Part shown: positions 1 to 64,000 of the stretch, piece after piece
Layout of the letters: the number at the start of each line of letters is the position of its first letter
Numbering within the stretch: position 1 is the first letter of the stretch
Source: Nostocoides sp. Soil756
Lineage (GTDB): Bacteria; Actinomycetota; Actinomycetes; Actinomycetales; Dermatophilaceae
Reading direction: 5' to 3'
DNA: 64,000 nucleotides
Assembly: GCF_001428065.1 (NCBI RefSeq)
Contig: NZ_LMSE01000004.1
Span: 563,016 to 627,015 of the forward strand
Position numbers and translations under genes: made by a program
The notes under the pieces: model-generated
The model's database searches: none
What the model was told of the DNA's origin: nothing
What the model saw: the letters and a program-made list of their open reading frames with translations, nothing else

Positions 1-57
1 TCGAACCTACGCTCCCGCCTCCGGAGGGCGGTGCTCTATCCCCTGAGCTACGGGGGC
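1..57 (-). tRNA. tRNA-Arg, anticodon CCG, 3' end cut off by the window
   Basis: On the minus strand the 5' acceptor strand GCCCCCG (57 to 51) is followed by a D arm with GCTC/GAGC, an anticodon stem CCGCC/GGCGG enclosing the loop CTCCGGA, and the start of the T arm ending in TTCGA. The anticodon is CCG, which reads the Arg codon CGG. The remaining T arm, acceptor 3' strand and any CCA lie outside the window. It is transcribed divergently from the response regulator and sits close to argS, whose product would charge it. Confidence 0.93.
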
Positions 58-110
58 GGGCAAGCCGGTGCTGCCGCATGAACGATTCTGCGACGCTGGG
101 CGAGGTTAGC

Positions 111-120
111 AGCCTAGGCT
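111..120. promoter_or_regulatory. Palindromic -10 element between tRNA-Arg and the response regulator
   Basis: AGCCTAGGCT is a perfect 10-bp palindrome, so TAGGCT (TANNNT type) can be read on both strands. On the plus strand it ends 7 nt before the ATG at 128, which predicts a leaderless mRNA. On the minus strand it lies about 55 nt before the tRNA 5' end. A second minus-strand candidate for the tRNA is TAACCT (108 to 103). No convincing -35 box is visible. Confidence 0.45.
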
Positions 121-127
121 GACCTCC

Positions 128-556
128 ATGCAATCCGGGCCGGAGGACCCCGGCGCTGCAGCGCTGGTCCTCGTGTGCGACGACACCGAGGCCATCCGCC
201 GGCTCCTGCGGATCAACCTCGAGCTCGCCGGCTTCGTCGTCGAGGAGGCCAGTGACGGCCACCAGGCGATGGCTCGCCTCATCGACCCGGACGAGCCGGT
301 GCCCAGGGTCGTCCTGCTCGACCAGCAGATGTCGCCCTACGACGGCTGGTGGGCCATCGCCGCCATCCGCTCGCACCCGCGTCTCGACACCGTGCCGGTG
401 GTGCTGATCACCGCGGCCAGCGCCGGGGTGACCCAGCGCGAGGCCACCGCCGCGGGCTTCGACGCCTACCTGTCCAAGCCGTTCGACCCCGACGAGGTCG
501 TCGAGACCGTCTCACGGCTGGCGGCGGGCGGTCGGCGCCGCCGACGCCGCCGATAA
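128..556 (+). CDS. Single-domain response regulator (CheY-like receiver) with a poly-Arg tail
   Basis: 142 aa, essentially one receiver domain. The acidic pocket is D18/D19, the phosphoacceptor is D65 in VVLLDQQM, the switch Thr is T95 and the conserved Lys is K117 in LSKPF. No output domain follows. The protein ends in seven consecutive Arg residues (136-142) directly before TAA, which is unusual for a receiver. No histidine kinase is in the window, so the partner is unknown. It lies 10 nt upstream of argS, whose putative -10 box overlaps its stop codon. Start ATG 128 fits a TAGGCT box 7 nt upstream. Role beyond phosphotransfer signalling cannot be read from the sequence. Confidence 0.88.
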   Translation: MQSGPEDPGAAALVLVCDDTEAIRRLLRINLELAGFVVEEASDGHQAMARLIDPDEPVPRVVLLDQQMSPYDGWWAIAAIRSHPRLDTVPVVLITAASAGVTQREATAAGFDAYLSKPFDPDEVVETVSRLAAGGRRRRRRR

Positions 557-559
557 ACT
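554..559 (+). promoter_or_regulatory. Candidate -10 of a leaderless argS promoter
   Basis: TAAACT matches TANNNT and includes the TAA stop codon of the upstream response regulator. It ends 7 nt before the argS GTG, the spacing expected when transcription starts on the first codon. There is no Shine-Dalgarno sequence between the genes. A -35 box is not recognisable 17 nt upstream. Confidence 0.45.
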
Positions 560-566
560 CGCCCGG

Positions 567-2213
567 GTGACCCCCGAAGAGCTCTCGGCCGCCATCCGCG
601 CTGCCCTCCAGTCCGCCGTCGACGCCGGTGACCTCACCGCGCCCGTGCCGGCCGAGGTCAGGGTCGAGCGTCCGCGCAGCCGCGAGCACGGCGACTGGGC
701 CACCAACATCGCGCTCCAGCTGGCCAAGCCGGCCGGGATGCCGCCCCGCGCCGTCGCCGAGCTGCTGGCCGCCCGGCTCGCAGACGCCCCCGGCGTCGCC
801 GCCGTCGACGTCGCGGGCCCGGGCTTCCTCAACATCACCCTCGACGCCGCGTCGGCCGGCGAGCTCGCGCGCAGCATCGTGGAGGCGGGGGAGGCCTACG
901 GGCACGGCACCAGCGAGGCCGGGCGGGTCGTCAACCTCGAGTTCATCTCGGCCAACCCCACCGGCCCGCTGCACATCGGGCACACCCGCTGGGCCGCCCT
1001 CGGCGACGCGATGCGCCGCCTCCTCGCGGCCACGGGCGCCCAGGTGACGGCCGAGTACTACATCAACGACGCCGGCGCCCAGATGGACAAGTTCGGCGCC
1101 TCCGTGCTGGCCCGGGCGGCCGGACAGGAGCCCCCCGAGGACGGCTACCCCGGCGAGTACGTGGCCGACCGGGCGCGCGAGGTGCTGGCGCAGCGCCCCG
1201 ACCTGCTGGACCTCCCGCGCGAGGAGGCCCTGGCCGTGGCGCGCGACCTGGGGTACGTCGCCCAGCTCGAGGCCATCCGCGCCACCCTCGACCGGTTCGG
1301 GGTGCACTTCGACGTGTGGTTCTCCGAGCGCACGCTGCACGAAGGAGGCGCCGTCGGCCGGGCCGTCGAGCGGCTGCGGGGCCAGGGGCACGTCTTCGAC
1401 CAGGAGGGTGCGGTCTGGCTGCGCACCACTGACTTCACCGACGACAAGGACCGCGTCCTCATCCGGGCCAACGGCGAGCCCACGTACTTCGCCGCCGACG
1501 CCGCGTACTACCTGAGCAAGAAGGACCGTGGCTTCGACGAGAAGGTCTACCTGCTGGGCGCCGACCACCACGGCTACATCAACCGCCTCAAGGCCATCGC
1601 GGCCTGCGCCGGCGACGACCCCGAGCACAACATCGAGGTCAAGATCGGCCAGCTGGTCGCCATCGCCGGGCAGCGGATGGGCAAGCGGCTCGGGAACGCC
1701 ATCTACATGGACGAGCTCATCGAGTGGATCGGCTCCGACGCCGTGCGCTACTCGCTGTCGCGCTACCCCTCCGACAGCCCCCTCTCGCTCGACGGCGAGG
1801 AGCTGCGCAAGCAGACCAACGACAACCCCGTCTTCTACGTGCAGTACGCCCACGCGCGCACCGCCAACGTGGCGCGGCTCGCGGGCGAGGACGGGGTGCG
1901 CCGCGACGAGGGGTTCGACGCCGCGCTGCTCACCGACCCCACGGAGGCGGCCCTCCTCGCGGCGCTCGGCGACTTCCCGCGGGTCGTCGCGCAGGCGGCT
2001 CACCTGCTCGAGCCGCACCGGGTCGCCCGGTACCTCGAGGAGCTCGCCGCGCGGTTCCACAAGTGGTACGACACCTGCCGCGTCCGGCCGCAGAACGCCG
2101 ACGAGGAGGTCACCGACCTGCACCGCACCCGGCTGTGGCTCAACGACGCGACCGGTCAGGTCCTCGCCAACGGCCTCGGCCTGCTCGGCGTCAGCGCCCC
2201 CGACCGGATGTGA
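567..2213 (+). CDS. argS: Arginyl-tRNA synthetase
   Basis: 548 aa, normal length for class Ia ArgRS. It attaches arginine to tRNA-Arg using ATP in the cytoplasm. An N-terminal Add1-like tRNA-binding domain (about 1-100) precedes the catalytic domain with HIGH at 136-139 (PTGPLHIGHTR). The KMSKS region is replaced by a GQRMGKRLGN-type loop near residue 370, a deviation well known in ArgRS. The C-terminal alpha-helical anticodon-binding domain runs from about 430 to the end. GTG 567 is chosen because it gives the usual N-terminus and sits 7 nt after a TAAACT -10 box. lysA follows after 11 nt, so argS probably heads the argS-lysA-hom-thrC-thrB run. Confidence 0.97.
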   Translation: MTPEELSAAIRAALQSAVDAGDLTAPVPAEVRVERPRSREHGDWATNIALQLAKPAGMPPRAVAELLAARLADAPGVAAVDVAGPGFLNITLDAASAGELARSIVEAGEAYGHGTSEAGRVVNLEFISANPTGPLHIGHTRWAALGDAMRRLLAATGAQVTAEYYINDAGAQMDKFGASVLARAAGQEPPEDGYPGEYVADRAREVLAQRPDLLDLPREEALAVARDLGYVAQLEAIRATLDRFGVHFDVWFSERTLHEGGAVGRAVERLRGQGHVFDQEGAVWLRTTDFTDDKDRVLIRANGEPTYFAADAAYYLSKKDRGFDEKVYLLGADHHGYINRLKAIAACAGDDPEHNIEVKIGQLVAIAGQRMGKRLGNAIYMDELIEWIGSDAVRYSLSRYPSDSPLSLDGEELRKQTNDNPVFYVQYAHARTANVARLAGEDGVRRDEGFDAALLTDPTEAALLAALGDFPRVVAQAAHLLEPHRVARYLEELAARFHKWYDTCRVRPQNADEEVTDLHRTRLWLNDATGQVLANGLGLLGVSAPDRM

Positions 2214-2224
2214 GGGGCTGAGCC

Positions 2225-3664
2225 ATGCGTTCCCACGAGGCCGGTGCCCTCCACGCCGAGGGCTACGGCGGACCCCCGCTCTACCTGCCCTACCCCGCCG
2301 ACGTCATGGAGCTGCTGCCGCAGCTGTGGGCGTCGTCGGTCACGCGCGACGACGCCGGCCGTCTCACGGTGGCGGGCATCGACGTCGTGACACTGGCCGC
2401 GGAGCACGGCACCGCCGCGTACGTCCTCGACGAGGATGACTTCCGTTCCCGGGCAGGTGCTTTCCGGGACGGCTTCGCATCCGCCTTCGAGCGCTTCGGC
2501 GGCGCCGACGTCTACTACGCCGGCAAGGCCTTCCTGTGCACCGCCGTCGCCCGGTGGGTGCAGGAGGAAGGCCTGTTCCTCGACGTGTGCACCGGCGGCG
2601 AGCTGGCCGTGGCCCAGCGGGTGGGGTTCCCGGGGGAGCGGATCGCGTTCCACGGCAACAACAAGACCGTTGCAGAGCTGCGCGCCGCGCTCGAGTACGG
2701 CGTCGGCCGCATCGTCGTCGACTCCTTCCACGAGATCGAGCGGGTGGTCGCGCTGGCGACCGATCTCGGGGTCCGGGCCCGCGTGATGGTGCGGGTCACC
2801 GTCGGCGTCGAGGCGCACACCCACGAGTTCATCGCCACCGGGCACGAGGACCAGAAGTTCGGGTTCAGCCTCGCGGGGGGCCAGGCGATGGAGGCCGTCG
2901 CTCGCCTGCTCGCGCACCCGGAGGCGGTCGAGCTGCTCGGGCTGCACAGCCACATCGGCAGCCAGATCTTCGACACCGGCGGCTTCGAGGCGGCGGTGCA
3001 CCGGCTGGTCGGGCTGCACGCGCAGGTCGAGGCCGAGCACGGGGTGTCGATGCCCGAGATGGACCTCGGCGGCGGCTACGGCATCGCCTACACCTCACAG
3101 CACACCCCGCTGCCCCCGGCCGTGCTGGCCGAGGCGATGGCCGACATCGTCGAGCGGGAGTTCAAGGTGCTGGGCGACGGCGACAACACGCGGGTGCCGC
3201 GGGTCTCGGTCGAGCCCGGACGCGCCATCGTGGGCCCCAGCACGTTCACCCTGTACGAGGTCGGCACCGTCAAGCGGGTCGAGCTCGGCGGCGGCCACAC
3301 CCGCACGTACGTGGCTGTCGACGGCGGGATGAGCGACAACGCGCGCCCCGCGCTGTACGAGGCCGACTACTCGTGCACCCTGGCCAACCGCAGCTCCACC
3401 GCCGAGCCGGTGCTGGCGCGGGTGGTGGGCCGGCACTGCGAGAGCGGCGACATCGTCGTCCTCGACGAGTACCTCCCGGCCGACATCGCCCCCGGCGACC
3501 TGGTGGCGGTCCCCGGCACCGGCGCCTACTGCCGCAGCCTGTCGAGCCAGTACAACCACACCCCGCGGCCGCCGGTCGTGGCCGTCCGTGGCGGTCGCAG
3601 CCGTGTCGTCGTGCGTCGTGAGACGATCGACGACCTGCTCGCCCTCGACGTGGCGGACGCGTGA
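2225..3664 (+). CDS. lysA: Diaminopimelate decarboxylase
   Basis: 479 aa. PLP-dependent fold-type III enzyme that decarboxylates meso-diaminopimelate to L-lysine, the last step of lysine synthesis. The PLP-binding Lys is about residue 100 in YYAGKAF. The glycine-rich phosphate-binding loop GGGYG lies near residue 283, and the partner-subunit substrate motif CESGD near residue 410. About 50 N-terminal residues precede the barrel core, slightly longer than many homologues. The gene overlaps hom by 4 nt (GTGA), which implies translational coupling of the aspartate-family genes. Confidence 0.96.
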   Translation: MRSHEAGALHAEGYGGPPLYLPYPADVMELLPQLWASSVTRDDAGRLTVAGIDVVTLAAEHGTAAYVLDEDDFRSRAGAFRDGFASAFERFGGADVYYAGKAFLCTAVARWVQEEGLFLDVCTGGELAVAQRVGFPGERIAFHGNNKTVAELRAALEYGVGRIVVDSFHEIERVVALATDLGVRARVMVRVTVGVEAHTHEFIATGHEDQKFGFSLAGGQAMEAVARLLAHPEAVELLGLHSHIGSQIFDTGGFEAAVHRLVGLHAQVEAEHGVSMPEMDLGGGYGIAYTSQHTPLPPAVLAEAMADIVEREFKVLGDGDNTRVPRVSVEPGRAIVGPSTFTLYEVGTVKRVELGGGHTRTYVAVDGGMSDNARPALYEADYSCTLANRSSTAEPVLARVVGRHCESGDIVVLDEYLPADIAPGDLVAVPGTGAYCRSLSSQYNHTPRPPVVAVRGGRSRVVVRRETIDDLLALDVADA

Positions 3665-5007
3665 GCCCCCAGCCCGAGGAGACCCGACCCCCCATGGCGC
3701 ACGAACCCGGTGCCCCCCTGCGCGTGGCCCTGCTGGGCTGCGGTGTCGTCGGCTCGGCCGTCGCCCGGATGCTCGTCGAGCAGGCCGACGACCTGGCCGC
3801 CCGCGCCGGCGCCCGTCTCGAGATCGTCGGCATCGCCGTGCGCCGCCCGCAGCGGGCCCGGCCCGACGTCCCGGTCGACCCGGCCCTCTTCACCGCCGAC
3901 GCCGAGGAGCTTGTCACCCGGGCCGACGTCGTCATCGAGGTCATCGGCGGCATCGACCCCGCGCGGGCCCTGATCCTGCGGGCCATGGAGCACGGCGCCT
4001 CGGTGGTGTCGGCCAACAAGGCCCTGCTCGCCGAGGACGGCCCCACCCTCTACGACACCGCGGCCCGGTGCGGCGTCGACCTCTACTACGAGGCGGCCGT
4101 CGCGGGCGCCATCCCGATCCTGCGCCCCATCCAGGAGTCGCTGGCTGGCGACCACGTGCGCAAGGTGATGGGCATCGTCAACGGCACCACCAACTTCGTC
4201 CTCGACGCGATGGACGTCTCGGGCGCGGGGTTCGCCGAGACCGTGGCGCAGGCCCAGGCGCTCGGCTACGCCGAGGCCGACCCGACCGCCGACATCGAGG
4301 GCTTCGACGCCGCCGCCAAGGCCGCCATCCTGGCGAGCCTCGCCTTCCACACCCGGGTCTCCGCCGCCGACGTGCACCGCGAGGGCATCACCGAGGTGAC
4401 CGCGGCCGACATCCGCGCCGCGCGTGAGAACGACTGCGTCGTCAAGCTGCTCGCCATCTGCGAGCGGGTGACCGCCGACGGCGTCGACGCAGTGAGCGTG
4501 CGGGTGCACCCCGCGATGGTGCCGCGCGCCCATCCCCTCGCGAGTGTGCGGGAGGCGTTCAACGCGGTCTTCGTCGAGTCGGCGGCGGCCGGCGAGCTGA
4601 TGTTCTACGGTCGCGGCGCCGGCGGTGACCCCACCGCCTCGGCCGTGCTCGGCGACGTCGTCGCCGTGGCCCGGCACCGGGTGGCCGGCGGCCGTGGTCC
4701 GGGGGAGTCGGCCTACGCCGACCTGCCCGTGGTCGACATGGGCCAGGCCGTCACGCGCTACCACATCAGCCTCGACGTGGCCGACCGCCCCGGCGTGCTG
4801 GCCCAGGTCGCGGCCGCATTCGCCGACCATGGCGTCTCGATCGAGACGGTGCGCCAGCAGGCCGTGGCGGGCGAGGGCGAGCGAGCGAAGCTCATCGTCG
4901 TCACCCACCGCGCCACCGACGCCGCCCTGTCGGCCACCGTCTCGGCGCTGGGCTCGCTCGACGCCGTCGACGACGTCGCCTCCGTCATGCGCGTGGAAGG
5001 GGCCTGA
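3661..5007 (+). CDS. hom: Homoserine dehydrogenase
   Basis: 448 aa. Reduces aspartate semialdehyde to homoserine with NAD(P)H, the branch point toward threonine and methionine. An N-terminal Rossmann domain carries the motif LLGCGVVGSAVA. The catalytic domain contains the NGTTN segment and the K/D/E-rich DPTADIEGFDAAAK segment. A C-terminal ACT domain (about 365-440, HISLDVADRPGVLAQ) is the usual allosteric sensor of threonine. GTG 3661 overlaps the lysA stop. An in-frame ATG at 3694 is an alternative start. thrC follows after only 3 nt. Confidence 0.96.
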   Translation: MSPQPEETRPPMAHEPGAPLRVALLGCGVVGSAVARMLVEQADDLAARAGARLEIVGIAVRRPQRARPDVPVDPALFTADAEELVTRADVVIEVIGGIDPARALILRAMEHGASVVSANKALLAEDGPTLYDTAARCGVDLYYEAAVAGAIPILRPIQESLAGDHVRKVMGIVNGTTNFVLDAMDVSGAGFAETVAQAQALGYAEADPTADIEGFDAAAKAAILASLAFHTRVSAADVHREGITEVTAADIRAARENDCVVKLLAICERVTADGVDAVSVRVHPAMVPRAHPLASVREAFNAVFVESAAAGELMFYGRGAGGDPTASAVLGDVVAVARHRVAGGRGPGESAYADLPVVDMGQAVTRYHISLDVADRPGVLAQVAAAFADHGVSIETVRQQAVAGEGERAKLIVVTHRATDAALSATVSALGSLDAVDDVASVMRVEGA

Positions 5008-5010
5008 ACC

Positions 5011-6114
5011 GTGGCGCACCAGTGGCGCGGAGTCATCCGCGAGTACGCCGAGCGCCTGCCGAGCCTGGCCGGCGCGCCGGTCGTGACCCTGCACGAGGGC
5101 GGGACGCCGCTCATCGCCTGCGAGGGCCTCTCCGAGCTCACCGGCGCCAACGTGCACGTCAAGTACGAGGGGCTGAACCCCACCGCGTCGTTCAAGGACC
5201 GCGGGATGACCGCCGCCATCTCGGCGGCCAAGCTCACCGGGGCCAAGGCCGTCATCTGCGCGAGCACCGGCAACACCTCGGCCAGTGCGGCCGCGTACGC
5301 GGTCAAGGCCGGGATGACGTGTGCCGTCCTGGTTCCCGACGGCAAGATCGCGATGGGCAAGCTGAGCCAGGCGATCGCCCACGGCGCCACCCTGATCCAG
5401 GTCGAGGGCAACTTCGACGACTGCCTCACGGTCGCCCGCAAGCTGGCCGAGTCCTACCCGGTCGAGCTGGTCAACTCGGTCAACCCCGCGCGCATCGAGG
5501 GCCAGAAGACGGCGGCCTTCGAGGTCGTCGACGCGCTCGGCGACGCCCCAGACATCCACGTCCTGCCGGTGGGCAACGCCGGCAACATCACGGCCTACTG
5601 GCGCGGGTACCGCGAGTACGCTTCTCCCACAGTCGGTCTCGGCGGCACGGTGCTCGATCCCGTGGCCACCCGCCGGCCGGCGATGTGGGGCTTCCAGGCC
5701 GCCGGCGCCGCGCCCATCGTGCTCGGCCACCCGGTCGACGACCCCGAGACCATCGCCACCGCCATCCGCATCGGCAACCCCGCGTCCTGGCGCCAGGCCG
5801 AGGCGGCCCGCGACGAGTCCGGCGGCCTCATCGACAGCGTCACCGACGACGAGATCCTCGCGGCGCACCGGCTGCTGTCCTCCACCGAGGGGATCTTCGT
5901 CGAGCCGGGCTCGGCCGCGAGCATCGCCGGGCTGCTGAAGATGCACCGCGCCGGCCGCATCCCGCGCGACGCCACGGTCGTGTGCACCGTCACCGGCCAC
6001 GGTCTCAAGGACCCGCAGTGGGCGCTGCGCACCGCCGACGGCTCAGAGGTCGTGCCCGTGCGGGTGCCGGTCGACGCGTACTCGGTCGCCTCCGCGCTGG
6101 GGCTCGAGGGGTGA
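5011..6114 (+). CDS. thrC: Threonine synthase
   Basis: 367 aa. PLP enzyme that converts O-phosphohomoserine to threonine and phosphate. The Schiff-base Lys is about residue 61 in [11 protein letters not shown], the phosphate-binding loop is STGNTSAS and the Gly-rich GNAGN segment lies near residue 190. Length matches the short, monofunctional bacterial class. It starts with GTG 3 nt after hom and overlaps thrB by 4 nt (GTGA). Confidence 0.96.
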
Positions 6115-7052
6115 GCGCGGTGCTGCCGGTGGGCGCCGCCGTCCGGGTGCGCGTCCCGGCGAGCAGCGCCAACCTCGGCCCCGGCTTCGACTCGGTGGGC
6201 TGCGCCCTCGGGATCTGGGACGAGTGCACCGCGACGGTGGTCGCCGAGCCCGGTCTCGTCGTCACCGTCGACGGGGAAGGGGCCGGCGCGGTCCCGCTCG
6301 ACGACAGCCACCTGGTCGTACGGGCGATGCGGGCCGCCTGGGCCGACCTCGGCGTGCCGCCGCCCGCGGGACTCCGCCTGGCCTGCCGCAACGCCGTGCC
6401 GCACGGGCGCGGGATGGGTTCCTCGGCCACCGCGATCGTCACCGGCATCGTGGCGGCCCAGGCCCTGGCCGACATCGGCGCCGGCCACTCCGACGGCGTG
6501 GTCGACCTCGCGTTCACCAACGACCTCGCCGCTCGCCTCGAGGGTCATCCCGACAACGCGTCGGCCAGCATCTTCGGTGGGGTGACGCTGTCGTGGACCG
6601 ACGACCGCGGCCACACCAGCACGGTGTCGCTGCCGGTGCACCCGGCCATCGCCCCCGTCGTCCTGGCCCCCGAGACCCAGCTCTCCACCGCCCGCGCGCG
6701 CTCGGTGCTGCCCCAGCAGGTGCGCCTGGCCGATGCCGCCGCCAACTCGGCCCGGGCAGCGCTGCTCGCCCACGCCGTGACGTCGGCGCCCGAGCACCTG
6801 CTCGAGGCCACTCGCGACTGGCTGCACCAGGAGGCGCGGCGCCCGTCCTACCCCGCGTCGATGGCGTTGGTCGACCGGCTGCGCGCGCAGGGGCACGCGG
6901 CGGCCGTCTCGGGGGCCGGCCCCTCGGTCATCGTGCTGGCGACCACCTCCACCGTCGAGGCCGCGCAGGCCCACGCGCCGGCCGGATGGCGCGCGCTGGC
7001 CCCGGGCATCCCCCCGGGCGGGGCGCACGTCGAGGTGCTTGCGGCCGGCTGA
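6111..7052 (+). CDS. thrB: Homoserine kinase
   Basis: 313 aa GHMP-family kinase that phosphorylates homoserine at the expense of ATP to supply ThrC. The N-terminal [12 protein letters not shown] motif and the ATP-binding loop [10 protein letters not shown] are intact, and the C-terminal GHMP motif SGAGPSV is present. The start is the GTG at 6111 that overlaps the thrC stop. The frame is open further upstream, but only as the shadow frame of thrC. It ends the amino-acid run, and a 217-nt leader separates it from rho. Confidence 0.95.
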
Positions 7053-7269
7053 CGCGCCGCGAGGATCACCGGACCCGGCCGCTGCCTCGGTGGTACCCTG
7101 GGCCTGCGACCGCAGCCGACGCCGGGTTCACAGGACCCGCTGGATGCCGCGCAACGCTCCCCACGTCGTTCATGGCAGACACATGCGGCCCCTCGCGGCT
7201 GCGCGCCCGACGTGGACTCTTCCAGCAGACCGGCCCGAGCCGGTCCACGAGCGAGGGGAAGGATCCTTC
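7053..7269 (+). promoter_or_regulatory. rho leader region: candidate promoter and hairpins
   Basis: This 217-nt gap holds a -10-like TACCCT at 7094-7099, predicting a leader of about 160 nt. Just before the ribosome binding site GAGGGGAAGG (7251-7260) there is a hairpin with arms GACCGGC (7226-7232) and GCCGGTC (7237-7243). An alternative pairing of CGTGGAC (7209-7215) with GTCCACG (7241-7247) reuses the same 3' bases, so the two structures are mutually exclusive. The rho reading frame is open through the whole leader. Confidence 0.4.
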
Positions 7270-9246
7270 GTGACAGACACCACCATCGAGGCATCGGCAC
7301 CGGCCGGACAGCGCCGCTCCGGAGCACTGACGGCCATGCGGCTCGCCGAGCTCCAGGGGCTCGCCTCGAGCATGGGCATCAGCGGGATCGCGAAGATGCG
7401 CAAGGGCGACCTCGTCGCCGCCATCCGCGCCCGCCAGAACGGCGACGGCGTCCCTGCGTCGGCCGCCCGCGTCGAGTCGCCGGCAGTGCGGGCCGAGCGT
7501 CCGGCCGCCGAGCCCGCCCCTGCGGCACGCCCCGCCGACGACGAGCAGGATGCGCAGGCGCCGCGCGGCGCCGGTCGCAGCCGCCGCTCGCGCTCCGAGC
7601 AGACCCGCCCCGAGCCTCAGCACGGCGAGCAGACCCGCACCGAGCAGGACCGCACCGAGCAGGACAGTCCGGCGCGGGCGGAGTACTCGCGCCAGGGTCG
7701 CGACGAGCAGCAGGGTCGCGACCGCGACCGCCAGCAGGGCCGCGACGACCACCAGGGGCGGGACGAGCAGCCGGCGCGCGAGCGTCAGCGGGGCCGCGAC
7801 GACCACCAGGGGCGGGACGAGCAGCCGGCGCGCGAGCGTCAGCAGGGCCGCGACGAGCAGCAGGGTCGCGACCGCGACCGCCAGCAGAATCGTGACGGTC
7901 AGCAGGGCAACCAGGGTCAGGACGGCCAGAACCGCTTCGCCGACGACGACGAGAGCGGCCGCGGCCGTCGCCGCCGTAACCGCGGCCGCAACCGCGACAA
8001 GCGCCGCTCCCAGGACGCGCCCGTCGGCGGTCAGGCACCGGTCGAGGGCGAGCCGCAGATCCACGAGGACGACGTCCTCGTGCCCGTGGCCGGCATCCTC
8101 GACATCCTCGACAGCTACGCCTTCGTGCGCACCACTGGCTACCTGCCCGGCAGCAGCGACATCTACGTGCCCATCCAGATGGTCAAGCGGCACGGGCTGC
8201 GCAAGGGTGACGCCGTCACCGGCGCCATCAAGGCCGCCCGCGAGGGCGAGGAGCCGCAGCAGCAGAGCGTCGGCTCGCGCAACAGCCGGCAGAAGTACAC
8301 GCCCCTGGCGCGCCTGGACACGGTCAACGCGATGTCGCCCGACGACGCCCGTCGCCGGCCTGAGTTCGGCACGCTCACACCGCTCTACCCGCAGGACCGC
8401 CTGCGGCTCGAGACCGAGCAGAACCTGCTGACCACGCGGATCATCGACCTGGTGGCGCCGATCGGGAAGGGCCAGCGCGGCCTCATCGTGGCGCCGGCCA
8501 AGGCCGGCAAGACGATGGTGATGCAGTCGATCGCCAACGCCATCACGACCAACAACCCCGAGTGCCACCTCATGGTCGTCCTGGTCGACGAGCGCCCGGA
8601 GGAGGTCACCGACATGCAGCGTGCCGTCAAGGGCGAGGTCATCTCCTCGACCTTCGACCGGCCCGCCGAGGACCACACCACGGTGGCCGAGCTGGCGATC
8701 GAGCGCGCCAAGCGCCTGGTCGAGATGGGGCACGACGTGGTCGTGCTGCTCGACTCGATCACCAAGCTCGGGCGGGCCTACAACCTCGCCGCCCCCGCGA
8801 GCGGGCGCATCCTCTCCGGTGGTGTCGACTCGGCCGCGCTCTACCCGCCCAAGAAGTTCTTCGGCGCCGCGCGCAACATCGAGAACGGCGGCTCGCTGAC
8901 CATCCTCGCCACCGCGCTGGTCGAGACCGGCTCGCGGATGGACGAGGTGATCTTCGAGGAGTTCAAGGGCACCGGCAACATGGAGCTCAAGCTCGACCGC
9001 CAGCTCGCCAACCGCCGGATCTTCCCCGCCGTCGACATCAACAACTCGGGCACCCGGCGCGAGGAGATCCTGCTCGCGCCCGACGAGCTGAAGATCATGT
9101 GGAAGCTGCGTCGCGTCCTCGCGGCACTGGACTCGCAGCAGGGCATCGAGCTGCTGCTCGACCGGCTGAAGAAGACCCGCACCAACTTCGAGTTCCTCAC
9201 CCAGGTGCAGCAGACGAGCTCGAACAAGCTCGACGACGACGCCTGA
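7270..9246 (+). CDS. rho: Transcription termination factor Rho, actinobacterial type
   Basis: 658 aa, much longer than the roughly 420 aa of E. coli Rho. It is a hexameric RNA helicase/ATPase that terminates transcription. A Rho_N (SAP-like) helix region (about 18-56) is followed by a highly polar Arg/Asp/Gln-rich insertion (about 60-255), as is typical of actinobacteria. The RNA-binding cold-shock domain begins at about 266 (EDDVLVPVAGILDILD). The ATPase core has the Walker A motif APAKAGKT near 410 and the Q-loop/R-loop region GGVDSAALYPPKKFFGAARN. GTG 7270 is preceded by a strong GAGGGGAAGG ribosome binding site. In-frame starts further upstream would add an atypical N-terminus. Confidence 0.96.
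   Translation: MTDTTIEASAPAGQRRSGALTAMRLAELQGLASSMGISGIAKMRKGDLVAAIRARQNGDGVPASAARVESPAVRAERPAAEPAPAARPADDEQDAQAPRGAGRSRRSRSEQTRPEPQHGEQTRTEQDRTEQDSPARAEYSRQGRDEQQGRDRDRQQGRDDHQGRDEQPARERQRGRDDHQGRDEQPARERQQGRDEQQGRDRDRQQNRDGQQGNQGQDGQNRFADDDESGRGRRRRNRGRNRDKRRSQDAPVGGQAPVEGEPQIHEDDVLVPVAGILDILDSYAFVRTTGYLPGSSDIYVPIQMVKRHGLRKGDAVTGAIKAAREGEEPQQQSVGSRNSRQKYTPLARLDTVNAMSPDDARRRPEFGTLTPLYPQDRLRLETEQNLLTTRIIDLVAPIGKGQRGLIVAPAKAGKTMVMQSIANAITTNNPECHLMVVLVDERPEEVTDMQRAVKGEVISSTFDRPAEDHTTVAELAIERAKRLVEMGHDVVVLLDSITKLGRAYNLAAPASGRILSGGVDSAALYPPKKFFGAARNIENGGSLTILATALVETGSRMDEVIFEEFKGTGNMELKLDRQLANRRIFPAVDINNSGTRREEILLAPDELKIMWKLRRVLAALDSQQGIELLLDRLKKTRTNFEFLTQVQQTSSNKLDDDA
7699..7890 (+). repeat. Tandem repeats inside rho
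   Basis: A 54-bp unit is repeated back to back at 7741-7794 and 7795-7848. It encodes an 18-residue segment rich in GRDDHQ and GRDEQ motifs. It is bracketed by copies of a second segment encoding GRDEQQGRDRDRQQ. The repeats stay in frame and lie in the disordered insertion, so they should vary in number between strains without disrupting the helicase core. Confidence 0.85.
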
Positions 9247-9258
9247 GCGTCGCACCCC

Positions 9259-9292
9259 GGACGCCGTCCTGCCCTCGGGCGGGGCGGCGTCC
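9259..9292. terminator. Bidirectional hairpin between rho and the GNAT gene
   Basis: Arms 9259-9274 and 9277-9292 pair over 16 bp with two positions that become G-U pairs on one strand. The outermost eight pairs, GGACGCCG with CGGCGTCC, are perfect. The tip is only 2 nt, so the top pairs will open. It lies between two convergent genes, where a shared terminator is expected. There is no T-run, as is common in high-GC actinobacteria. Confidence 0.65.
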
Positions 9293-9328
9293 GTGCGTCG
9301 GCGAGCGCCCGCGGCGTGAGGGCGGCGG

Positions 9329-9832
9329 TCAGCGGGGGACGGGCAGCCGCATCGCGGGGAACGTGCCGACGGTGAACCCCCGCCGGGCGTAGATGCGGCC
9401 ACCCGCCTCGGTGGCGAACAGGTCGACGCGGGTGACGTCGGTGCGCTCGGCGAACCACGCGAGCAGGGCGTCGGTACAGGCCGCGCCCAACCCCTGACCG
9501 CGATGCCCGGCGAGCGTGGCGACGTTCGAGATCAGGCCCACCGACCCGTTGGGGCACCCCGGCCCGGGGATGAGGGCGGTGACCTCGCCGACGGCCCCCG
9601 ACACGACCCGGCCGCCCACCTCGGCCACGACGACCAGCACCCCCGCCGCGTCGACGGCATCCACGAACCAGTCACGGGCGGCTGCCCGCCACGCCGGCTG
9701 GGCGAGCGCGGCGGCCTCCGTGCCCATCGCCTCGAACATCAGCACGCGCAGCGCCAGCAGGTCGTCGGCGTCGGCCCGGGTCGCCGGCCGGACGACGGGT
9801 GCGGGCGGGCCGCCCGTCGGGGCGGTGCTCAT
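9329..9832 (-). CDS. GNAT-family N-acetyltransferase
   Basis: 167 aa. Predicted acetyl-CoA-dependent acyltransferase of unknown substrate. The acetyl-CoA pyrophosphate loop is visible as GHRGQGLGAACTDALL, after the beta-strand SVGLISNVATL, and the domain ends with the usual YARRGF-type segment. ATG 9832 overlaps the stop of the upstream luciferase-like gene (ATGA), so the two are probably co-translated. The open frame continues upstream to 9916, but that part only mirrors the neighbouring gene. Confidence 0.82.
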   Translation of the reverse strand: MSTAPTGGPPAPVVRPATRADADDLLALRVLMFEAMGTEAAALAQPAWRAAARDWFVDAVDAAGVLVVVAEVGGRVVSGAVGEVTALIPGPGCPNGSVGLISNVATLAGHRGQGLGAACTDALLAWFAERTDVTRVDLFATEAGGRIYARRGFTVGTFPAMRLPVPR

Positions 9833-10683
9833 CGGGGCGGCCCGAGCTCGAGGCGGCGGCGCGTCTCGGCGCGACCGGACGGGTCGTCGGGCAGGTCCCA
9901 CCAGGACTCGACCCACCAGGTCGCCCCCGCCTCGGCCCAGGCGGTGACCGGGGGGCGGGTGGTGCCGAAGTCACCGTGGCTGTCACCCTCGACGACCACG
10001 TCGTAGCCGTCCATGGTGAGGCCCGCCTCGGCCCGCAGCGCGGCGATGCGGCTGACGATCTCGCGCAGGGTGTCGTGGGTGAGCCGGGATCCGGGGTCGT
10101 CGAGACTTCCACCGGCGACGGCCGGGAGGACGCCCTGCCAGCGCGCCGCCCGCTCGAGCGAGCGCTGGCGGTCGCGCCCGGGGACGAGCAGCCCGACGCA
10201 CCAGACCGGCGGATGCGGCGTCTGCACCGGTGGGGGCGGGACGAGCTCGGTGACCGGGCGGGCGCTGTAGTGCTCGCCGGAGTACTCGAACGGCTGCCCG
10301 GCCATCAGCCCGGCGTAGACCGCCAGCCCTTCGTCGAGCCGGCGGGCGCGCACGGCCCGGCCCTCGTCGGGCTCGAAGGCGAGCCAGTTGCCGTGCAGGG
10401 CACCCAGCCCGACGCCCAGGGTGACCCGCCCGTCCGACAGGCGGTCGACCGAGGCGACCTTGGAGGCGAGGTCCCAGGGGCGGTGCCGGGCGGCCGGGGT
10501 GAGCAGGGTGCCGAGCCGGATGCGCTCGGTCGCCATGGCGGCGGCGCCGAGGGTCACCCAGGCGTCCTGGCCCCACACGGCCTCCCACGTGAAGACCTGG
10601 TCCCAGCCCGCCTGCTCGGCGACGGCGGCCAGCTCGGTGAACTCGCGCTCGGACGCGTAGGGGATCACGGCTCCGTACCTCAT
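9829..10683 (-). CDS. Luciferase-like monooxygenase (F420- or FMN-dependent)
   Basis: 284 aa TIM-barrel protein of the bacterial luciferase/F420-reductase superfamily. The segments [36 protein letters not shown] and [15 protein letters not shown] are typical of the family. The substrate is unknown and the cofactor cannot be decided from sequence alone. Start ATG 10683 ([11 protein letters not shown]) follows a TAACGT -10 box (10697 to 10692) 8 nt upstream, so the mRNA may be nearly leaderless. It is cotranscribed with the GNAT gene and divergent from rpmE. Confidence 0.85.
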
Positions 10684-10691
10684 GCGCCGCC

Positions 10692-10697
10692 ACGTTA
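10692..10697 (-). promoter_or_regulatory. Candidate -10 of the luciferase-like/GNAT operon
   Basis: On the minus strand TAACGT ends 8 nt before the ATG at 10683. It matches TANNNT and implies an almost leaderless transcript. No -35 box is clear. Confidence 0.4.
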
Positions 10698-10782
10698 CCG
10701 ACGCCGGCCGACGGACCGCGCGGGTCGGACACCCCGCGGCGCGGACGGGAATGGGTGGGGGGCCGCCTCCGTTTAGGTCACT

Positions 10783-10802
10783 GTGTGCCTGCTCTGGCAC
10801 AC
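10783..10802. promoter_or_regulatory. Perfect 7-bp inverted repeat in the rpmE upstream region
   Basis: Arms GTGTGCC (10783-10789) and GGCACAC (10796-10802) flank a 6-nt centre. Spacing and outer bases resemble CRP/FNR-family operators, although the inner bases differ from TGTGA/TCACA. It lies 100 nt from the luciferase-like gene start and 132 nt from rpmE. It abuts a possible -35 box TTGAGC (10803-10808), which is 17 nt before TACGGA (10826-10831). Confidence 0.5.
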
Positions 10803-10934
10803 TTGAGCGCTGGACCGGTTCACGGTACGGATGCGTTCCTGAGCGGCCTCATCACGAGGGTCGCAGGCGGGGCGCGAGAGGGCTTGCAGCACCGCGCTGA
10901 GCCCGCCGACCCGGACACATCCAAGGAGAGCATC

Positions 10935-11150
10935 GTGCAGAAGGACATCCACCCCGAGTACGTCGAGACCACGGTCACCTGTACCTGTGGCAACACGTTC
11001 ACCACCCACAGCACCGCGTCGAGCGGCAAGATCAGCGCCGACGTGTGCAGCAACTGCCACCCGTTCTACACGGGCAAGCAGAAGATCCTCGACACCGGTG
11101 GCCGCGTGGCCCGCTTCGAGGCCCGCTACGGCAAGAAGGCCGCCAAGTAG
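10935..11150 (+). CDS. rpmE: 50S ribosomal protein L31, zinc-binding form
   Basis: 71 aa. Component of the large ribosomal subunit near the central protuberance. The zinc-ribbon cysteines are present (CTCG near residues 15-17 and CSNC near 36-39), so this is the C+ zinc-containing paralogue. The non-zinc version induced by zinc limitation lacks them. Start GTG 10935 follows AAGGAGAG at 10923-10930. The gene lies between rho and prfA, as in other actinobacteria, and is followed by a strong hairpin. Confidence 0.96.
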
Positions 11151-11161
11151 CACCCCCGACG

Positions 11162-11191
11162 CGCCGGTCCGTCCCCCGGGACGGGCCGGCG
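11162..11191 (+). terminator. rpmE terminator hairpin
   Basis: Arms 11162-11175 and 11178-11191 pair over 14 bp with one G-U pair, beginning CGCCGG and ending CCGGCG. A weakly T-rich stretch TGTTCGTGT follows. It starts 11 nt after the rpmE stop codon. Confidence 0.7.
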
Positions 11192-11240
11192 TGTTCGTGT
11201 CCCGGGGCGGTCGGGCCGCCGACACCCCGGTTCGTCAGCC

Positions 11241-11292
11241 TCACCCCGCTTCGGAACCGGGGTGAAGTGCACATTTCGGGGTGACCCCGAAA
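11241..11292. promoter_or_regulatory. Cluster of palindromes upstream of prfA
   Basis: Two inverted repeats lie side by side. TCACCCCG (11241-11248) pairs with CGGGGTGA (11258-11265). TTTCGGGGT (11274-11282) and ACCCCGAAA (11284-11292) form a perfect 19-bp palindrome around one central base. The octamer CGGGGTGA recurs at 11277-11284. A GTGCAC hexamer (11267-11272) lies between the two. It could be an operator, a dispersed intergenic repeat or mRNA structure. prfA starts 28 nt downstream. Confidence 0.5.
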
Positions 11293-11320
11293 AGTCGAGG
11301 TCGAGACGGAGGAGGTCGGG

Positions 11321-12397
11321 ATGCTGGAGTCGGCGCAGGCGCTGGTCGCCGAGCACGCCGCGCTCGAGCGCGCCATGTCCGACCCGGCCGTCGCCTCCGA
11401 CCCCGCCCGGCTGCGCGAGGCCAACCAGCGCTACGCCGCCCTGGGCCCCACCGTCGCCGCGTACGCCGCCTGGGTCGCCGCCCGGGACGACCTCGGGGCC
11501 GCCCGCGAGCTGGTCGCCGAGGACCCTGCGTTCGCCGAGGAGCTCCCCGCGCTGGAGGCCGCCCTGGCCACCGCCGAGGACCGGCTGCGCCGCCTCCTCG
11601 TCCCGCGCGACCCCGACGACGAGCGCGACGTCATCCTCGAGGTCAAGGCCGGCGAGGGGGGCGAGGAGTCGGCCCTGTTCGCCGGGGACCTGCTGCGGAT
11701 GTACCTGCGCTACGCCGAGCGCCGCGGGTGGCGCGCCGAGGTCCTGGACGCCACCGCCTCCGACCTCGGCGGCTACAAGGACGTGCAGGTGTCGGTCAAG
11801 GCGCGCGGCGCCGCCCGGCCCGGCGAGGCACCGTGGGCACTGCTGAAGTACGAGGGCGGCGTCCACCGGGTGCAGCGTGTGCCCGTCACCGAGAGCCAGG
11901 GACGCATCCACACCAGTGCCGCGGGCGTCTGGGTGATGCCCGAGGCCGAGGAGGTCGAGGTCACCATCGACCCGAACGACCTGCGCATCGACGTCTTCCG
12001 CTCCAGCGGCCCCGGCGGCCAGAGCGTGAACACCACCGACTCGGCGGTACGCATCACCCACCTGCCCACCGGGCTCGTGGTCTCGTGCCAGAACGAGAAG
12101 AGCCAGCTGCAGAACCGGGAGGCCGCGCTGCGCGTGCTGCGCGCCCGGCTGCACCAGCTGGCGATGGACGAGCGGCACGCCGCCGACGCCGACGCCCGCA
12201 ACAGCCAGGTGCGCACCGTCGACCGCAGCGAGCGGATCCGCACCTACAACTTCCCCGAGAACCGGATCAGCGACCACCGCACCGGCTTCAAGGCCCACAA
12301 CCTCGACACGGTGCTCGACGGCGACCTCGACCCGGTCATCCGGTCCTGCGTCGACGCCGACGAGGCCGCCCGCCTCGCCGTGATCGCCGACGCATGA
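11321..12397 (+). CDS. prfA: Peptide chain release factor 1
   Basis: 358 aa. Recognises UAA/UAG in the ribosomal A site and triggers peptide release. The catalytic GGQ is visible in [16 protein letters not shown]. The N-terminal helical domain and the central codon-recognition region are of normal length. ATG 11321 is preceded by GGAGGAGG. The gene overlaps prmC by 4 nt (ATGA), so the factor and the enzyme that methylates its GGQ glutamine are made together. Confidence 0.97.
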
Positions 12398-13311
12398 GCC
12401 CGGCCACCGTCGACGCCCTCGTCGCGCAGGCGCGCCGGACGCTGACGACCGCGGGCATCGCCTCCCCGGACGCCGATGCCGTCGAGCTCGCGGCCTTCGT
12501 GCTGGGCCTGGACCCCGGCGAGGTCCGGCTGCGAATGGTGCTGCGCGCGCCGGTGGTCGAGCGCGACGCCACCCGCTTGCGCGACCTGGTCGCCGACCGT
12601 GCCACCCGGGTGCCGCTGCAGCACCTCACCGGGCGGGCGTACTTCCGCCGGCTGACCCTCGCCGTGGGGCCCGGCGTCTTCGTCCCGCGCCCCGAGACCG
12701 AGGTGACGGCCGGGCTGGCCGTCGAGGCCGCTTGGGCCGCCGGCCCCGCCCCCGTTCTGGTCGACCTCTGCACCGGCTCCGGGGCCATCGCCCTCGCGCT
12801 GGCCGACGAGGTGCCCGGTTCCACCGTTTACGCCGTCGAGCTCTCACCCGCGGCCCACGCCTGGGCCGTCGCCAACCGCGACCGCCTCGGACTCGACGTC
12901 GACGTCCGTCTCGGTGACGCCACCACCGCCTTCGACGACCTCGTGGGCGTCGTCGACGTCGTCGTCAGCAACCCGCCGTACATCCCCGACGGCGCGGTGC
13001 CCCTCGACCCCGAGGTGCGCGACCACGACCCCGAGGTCGCGCTCTACGGCCGGTCCGCCGACGGCCTGGCCGTCCCGCTGGCGGTCGCCGCGCGGGCCGC
13101 CCGGCTGCTGCGCCCGGGCGGTGTCCTGGTGATGGAGCACGCCGACGCCCAGGGCGAGACCCTCCCGGCCGCCCTGCGCGCCACGGGGGAGTGGGGTGTG
13201 GTGCTCGACCACCTCGACCTCGCGGGGCGCCCGCGGACCACCGTCGCGCGGCGCGCGCTGGTGGGTCACCCCGCGGCCGAGCCGGTGTCGCGCCCTACGC
13301 TGGGCCCATGA
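12394..13311 (+). CDS. prmC: Release factor glutamine N5-methyltransferase
   Basis: 305 aa. SAM-dependent enzyme that methylates the Gln of the GGQ motif in RF1 and RF2. An N-terminal helical domain (about 1-90) carries the RF-docking segment. The Rossmann methyltransferase domain has the SAM loop [10 protein letters not shown] and the catalytic NPPY in [11 protein letters not shown]. The start ATG overlaps the prfA stop, and the stop overlaps the next gene's ATG. Confidence 0.95.
13296..13301 (+). promoter_or_regulatory. Candidate -10 for a leaderless tsaC-like transcript
   Basis: TACGCT ends 6 nt before ATG 13308. It lies inside the end of prmC, so the downstream gene may be transcribed separately in addition to read-through from prfA-prmC. 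Confidence 0.4.
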
Positions 13312-14042
13312 GCCCGGTCTTCGACTGCACCACCGACCAGGGGCGAGCCGACGCGATCCCGAAGGCGGCCGACGGCATCCGGCGCGGCGCCCTCGTCGTG
13401 CTCCCCACCGACACCGTCTACGGCATCGGCGCCGACGCCTTCTCGCCCGCAGCCGTCCACGCCCTGCTGGCCGCCAAGGGCCGCGGCGTCGACATGCCGC
13501 CCCCCGTACTGGTCGCCGAGGCGCGCACCATCGACGGCCTCGCCGCGAGCGTGCCCGACTACGCGCGGGCGCTCATCGACGAGTTCTGGCCCGGCCCGCT
13601 GACCATCGTCGTGCAGGCCCAGCCGTCGCTGGCGTGGGACCTCGGCGACACCGGCGGCACCGTCGCGCTGCGGATGCCGGACGACGACGTGGCCCTGGCG
13701 CTGCTGAAGGTCGTCGGCCCCATGGCCGTCAGCAGCGCCAACCGCACCGGGTACCCCTCGAGCCGGACCGTGGTCGAGGCCGCCAGCCAGCTCGGCGCCA
13801 GCGTCGAGTTCTACCTCGACGGTGGCCCCAGCACCGGCGGCCTGGCCTCGACCATCGTCGACTGCACCCGCGACGAGCCCTCCCTGCTGCGCGTCGGAGC
13901 GCTGTCGGAGGAGCAGGTCATGGCGGTCGTCGAGCGCTCCCGGGCCGACGCCCTAGAGTTGACGGGCGCCGTCAGCGGCGCGGACGTCGAGACACCGGCG
14001 CCCAGCCAGGACGAACCGCGGGAGACCAGCACCGATGAGTGA
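13308..14042 (+). CDS. tsaC: L-threonylcarbamoyladenylate synthase (Sua5/YrdC/YwlC family)
   Basis: 244 aa. Predicted to make threonylcarbamoyl-AMP from threonine, bicarbonate and ATP for the t6A37 modification of ANN-decoding tRNAs. The YrdC fold is recognisable from VLPTDTVYGIGADA, the KGRG..PPPVLV loop, FWPGPLTIVV, VALRMPD and SSANRTG. A variable acidic tail of about 40 residues follows the core, and the separate Sua5 domain is absent. The gene starts within the prmC stop and overlaps glyA by 8 nt. The position after prfA-prmC is conserved in actinobacteria. Confidence 0.92.
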   Translation: MSPVFDCTTDQGRADAIPKAADGIRRGALVVLPTDTVYGIGADAFSPAAVHALLAAKGRGVDMPPPVLVAEARTIDGLAASVPDYARALIDEFWPGPLTIVVQAQPSLAWDLGDTGGTVALRMPDDDVALALLKVVGPMAVSSANRTGYPSSRTVVEAASQLGASVEFYLDGGPSTGGLASTIVDCTRDEPSLLRVGALSEEQVMAVVERSRADALELTGAVSGADVETPAPSQDEPRETSTDE

Positions 14043-15321
14043 CACGTTCTACGGATCCGACTTCGAGGCGCTCGAGGCCTTCGACCCCGAGATCTCCTCG
14101 GTCCTCACCGGCGAGCTCGACCGGCTTCGCGGGGGCCTGCAGCTCATCGCCAGCGAGAACTTCTCCAGCCCCGAGGTGCTCACCGCGCTGGGCTCGACCC
14201 TGTCGAACAAGTACGCCGAGGGCTACCCGGGCCGGCGGTACTACGGCGGCTGCTCCGAGGTCGACAAGGCCGAGTCGCTCGCCATCGAGCGCTGCAAGAG
14301 CCTCTTCGGTGCCGACCACGCCAACGTCCAGCCGCACTCGGGCGCCAGCGCCAACCAGGCCGTGTACGGCGCGTTCCTCAAGCCCGGTGAGACCATCCTC
14401 GCGATGAGCCTCCCGCACGGCGGCCACCTGACCCACGGCACCAAGGTCTCCTTCTCCGGCAAGTGGTTCGACGCCGTGCACTACGGGGTCGACAAGGACT
14501 CCGAGGACATCGACTACGACGAGGTCGAGCGGCTGGCCAAGGAGCACCGGCCCAAGGTCCTGCTGGCCGGCGGCTCCGCGATCCCGCGACTGATCGACTT
14601 CGCCCGCTTCCGGGCCATCGCCGACGAGGTGGGTGCGATCTTCTGGGTCGACGCGGCCCACTTCATCGGCCTGGTCGCGGGCGGGGCCATCCCCAGCCCG
14701 GTGCCCCACGCCGACGTCGTCTCGTTCACGACGCACAAGGTGCTGCGTGGCCCGCGCTCGGGGGCCATCATCTGCACCGAGGAGCACCGCGCCGCCATCG
14801 ACAAGGCGGTCTTCCCGATGATGCAGGGCGGCCCGCAGATGCACACCATCGCGGCCAAGGCGGTCAACTTCAAGGAGTGCGCGACCCCCGAGTACGCCGC
14901 CTACACCCGCCAGGTCGTCGCCAACGCCAAGGTGCTGGCGCAGAGCCTGGGCGAGCACGGCATCCGCCCCACCACCGGCGGCACCGACACCCACCTCTCG
15001 CTGCACGACCTCCAAGGCGTCCTCGTCACCGGGGTCGACGCCGAGGCCCGCTGCGACGCCGCCGGCATCACGTTGAACAAGAACGCGATCCCGTTCGACC
15101 CGCAGAAGCCCAACGTGGCCTCGGGCATCCGGGTCGGCACCCCGTGCGTCACCACCCAGGGGATGGGCGAGGAGCAGATGCGCACCATCGCCGGGCTCAT
15201 CGCCCGGGCGGTCGTCGACGGCGACGCCGACCCCCAGCACCCGGTCTCCCGGGAGGTGCGGGCCCAGGTCACCGACCTCGTCGAGGCGTTCCCCGCCTAC
15301 CCCCGGCCCGACTCCGCCTGA
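14035..15321 (+). CDS. glyA: Serine hydroxymethyltransferase
   Basis: 428 aa. PLP enzyme interconverting serine and glycine with transfer of a one-carbon unit to tetrahydrofolate. The N-terminal IASENFSSPEVL and YAEGYPGRRYYGGC motifs and the PLP Lys (about 235 in TTHKVLRGPRSG) are intact. Length is normal. It overlaps the preceding gene by 8 nt and has GGGAG upstream of ATG 14035. A TAGAGT box at 13954-13959 inside the previous gene is a weak candidate for an independent promoter. Confidence 0.97.
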   Translation: MSDTFYGSDFEALEAFDPEISSVLTGELDRLRGGLQLIASENFSSPEVLTALGSTLSNKYAEGYPGRRYYGGCSEVDKAESLAIERCKSLFGADHANVQPHSGASANQAVYGAFLKPGETILAMSLPHGGHLTHGTKVSFSGKWFDAVHYGVDKDSEDIDYDEVERLAKEHRPKVLLAGGSAIPRLIDFARFRAIADEVGAIFWVDAAHFIGLVAGGAIPSPVPHADVVSFTTHKVLRGPRSGAIICTEEHRAAIDKAVFPMMQGGPQMHTIAAKAVNFKECATPEYAAYTRQVVANAKVLAQSLGEHGIRPTTGGTDTHLSLHDLQGVLVTGVDAEARCDAAGITLNKNAIPFDPQKPNVASGIRVGTPCVTTQGMGEEQMRTIAGLIARAVVDGDADPQHPVSREVRAQVTDLVEAFPAYPRPDSA

Positions 15322-15337
15322 GCCGCGCCGCCGTCCC

Positions 15338-16729
15338 GTGACGTCCGAGAGCCCCCCGCCCGAGCCCGCGCCGCTCCTGCTGACGCGCCTCAACCGGCGC
15401 GGCTTCCGGCTCGTCATGCTGCTCGACGGCGTGGGAGTCTTCGGGCTCTCGGTCCTGACCATGGTCTGGCGCTACGGCACCCCGCCGTGGCCCACCTACC
15501 CGCTGGCGGCCTACGCGGTCTCCTTCGCGGTGGCGACCCTGGTCTTCCTGTCGGCCTTCTACTTCGGCGGCCTGTACGAGCGCGAGCCACGGCTCGGCGG
15601 CGCCGCGGTGCTGCCTCGGGCGGCTCGGCTGTCCCTGGCGGCCGGCGGCTTCGTCGCCCTGCTGAACCTGGCCCTCAGCGGGGTGCTGCGCCAGCGGGGC
15701 TCGCTCATCGGGCGCGCGCTGCCGTTCCCCATCCCCAACCTCGTCGCCGTCATCGTGCTCGCGGGCATCGTGGTCGCCGTCAACCGCGCCGTCGTGCACG
15801 CGCTGCGTACGCGGCGCGAGGGGCCGCCGCGGGTGGTCCTCGCGGGGGAGTGGGACGACATCGAGCTCGCGCGCGAGCACGTCGCCGCCAACAGCACCGA
15901 CCTCGTGGTCGTCGCCGAGGTCGACGACCCGCACTCGGTGGTCGAGCTGGTCGAGCGCAGTGAGGCCACCGACGTGCTGCTGCTCACCGCCGCCTGGCTC
16001 GACCTCTGGTACCCGCGCACCATCGGGCGTCTGGACCGTGCGGACGTGACGGTCCTGCTGCGCGTCGGCGGTCGCGAGACCCTCTTCGGTCTCGACCGGT
16101 TGCGCGAGGTCGCGGGCCTGCCGTTCGTGCTGCTGCTGCCGCAGACCCTGGCCGTCTCGCAGCGCCACTTCAAGCGGATCCTCGACCTCGTCCTGGTCGT
16201 CGCCACCGCGCCGGTCTGGCTGCTGCTGGTGGCCGGGGTCGCGCTGCACCAGCTCGTCGTCGCGGGGCGGCCCCTGCTCTACAGCCAGACCCGGGTCGGG
16301 GCGGGCGGCGAGACCTTCGAGATGGTCAAGTTCCGCACCATGCGGGTCGACGCCGAGGCCGGGGGAGGGCCTCAGCTGTCGGGCTCGGGGGACCCACGGG
16401 TCATCCCCGCGTGCCGCTGGCTGCGGGCCACCCGGGCCGACGAGCTCCCCCAGATCTTCCACATCCTCACCGGCCGGATGTCGGTCGTCGGGCCCCGGCC
16501 CGAGCGGCCCGAGCTCACCGCCGGGTTCGAGAAGGAGATCGCGGGCTACACCCGGCGCCACGAGGTGCCGCCGGGCCTCACCGGGCTGGCCCAGATCCAC
16601 GGGCGCTACCACACCGACGCCGAGTACAAGCTGGGCTACGACCTGCAGTACCTCGTCAACTGGTCCCCGATCCTCGATCTCGAGATCATCGCGCGGACCA
16701 TCTGGGTCGTTCTCGCGAGACGGGTCTGA
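15338..16729 (+). CDS. Polyprenyl-phosphate sugar-1-phosphate transferase (WbaP/CpsE-type)
   Basis: 463 aa membrane protein that transfers a sugar-1-phosphate from a nucleotide sugar to undecaprenyl phosphate, starting a surface glycan. Four predicted membrane helices (about 20-145) are followed by a soluble Rossmann-like region, then a re-entrant or membrane helix (about 280-305, RILDLVLVVATAPVWLLL). The catalytic bacterial sugar transferase domain follows, with KFRTM, RADELPQI, SVVGPRPERPE and PGLTGLAQIHGR. Start GTG 15338 is 16 nt after glyA. In many actinobacteria the gene at this position before atpI is a WecA/MraY-type transferase, a different fold. The sugar and the glycan are unknown, and no other glycan gene is adjacent. 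Confidence 0.88.
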   Translation: MTSESPPPEPAPLLLTRLNRRGFRLVMLLDGVGVFGLSVLTMVWRYGTPPWPTYPLAAYAVSFAVATLVFLSAFYFGGLYEREPRLGGAAVLPRAARLSLAAGGFVALLNLALSGVLRQRGSLIGRALPFPIPNLVAVIVLAGIVVAVNRAVVHALRTRREGPPRVVLAGEWDDIELAREHVAANSTDLVVVAEVDDPHSVVELVERSEATDVLLLTAAWLDLWYPRTIGRLDRADVTVLLRVGGRETLFGLDRLREVAGLPFVLLLPQTLAVSQRHFKRILDLVLVVATAPVWLLLVAGVALHQLVVAGRPLLYSQTRVGAGGETFEMVKFRTMRVDAEAGGGPQLSGSGDPRVIPACRWLRATRADELPQIFHILTGRMSVVGPRPERPELTAGFEKEIAGYTRRHEVPPGLTGLAQIHGRYHTDAEYKLGYDLQYLVNWSPILDLEIIARTIWVVLARRV

Positions 16730-16738
16730 GGGCGCGAC

Positions 16739-16774
16739 TGGCACCCGCGGGATGCTTGTGATAACTTTCACAAG
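16739..16774 (+). promoter_or_regulatory. atp operon promoter with a CRP/GlxR-type operator on the -10 box
   Basis: A sigma-70-like pair TGGCAC (16739-16744) and TAACTT (16762-16767) is separated by 17 nt. The palindrome CTTGTGA (16755-16761), TAACTT, TCACAAG (16768-16774) is centred exactly on the -10 box and contains the consensus TGTGA-N6-TCACA of CRP-family regulators, including actinobacterial GlxR/Crp. Transcription would start near 16774, about 48 nt before atpI. A site on the -10 box predicts repression by the bound regulator. Confidence 0.72.
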
Positions 16775-16821
16775 CCGTCCGGACCCCCCTCCGCCACGAC
16801 CACCGAAGAGGCCGATCGTCG

Positions 16822-17289
16822 ATGACCGACCACCCGCGCTCGCCCGTACCCGGGCCCGGTGCGCCCTTCGCCGTGATGTTGCGCGGAGCCCTGCTCCCGG
16901 CCTCGCTCGCCGGGGTCGTGACGCTCGTGGTCCTGGTGCTCGTGCGCGGCGGCGGCGCCCTCGCCGGCGGGGCCCTCGGCCTGGTCGTCTCGCTGGTGTT
17001 CTACGCCTCGGGGATGTTCCTGCTGAGCCGCCTCGTTCGCAGCACCAGCCCGCACGCGTTCTTCGCGGTGGCGATGACGGTCTACCTGGCCCAGGTCATC
17101 CTGCTGCTGCTCTTCATCTACATCTTCCGCGGGGCGCCGTGGGTCGACGGGCCCGCCCTCGGCATCACCGCCCTGGTGGTCACCCTGGCCTGGCAGGCGT
17201 TCGCCTACCGGGCCCTGCGCACGGCCCGTCTGCCCGTCTACGACGAGCCGGGCGACGACCCCGACGCCACCCGCGGCGGTGCCCGATGA
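16822..17289 (+). CDS. atpI: ATP synthase I-like membrane protein (AtpI family)
   Basis: 155 aa with four predicted membrane helices (about 25-45, 50-70, 80-102, 112-132) and short polar ends. Position directly before atpB and the four-helix layout fit AtpI, a non-essential assembly or Mg/Ca-handling factor for the c-ring. Sequence is poorly conserved in this family, so the call rests mainly on context. It is the first gene after the TGTGA-N6-TCACA promoter, 112 nt before atpB. Confidence 0.75.
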   Translation: MTDHPRSPVPGPGAPFAVMLRGALLPASLAGVVTLVVLVLVRGGGALAGGALGLVVSLVFYASGMFLLSRLVRSTSPHAFFAVAMTVYLAQVILLLLFIYIFRGAPWVDGPALGITALVVTLAWQAFAYRALRTARLPVYDEPGDDPDATRGGAR

Positions 17290-17337
17290 GCCCGCGGCGG
17301 CCCGGTCCCGGCGTCGCCGTCGGTCGCTGGGGTCGGG

Positions 17338-17343
17338 TAGCGT
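17338..17343 (+). promoter_or_regulatory. Possible internal -10 box before atpB
   Basis: TAGCGT lies 58 nt upstream of the atpB GTG in the longest gap at the start of the operon. The same hexamer precedes several leaderless genes in this window. The ribosome binding site GAGGAGAAGG (17391-17400) sits directly before the start. No clear -35 box. Confidence 0.35.
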
Positions 17344-17401
17344 ACGTGCAGTCCCGATGGGCGCCCACCGCCGGCGCCCGCGACATCCCCGAGGAGAAGG
17401 T

Positions 17402-18241
17402 GTGAGCCCGACCGTGGTCTCCGCTAGCTGGCTGTCCGGTGCCGTCGTCACTGCCGAAGGTGGCGAGGGGGGCTTCCCGACCCCGGGGGTCGCCGACTTC
17501 TGGTGGCCCGTGGTCCCGTTCCACAGCGACAGCGCCTGGGCCCTCACCCGCCCCGCGCTGGTCATGCTGATCTCGGCGCTCGTGCTCGGCTGGTTCTACG
17601 TCAGCGCCACCCGCAAGCTCTCGGTGGTCCCGAGCAAGAACCAGTTCCTGGTCGAGGGCTCCTACAACTTCGTGCGCAACACCATCGGCCGCGACATCAT
17701 CGGGTCCAAGGACTTCCTGCAGTTCGTGCCGCTGCTGCTCACGCTCTTCACCCTCCTCCTCGTGAACAACGTGTTCGGCATCGTGCCGTTCATCCAGTTC
17801 CCCACGATGAGCCGCGTGGGCATCCCGATCGTGCTGACCCTGATCGTCTACATCACCTACCACACGGTCGCGATCCGGCGGAAGCACGGCATCCTGCCCT
17901 ACTTCAAGAGCCTGGTGCCCCCGGGCCTGCCGGGCTGGCTGAAGCCGATCCTGTTCGTCCTCGAGTTCCTCACCTACTTCGTGATCCGGCCGCTGACCCT
18001 CGCGCTGCGACTGTTCGGCAACATGCTCGCCGGCCACCTGATGCTGCTGGTGTTCATCGTCGGCGGTGAGTACCTGCTCCTCGAGGGCAGCAACCTCTTC
18101 CTCCAGGCCTCGGGCGTGCTGTCCTTCGCCTTCTCGATCTTCATGACGTTCTTCGAGCTCCTCATCGAGTTCCTCCAGGCCTTCATCTTCACGCTCCTGG
18201 CCGCCCTGTACATCAGCGACGCCGTGAGCGAGCACCACTGA
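17402..18241 (+). CDS. atpB: ATP synthase F0 subunit a
   Basis: 279 aa membrane protein forming the proton half-channels beside the c-ring. The essential Arg is in LALRLFGNMLAGH (near residue 203). Several hydrophobic helices and the conserved C-terminal FELLIEFLQAFIFTLL segment are present. GTG 17402 is selected because GAGGAGAAGG immediately precedes it and it gives the usual N-terminus. An upstream in-frame ATG at 17279 would add about 41 charged residues. Confidence 0.96.
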   Translation: MSPTVVSASWLSGAVVTAEGGEGGFPTPGVADFWWPVVPFHSDSAWALTRPALVMLISALVLGWFYVSATRKLSVVPSKNQFLVEGSYNFVRNTIGRDIIGSKDFLQFVPLLLTLFTLLLVNNVFGIVPFIQFPTMSRVGIPIVLTLIVYITYHTVAIRRKHGILPYFKSLVPPGLPGWLKPILFVLEFLTYFVIRPLTLALRLFGNMLAGHLMLLVFIVGGEYLLLEGSNLFLQASGVLSFAFSIFMTFFELLIEFLQAFIFTLLAALYISDAVSEHH

Positions 18242-18302
18242 CCCCCGGCTCCGTCCGGTAGCACGACCGCACCACCGCACGACCGCAGCCACGTACCACC
18301 GA

Positions 18303-18321
18303 CGCCGGGACCGGCCCGGCG
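18303..18321 (+). promoter_or_regulatory. Hairpin before the atpE ribosome binding site
   Basis: Arms CGCCGGG (18303-18309) and CCCGGCG (18315-18321) enclose a 5-nt loop. The Shine-Dalgarno GAAAGGAA follows at 18327-18334 and the ATG at 18343. The 101-nt atpB-atpE gap is one of the two longest inside the subunit genes. Such gaps often support high translation or processing of the c-subunit message, which is needed in about tenfold excess. Confidence 0.5.
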
Positions 18322-18342
18322 CCACCGAAAGGAACAGTCAGC

Positions 18343-19209
<867 letters not shown>

Positions 19210-19210
<1 letters not shown>

Positions 19211-20025
19211 TGCGTGGCTCGTCCCGCGGAGCCGCCCGCGCGTCCCAGGAGGCCTTCGACGTCGCCCTGGCCGGCAGCGTCAGCGGCACCACCCTGGCCG
19301 AGGAGCTCTTCGCGGTCACCGGAGTCGTCGAGAGCAGCGCCTCGCTGCGCCGCGCCCTCGCCGACCCCTCGCGCGAGCCCGAGGCCAAGGCGGCGCTGGC
19401 GCGCTCGCTCTTCGGCGGCAAGGTCTCCGACGCCGCCGCCGACCTCGTGGCGACGGTGGTCGGGCAGCGCTGGTCCGCCGAGCGCGACCTGGCCGACACC
19501 CTCGAGAGCCTCGCCGTGCAGGCGCTGCTCGCCAACGCCGAGGGCACCGGGCGCATCGACCGTGTCGAGGACGAGCTGTTCCGCTTCGAGCGCATCGTGG
19601 CCGGCGACCCGGGGCTGCGCGACACGCTGTCGAGCCGCAACACCGACGCCGCCGGCAAGGCGGCGCTCGTCGACGCGCTCCTGAAGGACAAGGCAGCACC
19701 CGAGACGATCCGTCTGGCCGAGCAGGCCGTCCGCGTACCGCGCGGTCGCCGGCTCGACCGGGTCATGGAGGCCTACCTCGAGCTCGCGGCGCGCCGGCGT
19801 GACGAGCTGAGCGCCCTGGTCACCGTGGCGACGCCGCTGACCGAACCGCAGCAGGCCCGGCTGCGCGCGGCGCTCGAGGCGCACTACGGCAAGTCCGTCA
19901 CGCTCCAGGTCGTCCAGGACCACGCGGTCATGGGCGGCATCCGGGTCCAGGTCGGCGACGAGGTCGTCGACGGCACCGTGCTCCGACGCCTCGACGAGGC
20001 CCGGCGACACGTCACCGGCGGCTGA
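19210..20025 (+). CDS. atpH: ATP synthase F1 subunit delta
   Basis: 271 aa stalk protein linking subunit b to the top of the alpha3beta3 head. The C-terminal family signature appears as DHAVMGGIRVQVGDEVVDGTVLRRLDEARR. It is longer than the roughly 180-residue E. coli form, as is usual in actinobacteria. The start overlaps the atpF stop by one base, so translation is coupled. A 105-nt C-rich gap with a small GGCCC/GGGCC-type hairpin (20092-20108) precedes atpA. Confidence 0.95.
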
Positions 20026-20130
20026 CCGTCGCCCACGACCCACCCCCGAACCACCGCACCGCCCCGTACAACCGCACCACCCACCGAACTTCGGCCCATC
20101 TGGGGCCGGTGACCGAGGAGAAGATCACAC

Positions 20131-21771
<1,641 letters not shown>

Positions 21772-21811
21772 CCGCACCCCACCGAGCAGACACCACGAAA
21801 GGCGGAATGAC

Positions 21812-24178
<2,367 letters not shown>

Positions 24179-24179
<1 letters not shown>

Positions 24180-24442
24180 TGGCCCTCCAGGTCGAGCTCG
24201 TCGCCGCTGACCGCAAGGTCTGGGAGGGCGAGGCCAGCCAGGTCAGCGCCCGCTCGACCGAGGGCGACCTCGGAGTGCTGCCCGGCCACCAGCCGATGCT
24301 GTGCGTCCTCGCCGAGGGCGAGGTGCGCATCGAGGCCGGAGGCTGGAAGACCGTCACCGTCGACGGCGGCTTCATGTCGGTCGACCACGACCGCGTGACG
24401 ATCGTCGCCGAGTCCGTGGACGCCCCCGGTATGGGCTCCTGA
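24179..24442 (+). CDS. atpC: ATP synthase F1 subunit epsilon
   Basis: 87 aa. Only the N-terminal beta-barrel is present (VELVAADRKVWEGEASQV to VTIVAESV). The C-terminal pair of helices that inhibits ATPase activity in E. coli and Bacillus is missing or reduced to a few residues. Short epsilon subunits also occur in some other actinobacteria. ATG 24179 overlaps the atpD stop (TGATG). Confidence 0.96.
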
Positions 24443-24468
24443 TCCACCAGGGCGGGGACGGGCTTCGG

Positions 24469-24900
24469 ATGGACGCACTGGTCACCTCCGAGCTCGTCCT
24501 CGCCCTCGTCGTCCTGCTGGTCGTCGGCGCGCTCACCTTCGTGTGGGCGCGCCGTCGCTACATCAGTGGCGACGGGCGCCCGGTGATGCTGTGCGCGCGC
24601 CGTGACGACGAGGGCGGGCGCTGGCGCCTCGGGCTGGCCCGCCTGGGTGCCGAGCGCTTCGAGTGGTTCAGCATCGTGGGGCCCTCCCTGCGCCCCGAGG
24701 TCTCGTGGCTGCGTGGCGAGGTCCGACTGGGGTCGCCCTCGCCGACGGCCGACGTCATCCCCGGCCTGGCCGAGCCGGTGTCGGTCACCGGCAGGGTCGC
24801 GGGGCGCTCGTGCGAGTTCGCGTTCGTGCCCGCCGCGTACACCGCCGTGCGGTCCTGGCTCGAGTCGAGCCCGCCCGGCTACAACGTCAACGTCGCCTGA
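24469..24900 (+). CDS. DUF2550 membrane-anchored protein
   Basis: 143 aa. One N-terminal membrane helix (about 6-27, SELVLALVVLLVVGALTFVWA) precedes a basic, mostly beta domain with conserved WFSIVGPSLRP-like and VTGRVAGRSCEFAFVPAAYTAVRSWLES segments. This matches the actinobacterial DUF2550 family, regularly found just after atpC. The molecular function is unknown. The gap to atpC is 26 nt, so it is likely the last gene of the atp operon. Confidence 0.85.
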   Translation: MDALVTSELVLALVVLLVVGALTFVWARRRYISGDGRPVMLCARRDDEGGRWRLGLARLGAERFEWFSIVGPSLRPEVSWLRGEVRLGSPSPTADVIPGLAEPVSVTGRVAGRSCEFAFVPAAYTAVRSWLESSPPGYNVNVA

Positions 24901-24921
24901 GGGGCAGGCTCGAGGGCGGCG

Positions 24922-25545
24922 TCAGCGGCGCGTGGGGTCCTGCTCGCGGCCGCCGCCGGGGGCCCACAGCACGTCGCCGCCGGCCTCCACGTTCGCGGTC
25001 CGGGCCAGGACGAACAGCAGGTCGCTGAGCCGGTTGAGGTAGCGGGCCGTGGTGGGGTTGACCCCGCCCTCGCCGCGCGCCGTGCCCGGCTCGGTGCCGT
25101 AGGTCTCGATGGCCGCCCAGGTCGAGCGCTCGGCCCGGCGCACCACGGTGAGGGCCACGTGCAGGTAGGCCGCGCCGGGCGTGCCGCCGGGCAGGATGAA
25201 CGAGCGCAGCTTCTCGAGGGGCTCCAGGTAGCGGTCGCAGTCGGCCTCCAGCTCGGTGACCCACTCCTCCTTGACCCGCAGGGGCGGGTGCGCGTACGAC
25301 TCCTGCAGCGGGGTGGCGAGGTCGGCGCCGACGTCGAACAGGTCGTTCTGCACCCGCAGGAGGACCGTCCGGACGTCCACCGGCAGCGACCCGCACGCGA
25401 TGGCCACCCCCAGGGCGGCGTTGGCCTCGTTGGCGTCGGCGTAGGCGGCCAGCCGGGCGTCGGTCTTCGCGGTGCGGCTGAGGTCGCCGAGGGCCGTGGA
25501 CCCGTCGTCGCCGGTGCGGGTGTAGATGCGGGTGAGGTTGACCAT
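24922..25545 (-). CDS. cobO: Cob(I)alamin adenosyltransferase, PduO type
   Basis: 207 aa. Transfers adenosyl from ATP to cob(I)alamin to give coenzyme B12. The ATP-binding N-terminus is TRIYTRTGDDGST, followed by YADANEANAALGVA, and later RAERS and the RLSDLLFVLAR helix of the five-helix PduO fold. The symbol cobO is used loosely, since the fold is PduO rather than CobA/BtuR. ATG 25545 has a CACGCT -10-like box 6 nt upstream. Its convergent end lies 21 nt from the DUF2550 gene. It would supply the nearby ethylmalonyl-CoA mutase. Confidence 0.93.
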   Translation of the reverse strand: MVNLTRIYTRTGDDGSTALGDLSRTAKTDARLAAYADANEANAALGVAIACGSLPVDVRTVLLRVQNDLFDVGADLATPLQESYAHPPLRVKEEWVTELEADCDRYLEPLEKLRSFILPGGTPGAAYLHVALTVVRRAERSTWAAIETYGTEPGTARGEGGVNPTTARYLNRLSDLLFVLARTANVEAGGDVLWAPGGGREQDPTRR

Positions 25546-25685
25546 GGCCCCAGCGTGGCAGACGGCGCGCGGACACGCGCCATGGCATGGAGGCGACAAC
25601 GGCATCGACGTGCCACACTGGCCGTCCGGACGACGTATCACGCGGGGGCGTGCGTCCTCCTGACCGGGGAAGAGAAGGGGTGGAG

Positions 25686-26084
25686 ATGGCGCAGTGGGGC
25701 GCGGGTCTGGTCACCATGACCGTGCACGAACGCGACGACGGCGCCCTGGTGCGCCTCGGGGGCCGCCTCGACCGGCGCTCGGCGTCCGACGTGCGGGCGG
25801 CGGTGGGCGCATTGCTGCTCGAGCCCGGGCGGCCCGTGCTGCTCGACCTCGAGGAGACGGTCATCGGCGACTCGACCGCGCTCGGGCTCCTGGTCGAGCT
25901 GCGCCGCCGCGCCCAGCGGCGCGGTACCGAGGTGCGGGTCGTCGCCGCCGACGAGCGCACCGTGCGGCTGCTGCTGCGGGCCCGGATGGGGGCGGTCCTG
26001 GCCGCGTCGCTGCGCCCGCTGCGCCCGGCCGACGCCGCCGGCGCAGCGGCCCTCGACGGCGCGGCCCTGGCGGGAACCGCCTGA
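25686..26084 (+). CDS. STAS-domain anti-sigma factor antagonist-like protein
   Basis: 132 aa. A single STAS domain (about 10-115) with the strand-loop VLLDLEETVIGDSTALGLLVEL. S63 occupies the position phosphorylated in SpoIIAA/RsbV proteins, so regulation by an RsbW-type kinase is possible. No anti-sigma factor or sigma gene is adjacent. ATG 25686 follows GGGGTGGAG. Target unknown. An alternative is a stand-alone STAS scaffold. Confidence 0.82.
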   Translation: MAQWGAGLVTMTVHERDDGALVRLGGRLDRRSASDVRAAVGALLLEPGRPVLLDLEETVIGDSTALGLLVELRRRAQRRGTEVRVVAADERTVRLLLRARMGAVLAASLRPLRPADAAGAAALDGAALAGTA

Positions 26085-26179
26085 CGGCGAGGGGGGACGT
26101 GACGGGTCTCACCGCCTCCCACGCGGTGGTGTGGGCACCGTCACCGGCCAAGCGCCTACCCGCCTCCGGGGCCCGCGGC

Positions 26180-26185
26180 TAGCGT
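26180..26185 (+). promoter_or_regulatory. Candidate -10 of a leaderless ethylmalonyl-CoA mutase transcript
   Basis: TAGCGT ends 7 nt before ATG 26193. There is no Shine-Dalgarno sequence in the intervening bases. Confidence 0.45.
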
Positions 26186-26192
26186 CGGGCGC

Positions 26193-28298
26193 ATGTCCGA
26201 GCCGGCCGACCGCCCGCACCACGAGCGTGACCGCCCCTGGGTCATGCGGACCTACGCGGGTCACTCCAGCGCCGCGGCGAGCAACGCCCTGTACCGGCGC
26301 AACCTCGAGAAGGGCCAGACCGGGCTCTCGGTGGCCTTCGACCTCCCCACCCAGACCGGGTACGACCCCGACCACCCGCTGAGCCGTGGCGAGGTCGGCA
26401 AGGTGGGCGTGCCGGTCTCGCACGTCGGCGACATGCGCGCCCTCTTCGACGAGATCCCGCTGGCCACGATGAACACCTCGATGACCATCAACGCCACCGC
26501 GATGTGGCTCCTGGCGCTTTACCAGGTGGTGGCCGAGGAGCAGGCCGAGAGCGCCGGCCAGGACCCGGCCGCGGCGGTGGCGGCCCTCACGGGCACGACC
26601 CAGAACGACATCATCAAGGAGTACCTCTCGCGGGGGACCTACGCGTTCCCGCCGACCCCCTCGATGCGCCTGATCACGGACCTGATCGCCTACACCGTCT
26701 CGAGCATCCCGCGCTGGAACCCCATCAACATCTGCAGCTACCACCTGCAGGAGGCCGGGGCCACGCCGGTGCAGGAGCTGGCCTACGCGCTGTCCACGGC
26801 CGTCGCCGTCCTGGACGCCGTGCGGGACTCGGGCCAGGTGCCCCCCGAGCGTTTCGGCGAGGTCGTGGGTCGGATGTCGTTCTTCGTCAACGCCGGGGTG
26901 CGCTTCGTCGAGGAGATGTGCAAGATGCGTGCCTTCGTCCGGCTCTGGGACGAGATCGCGGCCCAGCGCTACGGCATCGAGGACCCCGCCCGGCGGCGCT
27001 TCCGCTACGGCGTGCAGGTCAACTCCCTCGGCCTGACCGAGGCCCAGCCCGAGAACAACGTCCAGCGCATCGTGCTCGAGATGCTGGCGGTGACGCTGAG
27101 CAAGGACGCCCGGGCGCGCGCCGTGCAGCTGCCGGCGTGGAACGAGGCGCTGGGCCTGCCGCGCCCGTGGGACCAGCAGTGGTCGCTGCGCATCCAGCAG
27201 GTGCTGGCCTTCGAGTCCGACCTGCTCGAGTACGACGACCTCTTCGAGGGCTCGGTCGTGGTCGAGGCCCGCGTCCAGGAGCTGGTCACCGCGGCGCGGG
27301 CCGAGATGGAGCGCGTGGCGGGGCTGGGGGGAGCCGTGGCGGCCGTCGAGGGCGGGTACATGAAGTCCGAGCTCGTCGGCTCGCTGGCCCGCCGCCGGGC
27401 CCGCATCGAGTCCGGCGACGAGGTGGTGGTGGGAGTCAACCGCTTCGCGTCCAGCGAGCCCAGCCCGCTGACCGCCGACCTCGACACGGCCGTGCACCGC
27501 GTGGCCGCCGACGTGGAGGAGGCGGCGGTCGTGGCGGTCCGGCGCTGGCGCGAGGAGCGTGACGCCGACCCCGCCGGGCGCGAGCGGGCCCGGGCCGCGC
27601 TCGAGCGGCTGCGCGCCGAGGCGGCCACCGACACCAACCTGATGGCCGCCACCCTCGAGTGCGCGCGCGCCGGGGTGACCACGGGGGAGTGGGCCGGGGC
27701 GCTGCGCGAGGTCTTCGGCGAGTTCCGCGCCCCGACGGGGGTCGGGAGCGCCTCCGGTGGCGACGGCGGCACCGAGGCCCTGCGCGCCGTGCGGGCGCGG
27801 GTGCGGGCCACCGGCGCCGAGCTCGGAGAGACGCTGCGGGTGCTCGTCGGCAAGCCCGGCCTCGACGGCCACTCCAACGGCGCCGAGCAGGTGGCCGTGC
27901 GCGCCCGGGACGCCGGCTTCGAGGTGGTCTACCAGGGTATCCGGCTGACCCCGGGGCAGATCGTGGACGCTGCCGTGGCCGAGGACGTGCACCTGGTGGG
28001 GCTCTCGATCCTCTCGGGCTCACACCTGGCGCTGGTCCCCGAGGTCCTCGACGGGCTCCGGGCCGCCGGCGCGGGCGACATCCCCGTCGTCGTCGGCGGG
28101 ATCATCCCCGCGGTCGACGCCCGGCGGCTCGAGGAGCTGGGGGTGGCCGCGGTGTTCACCCCGAAGGACTTCGGGCTGACCGAGATCATGGGCCGCTTCG
28201 TCGACGTCGTGCGCGCCGCCCGCGGGCTGCCGCCGGAGACGAGGACGGCCGCGGACGGCACGGGGACGACGCAGGAGGCGGCGCCGCTCAGCCGTTGA
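26193..28298 (+). CDS. meaA: Ethylmalonyl-CoA mutase (MeaA-type, B12-dependent)
   Basis: 701 aa single-chain acyl-CoA mutase that rearranges (2R)-ethylmalonyl-CoA to methylsuccinyl-CoA. The TIM-barrel substrate domain occupies about 1-500 (YAGHSSAAASNALYRRNL, VAFDLPTQTGYDPDHPLSRGEVGKVGV, MNTSMTIN). The C-terminal cobalamin domain has the DxHxxG ligand motif GKPGLDGHSNGAEQ (about 553-566) and the loop SILSGSH. Overall shape and motifs follow streptomycete MeaA rather than the two-subunit methylmalonyl-CoA mutase. The presence of crotonyl-CoA carboxylase/reductase in the window supports this specificity. Its end overlaps the DJ-1 gene tail to tail by 11 nt. Confidence 0.9.
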   Translation: MSEPADRPHHERDRPWVMRTYAGHSSAAASNALYRRNLEKGQTGLSVAFDLPTQTGYDPDHPLSRGEVGKVGVPVSHVGDMRALFDEIPLATMNTSMTINATAMWLLALYQVVAEEQAESAGQDPAAAVAALTGTTQNDIIKEYLSRGTYAFPPTPSMRLITDLIAYTVSSIPRWNPINICSYHLQEAGATPVQELAYALSTAVAVLDAVRDSGQVPPERFGEVVGRMSFFVNAGVRFVEEMCKMRAFVRLWDEIAAQRYGIEDPARRRFRYGVQVNSLGLTEAQPENNVQRIVLEMLAVTLSKDARARAVQLPAWNEALGLPRPWDQQWSLRIQQVLAFESDLLEYDDLFEGSVVVEARVQELVTAARAEMERVAGLGGAVAAVEGGYMKSELVGSLARRRARIESGDEVVVGVNRFASSEPSPLTADLDTAVHRVAADVEEAAVVAVRRWREERDADPAGRERARAALERLRAEAATDTNLMAATLECARAGVTTGEWAGALREVFGEFRAPTGVGSASGGDGGTEALRAVRARVRATGAELGETLRVLVGKPGLDGHSNGAEQVAVRARDAGFEVVYQGIRLTPGQIVDAAVAEDVHLVGLSILSGSHLALVPEVLDGLRAAGAGDIPVVVGGIIPAVDARRLEELGVAAVFTPKDFGLTEIMGRFVDVVRAARGLPPETRTAADGTGTTQEAAPLSR

Positions 28299-28824
28299 GC
28301 GCGTCGACCAGGGCCTTCGAGAAGACCGGCAGGTCGTCGGGGTTACGGCTGGTGATGAGGTTGCCGTCGACGACGAGCTCCTCGTCGCTCCAGGCAGCGC
28401 CGGCATTGCGCAGGTCGGTCTGCAGGCTCGGCCACGAGGTGAGGTGGCGCCCCTGCAGGACCCCGGCCTCGGCCAGGGTCCAGGGCGCGTGGCAGATGGC
28501 GGCCACGGGCTTGCCCGACTCGACGAAGGTCCGCACGAACGAGACGGCGTCGGCGTCGGTGCGCAGGGCGTCGGGGTTGGCGACGCCGCCGGGCAGAACG
28601 AGGGCCGCGTAGTCGCCGACCTCGGCGTCGGCCACGGTCACGTCGACCTCGAAGGTGTCGGCCTTGTCGAGGTGGTCGAACGCCTGGACGCGCCCGGGCT
28701 CGGTGGAGACCAGGACGGGGGTGTGGCCGGCCTGCTCCACGGCCTTCCAGGGCTCGGTGAGCTCGACCTGCTCGATGCCCTCGGTCGCGACGAGGAAGGC
28801 CACCTTCTGGCTGCTGTTGGTCAT
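28288..28824 (-). CDS. DJ-1/PfpI family protein
   Basis: 178 aa. Class I glutamine amidotransferase-like fold. The nucleophilic Cys is C111 in VAAICHAPW with the following H112, and E19 lies in the usual N-terminal position. Proteins of this type have been described as proteases, glyoxalases or protein deglycases, so the activity here is unsettled. ATG 28824 follows GAGAGGACC. It overlaps the 3' end of the mutase gene on the other strand. Confidence 0.85.
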   Translation of the reverse strand: MTNSSQKVAFLVATEGIEQVELTEPWKAVEQAGHTPVLVSTEPGRVQAFDHLDKADTFEVDVTVADAEVGDYAALVLPGGVANPDALRTDADAVSFVRTFVESGKPVAAICHAPWTLAEAGVLQGRHLTSWPSLQTDLRNAGAAWSDEELVVDGNLITSRNPDDLPVFSKALVDALNG

Positions 28825-28911
28825 GGGGTCCTCTCGGGGGAGATGCGGTCCCCGGTGGGCTACCCGGGGCGGCGCACGCCGAAACGGGCGGACGGTGCGT
28901 GCTCCGCCGGG

Positions 28912-29607
28912 TCAGAAGAGGCGGTGCTCGGTGTCGTCGATCCCCTTGAGGGCGTCGTAGTCGAGCACCACGCACCGGATTCCGCGGTCCTGCGCGAGGG
29001 TGCGGGCCTGGGGGCGGATGACCTGGGCCGCGAACACGCCGGTGACCGGCGCCAGATGCGGGTCGCGGTTCATCAGCTCGAGGTAGCGGGTCAGCTGCTC
29101 GACGCCGTCGATGTCGCCACGGCGCTTGATCTCGACCGCGACGTGCCCCCCGTCCCGGTCGCGACACAGGATGTCGACCGGCCCGATGGCCGTCATGTAC
29201 TCGCGCCGGGTGAGCGTGTAGCCCTCGCCGAGGGTGGTGATGTGCTCGGCGAGCAGCCGCTGGAGGTGGGCCTCGACGCCGTCCTTGACCAGCCCCGGGT
29301 CGACCCCGAGCTCGTGGGTCGAGTCGTGGTGGACCTCGTGCAGGCGCACTCGCAGCCGGTCCTCGGACTTGGCGTGCTGCACGACCCAGACGGCCACGAC
29401 GCCCTCGGCCGCCTCGGCGTCGTCGGGGGCCACCTCGGCCATCGCGCACGGGGGCGCCATCCAGTTCAGCGGCTTGTAGGAGCCGCCGTCGGAGTGGACG
29501 AGCACCGAGCCGTCGGCCTTGACCAGCAGCAGCCGGGTCGCGAGGGGGAGGTGCGCCGTGAGGCGTCCCTCGTAGTCGACCGAGCAGGTCGCGATCACCA
29601 TGCGCAC
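28912..29607 (-). CDS. nucS: Mismatch-specific endonuclease EndoMS/NucS
   Basis: 231 aa. Cleaves both strands near mismatched bases and provides mismatch repair in actinobacteria and archaea that lack MutS/MutL. The N-terminal dimerisation/DNA-binding region starts [37 protein letters not shown]. The C-terminal nuclease has D in GPVDILCRD and the E-x-K pair in [21 protein letters not shown]. The extreme C-terminus RLF fits the beta-clamp contact of this family. GTG 29607 sits 6 nt after a TAGGGT box. ATG 29601 is an alternative start. Confidence 0.95.
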
Positions 29608-29613
29608 CCGCGC

Positions 29614-29619
29614 ACCCTA
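29614..29619 (-). promoter_or_regulatory. Candidate -10 of a leaderless nucS transcript
   Basis: On the minus strand TAGGGT ends 6 nt before GTG 29607. Confidence 0.42.
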
Positions 29620-29691
29620 TCGACGCTGCGCGGTCCGCCGACGGTTGCCCCGGCCCGGTCGGGGACGCACACTGGAGCAGAGGTGAGGCCG

Positions 29692-30162
29692 ATGGAGGCT
29701 GGCTGGTGGCCGCTGGTGTTCCTCGTGCTGCCCGGCGTCGTCTACATCGCCGGCTTCTCGGCCCTGGACTGGATGTGCGGCGGCGAGACCCCGCGCTCGG
29801 TGCGCTGGCTGCGCCGGCGTCTCGGCCCCGCCCTGCGCCGCCGCTGGGGCCACCACTCGGCCGCCGTCCTCGGGGCCCTGGAACGGGTGGGGGTGGTGAC
29901 CCGGCGTCGCGACGATCCGGTACCGGCGGTGCTGCTGTCGCTCGAGCTGCGCCGCCTCGCGTACGAGGTGCGTCGGATCGACGGCGACCAGCAGCCGCAC
30001 CGGGCCGCTCGGCTGGCCGCGGCGCTGGCGGCCTACGACCACGTCCTGGTGCAGCTGTGCACCCACGCCGAGGTCCCCACGCCCATCGGCCTGCTGCCGC
30101 TGGACCCCCGCGACCGCCTCGGGCTCGAGGCTGACCTGGTGGCCAGCGGCCTGGACTGGTGA
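29692..30162 (+). CDS. Small membrane-anchored protein of unknown function
   Basis: 156 aa. One hydrophobic segment (about 5-24, WWPLVFLVLPGVVYIAGFSA) is followed by an Arg/Leu-rich, probably helical cytoplasmic part. A conserved-looking end reads TPIGLLPLDPRDRLGLEADLVASGLDW. No known domain is recognised. ATG 29692 follows GAGGTGAGG. GTG 29683 is an alternative start. It is divergent from nucS with an 84-nt gap. Confidence 0.68.
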   Translation: MEAGWWPLVFLVLPGVVYIAGFSALDWMCGGETPRSVRWLRRRLGPALRRRWGHHSAAVLGALERVGVVTRRRDDPVPAVLLSLELRRLAYEVRRIDGDQQPHRAARLAAALAAYDHVLVQLCTHAEVPTPIGLLPLDPRDRLGLEADLVASGLDW

Positions 30163-30244
30163 GCCTCGCCGGTGACCGTGGGGTAAGGAGCGTCACGCCG
30201 GGTGCGGGTGCTGCTCACCCGGGGCCTCTGCGAGGATCGCCGGC

Positions 30245-32023
30245 ATGGCGCGCGACTTCACCACGGTGGGTGTGATCGGACTCGGGACGATGGGGGCGGG
30301 GATCGTCGAGGTGTTCGCCCGCAACGGGCTCGACGTCTTCGCGGTCGACGCCGACGACGCCGGGCTGGCCCACGGCCGCGAGATCCTGGCCGGCAGCACC
30401 GGGCGCGCGCTGGCCCGCGGGAAGATGACGCAGGAGGCGCACGACGCCCTGCACCAGCGGGTCACCTTCACCACCGCGCTCGAGGACCTCGCCGGCTGCC
30501 AGCTGGTGGTCGAGGCGGTGCCCGAGCAGCTGGCGCTGAAGAAGGACGTCCTGGGCCGGCTCGACCGCATCGTCGCGGCCGACGCGGTGCTCGCGACCAA
30601 CACCTCGTCGCTGCCGGTCACCGAGATCGCCGTCGCGACCAGCAACCCCAAGCGCGTCGTGGGGATGCACTTCTTCAACCCCGCCCCGGTCCAGCAGTTC
30701 GTCGAGGTCATCCGCACCGTCATCACCGCCGACGACGTCTTCGAGGACGTCAAGGCCCTTGCCGAGCGGCTCGGCAAGAAGCCCGTGGTCGTCGGCGACA
30801 AGGCCGGCTTCATCGCCAACGCGCTGCTCTTCGGCTACCTCAACCACGCGGTCGCGATGTACGAGAGCCGGTACGCCACCCGTGAGGACCTCGACGCGGC
30901 CATGCGCTTCGGCTGCGGCTACCCGATGGGCCCCCTGCAGCTGCTCGACCTCATCGGCCTCGACACCGCCTACGAGATCCTCGACACGATGTACAAGCAG
31001 GGGCGCGACCGCCTGCACGCGCCGACCCCCCTCATCAAGCAGATGGTCAGCGCGGGGATGCTGGGCCGCAAGTCCGGGCGGGGCTTCTACACCTACGCCG
31101 CTGCGGGCTCGCCCGAGGTGGTCCCCGACCGGCAGACGCCGTCCGGCGGGGTGCCCGACGGGGTGGCGCTGCGCGAGGTCACCCGGGTCGGCGTGGTCGG
31201 CAGCGGCGTGATGGCCGTCGGGATCGTCGAGGTGCTGGCCCGGGCGGGTCTGGCGGTGACCTACGTGGCGCGCTCCGACGAGAAGGTCGAGGCGGTGCGG
31301 GCGTCGCTGGTGGCCGGCCTCGCGCGCTCGGTCGAGAAGGGCCGGCTGGAGCAGGCCGAGGCCGACGCCACCCTGGCGCGGGTCACCGGGTCGAGCGAGC
31401 GCAAGGCCCTGGCCGGCGCCGACCTCGTCATCGAGGCGGTCGCCGAGGACCTGGCGGTCAAGCAGGACCTGTTCCGCGACCTCGACCGCATCTGCCGGCC
31501 GGGGGCGATCCTCGCGACCACCACGTCGTCGCTGCCGGTCATCGACTGCGCCAAGGTGACCTCGCGCCCGCAGGACGTCGTCGGGATGCACTTCTTCAAC
31601 CCGGCGCCGGTCATGAAGCTGGTCGAGGTCGTGCACACCGTGAGCACCGCCCCTGACGTCTTGGCCACGGTCCAGCAGCTGTGTGCCACCGTGGGCAAGG
31701 TGGCCGTCACGTGCGGCGACCGCGCGGGGTTCGTCGTCAACGCCCTGCTCTTCCCCTACCTCAACGACGCCGTGAAGATGCTCGAGGCCAACTACGCCAG
31801 CGCCGACGACATCGACACCGCGATGAAGACCGGCTGCGGGCTGCCGATGGGGCCCTTCGAGCTGCTCGACGTGGTCGGGCTCGACGTGTCGCTGGCCATC
31901 GAGCGCGAGCTCTACCTCGAGTTCCGTGAGCGCGGCTACGCCCCGGCGCCCCTGCTGGAGCACCTCGTGACCGCGGGCTACCTCGGGCGCAAGAGCGGGC
32001 GCGGCTTCCGCACCTACGCCTGA
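30245..32023 (+). CDS. 3-Hydroxyacyl-CoA dehydrogenase, tandem-fused
   Basis: 592 aa made of two complete copies of a 3-hydroxybutyryl-CoA dehydrogenase (about 1-293 and 316-592), each with Rossmann and C-terminal helical domains. Copy 1 has the intact NAD loop GLGTMGAGI. Copy 2 has GSGVMAVGI, with Gly replaced by Ala in the loop, so it may bind the cofactor less well. Both carry the catalytic segments ATNTSSLPV or ATTTSSLPV and GMHFFNPAPV with the active His, and both end with LGRKSGRGF-TYA. It probably interconverts acetoacetyl-CoA and 3-hydroxybutyryl-CoA for the ethylmalonyl-CoA route, or serves beta-oxidation. No enoyl-CoA hydratase domain is fused. Confidence 0.9.
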   Translation: MARDFTTVGVIGLGTMGAGIVEVFARNGLDVFAVDADDAGLAHGREILAGSTGRALARGKMTQEAHDALHQRVTFTTALEDLAGCQLVVEAVPEQLALKKDVLGRLDRIVAADAVLATNTSSLPVTEIAVATSNPKRVVGMHFFNPAPVQQFVEVIRTVITADDVFEDVKALAERLGKKPVVVGDKAGFIANALLFGYLNHAVAMYESRYATREDLDAAMRFGCGYPMGPLQLLDLIGLDTAYEILDTMYKQGRDRLHAPTPLIKQMVSAGMLGRKSGRGFYTYAAAGSPEVVPDRQTPSGGVPDGVALREVTRVGVVGSGVMAVGIVEVLARAGLAVTYVARSDEKVEAVRASLVAGLARSVEKGRLEQAEADATLARVTGSSERKALAGADLVIEAVAEDLAVKQDLFRDLDRICRPGAILATTTSSLPVIDCAKVTSRPQDVVGMHFFNPAPVMKLVEVVHTVSTAPDVLATVQQLCATVGKVAVTCGDRAGFVVNALLFPYLNDAVKMLEANYASADDIDTAMKTGCGLPMGPFELLDVVGLDVSLAIERELYLEFRERGYAPAPLLEHLVTAGYLGRKSGRGFRTYA

Positions 32024-32059
32024 GCGGTCCTCCCCTCCGGCTCGTCCTCCCCCCTCTCC

Positions 32060-32122
32060 GTCGAGAGGAGGGGACACGCCGGGTTCCAGGGCGCTCCGGT
32101 GTGCGTGTTGCCTCCTCTCGAG
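32060..32122. repeat. Palindromic element, copy A
   Basis: The left arm GTCGAGAGGAGG...ACACGC (32060-32079) and right arm (32103-32122) are 20 nt each and pair at 17 positions around a 23-nt centre. The sequence is nearly the same as copy B at 33146-33207. The two copies sit on either side of the AbiEi/DUF559-like gene. It also lies between convergent genes and could serve as a terminator. Confidence 0.85.
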
Positions 32123-32143
32123 CGCGGCATCCGGCCGGGGCCC

Positions 32144-33079
32144 TCAGTGGATGCGCAGCCGCGCCGGGTCGAGCTCGAGGGCGCGGGCGAACCGGCGCAG
32201 GGTGGCGACCCGGCGGGCCCCGGGAACGAGGTCCTGCGCGAACAGCTCCAGGACGGTCCAGCCCTCGTCGCCCAGGAGCCCGTTGCGGTAGGAGTCCTCG
32301 CTACGGCGCCGGATCCCGGCGTGTACGGCTCCCTGGTACTCGCCGACGACGCGCTGGGCGCGCCACACCAGGTCGCCCTCCGCGAGCCAGCCACCCCCGG
32401 CGGCGTGGAGGGGAGCGTTCACCTCGGGCTCGGGGAAGCCGGCGTCGTGGAACATCAGGCGGGCCCGGGTTTCGGCGGGGGAGCGGACCCCGCGTCGCAC
32501 CAGGGTCAGGGCGTCGCCGAGCAGGGACGCGTGCCGGGGCCTGACCCGCGCGGCCAGCGCATCCGCCAGCGCGCGTGGGGGACCGCCGGAGGCCTGCGGG
32601 TCGCTCAGCCGGGTGGCCACGACGTCGCCGACGACGACGAGGTCGTCACGCCCGAGCCCGCGGCGCACGACCTCCCCGAGGTCGACCCAGGTGTCGGCGA
32701 GCGCGGTGACCCGTAGCCCCTGGACGCTCGCCACGACCCGGTGCTCGAGGCCGCGGTGGCTGATGCAGCCACGGCGCTCGATGCGGCCACGACCGGTGTC
32801 GCGGATGACGTCGAGGTCGCCCTGCTCCTCGAGGTGCGCCGGCAGCGGGAGGCCCCAGAGCCGAGCGGCCGTGACGTGCGAGAACGCGACGTCGGGCGGG
32901 AGCGCGAGGGCGAAGGCCGCGGCCCGCTCGGGTAGCTCGGTCAGCGGCGCCGTGCTGCGCACCGAGCGGGTCGTCCGCAGCAGCTGCGGCATCCGCCACT
33001 GGTGGTCGGCCAGCCCCAGGTCACGGGCGGCGTCGAGCGACAGCGGCCCGGGGGGCAGCGGAGGCAGGACCGGCGGCAT
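32144..33079 (-). CDS. AbiEi/DUF559-like protein with a VSR-type nuclease-like end
   Basis: 311 aa. The N-terminus (about 1-110) resembles the AbiEi antitoxin winged-helix region (LSLDAARDLGLADHQWRMPQLLRT, then AFSHVTAARLWGLPLP). The C-terminus (about 220-311) looks like the DUF559/very-short-patch-repair endonuclease fold, with GGWLAEGDLVWRAQRVVGEYQG, RRRSEDSYRNGLLGDEGWTVLELFAQDL. Such genes are abundant and variable in actinobacteria and their role is not known. No AbiEii-type nucleotidyltransferase toxin is next to it, so a toxin-antitoxin role is doubtful. It is alone on the minus strand, bracketed by copies A and B of one palindrome. Confidence 0.75.
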   Translation of the reverse strand: MPPVLPPLPPGPLSLDAARDLGLADHQWRMPQLLRTTRSVRSTAPLTELPERAAAFALALPPDVAFSHVTAARLWGLPLPAHLEEQGDLDVIRDTGRGRIERRGCISHRGLEHRVVASVQGLRVTALADTWVDLGEVVRRGLGRDDLVVVGDVVATRLSDPQASGGPPRALADALAARVRPRHASLLGDALTLVRRGVRSPAETRARLMFHDAGFPEPEVNAPLHAAGGGWLAEGDLVWRAQRVVGEYQGAVHAGIRRRSEDSYRNGLLGDEGWTVLELFAQDLVPGARRVATLRRFARALELDPARLRIH

Positions 33080-33145
33080 CCCCCGATCGTGGACGTTCCC
33101 CGCTCGGCGCCCGCGAGGTTCTCCACAGGGGGGGCTCCCGCCGCG

Positions 33146-33207
33146 GTCGAGAGGAGGTGACACGCCGAGCGGGCGGTGCGTGCGCCTGCGTGTCGCCTCC
33201 TCTCGAC
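33146..33207. repeat. Palindromic element, copy B
   Basis: The left arm GTCGAGAGGAGG...ACACGC (33146-33165) and right arm (33188-33207) pair at 19 of 20 positions around a 22-nt centre. Only the position after AGGAGG breaks the pairing. It lies 67 nt upstream of the minus-strand AbiEi/DUF559-like gene and 66 nt upstream of the flavoprotein gene. Confidence 0.88.
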
Positions 33208-33259
33208 GAGGGGGATGCGGGCGCGGTGCGGCCGAGGGAGCCGCGGGGGTTCGGGTCGG

Positions 33260-33265
33260 TATCGT
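33260..33265 (+). promoter_or_regulatory. Candidate -10 of the flavoprotein gene
   Basis: TATCGT ends 7 nt before ATG 33273, predicting a leaderless transcript. It starts 53 nt after palindrome copy B. Confidence 0.42.
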
Positions 33266-33272
33266 CGCTGCG

Positions 33273-35741
33273 ATGAGCACCCGCGCCGCCCTGCCCTCGC
33301 GCGCCCGCGTCGTCGTCATCGGCGGCGGGGTCATCGGCACCTCGATCGCCTACCACCTGGCGCACGCGGGCGAGACCGACGTCGTGCTGCTCGAGCGCGA
33401 CCGGCTCACGTCGGGGACCACCTGGCACGCGGCCGGCCTGATGACCTGCTTCGGCTCGTTCAGCGAGACCAGCACCCGGCTGCGCCTGTACTCGCGCGAC
33501 CTCTACGGCCGGCTCGAGGGGGAGACCGGGCAGGCCACCGGCTTCCGCCCGGTGGGCCTGGTCGAGGCAGCGGCTGACGCGGACCGGCTCGAGGAGTACC
33601 GGCGGGTCGCGACGTTCCAGCGGCGTCTGGGGCTCGAGGTCGACGAGGTGTCGCCGGCCGAGATGGCCGCGCTGTTCCCGCTGGCGCGCACCGACGACCT
33701 CGTCGGCGGCTTCCACGTGCCCGGCGACGGGCGGGTGAACCCGGTCGACCTCACGATGTCGCTGGCCAAGGGGGCCCGCGCGCTCGGGGTGCGGGTCGTC
33801 GAGGGCGTGCGCGTCGAGGGGGTCCGGACCCGCCCGCGCGGGCTGGTCGAGCAGGTCACCGGCGTCGACACCGACCGCGGCGCCATCGAGTGCGAGGTCG
33901 TGGTCAACGCGGCCGGGATGTGGGCCCGCGAGCTGGCCGGGCGCAACGGCGTCGTCGTGCCGAACCAGGCGGCCGAGCACTACTACCTCGTCACCGAGCC
34001 CATCGACGGCATGAGCCCCGACGCCCCGGTCTTCGAGGACCCGGCCGCCTACGGCTACTACCGCGAGGAGGGCGGCGGGATGATGGTCGGGCTGTTCGAG
34101 CCCGAGGCCGCGGCCTGGCAGGTCGACGGCATCCCACCGGACTTCAGCTTCGGGACCATCGCGCCCGACACCGACCGCGTCGGCCCGTTCCTCGAGAAGG
34201 CCATGGCCCGCATCCCGGCGCTCGACGGGGTCGGCATCCGCACCTTCTTCTGCGGCCCCGAGTCCTTCACCCCCGACCTGGCCCCGGCCGTCGGGGAGGC
34301 GCCGGGGGTGCACGGGTACTTCGTCTGCGCCGGGCTGAACTCGGTGGGCATCCTCTCGGCCGGCGGCCTGGGGCGGATCGTGGCGCACTGGGTGGTCTCG
34401 GGGCGCCCCGACGTCGACGTGACCGGCATCGACGTCGCCCGCTTCCGCGACTGGCAGCTGCGCCCCGAGCACCGCCACGACCGCACCGCCGAGGTCCTGG
34501 GCACCGTCTACGCGGCGCACACCCCCGGCGTGCAGCTGACCACCTCCCGCGGGGTGCTGCGCTCGCCGGTGCATGAGGCCACCGTGGCCGCCGGCGGCTA
34601 CCTGCGCGACGTCTCGGGCTGGGACTCGCCCGCCTGGTACGCCGGCGCGGGGCAGCGGCCGAGCGCCGAGCCGACGTGGGGCCGGGCGCCCTGGGCGGCG
34701 CACTGGGAGGCCGAGCACCGGGCGGTGCGCGAGGCGGCCGGCCTGTTCGACCTGTCGTTCATGACCAAGCTGGCCGTCCGCGGCCCCGACGCCCTGGCCG
34801 TGCTCGACCGGCTCTCGGCCGGCGACCTCGGCCGCGACGGGCGGATCACCTACACCCCGTGGCTCGGGCCCGCCGGCGGCGTCGACGCCGACCTCACCGT
34901 GACCCGGCTGGCGGCCGACGACCTGCTGGTCGTCGCGTCCGACACGGCCTACGGCCGGGTCGTCGGGATGCTGCGCCGCGGGGTGGGCGACGCGCGGGCG
35001 ACCGTCACCGACGTCACCGAGGAGCTGGCGCTGCTGAGCCTCCAGGGCCCGGCGTCGCGCGCGGTGCTGCGGGCCGTCGCACCGGACACCGACTGGTCGG
35101 GGGACGCCTTCGCCTTCCGCGACGCCCGGCGGGTGCGGCTGGCCGGCGTCGAGGCGCTGGCCGTGCGCATCACCTACGTCGGCGAGCTCGGCTGGGAGCT
35201 GTACGTGCCGGCCGGCCACGCGACCGCCGTCTGGGACGCCCTCCTGGCCGCCGGCGCCGAGCACGGGCTGCGGCCCGCCGGCCTCGCGGCGCTCGGCAGC
35301 CTGCGCCTCGAGAAGGGCTACCGCGACCACGGTCACGACCTCGACAACACCGACGACGTGCGCTCGGCCGGCCTCGGCTTCGCCGTCGCGCCCGACAAGC
35401 CGGGCGGCTTCGTCGGGCGGGAGGCCACCCTCGCGGCTCGTGAGCAGGGCGCCCCGGCCCACCGCATCGTCTCGGTCGTGGTCGGCGACCCGGAGCCGCT
35501 GCTGTGGCACGGCGAGGTGCTGCTGCGCGACGGCGTGCCGGTCGGTGACGTGCGCAGCGGCTCCTACGGCTGGACCGTCGGTGCGGCGGTGGGCCTGGCC
35601 GGGGTCGAGCACCCCGAGGGGGTCACGGCGGCGTGGCTGGCCGAGGGCCGGTGGGAGGTCGACGTCGCGGGGCGTCGGTACCCTGCCGCGGTGTCGCTGC
35701 GGCCGCCCTACGACCCCACCTCGGCCAGGGTCCGCGGCTGA
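33273..35741 (+). CDS. FAD-dependent dimethylglycine/sarcosine dehydrogenase-like protein with GcvT domain
   Basis: 822 aa. The N-terminal DAO-type FAD domain (about 12-375) has the dinucleotide motif VVVIGGGVIGTSIAYHLA and SGTTWHAAGL. H52 occupies the position of covalent FAD attachment in dimethylglycine oxidase-type enzymes. A linker FAO_M-like domain (about 375-435) is followed by an aminomethyltransferase (GcvT) domain and its C-terminal barrel (about 440-815), which pass the released methylene group to tetrahydrofolate. The substrate may be dimethylglycine, sarcosine or another N-methyl amine. The monocistronic, leaderless-looking gene has no glycine-betaine catabolic neighbours here. 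GlyA is 18 kb away. Confidence 0.87.
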   Translation: MSTRAALPSRARVVVIGGGVIGTSIAYHLAHAGETDVVLLERDRLTSGTTWHAAGLMTCFGSFSETSTRLRLYSRDLYGRLEGETGQATGFRPVGLVEAAADADRLEEYRRVATFQRRLGLEVDEVSPAEMAALFPLARTDDLVGGFHVPGDGRVNPVDLTMSLAKGARALGVRVVEGVRVEGVRTRPRGLVEQVTGVDTDRGAIECEVVVNAAGMWARELAGRNGVVVPNQAAEHYYLVTEPIDGMSPDAPVFEDPAAYGYYREEGGGMMVGLFEPEAAAWQVDGIPPDFSFGTIAPDTDRVGPFLEKAMARIPALDGVGIRTFFCGPESFTPDLAPAVGEAPGVHGYFVCAGLNSVGILSAGGLGRIVAHWVVSGRPDVDVTGIDVARFRDWQLRPEHRHDRTAEVLGTVYAAHTPGVQLTTSRGVLRSPVHEATVAAGGYLRDVSGWDSPAWYAGAGQRPSAEPTWGRAPWAAHWEAEHRAVREAAGLFDLSFMTKLAVRGPDALAVLDRLSAGDLGRDGRITYTPWLGPAGGVDADLTVTRLAADDLLVVASDTAYGRVVGMLRRGVGDARATVTDVTEELALLSLQGPASRAVLRAVAPDTDWSGDAFAFRDARRVRLAGVEALAVRITYVGELGWELYVPAGHATAVWDALLAAGAEHGLRPAGLAALGSLRLEKGYRDHGHDLDNTDDVRSAGLGFAVAPDKPGGFVGREATLAAREQGAPAHRIVSVVVGDPEPLLWHGEVLLRDGVPVGDVRSGSYGWTVGAAVGLAGVEHPEGVTAAWLAEGRWEVDVAGRRYPAAVSLRPPYDPTSARVRG

Positions 35742-35758
35742 TCGGCGAGACTGGGGGC

Positions 35759-36037
35759 GTGCCCCGCTCGAATCGCCGCCGCCGCGACCTCGAGGTGCGC
35801 CCCCTCGGGGCCTCGACCGAGGTCGTCACCGAGACCTGGCGCGGGCGGCCGTGGAACGTGCGCCGGCTCACCGGGGCCACCTCGGGGCGCGAGTACGTCT
35901 GCCCGGGCTGTCACCAGGGCATCTCCACCGGGACCCCGCACGTGGTGGCGTGGCCGGCCGAGGGCGTGGGCGGCCTCGAGCAGCGGCGGCACTGGCACAC
36001 CCGGTGCTGGGGCGCCCGCAACGCCGCGCGCCCCTGA
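35759..36037 (+). CDS. Small Cys/His-rich protein, probable zinc binder
   Basis: 92 aa. Basic N-terminus (VPRSNRRRRDLE) followed by a compact domain with CPGCHQGI, THPHVV-like histidine (GTPHVVAWP) and RRHWHTRCW. Two CxxC cysteines plus the HWH...C cluster suggest a zinc site like that of HNH or treble-clef folds. The family is small, actinobacterial and often labelled ATP/GTP-binding without evidence. GTG 35759 is chosen since it gives the conserved VPR start and follows a GAGACT box 6 nt upstream. It is 17 nt after the flavoprotein stop. Function unknown. Confidence 0.72.
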   Translation: MPRSNRRRRDLEVRPLGASTEVVTETWRGRPWNVRRLTGATSGREYVCPGCHQGISTGTPHVVAWPAEGVGGLEQRRHWHTRCWGARNAARP

Positions 36038-36054
36038 CTCGGGAGCGGCCGGCC

Positions 36055-37263
36055 TCAGGCCGCGCGCTGGCGCGGCACCAGCACCTCGTCGTAGATCAGC
36101 AGCAGCCCGGCCGCCACCGGGATGGCCAGCAGGGCGCCCAGGATGCCCAGCAGCGCGCCCCCCACCAGGGCCGCGACGACGGTGACGATGCCGGGCACCG
36201 AGACGGTGCGCTGCATCACCCGCGGCGCGATGAGGTAGTTCTCCACCTGCTGGTAGACGACGTAGTAGACGACCACCACGAGGGCCTTGTGCGGCTCGTC
36301 GAAGAACGCCACCAGGGTGACCAGAGCGGCACCCAGCGTGGCGCCCACCATCGGGATGAGCCCCAGCACGCCGACCAGCACCGCCAGGGCCGCCGAGTAG
36401 GGCACCCCGACGATGAGCATCATGATCCAGGACATGGTGGCGTTGAGGGTCGCGATGGCGACCTGGCCGCCGGCGTAGGAGCCGACCCGGCGCATGATCT
36501 CCTCGGACAGCGACTCGACCCGGGTGCGGCGGGTGGCCGGCACCAGGGCGTAGGTGGCCTGCTTGACCCGGGGGAGCGAGACCAGCAGGTACAGCGTGAG
36601 CACCAGCACGGTGAGGATCTGGAAGGTGCCGGAGAGCACCGCGCGGCCGGCGCCCAGCAGCCCGCCGAGCAGGCCCTCGACGAAGCCCTGGTCGCCCAGC
36701 TTCTGGAGCAGCTCGGCCTGCAGCCGGTCGATGACGTTGTAGCGCGAGTCGAGCTCGCGGACCCAGCGCGCGTCGAGCAGGTCGACCACGTACTGCGGGG
36801 TGGCCTGGGTCAGCGAGGAGCCCTGGGTGATGGCCGTGGGCAGCACCACCCAGCCGATGGCGCCCAGGACGAGGAGCAAGCAGCCGAACACCACCGCGAC
36901 GGCCCCCGGGCGCGGTACCCGGTGGCGCGTCAGCCGTTCCACCACCGGGTCCAGCGCGAGGGCCAGGAAGAACGCCACGAGCAGGATGCTGAGCGTGGTC
37001 GCGAGCCGCCCGAGGGTGGTCCACAGCCCGAAGGCGAGCATGGCCCCGGTCGCCCCGAAGAACCCGAGGTAGAAGGGCGAGTGCCGGTTCAGCGGCTGCC
37101 CCACCGCCCCGTAGCGCGAGAGCGGGTCGGGGCCGAGGGCGGCGCCCTCGGCGGGGAGCGCCTCGTGCTCGATGTGGTTGCTGCGCTCGAGCGCCTGGAG
37201 CTGGCGTCGGCGGAACTCGCCCCAGCGGGACGCCGGGCCCCACACCGTGGTCAGTCGCACCAT
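36055..37263 (-). CDS. AI-2E family (PerM/YdiK-like) membrane transporter
   Basis: 402 aa. Six to eight predicted helices in the usual pattern. The N-terminal pair (about 66-110) is followed by a long extracytoplasmic loop, and then helices at about 215-235, 275-300, 300-330, 335-355 and 360-390. The family marker PRVMQRTVSVPGIVTVVAALVGGALLGILGALLAIPVAA is present. Members export or exchange small molecules or ions, and the substrate here is unknown. About 60 charged N-terminal residues are extra. The ATG is preceded by GGAGGTGG. TAGGGT (37284 to 37279) is a possible -10 box. It is downstream of ccr with an 84-nt gap. Confidence 0.88.
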   Translation of the reverse strand: MVRLTTVWGPASRWGEFRRRQLQALERSNHIEHEALPAEGAALGPDPLSRYGAVGQPLNRHSPFYLGFFGATGAMLAFGLWTTLGRLATTLSILLVAFFLALALDPVVERLTRHRVPRPGAVAVVFGCLLLVLGAIGWVVLPTAITQGSSLTQATPQYVVDLLDARWVRELDSRYNVIDRLQAELLQKLGDQGFVEGLLGGLLGAGRAVLSGTFQILTVLVLTLYLLVSLPRVKQATYALVPATRRTRVESLSEEIMRRVGSYAGGQVAIATLNATMSWIMMLIVGVPYSAALAVLVGVLGLIPMVGATLGAALVTLVAFFDEPHKALVVVVYYVVYQQVENYLIAPRVMQRTVSVPGIVTVVAALVGGALLGILGALLAIPVAAGLLLIYDEVLVPRQRAA

Positions 37264-37347
37264 CCACCTCCGCGCCTCACCCTAGCCGGGGCGGGCCCCG
37301 CGTGAGCGCAGGTCAGGGACCCGGGCACCGCGTCGCGGACGCGCGCC

Positions 37348-38688
37348 TCAGGCGCCGCGGAAGCGGTGGATCGCGGGCTCGAAGCCGGCCCGCTTCTCGG
37401 GGTCGCTGACGCCGAGGCCGGCCTCCGGGGCCAGAGTCAGGACCCCGACCTTGCCCTGGTGGGCGTTGCGGTGCACGTCGAGCGCGGCCTGCCCGACGTC
37501 CTCGAGCCGGTAGGTCCTGCTCAGGGTGGGGTGGACGATGCCGCGGTTCACGAGGTCGTTGGCCTCCCACGCCTCGCGGTAGTTCGCGAAGTGCGAGCTG
37601 AGGATCTTCTTGAGGTTCATCCAGAGGTAGCGGTTGTCGTACTCGTGCAGGTACCCCGAGGTGGAGGCGCAGGTGATGATGGTGCCGCCCTTGCGGGCCA
37701 CGTAGACGCTGGCGCCGAAGGTCTCGCGGCCCGGATGCTCGAAGACGATGTCGACGTCGTGGCCGCCGGTCAGCTCACGGATGCGCCGGCCCAGGCGCTG
37801 CCACTCCTTGGGGTCCTGCGCGGTGCCCTCGGCGTTCCAGAACCGGTAGTCCTCGGCGGAGCGGTCGATGATCAGCTCCGCGCCCATGGCCCGGCAGATC
37901 GCGGCCTTCTCGGGCGAGGACACCACGCAGATCGGGGTGGCCCCGCCGGCCAGCGCCATCTGGGTGGCGTACGAGCCGAGGCCGCCGGACGCGCCCCAGA
38001 TCAGGACGCGGTCGCCGAGCTTCATGTGGGCGCCGTTCTTGCTGATGAGCTGGCGGTAGGCGGTGGAGTTGACCAGCCCGGGGGAGGCGGCCTCCTCCCA
38101 GGTGAGGTGGGCCGGCTTGGGCATCAGCTGGTTGGCCTTGACGATCGCCAGCTCGGCCAGGCCGCCGAAGTTGGTCTCGAAGCCCCAGATGCGCTGCTGC
38201 GGGTCCATCATCGTGTCGTCGTGGCCCTCGGCATCCTCGAGCTCGACCGAGAGGCAGTGGGCGACGACCTCGGTGCCGGCCTTCCACTTGGTCACGCCGG
38301 GGCCGGTGCGCAGCACGACGCCGGCCAGGTCGGAGCCCACCACGTGGTAGTCCCGGTCGTGCCGCTTCGCGAACTCCGAGGTGCGCCCGTAGCGCTCGAG
38401 GAACCCGAAGGTCGAGACCGGCTCGAAGATCGAGGTCCACACCGTGTTGTAGTTGATGGCGCTGGCCATCACGGCCACGAGCGCCTCGCCGGGGGCGAGC
38501 TCCGGGGTGGGCACCTGCTCGACGTGCAGCGAGCGCCGTGGGTCCTTCTCCTTGGTGGGCAGGCCCTCGAACATCCCGACCTCGTCGCGGTGCACGGTGG
38601 CCGCCCGGTAGGAGTCGGGGACGGCGAGCCCGGCGTAGGTCTGCTCGCTGCGGTCTCCGGAGAGGATGGCCTCGCGGATCTGGTCCAT
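37348..38688 (-). CDS. ccr: Crotonyl-CoA carboxylase/reductase
   Basis: 446 aa. Reductively carboxylates crotonyl-CoA with NADPH and CO2 to (2S)-ethylmalonyl-CoA, the key step of the ethylmalonyl-CoA pathway. The medium-chain reductase fold is clear: GroES-like part with MASAINYNTVWTSIFEP, nucleotide loop LIWGASGGLGSYATQ, and the C-terminal HFANYREAWEANDLV segment that is diagnostic of Ccr. Asn and His in these segments match residues known to hold CO2. ATG 38688 follows AAGGAGCACG. An open extension to 38817 has no ribosome binding site. Confidence 0.95.
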   Translation of the reverse strand: MDQIREAILSGDRSEQTYAGLAVPDSYRAATVHRDEVGMFEGLPTKEKDPRRSLHVEQVPTPELAPGEALVAVMASAINYNTVWTSIFEPVSTFGFLERYGRTSEFAKRHDRDYHVVGSDLAGVVLRTGPGVTKWKAGTEVVAHCLSVELEDAEGHDDTMMDPQQRIWGFETNFGGLAELAIVKANQLMPKPAHLTWEEAASPGLVNSTAYRQLISKNGAHMKLGDRVLIWGASGGLGSYATQMALAGGATPICVVSSPEKAAICRAMGAELIIDRSAEDYRFWNAEGTAQDPKEWQRLGRRIRELTGGHDVDIVFEHPGRETFGASVYVARKGGTIITCASTSGYLHEYDNRYLWMNLKKILSSHFANYREAWEANDLVNRGIVHPTLSRTYRLEDVGQAALDVHRNAHQGKVGVLTLAPEAGLGVSDPEKRAGFEPAIHRFRGA

Positions 38689-38827
38689 GGGGTCGTGCTC
38701 CTTCGGCGGGCGGGGATGCGTCGCGGCGAACCTACTGGCGGGTTCGGCTCCGGAGCCGCCGCCTGAGACGGCGGTCACCGCGTGATCCCCCTCACGAGGG
38801 GTGCCGACGTCCCACACCCGGGCGGGA

Positions 38828-38833
38828 TACGGT
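38828..38833 (+). promoter_or_regulatory. Candidate -10 of the GH15-phosphatase-GT39 operon
   Basis: TACGGT ends 6 nt before GTG 38840, consistent with a leaderless start of the three-gene operon. Confidence 0.42.
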
Positions 38834-38839
38834 GCGCGG

Positions 38840-40144
38840 GTGAGTCGTGTCCGGGTGAGCCGCCGCGGACTCGTCCTCGGTGGCGGCGCGGCCGCCCTCG
38901 CCGGGGGGACGGGCGGTCTGCTGCTCGAGCGCGCACGCCACGCGCAGATCCCGCTCTACAGCGAGACCGTGGCGTTCTCGGCCCCCGCGCAGCGCCGGCT
39001 GGTGCCCGCCGGGCGTCCCGACGAGGTGGTGGCCCGCACCCGGGTCCTGGAGGCCGGGCCCTGGCGTTCGCGGCTGGTCGAGGACGAGCAGGAGTGGCTG
39101 GCCGCGTGCGCCCCCTGGGTGCGCGGGGCGGCCGACCGCGACGGCCTGCTGCACTCGGCGCTGCTCGACCTGCGTGCGCTCACCGCCGGGCTGCCGGTGG
39201 CGGTGGCCGGCTGGTCGCCCCGCTGGCGCTATGCCTGGCCGCGCGACGTCGCCTTCGTGGCCAGTGCGCTGGCCCGGGTGGGGCGCCCCGACGAGGCCGC
39301 CGCCCAGCTGGCCTTCCTCCAGGCGGTGCAGCGGCCCGACGGCTGGTTCGAGGCGCGCTACGACGTCACCTCCGGTGCCGCGCCGGACACGCGCCAGCCG
39401 CAGCTCGACGGCTCGGCGTGGGTGCTCTGGGCGGCCGACCAGATCGGCCGGTACTCCCCGGGGCGCGCGCACGAGCTGGTGGCTCCGCTGCGCCCCATGC
39501 TGGTGCGCGCCGCGCGCCTGCTGCTGCGCTCGCGCGACGCGACGACGGGCCTGCCGCCCCCGTCGAGCGACTACTGGGAGCTGGTCGAGGACACGCTCAC
39601 CCTGGGTACGGCAGCGGCAGTGCTGGCCGGCCTGCGCAGCGGGACCGGGGCGCTGCGCCTGGCCGGCGAGATGGCGCTGGCCGACCGCACCGAGGCGGCG
39701 GCGGTGGTGTTGGGGCGCCACGTGCGCGACGTCTTCGCGCCCCGCGGGTACCCGCGCCTGCTGGGCGGCGACGCCCCCGACGCGGCCGTGACCTTCCTCG
39801 TCGCGCCCATCGGGGACCCCGAGCCCGACGTCTCGCTGCTGGTCGCGCTCGACCGCGCGCAGACCGCCCTGTCGCGCCCGGCCGGCGGCCTGGCGCCGGG
39901 TGCCTCCTGGAAGAGGGACGGCATCAGCTGGACCCCGGAGACGGCCCTGTTCGCCGCCGCGTGGGCGGCCAACGGCTATCCCGCCAGGGCCGAGGCGCTC
40001 CTGACCTGGCTCGGGCAGCATCGCACCGCCGCGGGCTCCTTCCCCGAGAAGGTGCTGCACGACGGCAGCCCGGCCGCGGTCGCCCCTCTCGCGTGGACGG
40101 CGGCATCCGTCGTCATCGCCCGTCACGAGCTGGCGCTGCGATGA
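38840..40144 (+). CDS. GH15-like glycoside hydrolase, twin-arginine-type export signal
   Basis: 434 aa. An N-terminal signal with SRRGLVLGGGAAALAGGTGG suggests export by the Tat system. The remainder looks like the (alpha/alpha)6 barrel of glucoamylase-type GH15 enzymes: RWRYAWPRDVAFVASALARVGRPDEA, LQAVQRPDGWF, YWELVEDTLTLGTAAAVLAGL and late GISWTPETALFAAAWAANG. The substrate is unknown and an acid/base pair cannot be assigned with certainty. It is the first of three genes joined by ATGA overlaps, with two membrane proteins next, so a cell-envelope glycan is the likely target. Confidence 0.72.
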   Translation: MSRVRVSRRGLVLGGGAAALAGGTGGLLLERARHAQIPLYSETVAFSAPAQRRLVPAGRPDEVVARTRVLEAGPWRSRLVEDEQEWLAACAPWVRGAADRDGLLHSALLDLRALTAGLPVAVAGWSPRWRYAWPRDVAFVASALARVGRPDEAAAQLAFLQAVQRPDGWFEARYDVTSGAAPDTRQPQLDGSAWVLWAADQIGRYSPGRAHELVAPLRPMLVRAARLLLRSRDATTGLPPPSSDYWELVEDTLTLGTAAAVLAGLRSGTGALRLAGEMALADRTEAAAVVLGRHVRDVFAPRGYPRLLGGDAPDAAVTFLVAPIGDPEPDVSLLVALDRAQTALSRPAGGLAPGASWKRDGISWTPETALFAAAWAANGYPARAEALLTWLGQHRTAAGSFPEKVLHDGSPAAVAPLAWTAASVVIARHELALR

Positions 40145-42141
40145 CCCGGGTCCGCGGCCTCGCCCTCGCCCTGTTCGCCGCGCTGTCGGTGGTCCTGGCC
40201 CTCACGGCCGCCGGCGCCTCGACGCCCGCCCTGGCCGGGCCCGCGCCCGCGGCCTCGCCCGCCGGGGCGCCGGTGGTGCTGGTCGGGGCGGCCGGTCTGG
40301 CGTGGACCGACATCGACGAGGTGAACACCCCGGCCCTGCACCGGCTGGCCGCCGAGGGGGCCGTCGCCTCGATGACGGTGCGCGGGGTCCGGTCACGCTC
40401 CTGCGCGGTCGACGGGTGGCTCACCCTGTCCGCCGGGCGCCGGGCGGCTGACGTCCCCGGCCCGTGCCGCCTCCCGGGAGCCGTCACCGACGGCGTGGTC
40501 CCGCACTGGGCCGACTACCTCGCCCGGGCGCGCGCCGACGGCTACGGCGCCCAGCCGGGGACCCTGGCGCAGCGGCTGGGGCAGGCGGGGACCTGCGTGG
40601 CGGCGGTCGGCGCGGGGGCGGCGGTCGCGGCTGCGGACCCCTCCGGCCGGGTGCGGACGACCGAGGGCGACCCGACGCCGACGTGCTCGGTCCTCCTCGT
40701 CGACGCCGGCCCCCTCCCGACCGAGCCCGCCGCACGGACCGAGGCCTTGCGTGCTCTCGACACGCTCGTGGCGGGCTACGCCGGCCGTCCCGACACCCGG
40801 CTGGTCGTGGCCGGCGTCGGTGACGGCGCCTCGCCGATCGTCCCGCGCGCCGTCGTGGTGCGCGGGCTCGGCCCCGGGGTGCTCACCTCGGCCTCCACCC
40901 GCCAGCCCGGGCTCGTGCAGCTCCAGGACCTCACCGCCACCCTGCTGGACTGGGCGGGCGCCGACCTCGAGGGCCTGACCGGACGCCCGGTCACGGTGGT
41001 GCCCGGTTCGGCCGACATCCCGGTCGCCGAGCGCATCGCCGCCCGCACCGGTTTCGAGATCCGGGCCGCCACCCTGCGCGCGCTCAGCCCCCAGGTCACC
41101 GCGTGGCTGGCCGCGGCCTACGCCCTGTGGTGCGCCCTGGTGGCGCTGGTGGTCGCCCGGGGACGACCCGCCGACCGCCTGCCCCGGCCGTTGCGGGTGC
41201 TCGGCGTGGCGGTGGCCGTCGTCCCCGTCGCCACCTTCGTCGCCAACCTCGTGCCCTGGTGGCACGCGGGGCATCCGGCCGTGGCCTTCACCGCGGTCCT
41301 CGCCGTCGTGACGGCACTGGTCACCGCCCTGGCCCTGGCGGTGGGTCGCCGCCACCGGCTCGGGGCACTGCTGGTGGTGGCGACCCTGACCGTGCTGGTC
41401 CTTGTCGGCGACGTGCTCACCGGCTCGGGCCTGCAGCTGGCCTCGGTCTTCGGGCAGAACCCGGTGGTGGGGGGCCGCTTCTACGGCATCGGCAACACCA
41501 GCTACGCCCTCTACGGCATGGCCACCGTCGCCGTCGTGGGCCTGGTGGCGACGAGCCGGCGGCTGCCCCGCGGGCGTGCCCTGGCGGCGGCGGCCGCCCT
41601 GGGCCTGGTGCTGGCCGCCGTCGAAGGCCACCCCTCCTACGGTGCGGACTTCGGGGGGCCTCCGGGGCTCGTGCTGGGAGCCCTGGTCGTCCTGGCCCTG
41701 ACGTGGGGCCTGCGGCTCACCCCGGTGCGGGTCGGCGCCGCGGTGGGCGCGGTGGGGCTGGTGACAGCGGGGGTGGCAGTGCTCGACTGGCTGCGTCCGC
41801 CGGGGTCGCGCACCCACCTCGGGGAGTTCGTCCAGACCGTGCTCGACGGTGGCCTCGACAACGTGCTGGGGCGCAAGCTCGCCCAGAACCTCGACAACCT
41901 CGACTCGCCACCGCTGCTGACCATCACGGTGGCCACCGTGGTCGTGGGCGTGGTCCTGTGGCGGGTCCGCCACCGGCCGGCACGGCCCGCCTCGCTGGTC
42001 CTGCGGGGGTGCGCCGTCATGGGCCTGGTGGGCTTCGCCATCAACGACTCGGGCCTGGTCATCCCGGCCTTCATCGCGCTGTCGCTGCTGCCCCTGGTCC
42101 TGGCGGACCGCTCCCGCGACCCCGCCCCGCCCCCCGGATGA
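40141..42141 (+). CDS. Alkaline-phosphatase-like membrane protein
   Basis: 666 aa. A signal peptide (about 1-32, LALALFAALSVVLALTAAGA) is followed by an extracytoplasmic domain (about 40-310) reminiscent of alkaline phosphatase/sulfatase folds, with VVLVGAAGLAWTDIDEVNTPALHRLAAEGAVASM and late PGLVQLQDLTATLLDWAG. About ten membrane helices follow (about 320-655). The metal-binding Asp/His set typical of active phosphatases is incomplete to the eye, so activity is uncertain. Similar hybrid proteins occur in actinobacteria without assigned function. It overlaps both neighbours by 4 nt. Confidence 0.72.
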   Translation: MTRVRGLALALFAALSVVLALTAAGASTPALAGPAPAASPAGAPVVLVGAAGLAWTDIDEVNTPALHRLAAEGAVASMTVRGVRSRSCAVDGWLTLSAGRRAADVPGPCRLPGAVTDGVVPHWADYLARARADGYGAQPGTLAQRLGQAGTCVAAVGAGAAVAAADPSGRVRTTEGDPTPTCSVLLVDAGPLPTEPAARTEALRALDTLVAGYAGRPDTRLVVAGVGDGASPIVPRAVVVRGLGPGVLTSASTRQPGLVQLQDLTATLLDWAGADLEGLTGRPVTVVPGSADIPVAERIAARTGFEIRAATLRALSPQVTAWLAAAYALWCALVALVVARGRPADRLPRPLRVLGVAVAVVPVATFVANLVPWWHAGHPAVAFTAVLAVVTALVTALALAVGRRHRLGALLVVATLTVLVLVGDVLTGSGLQLASVFGQNPVVGGRFYGIGNTSYALYGMATVAVVGLVATSRRLPRGRALAAAAALGLVLAAVEGHPSYGADFGGPPGLVLGALVVLALTWGLRLTPVRVGAAVGAVGLVTAGVAVLDWLRPPGSRTHLGEFVQTVLDGGLDNVLGRKLAQNLDNLDSPPLLTITVATVVVGVVLWRVRHRPARPASLVLRGCAVMGLVGFAINDSGLVIPAFIALSLLPLVLADRSRDPAPPPG

Positions 42142-43880
42142 CCGAGCGCCACCGCGGGTGGGCCGCGCTGGGCGCCGTCGCGCTGCTGACCCTCCTGGCG
42201 AGCACCTGGCACCTGTCGCGCAACGGGTGGGGCAACGTCTACTACGCGGGCATCGCCGCCACCGGCGGCGAGCACCTCGGCGCCGCGTTCTTCGGCAGCC
42301 TCGAGCCGCGCTCGGTCGTCTCCACCGACAAGCCGCCGCTGGGGCTCTGGCCGATGATGCTCTCGGTACGGCTCCTCGGCGTCCGGCCGGTGGCCGTGCT
42401 CCTGCCCCAGGCGCTGATGACGGCGGCCGCCGTGGCGCTGCTGGGTCGCACGGTGTGGCGCGTGGCCGGTCCACGCGCCGGGGTCGTCGCGGCCGTGCTG
42501 CTGGCGGTGAGCCCGGTGACCTTCGCCCTGTCCCGCTTCGACGACCCCGACACCATGCTGCTGCTGGTCTCGGTGGTCGCCGCGTGGGCGGTGACGGCGC
42601 TGGCCGACCATCCGCGCCGGCGTCTGCTGGTGCTCCTGGGCGCCGCCTTCGGGGCGGCCTTCCTCACCAAGTGGCTCGCGGGCCTGGTCCTGGCCCCGGC
42701 CGCCGTCGCCGCGCTCTGGCGTCCCCTGGCCGGGCAGCGACTCCGCGCGGCCGTCACCGTCGGCGCCGCCGCCGCCGTGTCCGGCCTGTGGTGGGTCGCG
42801 GTCCTGGCCGCCCTGGGCCCCGGCCGTCGGCCGTTCGCCGACGACTCGCAGGGCAGCCTGGTCGAGCTCGTCCTCGGCTCCAACGGGGTCGCCCGGCTCG
42901 AGGGGAGTGGGGGAGGGAGCATCTCGGGGCACCCCGGGCCGCTGCGGCTGTTCACCGCGCCCTTCGCCGACCAGGTGACGTGGTTCCTGCCGGGGGCGCT
43001 GCTGGCCCTGGTGCTGCTCGCGCTCGACCGCGCCCTGCGCGGTGGCGAACGGGCGCTCGTGGTGCTGCTGGGTGGATGGCTGGCCGTCGCCGCGGTGCTG
43101 TTCAGTGCCATGGGCGGGGCGATGCACCCGTACTACACCAGCTACCTCGCCGCGCCGGCCGCCGGGCTGCTCGGCCTGGCCGCCGTCCGGGTGGGACGCG
43201 CGTGGGCCCCCTGGCGGGGAGCGGCCCTCGTGGCGGTCCTGGGCGCCACCGGCACCGCCGTCCTGGCCGTGACCGGCCGCGAGCTCGCGTGGCTGGCGGC
43301 CGTGGCCGGCGCGGCCACCGTCGCCGCGGTGGTGGCGCTGCTGCTGCCCCGGGGCGGCCGGGCCCGGCTCCTGCCACTGGCGGCCGTCGCCGCCACCGTG
43401 TCCGTCCTCACCGGCCCCGTGGTCATCGACGCCGTGACCACCCAGGTGGTCGTCAACGGCGCCGACCCACGCGCCGGGTGGAGCCAGGCCGGCGTCACCT
43501 CCGTGCCGCCCCGGGCCCTGGTCGCGTGGCTGCGGGCGCGGCGCTCGGGCGACTGGGCGGCGGCCGTGCCCCAGGCGTCACCGGCGGCCCAGCTGCAGCT
43601 CGCGAGCGGCCTGCCGGTGCTGCCCCTCGGCGGGTTCACCGGGTCCAGCGACGCCCCCACCCAGGGACAGCTGCGCTCGTTCGTCGCCTCGGGGCGGCTG
43701 CGCTACGTGGTGCTGCTCGGCCAGTACCGGCGCTACCCGCTCGGCACGCCACCCGCGCTGGCCGGGCATCCCGTGGCGGCCGCCGTGGTCTGGGCCCGCA
43801 GTCGTGGCTGCCCGTCCGTCGTGGCCGGCGTGACCGTGCTGGACCTCGCCGACCGGACGTGCCGCGCCGGCGGTCAGTGA
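42138..43880 (+). CDS. GT39/ArnT-like membrane glycosyltransferase
   Basis: 580 aa integral membrane protein of the PMT_2/ArnT class, which transfers a sugar from a polyprenyl-phosphate donor on the outer face of the membrane. The first-loop acidic pattern is visible (NVYYAGIAATGGEHLGAAFFGSLEPRSVVSTDKPPLGLW), with DDPDTMLLLV in the second loop. About ten helices are followed by an extracytoplasmic C-terminal part (about 435-580). The acceptor could be a protein or glycan. It ends the operon and overlaps the epimerase gene tail to tail by 7 nt. Confidence 0.85.
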   Translation: MTERHRGWAALGAVALLTLLASTWHLSRNGWGNVYYAGIAATGGEHLGAAFFGSLEPRSVVSTDKPPLGLWPMMLSVRLLGVRPVAVLLPQALMTAAAVALLGRTVWRVAGPRAGVVAAVLLAVSPVTFALSRFDDPDTMLLLVSVVAAWAVTALADHPRRRLLVLLGAAFGAAFLTKWLAGLVLAPAAVAALWRPLAGQRLRAAVTVGAAAAVSGLWWVAVLAALGPGRRPFADDSQGSLVELVLGSNGVARLEGSGGGSISGHPGPLRLFTAPFADQVTWFLPGALLALVLLALDRALRGGERALVVLLGGWLAVAAVLFSAMGGAMHPYYTSYLAAPAAGLLGLAAVRVGRAWAPWRGAALVAVLGATGTAVLAVTGRELAWLAAVAGAATVAAVVALLLPRGGRARLLPLAAVAATVSVLTGPVVIDAVTTQVVVNGADPRAGWSQAGVTSVPPRALVAWLRARRSGDWAAAVPQASPAAQLQLASGLPVLPLGGFTGSSDAPTQGQLRSFVASGRLRYVVLLGQYRRYPLGTPPALAGHPVAAAVVWARSRGCPSVVAGVTVLDLADRTCRAGGQ

Positions 43881-44320
43881 GGGGCCGCCGGGGCCGGCTC
43901 GACCAGCTCGACGAGCACGCCGCGGGCGTCCTTGGGGTGGATGAAGTTCACCCGTGAGCCGCTGGTGCCGCGCTTGGCCTGCGGGTACAGCAGCCGCATC
44001 CCCCGCTCGCGCAGGGTCGCGCTGACGGCGTCGAGGTCGTCGACGCGGTAGGCCAGCTGCTGGATGCCGGGCCCGCTGCGGTCGAGGAACTTCGCGATGG
44101 TCGACTCCGGTGTCAGCGGGGCGAGCAGCTGGATGCACGAGCCCGAGTCGCCGACCCCCATCATCGCCTCGCGCACGCCCTGCTCCTCGTTGGTCTCCTC
44201 GTGCAGCATCCGCATCCCGTAGGTCGCGGAGTAGAAGGCCACCGCGTCGTCGAGGTCGGGGACCGCGATGCCCACGTGGTCGATCGCGGTGAAGAGGTCG
44301 GTGGGGAGCGCGTCGGTCAT
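43874..44320 (-). CDS. mce: Methylmalonyl-CoA (ethylmalonyl-CoA) epimerase
   Basis: 148 aa vicinal-oxygen-chelate enzyme that interconverts the 2R and 2S forms of methylmalonyl-CoA, and in this pathway also ethylmalonyl-CoA. Metal-site elements visible are His in AIDHVGIAV, Gln in SCIQLLAP and Glu in VLVELVEP. The third ligand position reads GPGIQQLAYRV where many homologues have GIHHIA, so Gln replaces His. I recall the same substitution in mycobacterial-type homologues, so it need not be a defect. ATG 44320 follows a TACGCT box at 6 nt. Confidence 0.9.
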   Translation of the reverse strand: MTDALPTDLFTAIDHVGIAVPDLDDAVAFYSATYGMRMLHEETNEEQGVREAMMGVGDSGSCIQLLAPLTPESTIAKFLDRSGPGIQQLAYRVDDLDAVSATLRERGMRLLYPQAKRGTSGSRVNFIHPKDARGVLVELVEPAPAAPH

Positions 44321-44326
44321 GCCGCC

Positions 44327-44332
44327 AGCGTA
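44327..44332 (-). promoter_or_regulatory. Candidate -10 of a leaderless epimerase transcript
   Basis: On the minus strand TACGCT ends 6 nt before ATG 44320. The divergent thiolase gene has its own TAGAGT box at 44410-44415. Confidence 0.42.
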
Positions 44333-44409
44333 GGAGCCGTGCGGCGGGGACGGCTCGCGCGGTGGCGAGCGTCACCGCCGGGTGAGGCTGCGCCGCGGGG
44401 CCGGGTGGC

Positions 44410-44415
44410 TAGAGT
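44410..44415 (+). promoter_or_regulatory. Candidate -10 of the thiolase-meaB operon
   Basis: TAGAGT lies 39 nt before ATG 44455, which would leave a leader of about 32 nt. The leader contains GGAAGG (44442-44447) as ribosome binding site, so this gene looks leadered, unlike the divergent epimerase. Confidence 0.4.
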
Positions 44416-44454
44416 CGGAAGGGCACGCCCCGACCCGCCACGGAAGGCCCTCGC

Positions 44455-45654
44455 ATGACCACCGACCCCACCGTCATCGTCGCCGGCGCCCGCACCCCCA
44501 TGGGGCGGATGAGCGGCTCACTGAAGGGCTTCAGCGGCTCCGACCTGGGCGGCTTCGCCATCAAGGGCGCCCTCGAGAAGGCGGGGGTGGCCCCCACCGA
44601 CGTCGACTACGTGATCATGGGCCAGGTGCTCACCGCGGGCGAAGGGCAGATCCCGGCGCGCCAGGCGGCCACCAAGGGCGGCATCCCGATGAACGTGCCC
44701 GCGCTGACCGTCAACAAGGTCTGCCTCTCGGGGCTCGACGCCATCGCGCTGGCCGACCAGCTGATCCGCGCGGGCGAGTTCGAGGTCGTCGTCGCCGGGG
44801 GCCAGGAGTCGATGACCAATGCGCCGCACCTGCTGGAGAAGAGCCGTGACGGGTTCAAGTACGGCGACGTCACCCTCAAGGACCACATGGCCCAGGACGG
44901 CCTCTGGGACGCGTTCACCGACCAGGCGATGGGCCTGCTCACCGAGTCGGCCAACACCGGCGAGGCCGCTTTCACCCGCGAGCAGCAGGACGCCTTCGCG
45001 GCCCGCAGCCACCAGCTGGCCGCGCGCGCCTGGAAGGACGGCTACTTCGACGACGAGGTCGTCACCGTCAGCATCCCGCAGCGCAAGGGCGAGCCCGTCG
45101 AGTTCCGCACCGACGAGGGGATCCGGCCCGACACCACCGCGGAGTCGCTCGCGGGCCTGCGGCCGGCCTTCCGCAAGGACGGCACCATCACGGCCGGCTC
45201 GGCCTCGCAGATCTCCGACGGAGCCTGCGCGGTGGTCGTCATGAAGAAGTCCCGGGCCGAGGAGCTCGGCCTTCCCTGGCTGGCCGAGATCGGCGCCCAC
45301 GGGGTGGTGGCCGGCCCCGACTCCACCCTCCAGAGCCAGCCCGCCCGCGCCATCGCCAAGGCCTGTGCGCGCGAGGGGATCTCGCCGGCCGACCTCGACC
45401 TCGTCGAGATCAACGAGGCCTTCGCGGCGGTCGGGCTCGCCTCCACCCAGGAGCTCGGCCTCGACCCCGAGAAGGTCAACGTCAACGGCGGCGCCATCGC
45501 CCTCGGCCACCCCATCGGGATGTCCGGGGCGCGCCTCGCCCTGCACCTGGCCCTCGAGCTGCAGCGTCGCGGCGGAGGTGTCGGCGCGGCCGCCCTCTGC
45601 GGTGGTGGCGGCCAGGGCGACGCGCTCGTCCTGCGGGTCCCGAGCCGGGGCTGA
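44455..45654 (+). CDS. Acetyl-CoA C-acetyltransferase (thiolase)
   Basis: 399 aa. Condenses two acetyl-CoA to acetoacetyl-CoA, or runs in reverse. The acyl-binding nucleophile is C90 in NKVCLSGL. The catalytic His is in [16 protein letters not shown] and the C-terminal Cys in [12 protein letters not shown]. Length and motifs are of the biosynthetic thiolase type. It provides the first step leading through the fused dehydrogenase and Ccr to ethylmalonyl-CoA. The stop TGA overlaps a putative CTG start of meaB. Confidence 0.93.
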
Positions 45655-46655
45655 CCCCGCTGGCCGGGCGGCGCGAGGTCGACGTCCCCTCCCTCGTCGC
45701 CGCGGCCCGGGAGGCGGACCCGCGCGCCCTCGGGCGGCTCCTCTCCCTCGTCGAGGACCGGAGCCCGGTCCTGCGCAAGGTGCTGGCGGCGCTCGCCCCG
45801 CACGCCGGGCGCGCCCACGTCGTGGGCCTCACCGGGCCCCCGGGCGTCGGCAAGTCGACCACGAGCAGCGCGGTGGTCGCGAGGTACCGCCGGCAGGGGC
45901 TGACGGTGGCGGTGCTGGCTGTCGACCCCACCTCGCCGTTCTCGGGCGGGGCGCTGCTCGGTGACCGGGTGCGGATGGGCGAGCACGCCGGCGACCGGGG
46001 CGTGTTCATCCGCTCGATGGCCACGCGGGGGCACCTCGGCGGCCTGTCCTCGGCCGCCCCGCAGGCGGTCCGGGTGCTCGACGCTGCGGGGTTCGACGTC
46101 GTGCTGCTCGAGACCGTGGGGGTCGGCCAGAGCGAGGTCGAGGTGGCCGGCACCGCCGACACCACCGTCGTGCTCGTGGCCCCGGGCCTGGGGGACGGGG
46201 TCCAGGCGGCCAAGGCCGGCATCCTCGAGGTGGCCGACGTGCTGGTGGTCAACCACGCCGACCGGCCGGGAGCCGACCGCACCGTGCGCGACCTGCGCGC
46301 CGCGGTCGCGCTGGGCGCTCGGGCGGACGGGGCGTGGCAGCCCGCGGTCGTGCGCACCGTGGCCACCACCGGCGAGGGCGTCGGGGCGCTGGTCGAGGCG
46401 GTCGCGGCGCACCGTGCCGCGCTGGGGGAGACCGGCCTGCTCGAACGCCGTCGCCACCGAGCCGCCCGCGAGGTCGAGGCCCTGGCCCTCGACGCCGTGC
46501 GGGCCCGGATCGCCGGCCTCGGCGGCGGTGACGGGCTCGTCCGGCTGGCGGCACGGGTGGCGGGCGGCGAGCTCGACCCGCACGGCGCGGCCGAGCGGCT
46601 GCTCACCGCGCTGGAGCCGCAGCCATCGGCCGAGGGGCTCAGCGAGCGTCGGTGA
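45651..46655 (+). CDS. meaB: MeaB-type GTPase, chaperone of B12-dependent acyl-CoA mutase
   Basis: 334 aa from a proposed CTG start at 45651. It loads and protects the cobalamin cofactor of methylmalonyl- or ethylmalonyl-CoA mutase. Walker A is [12 protein letters not shown], followed by [22 protein letters not shown], switch-region [13 protein letters not shown] and a base-recognition NHAD in place of the usual NKAD. A C-terminal dimerisation helix follows. No ATG, GTG or TTG precedes the conserved N-terminal helix region in this frame. The first GTG (45780) would remove the segment [21 protein letters not shown], which is a conserved part of the family. CTG 45651 overlaps the thiolase stop as CTGA, and CTG 45660 is the only alternative. 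It overlaps the GH65 gene tail to tail by 17 nt. Confidence 0.85.
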
Positions 46656-49176
46656 CCGGACCGTCGAAGGGCTCGACGACCTCGAAGGGGATGGGGTCGG
46701 GGACGCCCGCGGTGATCCGGCTCCCGTCGGCCCGGGTGCCGCCCAGCCGGGGGCGCCGGCCCAGCAGGCCGGACAGGCGCTCGCCGTGCCCGTCGAGCGT
46801 CACCACCACCGGCGTGCCGGGCGCGACCTCGTGCGCTTGCCCGCGCACCTCGACCGGCACGCTCGCCGCGCCCTCCTCCACCGTGAGCTCGAGCTCGTGC
46901 TCGGCCAGCCGCACCCGCAGCCGCGAGCCCCGCCACGTGAGCCGGAAGGTCAGCGAGCCCCAGCCCTCGGGCAGGCGCGGGTCGAAGCGCAGCATCCCCC
47001 CGTGGTCACGCATCCCGCCGAAGCCCCCCACCAGGGTCGCCCACACCCCGGCGGCGGACGCGATGTGCAGCCCGTCGACGGTGTTGTCGTGCAGGTCGGC
47101 GAGGTCGACGTAGAGGGCCCGGCAGAAGTACTCGTAGGCCGCCTCGTGGTAGCCGACCTCGGCCGCGACCACCGACTGGACGACCGCCGACAACGAGGAG
47201 TCACCCGTGGTGATCGGGTCGTAGTACTCGAAGTCGGCGCGCTTCTGGGCGGCGGTGAACCGGTCGCCCTGAAGGTAGAGCGCCAGCACGACGTCGGCCT
47301 GCTTGAGGACCTGGAAACGGTAGATCACCAGGGGGTGGTAGTGCAGCAGCAGGGGCCGCACGTCGAGAGGCGTGCGGCTGAGGTCCCACACCTCACGGTC
47401 GAGGAAGAAGTCGTCCTGGGGGTGGATGCCCAGGCCCTCGTCGAAGGGGATGTGCATGCCGTCGGCACAGGCCTGCCACTCGGCCGGCTCGTCGTCGCGC
47501 ACCTGGAGGTGCCGGTCGAGGCGGGCCCACTCCAGCGGGTGCTCGCGGCGCACCCGCTCGACCGCGCGGACGGCCTGCTCGAGGTTGGCGCGCGCCATCA
47601 CGTTGGTGAACAGGTTGTTGTTGACCACGGTGGTGTACTCGTCCGGGCCGGTCACGCCGTGGATGTGGAAGCTCGAGTCGCCGTTGCTGCGCCAGAAGCC
47701 GAGGGCGGCGTACATCCGGGCCGTCTCGACCAGGATGGCCACGCCGTCGCGCACGAGGAAGCCGACGTCGTCGGTGGCGGCCACGTACTGGACCAGGGCG
47801 TGGGCCACGTCGGCGTCGATGTGCACCTGGGCCGTCCCGGCGGCGTAGTACGCCGAGGCCTCCTCACCGTTGATGGTCCGCCACGGGAAGAGCGCGCCGG
47901 GCTGCGACATCTCGCGGGCGCGCTCCCGGGCGGCCGGCAGCATGCGGCTGCGGAAGGCCAGCAGGTTCCGGGCCAGCTCGGGCTGGGTGTAGGTGAGGAA
48001 CGGGGCGACGTAGACCTCGCTGTCCCAGAAGTAGTGGCCCTCGTAGCCCGACCCGGTGACGCCCTTGGCCGCGATCCCGTGCTGGTCGGCGCGGCCGGCG
48101 GCCTGTGCCAGCGAGAACAGGTTGTAGCGCACGGCCTGCTGGAGGGCCTCGGCGTGGGGCGCCCCCGCCCCGATCTCGATGTCGGCGCCGGCCCAGAACC
48201 GGTCGTACCACTCACGTTGCTGTCCGTGGTGGTCCTCGACGGCCCGGGTGCCGGTCCGGTCGAGGGTGCGCTCGCACCGGTCGGCCAGCTCACGCACGGG
48301 CAGGCCGCGCGAGGTGTGGTACGCCACGAGCTTCTCGATGCGCAGGGTGTGCCCCTCGCGGGCCTCGACCCGGTGGACCGCCTTGGCGAGGTCGTCCTCG
48401 GCCCGCGTGACGACCTCGTAGGGGTCGGTGCACCGCACGGTGTGGTCGGCCATCACGGCCACCGTCATGGCCGAGTTGCGGCACCGGTGGCCGAGCACCA
48501 GCCGGTGCTCGGTGGCGGCGTGCAGGTGGGGCAGCAGCACCCTCCCCTCGAAGGTCCCCGCCCGGCGGGGGTCGGCCGTCCCCGAGGTGTGCGCGGGCGC
48601 GTAGTACTCGTCCTCGCCGTCGAGGCGGTTCAGCAGCTGGGAGGAGACCACCACGGGCGCATCGCCCGAGAGCATCGTGACCTCCAGGGTCAGCACCACG
48701 AGGTGCCGCTCGGTCATCGACACCATCCGGCTGGACTCGACGCGGACCCGCTTGCCCGACGGGGTGCGCCAGACCAGGGAACGCCGCAGGATGCCGTCGC
48801 GCAGGTCGAGGCTGCGCTCGTACTCCTCGAGGTCGGCCATGCCGATGACGAGGGGCTCGTCGTCGACGTAGAGCTTCATCAGCTTGGCGTCGGGGACGTC
48901 GACGATCGTCTGCCCGGTGCGGGCGAAGCCGTACGCGGCCTCGGCGTGCCGGATCGGCCAGGTCTCGTGGAAGCCGTTGACGAAGGTGCCGTGCGCGTGG
49001 GCCTCGCGGCCCTCCTCGGGGTTGGCCCGCAGGCCGATGTAGCCGTTGGCCACCGCGAACAGGGTCTCGGTGAGGCCGAGGTCGCCGAGGTCGGGCGCGG
49101 TCTCGACCAGCCGCCACGGGTCGGCCGGGAAGCGGGTGCGGTCGAGCGGGTCGGCGCCCACCCGCCCCGACCTCAC
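46639..49176 (-). CDS. GH65 disaccharide phosphorylase (maltose/trehalose/kojibiose type)
   Basis: 845 aa. Phosphorolyses an alpha-linked glucose disaccharide to beta-glucose-1-phosphate and glucose or a related sugar. N-terminal beta-sandwich (about 20-290), then the (alpha/alpha)6 barrel. The general acid Glu is in TGPDEYTTVVNNN (near residue 511), and the barrel also holds the YYFWDSEVY-type segment GHYFWDSEVYVAPF. The phosphate-site region is near LLHYHPLVIYRFQVLKQADVVLAL. A C-terminal beta-domain follows. The exact disaccharide cannot be read from the sequence. GTG 49176 overlaps the stop of the upstream HAD gene, which fits the usual phosphorylase/beta-phosphoglucomutase pairing. Confidence 0.9.
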   Translation of the reverse strand: MRSGRVGADPLDRTRFPADPWRLVETAPDLGDLGLTETLFAVANGYIGLRANPEEGREAHAHGTFVNGFHETWPIRHAEAAYGFARTGQTIVDVPDAKLMKLYVDDEPLVIGMADLEEYERSLDLRDGILRRSLVWRTPSGKRVRVESSRMVSMTERHLVVLTLEVTMLSGDAPVVVSSQLLNRLDGEDEYYAPAHTSGTADPRRAGTFEGRVLLPHLHAATEHRLVLGHRCRNSAMTVAVMADHTVRCTDPYEVVTRAEDDLAKAVHRVEAREGHTLRIEKLVAYHTSRGLPVRELADRCERTLDRTGTRAVEDHHGQQREWYDRFWAGADIEIGAGAPHAEALQQAVRYNLFSLAQAAGRADQHGIAAKGVTGSGYEGHYFWDSEVYVAPFLTYTQPELARNLLAFRSRMLPAARERAREMSQPGALFPWRTINGEEASAYYAAGTAQVHIDADVAHALVQYVAATDDVGFLVRDGVAILVETARMYAALGFWRSNGDSSFHIHGVTGPDEYTTVVNNNLFTNVMARANLEQAVRAVERVRREHPLEWARLDRHLQVRDDEPAEWQACADGMHIPFDEGLGIHPQDDFFLDREVWDLSRTPLDVRPLLLHYHPLVIYRFQVLKQADVVLALYLQGDRFTAAQKRADFEYYDPITTGDSSLSAVVQSVVAAEVGYHEAAYEYFCRALYVDLADLHDNTVDGLHIASAAGVWATLVGGFGGMRDHGGMLRFDPRLPEGWGSLTFRLTWRGSRLRVRLAEHELELTVEEGAASVPVEVRGQAHEVAPGTPVVVTLDGHGERLSGLLGRRPRLGGTRADGSRITAGVPDPIPFEVVEPFDGPVTDAR

Positions 49177-49928
49177 GTGAGGTCCTGCAGGTCGGCCACG
49201 ACCCGGTGGGCGCCGGCCGAGCGCAGCGCACTCTCGCCGGCGCCCCGGTCGACACCGACCACGAGGCCGAAGTCGCCTGCGGCCCCGGCCCGCACGCCCG
49301 AGACGGCGTCCTCGACCACCACGGCCGAGCTCGGGGCGGCACCACAGGTGCGCGCGGCCTCGAGGAAGGTGTCGGGGGCGGGCTTGCCGGGCAGGCCCAG
49401 GGCAGCGGCGACCCGGCCGTCGACGACGGTGACGAACCGGTCGGCGAGCCCGGCGGCCGCCAGCACGGCGTGCGCGTTGGCCGACGAGGAGACCACGGCC
49501 AGCGGGACCCCGAGGTCGCGCAGGTGGTCCAGCAGCGTGACCGAGCCGGGGTAGGGCTGCACGCCGTCGCGCTCGAGCACCGCCGTGAACGCGTCGTTCT
49601 TGCGGTTGCCGAGGCCGCACACGGTCTCGGCCTGGGGGGGATCGCCGGGGTCGCCGCGCGGCAGGTCGATGCCGCGGGCGGCCAGCAGGTCGGCGACCCC
49701 GTCGTAGCGGGGCTTGCCGTCGACGTGGGCGAAGTAGTCGGTCTCGGTGTACGGCGAGGTGTCGGCCCCCACCGTCGCGGGGTGGTCGGGGGCGAGGCCG
49801 CCGAGGAAGGCGTTGAACATCTCCGACCAGGCGGTCATGTGCACCGCGGCCGTGGGGGTGAGGACCCCGTCGAGGTCGAAGAGCACGGCGGCGTAGTCGC
49901 GCCAGGCCACTGGTCTCGAGCCGTTCAC
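49173..49928 (-). CDS. HAD-family beta-phosphoglucomutase-like protein
   Basis: 251 aa. HAD catalytic motif FDLDGVLTPTA with D18 nucleophile and D20. Motif II is VVSSSANA. The conserved Lys is in GLPGKPAPDTFLEA and motif III acids are in VVVEDAVSGVRAG. The helical cap contains DGKPRYDGVADLLAARGI. This pattern fits beta-phosphoglucomutase, which converts the beta-glucose-1-phosphate made by GH65 to glucose-6-phosphate. A simple phosphatase is the alternative. GTG 49928 sits 7 nt after a TAGCGT box, so it is probably leaderless and heads the operon. Confidence 0.88.
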   Translation of the reverse strand: MNGSRPVAWRDYAAVLFDLDGVLTPTAAVHMTAWSEMFNAFLGGLAPDHPATVGADTSPYTETDYFAHVDGKPRYDGVADLLAARGIDLPRGDPGDPPQAETVCGLGNRKNDAFTAVLERDGVQPYPGSVTLLDHLRDLGVPLAVVSSSANAHAVLAAAGLADRFVTVVDGRVAAALGLPGKPAPDTFLEAARTCGAAPSSAVVVEDAVSGVRAGAAGDFGLVVGVDRGAGESALRSAGAHRVVADLQDLT

Positions 49929-49935
49929 CCGCCCC

Positions 49936-49993
49936 ACGCTAGGGACCGCGGGCCCGGACACACAATCGGACTCGCTGCCGGGCGCGTTAGCGT
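49936..49993. promoter_or_regulatory. Divergent promoters of the HAD-GH65 operon and the MarR gene
   Basis: On the minus strand TTGTGT (49965 to 49960) and TAGCGT (49941 to 49936), 18 nt apart, end 7 nt before GTG 49928. On the plus strand TAGCGT (49988-49993) ends 7 nt before GTG 50001. Both messages would be leaderless. The whole intergenic space is 72 nt, so a regulator bound there could affect both genes. Confidence 0.55.
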
Positions 49994-50000
49994 GCTGCCC

Positions 50001-50516
50001 GTGAGCGAGCCGGTACGCCTGCCCTTCGACCCCATCGAGCGGGCACGCGAGCTGTGGGTGCAGCGGTGGGGGGCCGGCTCCCGGGCCGACGCGATGGCGA
50101 GCGCGACGTCGGTGATGCGCGTCCAGCAGCTGCTGCTGGCCCGCTTCGACACGATCGCGGGGCGCCACGGCCTGACCTTCGCGCGCTACGAGGCCCTGGT
50201 CCTGCTGGCGTTCAGCCGCGAGCAGCGCCTGTCGATGTCGCGCATCGGCGAGCGCCTCATGGTGCACCCGACGAGCGCGACCAACATCGTGCAGCGCCTC
50301 GTGGCACAGGGGCTGGTCGAGCGGGTCCCCAACCCGGCCGACCGACGGGGCGCGTTCGCCGTCATCACCGCGGAGGGGCTGGCCGCCATGGAGGCGGTGA
50401 CCGTCGACCTCGAGGAGGCCGACTTCGGGCTGGGGATGCTCGGCGCCGACGAGCACGCCGCGCTGTTCTCGGTGTTGCGTGAGGTGCGCGTGGGAGCGCG
50501 CGACTTCCTGCCCTGA
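50001..50516 (+). CDS. MarR-family transcriptional regulator
   Basis: 171 aa. A winged-helix DNA-binding core (about 60-135) with LSMSRIGERLMVHPTSATNIVQRLVAQGLVERVPNPADRRGAFAVITAEG is flanked by N- and C-terminal dimerisation helices. The DRRG wing motif is intact. GTG 50001 is selected for its TAGCGT box at 7 nt. It is divergent from the HAD-GH65 operon, which makes that operon or its own gene the likely target. The ligand is unknown. Confidence 0.92.
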   Translation: MSEPVRLPFDPIERARELWVQRWGAGSRADAMASATSVMRVQQLLLARFDTIAGRHGLTFARYEALVLLAFSREQRLSMSRIGERLMVHPTSATNIVQRLVAQGLVERVPNPADRRGAFAVITAEGLAAMEAVTVDLEEADFGLGMLGADEHAALFSVLREVRVGARDFLP

Positions 50517-50527
50517 CGAGCGGGGAT

Positions 50528-50557
50528 TTGTCGACCCGCTGGGCCGTTTGTCATGGT
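50528..50557 (+). promoter_or_regulatory. Candidate promoter of the membrane protein-lipoprotein pair
   Basis: TTGTCG (50528-50533) and CATGGT (50552-50557) are 18 nt apart. The predicted leader contains a hairpin with arms GTCCGG (50574-50579) and CCGGAC (50590-50595) ahead of ATG 50624. Confidence 0.4.
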
Positions 50558-50623
50558 GGAGGGCACGAGTCGAGTCCGGCGGAGCCACTCCGGACACCCA
50601 GCGACAGCAAGGACCCCGACCCC

Positions 50624-51418
50624 ATGGTCACCATCGTCACGCGCGCCGTCGGCGCGCTCCTCGCCCTCGTGGGCCTCGCCCTCATCGTCGTGGGGGTCTG
50701 GTTCGCGACCCAGCTGGGAGGCTCGGGGACCGCGCAGTTCACCGTCCACCCGCAGCCCGGGCGACCCGTCCTGATCACCCCGGACGTGCTCAACCGGGTC
50801 GACGGGGACGTCACCGTCACGGCCACCACCGCGGGGGACGGGCGGGTGTGGATGGCGCTGGCCAACCCCTCCGACGCCACCGCCGTGCTCAAGGACGCCC
50901 GACGGGTCGAGGTCACCGGCGTGGACGTGCGTGACTGGGCGCTGCTGACCACCTCGCGCGGGGGAGGGGAGCCACCCGCCCTCGGCACCGCGGACCTGTG
51001 GCGTCAGCAGGACGACGGCACCGGCCGGGTGTCCCTGACCGTCGAGCAGAGCCAGGCCCCGGAGTCGGTCGTCGTGGCGGCCGACAGCGGGAGCATCACG
51101 ACCCTGACCCTGACGGTCACCGACAAACGCTGGTTCGTCGAGGCCGTCGTCGCTGCCCTGGTGGGCCTGTTCCTGCTGGCCGCCGGCGCCGTGGCCCTGT
51201 GGCCGCGCCGGCGCCGCGGCGGGACCGGTATACCGTCCACGGCCCTCGACGGGGACACCCCCGCACCGGGGCCCGCGCCGGCCGCCGGCACCGACACCAC
51301 CGACCCGGCCGCCACCACCGACACCACCGACCACCCCGACCCGGGCGCCACCGACTCCGCGCACCCGCCGGCATCACCGCCCGTGCACCGGAGCGACACC
51401 GAGGAGGTCACCCGATGA
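50624..51418 (+). CDS. Two-helix membrane protein with an extracytoplasmic domain
   Basis: 264 aa. A first helix (about 5-28, AVGALLALVGLALIVVGVWFA) and a second (about 168-190, VEAVVAALVGLFLLAAGAVAL) bracket an extracytoplasmic beta-rich domain. After the basic stop-transfer RRRRRGG the C-terminal 70 residues are a low-complexity Asp/Thr/Pro/Ala tail with repeated DTTDPA-type units. No known domain is recognised. A start 32 residues upstream (50528) is less likely because ATG 50624 directly begins the helix. It overlaps the next gene (ATGA). Confidence 0.72.
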   Translation: MVTIVTRAVGALLALVGLALIVVGVWFATQLGGSGTAQFTVHPQPGRPVLITPDVLNRVDGDVTVTATTAGDGRVWMALANPSDATAVLKDARRVEVTGVDVRDWALLTTSRGGGEPPALGTADLWRQQDDGTGRVSLTVEQSQAPESVVVAADSGSITTLTLTVTDKRWFVEAVVAALVGLFLLAAGAVALWPRRRRGGTGIPSTALDGDTPAPGPAPAAGTDTTDPAATTDTTDHPDPGATDSAHPPASPPVHRSDTEEVTR

Positions 51419-52425
51419 CCCGCCGACCCGCTCGCCGCCACCTCGTCACCGCTCTGGCGGTCGCGCTGTCCCTGGCCAGCGCCGGCTGCGGCGCCACCGA
51501 CGCGCTCGTGGGGCTGCACCCTGCGCCCGCGGAGGCGCCGGTCTCCGCCCCCCTCGACGCCGAGGGGGCCACCGCCGTGGCGGCGCGTCTCCTCGCCGCC
51601 GCGCGCGCGGCCGCCGCCGCCACCGGGCCCAAGGGCGACAAGGCCCGGGCGGCCGTCCTGACCGGTAACGCGCTGCTGACGGCCAACGCCGCCGCCGCCC
51701 GCGGCGCGAGCGCCCCTGCCCCCGGCGAGCTCAGCAAGCCCCCGCAGCCGACGGTGCTCGCCCAGTCGCGTGGTCGCGGCTGGCCCCGCGCCATCCTGGC
51801 CACCACCCTCGAGCCCACCACGTCGACCCAGGTGCTGCACGTGATGGTCTCGCGCACGCCCGCCGACCCGTTCCGCATCACGGCCTCGGTGCCCATGTTC
51901 GGCGGAGCCCAGCTTCCGGCGCTGGGGTCGGAGGGGGAGGGCGCACCGTTCGTCGATCCCGCCGACGCCACCGGGCTGGTGCTGTCCCCGGCCGAGGCGC
52001 TCGCCGGGTACGCCGCGGCCCTGGCCCGGCCGGCGCCGGCCGACCCGCCCGCCGCGGTGTCCGTCGACGACCCGTTCGGGGCTGCGCTGGCGGCCTCGGC
52101 CACCCGCCAGGCCAAGGCTCTCGGCACGCTGGCGTCGCTGCGTCAGAAGCACGTCGCGCTCCCCAAGGGGACGGTGGCCTTCCGGCTGGCCGACGGCGGT
52201 GTCGTCGCCTTCGGGCTGCTCCAGCGCACCGACACCATCGCGGTACGGTCCGGGGCCAAGGAGCTGGTCCTGCCCAAGCGCTACTCCGACCTCGTCGGCA
52301 GGTCCACGGTGAAGACGTCGGTCAGCCTCAAGAGCCTCGAGCCCGTCGTGCTCGTCGTCCCCACCCAGGGCGACGTGACGGCCATCGGAGCCGACGAGCT
52401 CCTGGTCGACGGTTCCGGTTCCTGA
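51415..52425 (+). CDS. Putative lipoprotein of unknown function
   Basis: 336 aa. Signal peptide with basic start MTRRPARRH and hydrophobic core LVTALAVALSLASAGC. The Cys at about 25 is a plausible lipobox cysteine, although the -3 residue is Ser instead of Leu. The mature part is Ala-rich, with segments such as GRGWPRAILATTLEP and LHVMVSRTPADPFRITASVPMFGG. No known domain is recognised. Translational overlap with the preceding membrane protein suggests that the two work together at the outer face of the membrane. Confidence 0.72.
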   Translation: MTRRPARRHLVTALAVALSLASAGCGATDALVGLHPAPAEAPVSAPLDAEGATAVAARLLAAARAAAAATGPKGDKARAAVLTGNALLTANAAAARGASAPAPGELSKPPQPTVLAQSRGRGWPRAILATTLEPTTSTQVLHVMVSRTPADPFRITASVPMFGGAQLPALGSEGEGAPFVDPADATGLVLSPAEALAGYAAALARPAPADPPAAVSVDDPFGAALAASATRQAKALGTLASLRQKHVALPKGTVAFRLADGGVVAFGLLQRTDTIAVRSGAKELVLPKRYSDLVGRSTVKTSVSLKSLEPVVLVVPTQGDVTAIGADELLVDGSGS

Positions 52426-52480
52426 ACCGGCCGGCCGACCCCGCACCGACCACCTCGTCCCGATGGGGGAGAATCCGAGC

Positions 52481-53449
52481 ATGACGCAGACGCCTGACCC
52501 GCTGGGCACCCGCGGTGCCGTCGACCTGTCGAAGGCGGCCGGCCCGGGCGCCGGCACCCCGACCGGCCCGTCCGGGGCCGCGGCTCCCGGCGCCGCCGCG
52601 CCCGCCATCCCGCCGGGGCTCGTCGTCGAGGTGACCCCCGAGAACCTCCAGCAGGCCCTCACCCGCACCGTCCAGGTGGCCGGGCTGCTCGTCCTGTGGT
52701 CGTCGGGGCATCCGCAGACGCGCGACCTGGTCGACACCGTGGCGCGGGTCGCCGCCCGCCAGGACGGCCGGGTCATCGTGCTCACGGCCGACCTCACCGG
52801 GCACCCGGAGCTGCTCCAGATCTTCTCGCCGGTGCTCCAGCAGGCCTTCGGCCAGGCCACCGTCCCGGCCACCTTCGGCCTGCTCCAGGGCCAGCCGGTC
52901 CCGCTCTTCCCGGGCCTGGCCGACGACGCGCAGGTCACCCAGGCCGTCGAGCAGCTGCTCCAGGCGGCGGTGCAGAACGGCATCACCGGCCGCGTCGACC
53001 TCGGCCCGGTGGAGGGAGGTCCCGACGAGGACGCGGTGCCGCCGCTGCACCAGGCGGCCTACGACGCCATCGAGCGCGGCGACCTGGCCGCTGCGACGGC
53101 CGCCTACGAGCAGGCACTGGCCGAGGACCCCAAGGACGAGGATGCGCGTCTCGGGTTGGCGCAGGTGCGGCTGATGGAGCGCACCAGCGGCGTCGACCTG
53201 GCCGCCGCCCGGGCCGCCGCGGCCGCCGATCCCACCGACGTCGGGGCCGCGATCGTCGTGGCCGACCTCGACGTCCTCGGCGGCCACGTCGAGGACGCCT
53301 TCAGCCGGCTCGTCGACCTGGTCCGCACCACCACCGACGACGACCGTGACCGGGCGCGCACCCACCTCATCGAGCTCTTCTCCGTCGTCGGCAACGACGA
53401 CGAGCGGGTGCGCCGGGGCCGCACGGCCCTGATGAGCGCGCTGTTCTGA
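52481..53449 (+). CDS. Thioredoxin-like/TPR protein, CnoX (YbbN) type
   Basis: 322 aa. A Pro/Ala/Gly-rich N-terminus is followed by a thioredoxin-like domain (about 52-165). Its active-site position reads LWSSGHPQTRD, with no CxxC pair, so it cannot act as a disulfide reductase. Tetratricopeptide-like helices (about 185-250, AAYDAIERGDLAAATAAYEQALAEDPKDEDARLGLAQV) and a C-terminal helical part follow. This matches the CnoX/YbbN co-chaperone layout. ATG 52481 follows GGGGGAG. It is 2 nt before the first esterase gene. Confidence 0.86.
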   Translation: MTQTPDPLGTRGAVDLSKAAGPGAGTPTGPSGAAAPGAAAPAIPPGLVVEVTPENLQQALTRTVQVAGLLVLWSSGHPQTRDLVDTVARVAARQDGRVIVLTADLTGHPELLQIFSPVLQQAFGQATVPATFGLLQGQPVPLFPGLADDAQVTQAVEQLLQAAVQNGITGRVDLGPVEGGPDEDAVPPLHQAAYDAIERGDLAAATAAYEQALAEDPKDEDARLGLAQVRLMERTSGVDLAAARAAAAADPTDVGAAIVVADLDVLGGHVEDAFSRLVDLVRTTTDDDRDRARTHLIELFSVVGNDDERVRRGRTALMSALF

Positions 53450-53451
53450 GC

Positions 53452-54504
53452 GTGCCGCCGACCCTCGTCGAGCGCCGGATGCGCTTCCGGCTCGACCCGC
53501 AGGACCCGGCCGTCACCGACGTCTCGCTCGAGTGCGACGATGCCGTGCCCGGCCCGCGTGCCCTGGTACGCGACGCCGGTGGCTGGTCCCTGGAGCTGGC
53601 CGACCCCGGGCTCCAGCGCGTGGAGTACCGCTTCGTCATCCATCGTGGCGAGGCCGTCGAGACCGTGCTCGACCCGGCCACACCGTGCACCGTGCGCACC
53701 GCGTTCGGCGAGCGGTCGGTGCTCGAGCGGCCGGGGTACCAGGAGCCGGCATGGCTGGCGGCCCACCCCCCGCCCGGGCGCTACGACCCGTTCACCCTGG
53801 CCGGTGAGACCCGCGACGACGTGCCGGTCACCGTCTGGTCGCCCGCCGGTCTGGGGGACGCCGACGACGCGCCGCTGCTGCTGGTGCACGACGGCCCCGA
53901 GTACGACGACCTGGCGTCCCTGACCCGCTACTGCGCGGTGTCGGTCGCGGCCGGGGTGCTGCCGCCGCACCGGGTGGCGCTGGTGCATCCGGTGCTGCGG
54001 GACGCCTGGTACTCCGGCTCGCCGGCGTTCCTGCGCACGATGGCCGACGCCGGGCTCGACCGGCTGGGCGAGCGGTACGCCGTCACGGGGCCGGTGGTGG
54101 TGATGGGGGCCAGCCTCGGCGGTCTCACCGCGCTGCTGCTGGGCCTCACGGCGGCGCCGCGCGTGGGCGGGGTCCTGGCGCAGTCGGGCTCGTTCTTCCA
54201 GATGCGCCACGACGGCGCCGAGAGCGGTTTCCGCTACTTCGACCGCATCTCGCGCCGGGTGCAGTCCATCCTCGACATGCGCCACACCGACCATCCCCTC
54301 GTGGTGGGGATGACCTGCGGGGCCCTCGAGGAGAACGCGGCCAACAACCGCGACATGGCGGCCGCGTTGCGCCGGGCCGGGCACGACGTGCGCTACCGCG
54401 AGGTGCCCGACCTGCACAACTACACCGCCTGGCGCGACGCCCTCGATCCCGCGCTCACCGAGGTACTGCGCACCCTCTGGTCCGCTCCGGGCGCCGACGG
54501 CTGA
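53452..54504 (+). CDS. Enterochelin esterase (Fes)-like alpha/beta hydrolase
   Basis: 350 aa. An N-terminal immunoglobulin/CBM48-like domain (about 1-100) precedes an esterase-D/Fes-type alpha/beta hydrolase domain. The nucleophile Ser is in VVMGASLGGLTALL and the catalytic His probably in VPDLHNYTAWRDAL, close to the C-terminus. Fes proteins hydrolyse catecholate siderophore lactones, but no siderophore genes are nearby, so the substrate here is open. GTG 53452 starts 2 nt after the CnoX-like stop, and the next two genes are a second esterase and an ATP-grasp protein. Confidence 0.82.
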   Translation: MPPTLVERRMRFRLDPQDPAVTDVSLECDDAVPGPRALVRDAGGWSLELADPGLQRVEYRFVIHRGEAVETVLDPATPCTVRTAFGERSVLERPGYQEPAWLAAHPPPGRYDPFTLAGETRDDVPVTVWSPAGLGDADDAPLLLVHDGPEYDDLASLTRYCAVSVAAGVLPPHRVALVHPVLRDAWYSGSPAFLRTMADAGLDRLGERYAVTGPVVVMGASLGGLTALLLGLTAAPRVGGVLAQSGSFFQMRHDGAESGFRYFDRISRRVQSILDMRHTDHPLVVGMTCGALEENAANNRDMAAALRRAGHDVRYREVPDLHNYTAWRDALDPALTEVLRTLWSAPGADG

Positions 54505-54511
54505 CCGCCGC

Positions 54512-54517
54512 TAAGGT
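54512..54517 (+). promoter_or_regulatory. Candidate -10 before the second esterase
   Basis: TAAGGT ends 7 nt before ATG 54525, so this gene may also be expressed from its own leaderless transcript inside the cluster. Confidence 0.42.
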
Positions 54518-54524
54518 CGCTCGC

Positions 54525-55271
54525 ATGCAGCGACGCAGCGTGCGGCTCGGCGTCCCCGGGCTCGAGGGTGACCTCGAGGTCGTCCGGCACGGCCACTGGG
54601 GCCGGCCGGTGCTGCTCTTCCCGTCCGAGGCCGGCAGCGCCCGCGACGCCGAGGGCAACGGGATGCTGGACGCCGTGCGAGCGCTGGTCGAAGCGGGCCG
54701 GATGAGCCTGTTCTGCGTCGACTCCCTCGACGGCCGGTCGTGGTCCGACACGTCCCTGCCCACCGAGGAGCGCGCCCGGCGGGCCGGGACGTACACCGCA
54801 TGGCTCGAGCAGGCCGTGCTGCCCTGGGTGCAGGAGCAGAGCGGCGGCTCGACCGAGATGGTGGCCGTGGGTCCCTCGCTCGGGGCGTACCACGCCGTGC
54901 GTCTGGCCCTGACCCGCGCCGACGTCGTGCCGCTGGCCATCGGCCTCTCGGGGACCTACGACCCCACGGCCTGGAACGGCTGGGGCGAGCTCGGCGACGC
55001 CACGTACTTCGCCAACCCGACGGCCTTCGTTGCGAACGCCCACGGCGACCACCTCGCGTGGCTGCGCGCGCGCGTCTCGCTGCTGCTGGTCGTCGGGCAG
55101 GGCCCGTTCGAGGTCTCTCCCACCCGGGCGCTGCCCGGCACCCGCGCCTTCGCGCAGGTCCTGGCGCGCCAGGGCATCCGCCACGAGCTCGACGTGTGGG
55201 GCCACGACAGCGCCCACGACTGGCCCTGGTGGCAGCGCCAGCTGGCCCACCACCTGCCCCGCTTCGTCTGA
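54525..55271 (+). CDS. Esterase-like alpha/beta hydrolase
   Basis: 248 aa. Compact alpha/beta hydrolase fold with nucleophile Ser in VAVGPSLGAYHAVRLAL, an oxyanion-type GHWGRPVLLFPSEAGSARD region and a C-terminal His in VWGHDSAHDWPWWQRQL. This resembles the esterase/lipase proteins that are often found with ATP-grasp genes in actinobacteria. No signal peptide is seen, so it acts in the cytoplasm. Substrate unknown. It lies 20 nt after the Fes-like gene and 17 nt before the ATP-grasp gene. Confidence 0.82.
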   Translation: MQRRSVRLGVPGLEGDLEVVRHGHWGRPVLLFPSEAGSARDAEGNGMLDAVRALVEAGRMSLFCVDSLDGRSWSDTSLPTEERARRAGTYTAWLEQAVLPWVQEQSGGSTEMVAVGPSLGAYHAVRLALTRADVVPLAIGLSGTYDPTAWNGWGELGDATYFANPTAFVANAHGDHLAWLRARVSLLLVVGQGPFEVSPTRALPGTRAFAQVLARQGIRHELDVWGHDSAHDWPWWQRQLAHHLPRFV

Positions 55272-55288
55272 CCGGAAGGACCACGCCC

Positions 55289-56554
55289 GTGAGCAACCCC
55301 ACCGACCACCTCGTCGGACTCCTCCTCGGTGCCGAGGAGGACTGGCCCACGGCGTTCGAGGCGCTGGCCCGGCGGCTGGGGGTGCTGCGCGCGCCCGACG
55401 GCAGCGAGCACACCGTCACCACCGAGCGGCTGACCATCGAGCCGTTCAACCTGCGCGACCGGGTGCGCCACGAGCTCGTCATCGACCGCCTCGCGCACTG
55501 GTACTACCACCCGCGCGAGTGGCTGAAGAAGGCCGCGCTGATGGACGACGTGTACCTGCTGAACAGCCCCTTCACGTTCCAGTCGATGGAGAAGCACTCG
55601 GCCTACTGTGCGCTGATGCGGCTGGGCTTCTCGGTGCCCGACACCGTGCTGGTGCCGTACAAGAACCCCGTCGACAACGCCCGGTGGGCCTACACCTCGG
55701 CCAAGTACAACCGCGCCTTCGACCTCGAGGAGATCGCCGAGCGGCTGGGCTACCCGCTCTACATGAAGCCGTTCGACGGTGGTGGCTGGCGCGGGGTGTC
55801 TCAGGTGCGCGACCGTGAGGACCTGCACCACTCCTACGACGACTCCGGCGAGATGCTGATGCACCTGCAGGCGTCGGTGCCCGACTTCGAGCACTTCGCG
55901 CGCTCGCTGACCATCGGCCCCGAGACCATGGTGATGAAGTTCGAGCCCGACCGGCCGATGCACGAGCGGTACACGGTGGCGCACGGGTTCCTCTCGGACG
56001 CCGTCGGGGCCGAGGTGCTGACGACCAGCCAGACCGTGAACGCGTTCTTCCGGTGGGAGTTCAACTCCTGCGAGATGCTCGTCAAGAACGGCGTCGTGTA
56101 CCCCATCGACTACGCCAACGCCTGCCCCGACGTCGCGGTCACCTCGCTGCACTACTACTTCCCGTGGGCGATGAGCGCGCTGCTGCGCTGGAGCGTCTTC
56201 TGCGCGGTCACCGGCCGGACGGCGCGCACCCAGGTCGAGACCGACCCGTGGTTCGCGGTGGCCGACGACCCGGCCCTGGACCACCAGGGCCGGCTGGCGG
56301 GGTACCAGCGGCTGGCCGACGAGCACTTCGAGACCGAGCGCTACCGGGAGTTCTGCGCGAGCACCCTGCCCCACCTGGACGAGCTGGTGTTCGACTGGAT
56401 CACCGGCGAGGACTTCCGCGCGCTGCTGACCTCGACCATCCAGCAGACCTACCCGCCGCACGAGTGGGAGCGCTTCGAGGCGCACTTCGGCGGCCTGCTG
56501 GGGCTGTGGGTGTCCGACGAGCAGGGGCGCCGGGCCGCGGCGGCGGACGCCTGA
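55289..56554 (+). CDS. ATP-grasp domain protein of unknown substrate
   Basis: 421 aa. ATP-grasp features are visible: a pre-domain YLLNSPFTFQSMEKHSAYCALMRLGFSVPDTVLVP, a nucleotide-binding Lys and glycine loop in YPLYMKPFDGGGWRGVSQV (about 155-173), and candidate metal-binding residues in FFRWEFNSCEML and VYPIDYANACPD. Such enzymes ligate a carboxylate to an amine or thiol through an acyl-phosphate. Overall organisation recalls RimK-like proteins, but the C-terminal third is not assignable. GTG 55289 follows GGAAGGA. It closes the Fes-like/esterase/ATP-grasp set, which points to making and hydrolysing an ester- or amide-linked small molecule. Confidence 0.78.
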   Translation: MSNPTDHLVGLLLGAEEDWPTAFEALARRLGVLRAPDGSEHTVTTERLTIEPFNLRDRVRHELVIDRLAHWYYHPREWLKKAALMDDVYLLNSPFTFQSMEKHSAYCALMRLGFSVPDTVLVPYKNPVDNARWAYTSAKYNRAFDLEEIAERLGYPLYMKPFDGGGWRGVSQVRDREDLHHSYDDSGEMLMHLQASVPDFEHFARSLTIGPETMVMKFEPDRPMHERYTVAHGFLSDAVGAEVLTTSQTVNAFFRWEFNSCEMLVKNGVVYPIDYANACPDVAVTSLHYYFPWAMSALLRWSVFCAVTGRTARTQVETDPWFAVADDPALDHQGRLAGYQRLADEHFETERYREFCASTLPHLDELVFDWITGEDFRALLTSTIQQTYPPHEWERFEAHFGGLLGLWVSDEQGRRAAAADA

Positions 56555-56603
56555 CGGACCTCCGGGGTGGCCGGCCCGTGCGCGCACCCCCGCCGGTAGG
56601 GCG

Positions 56604-57575
56604 TCAGACCTCGCCGGCCCGCACCAGGTCGATCATCGCCTGGGTGCCCCGCGCGTCCTCGAGGGTCCACGGGAAGTCGGCCCCCTCGCGCAGCGTCGCC
56701 ACGAGGTTCTCGAACTCGAGCACGTACTGGCGCACCGCCGGGAACCGCTCGATGCGCAGGGTGTCGCCCTGGGTCACGTGCACCTGCGCCTCGCCTGCGA
56801 GGCCGGCGTTGAACGGGGCGGTCACCCGGATCATCCCGTCCTCGCCCTGGAACGTGACCTCCTGGCGGGGGTACAGGCGGGTCGAGGTGAGCGCGCAGTA
56901 GCTGAACTCGCCGGCCGGTCCCGCCATCGTCCCGGTGACCTGGGTCCACACGTCGACGTCGTTCTCCCTCCGGATCCGCGAGCTCAGCGCCACCGGCTCC
57001 GAGCGCGCCGCCCACCGGGCCGAACCGTAGGTGTAGACGCCGATGTCGGGGATCGAGCCCCCACCGGTCTCGGGACGGTTGCGGATGTTCTCGGGGTCGC
57101 GCAGGTCGAAGCTGAACACCGAGTCCACGTGTCGGAGGGTGCCGATGGCGCCCTCGTCCAGCAGGGCCCGCACCCGCTGCCACTGGGGGTGGTGCACGAT
57201 CATGTAGGCCTCGGAGGCGAACAGCCCGGTCCGGTCACGGGCCTCGATGAGCGCGTCGATCTCGGGCGCCGCCATGGCGATCGGCTTCTCGGTGAGGACG
57301 TGCTTGCCGGCCTCCAGCGCCTTCAGGGTCCACTCGACGTGCAGGTGGTTGGGCAGCGGGATGTAGACCGCCTCGATCGCGGGGTCGGCCAGGAGCGCCT
57401 CGTAGTCGAGGTGCACGGCCAGGTCCGGGGCGAAGGCCGTGAACGGCTCCGCCTTGGCCGCAGAGGACGTCGCCAGCGCCGCCAGCCGGGCCCCTCTCGC
57501 CCCGTGGATCGCGGGGGCGGTCTGTTCCAGGGCGAAGGTCGAGGCGCCGAGCACCCCGATGTTGACGGGTTCCAT
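56604..57575 (-). CDS. Gfo/Idh/MocA family oxidoreductase
   Basis: 323 aa. N-terminal Rossmann domain with IGVLGASTFALEQTAPAI, and the family motif EKPIA following AGKHVLT near residues 91-98. The C-terminal alpha/beta domain has the usual HHPQWQRVRALLDEGAIGTLRHV and GGGSIPDIGVY segments. It oxidises or reduces a sugar-like or polyol substrate with NAD(P). The substrate is unknown. It is downstream of pgm on the same strand with 58 nt between, and its ATG follows CAGGAGTAC. Confidence 0.9.
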   Translation of the reverse strand: MEPVNIGVLGASTFALEQTAPAIHGARGARLAALATSSAAKAEPFTAFAPDLAVHLDYEALLADPAIEAVYIPLPNHLHVEWTLKALEAGKHVLTEKPIAMAAPEIDALIEARDRTGLFASEAYMIVHHPQWQRVRALLDEGAIGTLRHVDSVFSFDLRDPENIRNRPETGGGSIPDIGVYTYGSARWAARSEPVALSSRIRRENDVDVWTQVTGTMAGPAGEFSYCALTSTRLYPRQEVTFQGEDGMIRVTAPFNAGLAGEAQVHVTQGDTLRIERFPAVRQYVLEFENLVATLREGADFPWTLEDARGTQAMIDLVRAGEV

Positions 57576-57633
57576 CTGTACTCCTGGTCGTTCTGGTGGT
57601 CGTGGCGGTCCTCGCCCGGCGGCGAGCGGGCGC

Positions 57634-59298
<1,665 letters not shown>

Positions 59299-59386
59299 GT
59301 CGCGATCCTCGCAGACCACCCCCGCGCCGGCACAGGATCGGTGTCCGCAGGATCACAGGGTGGCGAGGCTGTCGGCCCTGGCGGCG

Positions 59387-59409
59387 AACTACTACCAGAT
59401 GTAGTACTT
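59387..59409 (+). promoter_or_regulatory. Operator-like inverted repeat abutting the SQR-like gene
   Basis: AACTACTAC (59387-59395) and GTAGTACTT (59401-59409) are inverted repeats matching at 8 of 9 positions around CAGAT. The inner six pairs TACTAC/GTAGTA are perfect. This A/T-rich site stands out in a 73% GC region. It ends 4 nt before ATG 59414 and covers the likely -10 box TAGTAC (59402-59407), so a bound protein would block transcription. ArsR- or CsoR-type sulfur regulators are candidates because of the downstream gene. Confidence 0.6.
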
Positions 59410-59413
59410 AGGT

Positions 59414-60559
59414 ATGGAAACCCCTCGCAACCTCGTGGTCCTCGGCGCCGGCACCGCCGGCACCATGGTCGTCAACAGCCTCCGCCGCCGCCTGCCCGCG
59501 GCGTGGCGGATCACCGTGGTCGAGCAGCACGACACGCACGACTACCAGCCGGGTTACCTCTTCCTCCCGTTCGGCGCGATCGCGCCGGAGCAGGTCCGGC
59601 GCCGCACCCGCCGGCTGGTGCACGACGGCATCGACCTCGTGTCGGCGACCGTGGAGCGGGTCGACACCGCCGAGCACCGGGTGCTCCTCGCGGACGGGCG
59701 GGTGCTGCCCTACGACCAGCTCGTCATCGCCACCGGCACCACCCCGCGACCCGACCAGACCGAGGGCACCCTCGGCCCGCAGTGGCACCGCGAGGTCGGC
59801 GAGTTCTACACCTACGAGGGCGCACTCGCCCTGCGCGACCAGCTCGAGACGTTCACCGGCGGCCGGCTCGTCGTGCACATCACCGAGCTGCCGATCAAGT
59901 GCCCGGTGGCGCCCCTGGAGTTCACCTTCCTCGCCGACGACTGGCTGCGCCGCCGCGGCCTGCGCGAGCGCACCGAGCTGGTGTTCGTCACCCCCCTGGA
60001 CGGCGCGTTCACCAAGCCGGTCGCCAGCCGAGCCCTCGGCGGTCTCCTGGCCGAGAAGGGCATCACCGTGGAAGCCGACTTCATGGTCGAGCGCATCGAC
60101 CAGGAACGCCGCGTCCTGGTGTCCTACGACGAGCGTGAGGTGCCCTACGACCAGCTCGTCACGGTGCCGGTGAACATGGGGGCGGCCTTCGTCGCGGCCT
60201 CCGGGCTGGGCGACGAGCTGGGCTACGTGCCCGTCGACCGGCACACCTTCCTCGCCGACGGCCTCGACGACGTCTTCGCCCTGGGGGACGCGAGCAACCT
60301 CCCGACCAGCAAGGCCGGCTCCGTGGCGCACTTCTCGGTCGAGGTCTTCACCCAGAACTTCCTCGAGCACATCGCGGGCCGCCCCATGACGGAGTTCCTC
60401 GACCTGCTCGTCGGGTCCGACGCGCACCTGTGGGCCTGCCGGATGTCGGCCGACATGAACCACCTGAGCGAGGACGACCTCCACGAGGGGGTCGAGGGCA
60501 CCATCTCGGCGGGCGACTTCATCGAGCTCACCGACGGAGCCCAGCTGCTCTTCGTCTGA
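59414..60559 (+). CDS. Sulfide:quinone oxidoreductase-like flavoprotein
   Basis: 381 aa FAD-dependent disulfide-reductase superfamily member. The FAD-binding motif is VVLGAGTAGTMVVNSL, followed by YQPGYLFLPFG typical of SQR-like proteins. A redox-type Cys (C163) sits in LPIKCPVAPLE, and a second Cys in LWACRMSADM (near 338). The second FAD contact is VFALGDASNLPTSKAGSVAHF. True SQRs use two or three cysteines, so sulfide or persulfide oxidation is likely but not certain, and an NDH-2-like role is possible. The ATG has no ribosome binding site, and the palindromic operator suggests regulated leaderless expression. Confidence 0.85.
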   Translation: METPRNLVVLGAGTAGTMVVNSLRRRLPAAWRITVVEQHDTHDYQPGYLFLPFGAIAPEQVRRRTRRLVHDGIDLVSATVERVDTAEHRVLLADGRVLPYDQLVIATGTTPRPDQTEGTLGPQWHREVGEFYTYEGALALRDQLETFTGGRLVVHITELPIKCPVAPLEFTFLADDWLRRRGLRERTELVFVTPLDGAFTKPVASRALGGLLAEKGITVEADFMVERIDQERRVLVSYDEREVPYDQLVTVPVNMGAAFVAASGLGDELGYVPVDRHTFLADGLDDVFALGDASNLPTSKAGSVAHFSVEVFTQNFLEHIAGRPMTEFLDLLVGSDAHLWACRMSADMNHLSEDDLHEGVEGTISAGDFIELTDGAQLLFV

Positions 60560-60570
60560 GGCAGCCGACG

Positions 60571-60621
60571 CGAACGTGTGTGAACACGCCGGGGAAACAC
60601 CGGCGTGTTCACACACGTTCG
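60571..60621. terminator. Perfect 22-bp hairpin between convergent genes
   Basis: Arms 60571-60592 (starting CGAACGTG) and 60600-60621 (ending CACGTTCG) pair without a mismatch around the 7-nt loop GGAAACA. It lies 11 nt after the SQR-like stop and 14 nt before the glgB stop on the other strand, the right place for a bidirectional terminator. It has no T-run. Its length and perfection are unusual for a simple terminator. It shares the heptamer ACACGCC with palindromes A and B at 32.06 and 33.15 kb. Confidence 0.75.
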
Positions 60622-60635
60622 GGGGCGGCCGGGGG

Positions 60636-62861
60636 TCATATGCCGAGCTCGGGGGCCACCTTCTCGGTGCCGGGCACCGGCGCCAGGTAGACCGTCGAGA
60701 GCCGGGCGACCCGCACGGTCACCGAGTAGGGCTGGTCGTTCCACGGGGTCGCTTCGGCCTCGAGGACGGCGCCGGCCTGGCTCGGGCTGCTCGCCTCGTC
60801 GTAGCCGCTGGTGTCGAGCACGACCTCCCAGCGCCCCGAGCGCGGGACGCCCACGCGCACCCACTCCTTGTCCTCCCCGCTGTAGTTGACGATGGAGGCG
60901 ACGACGTCGCCGGTGCCGTCGGCGTTCTCGAAACGCAGGTAGGACAGCAGGTTGCCGGTGTTGTCGTCGGCGTCGAGCCAGCGGAAGCCGGCCGGCTGGG
61001 CGTCGAGCGCCCACAGCGCCGGGTGCTCGCGGTAGAGGGTGTTGAGCTGCTTGACCAGCGCGTGCACCCGGTAGTGCGCCGCATGGTCGAGCAGCCACCA
61101 GTCGAGCGAGCGTCCGTCGGCCCACTCGCCGGGCTGGGCGAACTCCGAGCCCATGAACAGCAGCTGCTTGCCGGGGTGGCTCCACATGTAGGCCAGGAAG
61201 GCCCGCAGGGTGGCGAGCTGGTCGGGCCGCTCGCCCGGGATCTTGGTGACCAGAGAGCCCTTGCCGTGCACGACCTCGTCGTGGCTGATCGGCAGCACGA
61301 AGTTCTCGCTGAAGGCGTACATCAGCGAGAACGTCAGCAGGTTGTGGTGGTACTGGCGGTGCACCGGCTCCTCGTGCAGGTAGCGGAGGGTGTCGTTCAT
61401 CCAACCCATGTTCCACTTCAGCCCGAAGCCGAGGCCGCCGGCCGAGGTGGGCTTGGTGACGCCCGGCCACGAGGTCGACTCCTCGGCGATGGTGACGATG
61501 CCGGGCACCCGCTTGTAGGCGGTGGCGTTGGCCTCCTGGAGCAGCCCGATGGCCTCGAGGTGCTCGCGCCCGCCGTGGACGTTGGGGATCCACTCGCCGT
61601 CGCGGCGCGAGTAGTCGAGGTAGAGCATCGAGGCCACGGCGTCGACCCGCAGGCCGTCGACGTGGAACTCCTCGAGCCAGTACACGGCGTTGGCCACGAG
61701 GAAGTTGCGCACCTCGAGGCGGCCGAAGTCGAACACGTGCGTGCCCCAGTCGGGCTGGTCACCGCGGCGCGGGTCCGGGTGCTCGTAGAGGGGCAGCCCG
61801 TCGAAGCGCGCCAGGGCGAACTCGTCGCGGGGGAAGTGGCCCGGCACCCAGTCGAGGATGACGCCCACGCCGGCCCGGTGCAGCGCGTCGACGAGGTACT
61901 TGAAGTCGTCGGGGGTGCCGAAGCGGGCGGTCGGCGCGTAGTACCCGGTGACCTGGTAGCCCCACGACGGTCCGTAGGGGTGCTCCATCACGGGGAGGAA
62001 CTCGACGTGGGTGAAGCCGAGGTCGGTGACGTAGTTGACCAGGTGCTCGGCCAGGTCGCGGTAGGTCATGCCCTGGCGCCACGAGCCGAGGTGGACCTCG
62101 TAGACGCTCATCGGCGTGGTGTGCGGGTCGCTGGCGGCGCGGCGCTCCATCCAGGCGTCGTCCCCCCACACGTGGTGGCTGTCGTCGACCACGGAGCCGG
62201 TGCGCGGCGGGCACTCGGTGCGCCGCGCCATCGGGTCGGCCTTGGTGCGCACGCCGTCGTCGGCGCCGCGGATCTCGTACTTGTAGACCTCACCGGCGCC
62301 CACCCCCGGCACGAAGAGCTCCCAGACCCCGCTGGAGCCGATCAGCCGCATCGGGTGCATCCGCCCGTCCCAGCCGTTGAAGTCGCCGACCACGCGCACG
62401 GCCTTGGCCCGCGGGGCCCAGACCGCGAACGAGGTACCGCGCACGGTGCCCATCGGGCCGTCGTACTCGCGCACCCGCGCGCCCAGGACGTTCCACAGCT
62501 CCTCGTGGCGCCCCTCGCCGACCAGGTGCAGGTCCACCTCACCGAGGGTGGGGGCGAACCGGTACGGGTCGTCCTGCTCGTGCTCGATGCCGTCGCCCCA
62601 GGCGACGAGCAGCCGGTAGTCCATGGTGGCGGTGGCGTCGGTGCGGACCCCGGTCCACACCCCCTCGGCCTCGTGCTCGAGGGTGAGCTCCTCGCCGTCC
62701 TCGAAGCGGACCCGCACGGCGCTCGCGAGGGGCTTCACGACGCGGATGCGCAGCCCGCCCGGCTCGAGGTGCTGGCCGAGGAGGTCGTGCGGCTGCTGGT
62801 GGCGGCCTTGGACCAGCGCGGTGATGGCGCCGCCGACCTCGGGGCTGGGGGTGGGAGTCAC
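60636..62861 (-). CDS. glgB: 1,4-alpha-glucan branching enzyme
   Basis: 741 aa GH13 enzyme that introduces alpha-1,6 branches into glucan. It has an extra N-terminal beta-domain (about 1-110) and a CBM48 (about 125-225, FAVWAPRAKAVRVVGDFNGWDGR). The catalytic barrel carries the Asp nucleophile in VDGLRVDAVASMLYLDY, the acid Glu in IVTIAEEST and Asp in LPISHDEVVHGKGSL. A C-terminal beta-sandwich ends the protein. GTG 62861 follows AAGGAG and overlaps the maltokinase stop (GTGA), so the two are translated together. Confidence 0.96.
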   Translation of the reverse strand: MTPTPSPEVGGAITALVQGRHQQPHDLLGQHLEPGGLRIRVVKPLASAVRVRFEDGEELTLEHEAEGVWTGVRTDATATMDYRLLVAWGDGIEHEQDDPYRFAPTLGEVDLHLVGEGRHEELWNVLGARVREYDGPMGTVRGTSFAVWAPRAKAVRVVGDFNGWDGRMHPMRLIGSSGVWELFVPGVGAGEVYKYEIRGADDGVRTKADPMARRTECPPRTGSVVDDSHHVWGDDAWMERRAASDPHTTPMSVYEVHLGSWRQGMTYRDLAEHLVNYVTDLGFTHVEFLPVMEHPYGPSWGYQVTGYYAPTARFGTPDDFKYLVDALHRAGVGVILDWVPGHFPRDEFALARFDGLPLYEHPDPRRGDQPDWGTHVFDFGRLEVRNFLVANAVYWLEEFHVDGLRVDAVASMLYLDYSRRDGEWIPNVHGGREHLEAIGLLQEANATAYKRVPGIVTIAEESTSWPGVTKPTSAGGLGFGLKWNMGWMNDTLRYLHEEPVHRQYHHNLLTFSLMYAFSENFVLPISHDEVVHGKGSLVTKIPGERPDQLATLRAFLAYMWSHPGKQLLFMGSEFAQPGEWADGRSLDWWLLDHAAHYRVHALVKQLNTLYREHPALWALDAQPAGFRWLDADDNTGNLLSYLRFENADGTGDVVASIVNYSGEDKEWVRVGVPRSGRWEVVLDTSGYDEASSPSQAGAVLEAEATPWNDQPYSVTVRVARLSTVYLAPVPGTEKVAPELGI

Positions 62862-64000
62862 GAAGGGTCTCCTTGGGGGATGGGGGGAGGTGCGTGCTCG
62901 GTGAGGCGGCGGACGGCCGCCCAGGGGATGCCGACCCAGGCGGGCCGGTTGCGGGCTTCGTAGACGACCTCGTACATCGCCTTGTCGAGCTCGAAGGCGG
63001 CGAGCAGGGGGCCGAGGTCGCGCGGGTCAGCACCGGCCGCGGCGGCGTAGCCGTCGAGGAAGGCCTGCTGGGCGGCGGTGACCCAGTCGCGGGCGGAGTG
63101 CCCGACGACCTGCTCGCGGGTGCCTCCGACGTAGTCGAAGCTGCGCAGCATGCCGGCCACGTCGCGGACCCACTGGTCGGGCAGCGAGCGCTCGGCCAGC
63201 GGGCGCAGCGGCTCGCCCTCGAAGTCGAGCAGCACCCACCCGCGCTCGGGCGAGTGCAGGACCTGCCCGAGGTGGTAGTCGCCGTGGATGCGCTGGAGGT
63301 CGGGCCACGGCCCCGCCGCCGCGGCCTCGAGGACGGCCTCGACCGCCGGGCGGGCCGAGGAGAGCTCGGGCACGGCCGCGACGGCGGCGTCGATCCGCGC
63401 GCGGACGGCGGCCAGGATGGCGTCGACCTGCGCCGGGCTCGTGGGGGTGGTGCCGAGGGTGCTCGCCAGCACCCGGTGCACCTCGGCCGTCGCGGCGCCG
63501 AGGTCGCGGGCGGGTCCGGTGAAGTCGGCACCGCTCTCGGCCGCCCGCAGGGCGACCCGCCAGGCGTCCTCGACCCCGGGCAGGAACTCCTGGGCGAACG
63601 CGAGGTGGCCGGTCGCGTCGCGGTCGCCCTCGGGCCCCGGGTGGGGCCACGCGCCGAGGACCGACCCGACGACGGCCGGGACCCGGCGGGAGCCGGCGTC
63701 GACCAGCGCGCCCTGGAGGACGACGTCGGGGTTCTCGCCGGGCGAGAGCATCCGGAAGACCTTGACGATGAGAGGCACGTGGTGCCCGGCCTCGTCGTCG
63801 GTGTCGAGGATGACCGAGGTGTTCGACTGCTCACCGGTGAGCACCCGTGACGAGCGCACGCGTACGGCGGCGTCCCAGCTGGGCTGGGGCACGCCGGCCA
63901 CCGCGTCCTCGGGGGCGTCGGTGGCCGACGACGACGCCGCCTGCGCCCGGCCCTGGACGAGCTCGAGGAGCAGGGTGGCGTAGACGGGGTCGTGCGGGGC
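62858..64000 (-). CDS. mak: Maltokinase, N-terminus beyond the window
   Basis: 380 residues visible. The frame stays open to the window edge at 64000, so the start is missing. It phosphorylates maltose to maltose-1-phosphate, the donor used by GlgE to extend alpha-glucan. The protein-kinase-like fold shows SSRVLTGEQSNTSVIL, the catalytic loop QRIHGDYHLGQVLHS and the metal-binding LLDFEGEPLRPLAERSLPDQWVRDVAGMLRSFDY, which together are characteristic of actinobacterial maltokinases. A GTG at 63901 is not the start, because the family N-terminal region (PVYATLLLELVQG) lies upstream. Trehalose synthase and GlgE are expected beyond the edge. Confidence 0.92.
   Translation of the reverse strand, partial: APHDPVYATLLLELVQGRAQAASSSATDAPEDAVAGVPQPSWDAAVRVRSSRVLTGEQSNTSVILDTDDEAGHHVPLIVKVFRMLSPGENPDVVLQGALVDAGSRRVPAVVGSVLGAWPHPGPEGDRDATGHLAFAQEFLPGVEDAWRVALRAAESGADFTGPARDLGAATAEVHRVLASTLGTTPTSPAQVDAILAAVRARIDAAVAAVPELSSARPAVEAVLEAAAAGPWPDLQRIHGDYHLGQVLHSPERGWVLLDFEGEPLRPLAERSLPDQWVRDVAGMLRSFDYVGGTREQVVGHSARDWVTAAQQAFLDGYAAAAGADPRDLGPLLAAFELDKAMYEVVYEARNRPAWVGIPWAAVRRLTEHAPPPIPQGDPS

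Follow-up and report, generated by a model that had tools for sequence, protein, structure and literature searches.

A lone nuclease-like gene with a palindrome on each side was identified in the window (the whole stretch of DNA analysed, 64,000 nucleotides at G000:C4:563016-627015, G000 being the genome which holds it). With moderate confidence, we favour the explanation that it belongs to a large family of palindrome-nuclease units, each composed of a gene with its own palindrome of about 62 bp at both ends and accompanied by dispersed solo copies, for which binding, cutting and copying are proposed. The support for this mechanism is moderate, and binding, cutting and transposition are all inferred. 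What soil and water actinobacteria seem to carry is an undescribed, possibly self-spreading repeat-plus-enzyme system, in which the REP/RAYT arrangement was reinvented with an unrelated enzyme. In the open-access literature, searches that combined DUF559 or AbiEi with palindromes, repeats or mobility gave no earlier description of it; subscription papers and preprints were for the most part outside the scope of this search.

The palindromes and genes of the window locus

Two palindromes, neither assigned to a strand, were identified from the sequence and with a repeat finder. Palindrome 1 (32060..32122, 63 bp, R1 56 bits) was composed of two 20-nt arms (32060-32079 and 32103-32122) and a 23-nt loop (32080-32102), and was located between convergent genes, 21 nt downstream of the stop of the nuclease gene. 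Palindrome 2 (33146..33207, 62 bp) was the top-scoring copy genome-wide in G000 with R1 78.8 bits; its 20-nt arms (33146-33165 and 33188-33207) enclosed a 22-nt loop (33166-33187), and it was located between divergent gene starts, 66 nt upstream of the nuclease gene start. Three of the four arms started with GTCGAGAGGAGG, the right arm of palindrome 1 started with CTCGAG and carried a G14 to A change, and all four ended with ACACGC. When the palindrome detector was run on 218,794 control bases of shuffled and reversed sequence, no match was obtained.

Between the two palindromes a single ORF of 311 codons was present on the minus strand (33079-32144). It was read as a gene for a 311-aa AbiEi-like/DUF559-like nuclease (32144..33079, minus strand), the presumed partner of the palindromes, based on the ORF, codon usage, Pfam DUF559 in homologs, an AlphaFold model and Foldseek. 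A 592-aa FadB-like gene (30245-32023) was located on one side and an 822-aa FAD-oxidoreductase-like gene (33273-35741) on the other, both of plus orientation, with identities read from the sequence without family searches. The product of the former seemed to be two FadB-like 3-hydroxyacyl-CoA dehydrogenase halves in tandem, about 51% identical to one another.

A preliminary description, made from sequence alone, had claimed two elements of 63 and 62 bp with 20-nt arms around a lone minus-strand gene whose neighbours run the opposite way, and this held by sequence, repeat finder and ORFs. Its claim of a shared arm start and an ACACGC end held in all four arms for the end and in three for the start.

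The AbiEi-like/DUF559-like protein

In our reading, the protein joins an AbiEi-like DNA-binding part to a DUF559/Vsr-like nuclease; both DNA binding and nuclease activity are inferred. Three parts were distinguished on the minus strand, all with approximate boundaries. The N-terminal part (residues ~1-45, 32945..33079) was inferred to be an AbiEi-type winged-helix DNA-binding domain from the secondary structure of the model and from the closest PDB match, Rv2827c. The middle AbiEi-like domain (residues ~46-195, 32495..32944), delimited by homolog alignments, contained the conserved residues S67 H68, R102, H108 R109, R114 and W131 D133. The C-terminal Vsr/DUF559/EDxHD-like nuclease domain (residues ~198-311, 32147..32488) was assigned by conserved residues and a profile match. 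Among 52 aligned homologs, E203 (codon 32471-32473), D236 (32372-32374), H253 (32321-32323) and D262 (32294-32296) were invariant, and E247 (32339-32341) was kept in at least 90%. The invariant residues could correspond to the E-D-x-H-D pattern of the EDxHD homing family, which is listed in PMC6083498, although the residue equivalence is inferred.

The mean pLDDT of the AlphaFold model of the 311-aa protein was 94.7. The best solved match in Foldseek was Rv2827c (E 9e-4, probability 1.00), yet with a TM of only ~0.4 over two domains; the second, weak match was the catalytic domain of I-Bth0305I (E 0.3, TM(target) 0.51). A profile search matched residues 230-299 to the endonuclease-like protein 3hrl and to PvuRts1I. 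For Pfam DUF559 the window protein obtained 13 bits, under the gathering score of 20.6, and one homolog was over it with 23.9 bits. The resemblance of the C-terminus to the VSR/DUF559 nuclease fold, as suggested in the preliminary description, was upheld by the profile match and the invariant residues, with the window protein itself below the Pfam gathering score.

Rv2827c is an AbiEi antitoxin of Mycobacterium tuberculosis. Both AbiEi and Rv2827c bind paired 23-bp inverted repeats upstream of their own genes, with gaps of 3 and 13 bp (PMC7319586). The window arms were of the size of these repeats with a wider gap, giving a hint that each arm might be the half-site of one subunit, a possibility without binding data.

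Association of the gene with matched palindromes

The bracketing of the gene by matched palindromes extended well beyond the window. Thirty homolog loci were fetched from the family by protein similarity to the window gene, blind to palindromes (the homolog loci include MAG duplicates, such as L162 and L163). With a covariance model and a sequence-agnostic palindrome finder, palindromes were found on both sides of the gene in at least 23 of the 30, and the remaining seven had one side only (contig end or missing) or weaker pairs. A matched pair was still present where the covariance model failed on different arms, for example at L156, L160, L161, L164, L165, L167 and L168. Distant homologs (39-47% identity) often had quite different palindromes, yet these were matched at both ends, and even an Oerskovia homolog of ~31% identity had them at both ends.

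In an independent named set, strictly matched pairs were found at 31/68 loci, versus 1/509 random windows. A gene-based control was added beside the random windows, and none of its 151 neighbouring genes had a matched pair, versus 22/31 close, 4/17 middle and 4/11 distant homologs. The spacing was regular as well, with one palindrome preceding the start by ~55 nt in almost every unit and the other ~0-30 nt past the stop, sometimes overlapping it.

At L207 (G131) two identical 68-bp palindromes (1721-1788 and 2788-2855) with a GAATTCTG loop and unrelated arms were located around a 40%-identical homolog, and this unit was possibly active recently.

The palindrome family across genomes

In G000, 12 palindromes with the window arm type were found genome-wide, all with paired arms 42-43 bp apart from centre to centre and all intergenic except one; three further weak arm matches were unpaired under the same pattern. 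Loops shared no sequence and had a constant length of 22 or 23. A covariance model was built from 34 palindrome copies and matched 12/12 genomes of the genus, as well as 49/188 genomes and 18/53 genera of the family. It was trained on one code, so that for other genera it gives only minimum counts and undersamples the spread across taxa. An exact-pattern scan of GTDB contigs gave no arm match; such a scan may omit near records, and arm codes differ by species. Two Oerskovia genomes had about 17 copies each of the palindrome of their own unit.

The arms followed one plan across the family, with an outer GTCGAG, an inner ACACGC and an 8-nt "code" between them; they started with (G)TCGAG, and the preceding base was variable. 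The code was AGGAGGYG in the window arms, and TGAACAGG, GTCGGGCA, TTCGGGAA and AGGGAGCA were observed elsewhere in the family. It varied by species, with a complementary change in the opposite arm, and pair counts revealed covariation above shuffled and slid controls. Stem covariation of this kind is, however, equally to be expected of two inverted protein sites kept alike. In Phycicoccus-type palindromes a transition between the two arms of a copy was common at arm positions 13 and 14, which gives a G-T (G-U) wobble in the hairpin of one strand. Vsr cuts at T:G mismatches, and given the Vsr-like fold the wobble may perhaps be more than chance.

Solo copies amounted to about 10-25 per genome. 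In G000 they were located in convergent, divergent and tandem gaps alike, with one within an ORF. Because all gap types were occupied alike and one copy was in an ORF, neither terminator nor promoter placement explains them. When 10 orthologous palindromes of G000 and G006 were compared, arms, loops and flanks diverged by 5.5%, 20.8% and 23.4% (Fisher tests, p = 1.4e-8 for arms vs loops and p = 1.8e-16 for arms vs flanks). The arms are the retained part, changing about four times more slowly than loops or flanks, and this selective conservation of solo arms suggests that they may have a host function and are not mere debris.

The copy within an ORF (L044:5053-5114, G000:C2:1369052; L081 in G006) was in frame in a linker-like stretch of a 1366-aa ORF, which resembles a gene for DNA polymerase III alpha (DnaE-type), and its arms and loop were identical between G000 and G006. 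In addition, a palindrome of a third code was found within near-identical segments of 140-245 bp, with the same loop, in non-orthologous places (L174, G000:C5:126957; L180, G006:C1:1241688; L341, G006:C1:3317081). This suggests that here more than the palindrome alone was copied as a unit.

Arm codes and their proteins

Median arm similarity was 0.95 within a unit versus 0.69 between units, and it rose with protein identity (Mantel test on 32 units, Spearman rho 0.54, permutation p = 0.0002, without phylogeny correction). Part of this correlation could be expected from common descent. Yet paralogs of the same genome differed in code. In G000, paralog 1 had AGGAGGYG and paralog 2 (C7:186992-187879) had rGGCCAGr, and same-genome paralogs with different codes were observed in Pedococcus, Knoellia sinensis, Janibacter sp. 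HTCC2649 and Phycicoccus sonneratiae as well. The solo palindromes carried the codes of the resident genes. In G010, nine solo copies fit the code of one resident gene and 12 that of the other (some of the 12 being loose fits), and the well-fitting solo copies of G000 were mainly of code 1, with two close to code 2.

Mobility and age of the units

Both the gene unit and the solo sites were polymorphic for presence and absence. The window locus was empty in G004 and G007, where the neighbour genes were 136 and 37 bp apart with neither palindrome nor nuclease gene between them, and another gene was present at the locus in G003. It was occupied in six members of its genus and in three of another genus. 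As the occupied state spans two genera, the insertion at the window locus is old, and the unit there may have been largely vertically inherited. Four solo sites were checked: L040, L043 and L049 were each empty in at least two relatives, and at L045 no palindrome was found in relatives, without detailed alignment. The nuclease gene was broken in G010 and G011.

The junctions of the empty sites, with edges blurred by intergenic divergence, showed no target duplication, and solo copies had neither shared loops nor a clear target duplication. Since solo copies are few, without clear target duplication and with unshared loops, recent transposition is not visible. Between G000 and G006 (~91% identical DNA), every site whose G006 counterpart was examined was common to both, therefore movement must be slow. 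The system has probably moved in the past, if slowly; no transposition was observed. Plasmid or phage cargo was rejected, with a single weak match in the plasmid search (28.6%) and none in the phage search.

These results bear on what the preliminary description had suggested, namely a mobile or self-maintaining palindrome-nuclease unit. This part was supported by the bracketed homologs, the tracking of protein by code, the code-sharing solo copies and the empty sites; that the protein recognises the palindrome and mobilises it is still inferred. The arm search which it proposed in the genome and relatives gave 12 palindromes in G000 and model matches in all 12 genus genomes, and copies did cluster beside DUF559 genes, in that homologs at other loci and in other genera were bracketed by matched palindromes. 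Empty sites in close strains, its third check, were found for the gene unit (G004 and G007) and for solo sites. Of its two refuting outcomes, palindromes without any link to DUF559 genes were not seen, though most single copies adjoin unrelated genes; as for an ancient, never-mobile gene, the unit is old at the window locus (two genera), yet empty sites exist.

Proposed mechanism and rival explanations

In the proposed mechanism, a dimer of the protein would bind both 20-23-bp arms of one palindrome. In copies of the Phycicoccus type the arm centres are separated by 42 bp, or about four helical turns, and the loop is fixed in length and free in sequence. The nuclease would cut at the palindrome, and the cut palindrome would be transposed, or be repaired by copying from another palindrome or bracketed unit in the style of a homing endonuclease. 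Such copying would spread solo palindromes and sometimes the whole unit, and would keep the arms alike within a genome. AbiEi antitoxins autoregulate, and by analogy with them, the protein would probably also regulate its own gene by binding the palindrome that precedes the start by ~55 bp.

A bolder reading, to which we give slightly less than even credence, is that these units represent an undescribed class of selfish repeat systems which is widespread in Actinomycetota. The AbiEi-nuclease fusion would evolve together with its private palindrome as lock and key; this palindrome would be recognition site, unit end and landing site at the same time, and the spread would be homing-like, without a transposase of a known family.

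The main alternatives were weighed against the palindrome-nuclease unit. The protein could be merely an AbiEi-type autorepressor acting on inverted-repeat pairs, with solo copies as a regulon or as relics of lost genes and the nuclease fold incidental. The closest fold is that of Rv2827c, whose own promoter contains the paired 23-bp inverted repeats to which it binds (PMC7319586), and nearly all units have a palindrome ~55 bp before the start; but a matched copy is also present just past the stop codon, solo copies are located in convergent gaps and within a gene besides near promoters, and the nuclease residues are invariant, so this explanation is unlikely. Solo sites as operators of a regulon were rejected by themselves, for their placement had no promoter bias. 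Also unlikely is a resident chromosomal function, in which the nuclease and its dispersed palindromes would serve the host, in DNA maintenance or in recognising foreign DNA for instance, and selection would retain sites that move little or not at all. In its favour, the arms at orthologous sites are ~4x more conserved than loops or flanks, site positions are stable between G000 and G006, palindrome populations are stable in size in many species, and REPIN persistence models also require a host benefit (PMC8049555). Against it stand the empty sites and the patchy spread (49/188 family genomes, by a model biased to one code), the genes lost or broken in relatives, the many codes and the units at many loci.

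Much weaker is the case that another enzyme, such as a palindrome-inserting IS30-family element, mobilises the palindromes and the nuclease gene is a passenger. All five G006 copies of such an element were within palindrome loops, of three arm codes; however, the element was absent from G000 and most of the genus, it carries inverted repeats of its own and targets the loop without using the arms as ends, and it leaves the gene-specific codes unexplained, so we regard this rival as very improbable. A pair of transcription terminators, the simpler reading of the preliminary description, or chance can be practically ruled out. The hairpins are stable and palindrome 1 is located between convergent genes, but palindrome 2 and several other copies are in divergent gaps, the terminal T run is absent, there is no Rfam match of note, and locus-specific codes are repeated at both gene ends in many genera, versus 0/151 control genes. 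The terminator reading failed on the divergent placement, the solo copies in all gap types and the locus-specific arms.

Other candidates were rejected more simply. Structured RNA was excluded since no Rfam family was found at E<0.2 in the region and the orientation to genes was random, and a known defence system since a PADLOC search gave no match better than E 0.27. The arms were also considered as TIRs of an ordinary IS, and three G006 arm pairs ~1.3 kb apart turned out to be palindromes whose loop was interrupted by an IS30-family element.

The IS30-family insertions of G006 were located at L335, L337, L339, L340 and L341 (also L075-L077), and the palindrome hit by one of these insertions flanks the second DUF559 paralog. 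The element seems to recognise the structure of the palindrome.

Comparison with known systems

The AbiE type IV toxin-antitoxin systems share the AbiEi-like fold, and the genes of AbiEi proteins are preceded by paired 23-bp inverted repeats which these proteins bind (PMC7319586). The units differ from them by the extra C-terminal nuclease domain and by palindromes which are present at both ends and dispersed genome-wide. No AbiEii nucleotidyltransferase toxin partner was found in an operon at the window locus, where both neighbours are on the opposite strand; because the gene stands alone, it is not part of an AbiE toxin-antitoxin pair.

With the free-standing EDxHD/Vsr-fold homing endonucleases (I-Bth0305I) the protein shares conserved E, D, H and D residues of inferred equivalence, a weak fold match and, by inference, a plausible spread by cutting and repair. 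In contrast to the I-Bth0305I type, the units are outside introns, inteins and phage genomes (no phage match), carry their own palindrome pair and have an AbiEi-like DNA-binding part. MITEs and composite IS elements are alike in having inverted repeats and repeats flanking an enzyme gene, whereas in the units each end repeat is a complete palindrome, no target duplications were seen, the interiors of solo copies are unshared and there is no DDE transposase.

In organisation the units are like REPIN/RAYT systems; the likeness to REP elements and RAYT transposases which the preliminary description had drawn held for the organisation, with an unrelated enzyme. Both systems have dispersed, mostly intergenic hairpin repeats of two inverted parts (PMC3116915, PMC2817692, PMC1525189) and only one or a few dedicated nuclease genes in a genome, each located next to copies of its own repeat type (PMC3116915, PMC2817692), and in both, different repeat classes in one genome correspond to different enzyme genes. 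REP repeats are targeted by IS elements (PMC1525189), a feature shared with the palindromes here. The units are nevertheless not members of this group. The REPIN/RAYT enzyme is a Y1 HUH transposase, in contrast to the AbiEi/DUF559 nuclease; Y1_Tnp (Pfam PF01797) was found in none of six carrier genomes, with positive controls found, and RAYT-driven REPs were rejected on this ground. The GTAG/CGTC tag at the hairpin foot, constant in REPIN/RAYT, was absent from the palindromes. The units also differ by arms of 20-23 bp with a 22-nt loop, by 10-25 copies instead of hundreds, and by a gene with repeats on either side at short, fixed distances.

A set of "DUF559/AbiEi-like" genes, whose current annotation is hypothetical or antitoxin-like, gains a function-linked context from these results, and the dozens of naturally diverged protein-DNA pairs could serve as a source for reading the recognition code. 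The general view so far has been that one enzyme family, the RAYTs, explains REP-like repeats; here the same organisation occurs with an unrelated nuclease joined to a DNA-binding fold of toxin-antitoxin type, which offers a second, independent case for asking why bacteria retain repeat-plus-enzyme systems for so long.

Follow-up and report, generated by a model that had tools for sequence, protein, structure and literature searches.

A conserved trio of two alpha/beta hydrolases and a RimK-fold ATP-grasp enzyme as the candidate core of a carrier-free pathway in actinobacteria

We analysed a three-gene locus in a stretch of 64,000 nucleotides (the window) from Nostocoides sp. Soil756. The genes lie on the + strand and encode a Fes-like alpha/beta hydrolase (Fes; 53452–54504, GTG start, 350 aa), a second alpha/beta hydrolase (Est2; 54525–55271, ATG start, 248 aa) and an ATP-grasp enzyme with a predicted RimK fold (AGR; 55289–56554, GTG start preceded by GGAAGG, 421 aa). 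The open reading frames (ORFs) of this strand confirm the arrangement proposed in an earlier, sequence-only reading, with gaps of 20 nt between Fes and Est2 and 17 nt between Est2 and AGR. The gene directly upstream, for a CnoX-like (thioredoxin/TPR) protein (52463–53449, + strand), is separated from the start of Fes by 2 nt. Its product matches the Pfam model TPR_20 at 86.7 bits and a thioredoxin-like model only below threshold. The label CnoX-like is upheld by an AGR-adjacent homologue in a related locus (L132), where TPR_20 and Thioredoxin both score above cut-off. This gene is a conserved neighbour in close relatives from the window's family and was not found in most distant-family loci.

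The absence of carrier-protein, siderophore and ribosomal-peptide (RiPP) genes had been remarked on before, and we likewise saw none among the neighbours scanned, which were part of the ORFs between 46639 and 63901. The same set of neighbours held no catecholate siderophore genes and no GCS2 or circularly permuted ATP-grasp (CP-ATP-grasp) genes. There is no graspetide-type precursor peptide gene in the 20- and 17-nt gaps of the trio. An anti-phage defence system was considered and rejected, as the trio has no PADLOC family match at E ≤ 0.01.

Fes and Est2 both belong to PF00756 (cut-off 22 bits), Fes scoring 36.9 and Est2 44.5 bits, and each has conserved Ser-acid-His residues. The candidate triad of Fes, S221-E293-H322, is invariant in 25 aligned rows and is also kept in two divergent (type II, see below) copies. 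The description 'Fes-like' holds as a statement about the domain and fails as an assignment to enterochelin esterase, since Fes scores 66.7 bits with the equivalog model NF007758, whose cut-off is 222. The sole trace of Enterochelin_N was a match below threshold in a type II copy of Fes. In Est2 the predicted nucleophile and histidine are S118 and H231, and the acid is probably E196 or possibly D223. All four residues are invariant in 27 aligned rows; in a wider alignment set E196 is not. The closest folds to the predicted structure of Est2 (pLDDT 95.7) are Ag85C, feruloyl esterases and CE1 esterases.

AGR reaches the Pfam ATP-grasp models only below threshold, and its predicted structure (pLDDT 86.8) has an ATP-grasp fold. 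The best VIA-align row is RimK (5zk6; Z 20.8, rmsd 2.8, 263 aligned, residues 7–309), with RimK, ArgX and LysX among the top structural rows (Z 18–21); the fold also fits the kinases PPIP5K and ITPK (Z 18). An extra C-terminal helical part spans about residues 310–421. Residues K80, K102, K160, R205, E262, D274 and N277 are conserved, distant short forms of AGR included. Judging from position, K102, K160, E262, D274 and N277 would serve in ATP and metal binding. In sequence AGR stays below the cut-offs of family models: it scores 16.3 bits with TIGR00768 (RimK alpha-L-glutamate ligase family, rimK_fam; cut-off 143.4) and 15.1 bits with the D-alanine--D-alanine ligase model PF07478 (cut-off 24). 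Neither ATPgrasp_N nor LAL_C2, by which we looked for an L-amino acid ligase (LAL) domain, was found at E ≤ 0.1, and similarity to LAL-type ligases is weak. Identity to the window's AGR is 64–86% across 40 aligned relatives, so the product is more likely to be a conserved molecule than an antibiotic that varies between strains.

The three genes are present or absent together. Of 59 genomes drawn from the family, 37 carry AGR; all 37 also have Fes and 36 of them have Est2, and the remaining 22 lack all three (Fisher 1e-16 for Fes and 3e-15 for Est2 with AGR, kinship ignored). In a draw of 396 genomes from the phylum, AGR is found in 29, Est2 in 29 (26 in common with AGR) and Fes in 29 (25 in common with AGR); 18 of the 29 AGR genomes keep the order Fes-Est2-AGR. 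Co-occurrence persists without linkage, for example in genomes G085 and G183. One genus (G077, G153 and G310) has Est2 but no AGR, with Est2 lying beside a LAL-like gene, and one genome (G279) has AGR and neither esterase. Among the best 80 of 496 AGR relatives, a sample that leans to close relatives, 34 loci have both esterases, 24 have Fes alone, 11 have Est2 alone and 11 have neither, counted on the strand of AGR within about 2.5 kb. Across the neighbourhoods of 34 representative loci, the trio alone recurs widely. Gene-neighbourhood analysis therefore finds the trio together in both draws rather than only rarely, and the earlier proposal that the three genes are one functional unit is borne out by their shared presence and absence. 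Their joint retention or loss in many actinobacteria makes it very probable that they form a single undescribed pathway, one that builds or processes a small molecule of peptide-like character.

By profile score we divided the esterases into types I and II, a division of our own; both esterases of the window are type I. In the window's family, type I Est2 scores 414–460 bits and type II 154–184 bits; the corresponding ranges for Fes are 237–518 and 170–204 bits. Replacement between the Est2 types gave a Fisher value of 6e-7 on genome counts and p 0.5 in an independent-pair sign test, both from type lists assembled by hand, with about 3–4 changes on the AGR tree. The pattern may reflect few independent swaps, and we claim no significance for it.

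In the majority of relatives the trio makes up only part of the system. In 26 of the 37 AGR-bearing family genomes it is accompanied by a second module, a divergent Fes (Fes II) with an S51-peptidase-like gene (S51). S51 is present in 26 of the 59 family genomes, the same ones as Fes II and all with AGR, and the module is absent from all 22 AGR-less genomes. It is joined by an L-amino-acid-ligase-like gene, LALb, in every one of the 19 loci read of the 26, and the order LALb-S51-FesII is identical in all 19. At E ≤ 1e-170, LALb is found in 5 of the 396 phylum genomes, each with AGR. Its nearest solved relative is the L-amino acid ligase 4wd3 (E 5e-19); LALa and LALb of the extended clusters are both LAL relatives by sequence (4wd3, 3vot, BacD). 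The window's genome has no match to LALb at E ≤ 1e-60, none to S51 at E ≤ 1e-6, and no Fes II.

Further afield, short AGR, CP-ATP-grasp and GCS2 genes occur together in two distant loci (L127 and L131); the single GCS2 match in the window's genome is weak (23.4 bits) and unlinked to the trio. ABC-2 transporter genes lie alongside in five loci (L116, L119, L122, L123 and L146), a count made with no background comparison. Genes in most of the relatives' high-GC loci were called with a model trained on the window genes, and a 628-aa call at L122:11768–13654 probably has a wrong start. AGR has no match in plasmids, phages or viral contigs, nor short AGR in plasmids and viral contigs. Phyla other than the window's own were covered through a type II Est2 query in plasmids (14 records, 5 read). 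An ATP-grasp gene lies beside an Est2-family hydrolase in three of the five plasmid loci read (Bacillota, Alphaproteobacteria); in those of Thiodictyon (L151) and Rhizobium lusitanum (L153), none was found beside Est2 by the queries used.

We tentatively favor a reading that puts the trio at the heart of a so far undescribed ATP-grasp pathway, cytoplasmic and carrier-free, which would yield a peptide- or amide-linked product and in which the hydrolases would take off an ester or pass it on. The predicted catalytic residues are kept in all three proteins. AGR would use ATP to turn a carboxylate into an acyl phosphate and join this to a small molecule through an amine (possibly a hydroxyl), so that an amide or peptide results. 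On this intermediate Est2 and Fes would next either cleave off an ester group or transfer it; transfer by Est2 is considered because the transesterase Ag85C is among its nearest folds. In genomes that have them, LALa, LALb and LALc would attach more amino acids and the S51 protein would do the trimming, and the window's organism would have the minimal form of the pathway. We infer this chemistry, product and order of steps, and for a peptide pathway the case rests on the relatives because the window's genome lacks LALb, S51 and Fes II. The L-amino-acid-ligase-like and GCS2 partners in relatives strengthen the idea of AGR as an amide ligase, and an ABC-2 type exporter alongside in some of them would fit a secreted product. 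Points that weigh against the reading are the weak sequence similarity of AGR to LAL-type ligases, a fold that suits kinases as well, and the genomes that have Est2 but no AGR or AGR but neither esterase. A bolder version, which we regard as rather unlikely, makes AGR and an obligatory Est2 a ligase-transacylase pair, with transfer in place of hydrolysis. It would define a widespread new class of carrier-free pathways for peptide natural products or cofactors, with up to three LAL-like enzymes and the S51 protein added in many actinobacteria and with comparable pairings of an ATP-grasp enzyme and a hydrolase in Bacillota and Alphaproteobacteria.

One alternative is salvage or detoxification: the esterases would hydrolyse an ester conjugate that the cell has imported or made itself, and AGR would re-conjugate or recycle the carboxylate set free. 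Imported siderophore esters are the usual substrates of Fes-type enzymes, the minimal form has two hydrolases for one ligase, and in one locus (L138) a gene for an M20 peptidase comes after the type II operon. No dedicated importer recurs across the 34 representative loci, however; the transporters in the five loci are of the ABC-2 type, usually exporters, and the extra LAL-like ligase of relatives speaks for synthesis. We consider salvage unlikely. Another option is tagging, with AGR attaching an amino acid to a protein or to a ribosomally made peptide and the hydrolases taking this tag off or processing it. Structural proximity to RimK, ArgX and LysX, the 28.1 bits of short AGR with rimK_fam and the CnoX-like neighbour in the window's family are in keeping with tagging, but both AGR forms fall far below the rimK_fam cut-off, no carrier protein co-varies among the recurrent neighbours (ORFs of at least 100 aa), and esterases as a rule do not cleave amide tags; we judge it quite improbable.

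Modification of a sugar or storage glucan, with AGR as a kinase or acyl-activating enzyme and the hydrolases as carbohydrate esterases, has very little probability in our view. Genes for phosphoglucomutase (PGM), GlgB and maltokinase (Mak) are close by in many family loci, GlgC, GlgA and an alpha-amylase-type gene accompany Est2-AGR in a distant locus (L130), and the fold rows include CE1 esterases for Est2 and inositol phosphate kinases for AGR. Yet PGM, GlgB and Mak are common housekeeping genes with no match in most distant loci, and the invariant residues of AGR fit ATP-grasp ligases. The glycogen link, clear in the window's family and L130 and absent from most distant loci, was accordingly set low. 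That the genes are chance neighbours with no common function, for which we found only the general abundance of alpha/beta hydrolases, is practically dismissed by the co-occurrence and order counts of the 59- and 396-genome draws and by the unlinked co-occurrence.

On the carrier-free pathway reading, an unassigned trio becomes a candidate pathway with a parts list and a strong co-occurrence signal, in which one esterase type may be able to replace the other. Since ATP-grasp pathways need few genes and are easily expressed, the product is open to search by deletion and metabolite comparison. No description of this trio was found among the titles and abstract openings returned by a literature search.

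Several known systems resemble it in part. Fes shares with enterochelin esterase a PF00756 hydrolase with an N-terminal region, and this is its best equivalog match; it differs in its score (66.7 versus 222 bits) and in scanned neighbours that lack siderophore genes. Amidoligase clusters of GCS2 and circularly permuted ATP-grasp genes, which Iyer et al. are said to have described in 2009, are approached by the distant short AGRs that adjoin both gene types (L127 and L131), whereas the window's locus adjoins neither. The dipeptide pathways of L-amino acid ligases (BacD of bacilysin) likewise use carrier-free ATP-grasp ligases, to which LALa and LALb are related by sequence; AGR, in contrast, is without ATPgrasp_N or LAL_C2, carries a C-terminal helical part of its own and is coupled to a pair of esterases. 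The usual metal motif of RimK-type ATP-grasp ligases is ExN. AGR residues 7–309 share the fold of RimK, LysX and ArgX (Z 18–21) but carry E262...D274xxN277 in place of that motif, and AGR further differs from these enzymes in a sequence far under the family models, in its extra C-terminal part and in its esterase partners.

The Fes-like esterase gene (53452-54504), the gene for a second alpha/beta hydrolase (Est2; 54525-55271) and that for the RimK-fold ATP-grasp enzyme (AGR; 55289-56554) follow one another on the + strand with gaps of 20 nt (Fes-Est2) and 17 nt (Est2-AGR), just as the sequence-only reading had set them out. Both hydrolases score above the PF00756 cut-off and make up two of the three such matches in the window's own genome (four PF00756 matches in all), in which no further clear AGR relative was found; AGR itself gives sub-threshold ATP-grasp matches only. 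The trio is flanked by genes for a GH65 protein (46639-49620), phosphoglucomutase (57634-59319), GlgB (60636-62861) and a maltokinase-like protein (Mak; 62858-63901). Phosphoglucomutase, GlgB and Mak genes come after AGR in many relatives within the family, and in a distant locus (L130) GlgC, GlgA and an alpha-amylase-type gene adjoin Est2-AGR.

Comparison of the predicted AGR structure (model built from 41 aligned sequences; pLDDT 86.8) assigns residues 7-309 to an ATP-grasp fold, with RimK as the top match (Z 20.8, rmsd 2.8, 263 aligned) and ArgX, LysX, PPIP5K, ITPK, synapsin and D-Ala ligases next (Z 17-18). An extra helical part from residue ~310 on is lacking in distant short AGRs, and K80, K102, K160, R205, E262, D274 and N277 are retained even in these short forms (28% identity). 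The Est2 model (pLDDT 95.7) is similar in fold to Ag85C, feruloyl esterases and CE1 domains. A Ser and a His are invariant in the aligned rows of both hydrolases and are also present in more distant copies. Going by their position and by what is known of the families, we take the conserved residues of all three enzymes to be catalytic. Inspection of the trio proteins by eye showed no evident N-terminal signal sequence, and the enzymes are probably cytoplasmic.

Separate searches of the same draw of 396 genomes from the phylum, with identical handles and counts, found AGR (E<=1e-10), Est2 (profile E<=1e-15) and Fes (profile E<=1e-15) in 29 genomes each. AGR and Est2 share 26 genomes and AGR and Fes share 25. 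AGR occurs without Est2 in G279, G157 (partial) and G013 (truncated at the edge of a contig), and Est2 without AGR in three genomes of one genus (G077, G153, G310). AGR is present in all 25 genomes with a strong Fes (E<=1e-50); the four Fes matches without AGR (G107, G246, G334, G091) are each weak (E 1e-22 to 1e-29). In a draw of 59 genomes from the family to which the window belongs, AGR and Fes occur in the identical 37 and Est2 in 36 of these (the exception is G440); all three are missing from the other 22, which include a member of the window's own genus (G396). The Fisher values computed for this co-occurrence do not allow for shared ancestry.

The order Fes-Est2-AGR on one strand recurs in 18 of the 29 AGR-bearing genomes in the phylum draw (short loci read). 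Among the best 80 of 496 AGR-relative loci in public genomes, some on cut contigs, both esterases lie beside AGR in 34, Fes only in 24 (mostly Actinoplanes relatives), Est2 only in 11 and neither in 11. Across 34 representative loci the sole widely recurring genes are the trio itself. Fes and Est2 are together at C1:2387955-2389719 in G085, with AGR apart at C1:572234, and in G183 they lie on C229 with AGR on C204; the esterases thus persist elsewhere in the genome after linkage is lost, so the co-occurrence goes beyond mere physical linkage. ABC-2 type transporter genes adjoin the trio in five loci (L116, L119, L122, L123, L146), in the last overlapping the called Fes gene; this would be compatible with export.

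Some relatives carry an extended module. G183 (L139) has L-amino-acid-ligase-like genes LALa and LALc, then LALb, an S51-peptidase-like gene, and type II Fes and Est2 (types split by profile score); similar sets adjoin AGR in G299 (L124), G075 (L122) and G177 (L130), and G279 (L117) has LALc-LALa-AGR. The nearest PDB relative of LALa (E 5e-16) and LALb (E 5e-19) is the L-amino acid ligase 4wd3; the S51 match falls slightly under the Pfam cut-off (22.2 versus 23.9 bits). LALb (E<=1e-170) occurs in 5 of the 396 phylum genomes, all with AGR. Of the 59 family genomes, 26 encode the S51 protein; these are exactly the genomes with Fes II, and all 26 have AGR. The order LALb-S51-FesII holds in all 19 loci read from these 26; Est2II comes next in 13 and is missing in six, whose genomes carry Est2 I. 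Over the 37 AGR genomes of the family, 22 have Est2 I only, 12 II only, two both and one neither; one type may replace the other, though the AGR tree has few independent swaps. In L138, MR_MLE (enolase-superfamily; 5559-6614) and M20 peptidase (10741-12132) genes border the LALb-S51-FesII-Est2II operon. In three loci of one genus (L140, L141, L142), Est2 II adjoins a LAL-like ATP-grasp gene, with AGR and strong Fes missing, perhaps an independent two-gene form.

Two distant loci (L127:8845-12247, L131:6501-10594) hold, beside Est2, a row of a short AGR (312-318 aa), a circularly permuted ATP-grasp-like gene (CP_ATPgrasp_2-like, under the Pfam cut-off) and, directly after, a GCS2 carboxylate-amine ligase gene, whose L131 product exceeds the NCBIfam carboxylate-amine ligase cut-off (521 versus 371 bits). 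This row is a second amidoligase system with the same partners. Beyond the phylum, a LAL-like ATP-grasp gene is directly followed by an Est2-family hydrolase gene on plasmids of Peptoclostridium (L150:7776-9741) and of the rhizobia Pararhizobium and Sinorhizobium (L152:6816-8714 and L154:6807-8735, genera listed without regard to order); the pairing was not found in two other plasmids read outside the phylum. The Peptoclostridium pair has DAHP synthase genes on its flanks.

Three findings point to a stand-alone ligase pathway: ATP-grasp enzymes recur together with these hydrolases, further partners are of the LAL-like, GCS2 and S51 kinds, and no carrier domains were found among the scanned neighbours of the trio. 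The pathway would yield a small molecule with peptide or amide linkage, and Est2 and Fes would serve in ester removal or transfer. That the bond made by AGR is an amide, that Est2 and Fes work on this same molecule and how the steps are ordered are our inferences. The set has no name in the family libraries or in the largely non-subscription literature searched, and may be described elsewhere; in kind, we would place the trio with the known ATP-grasp ligase pathways.
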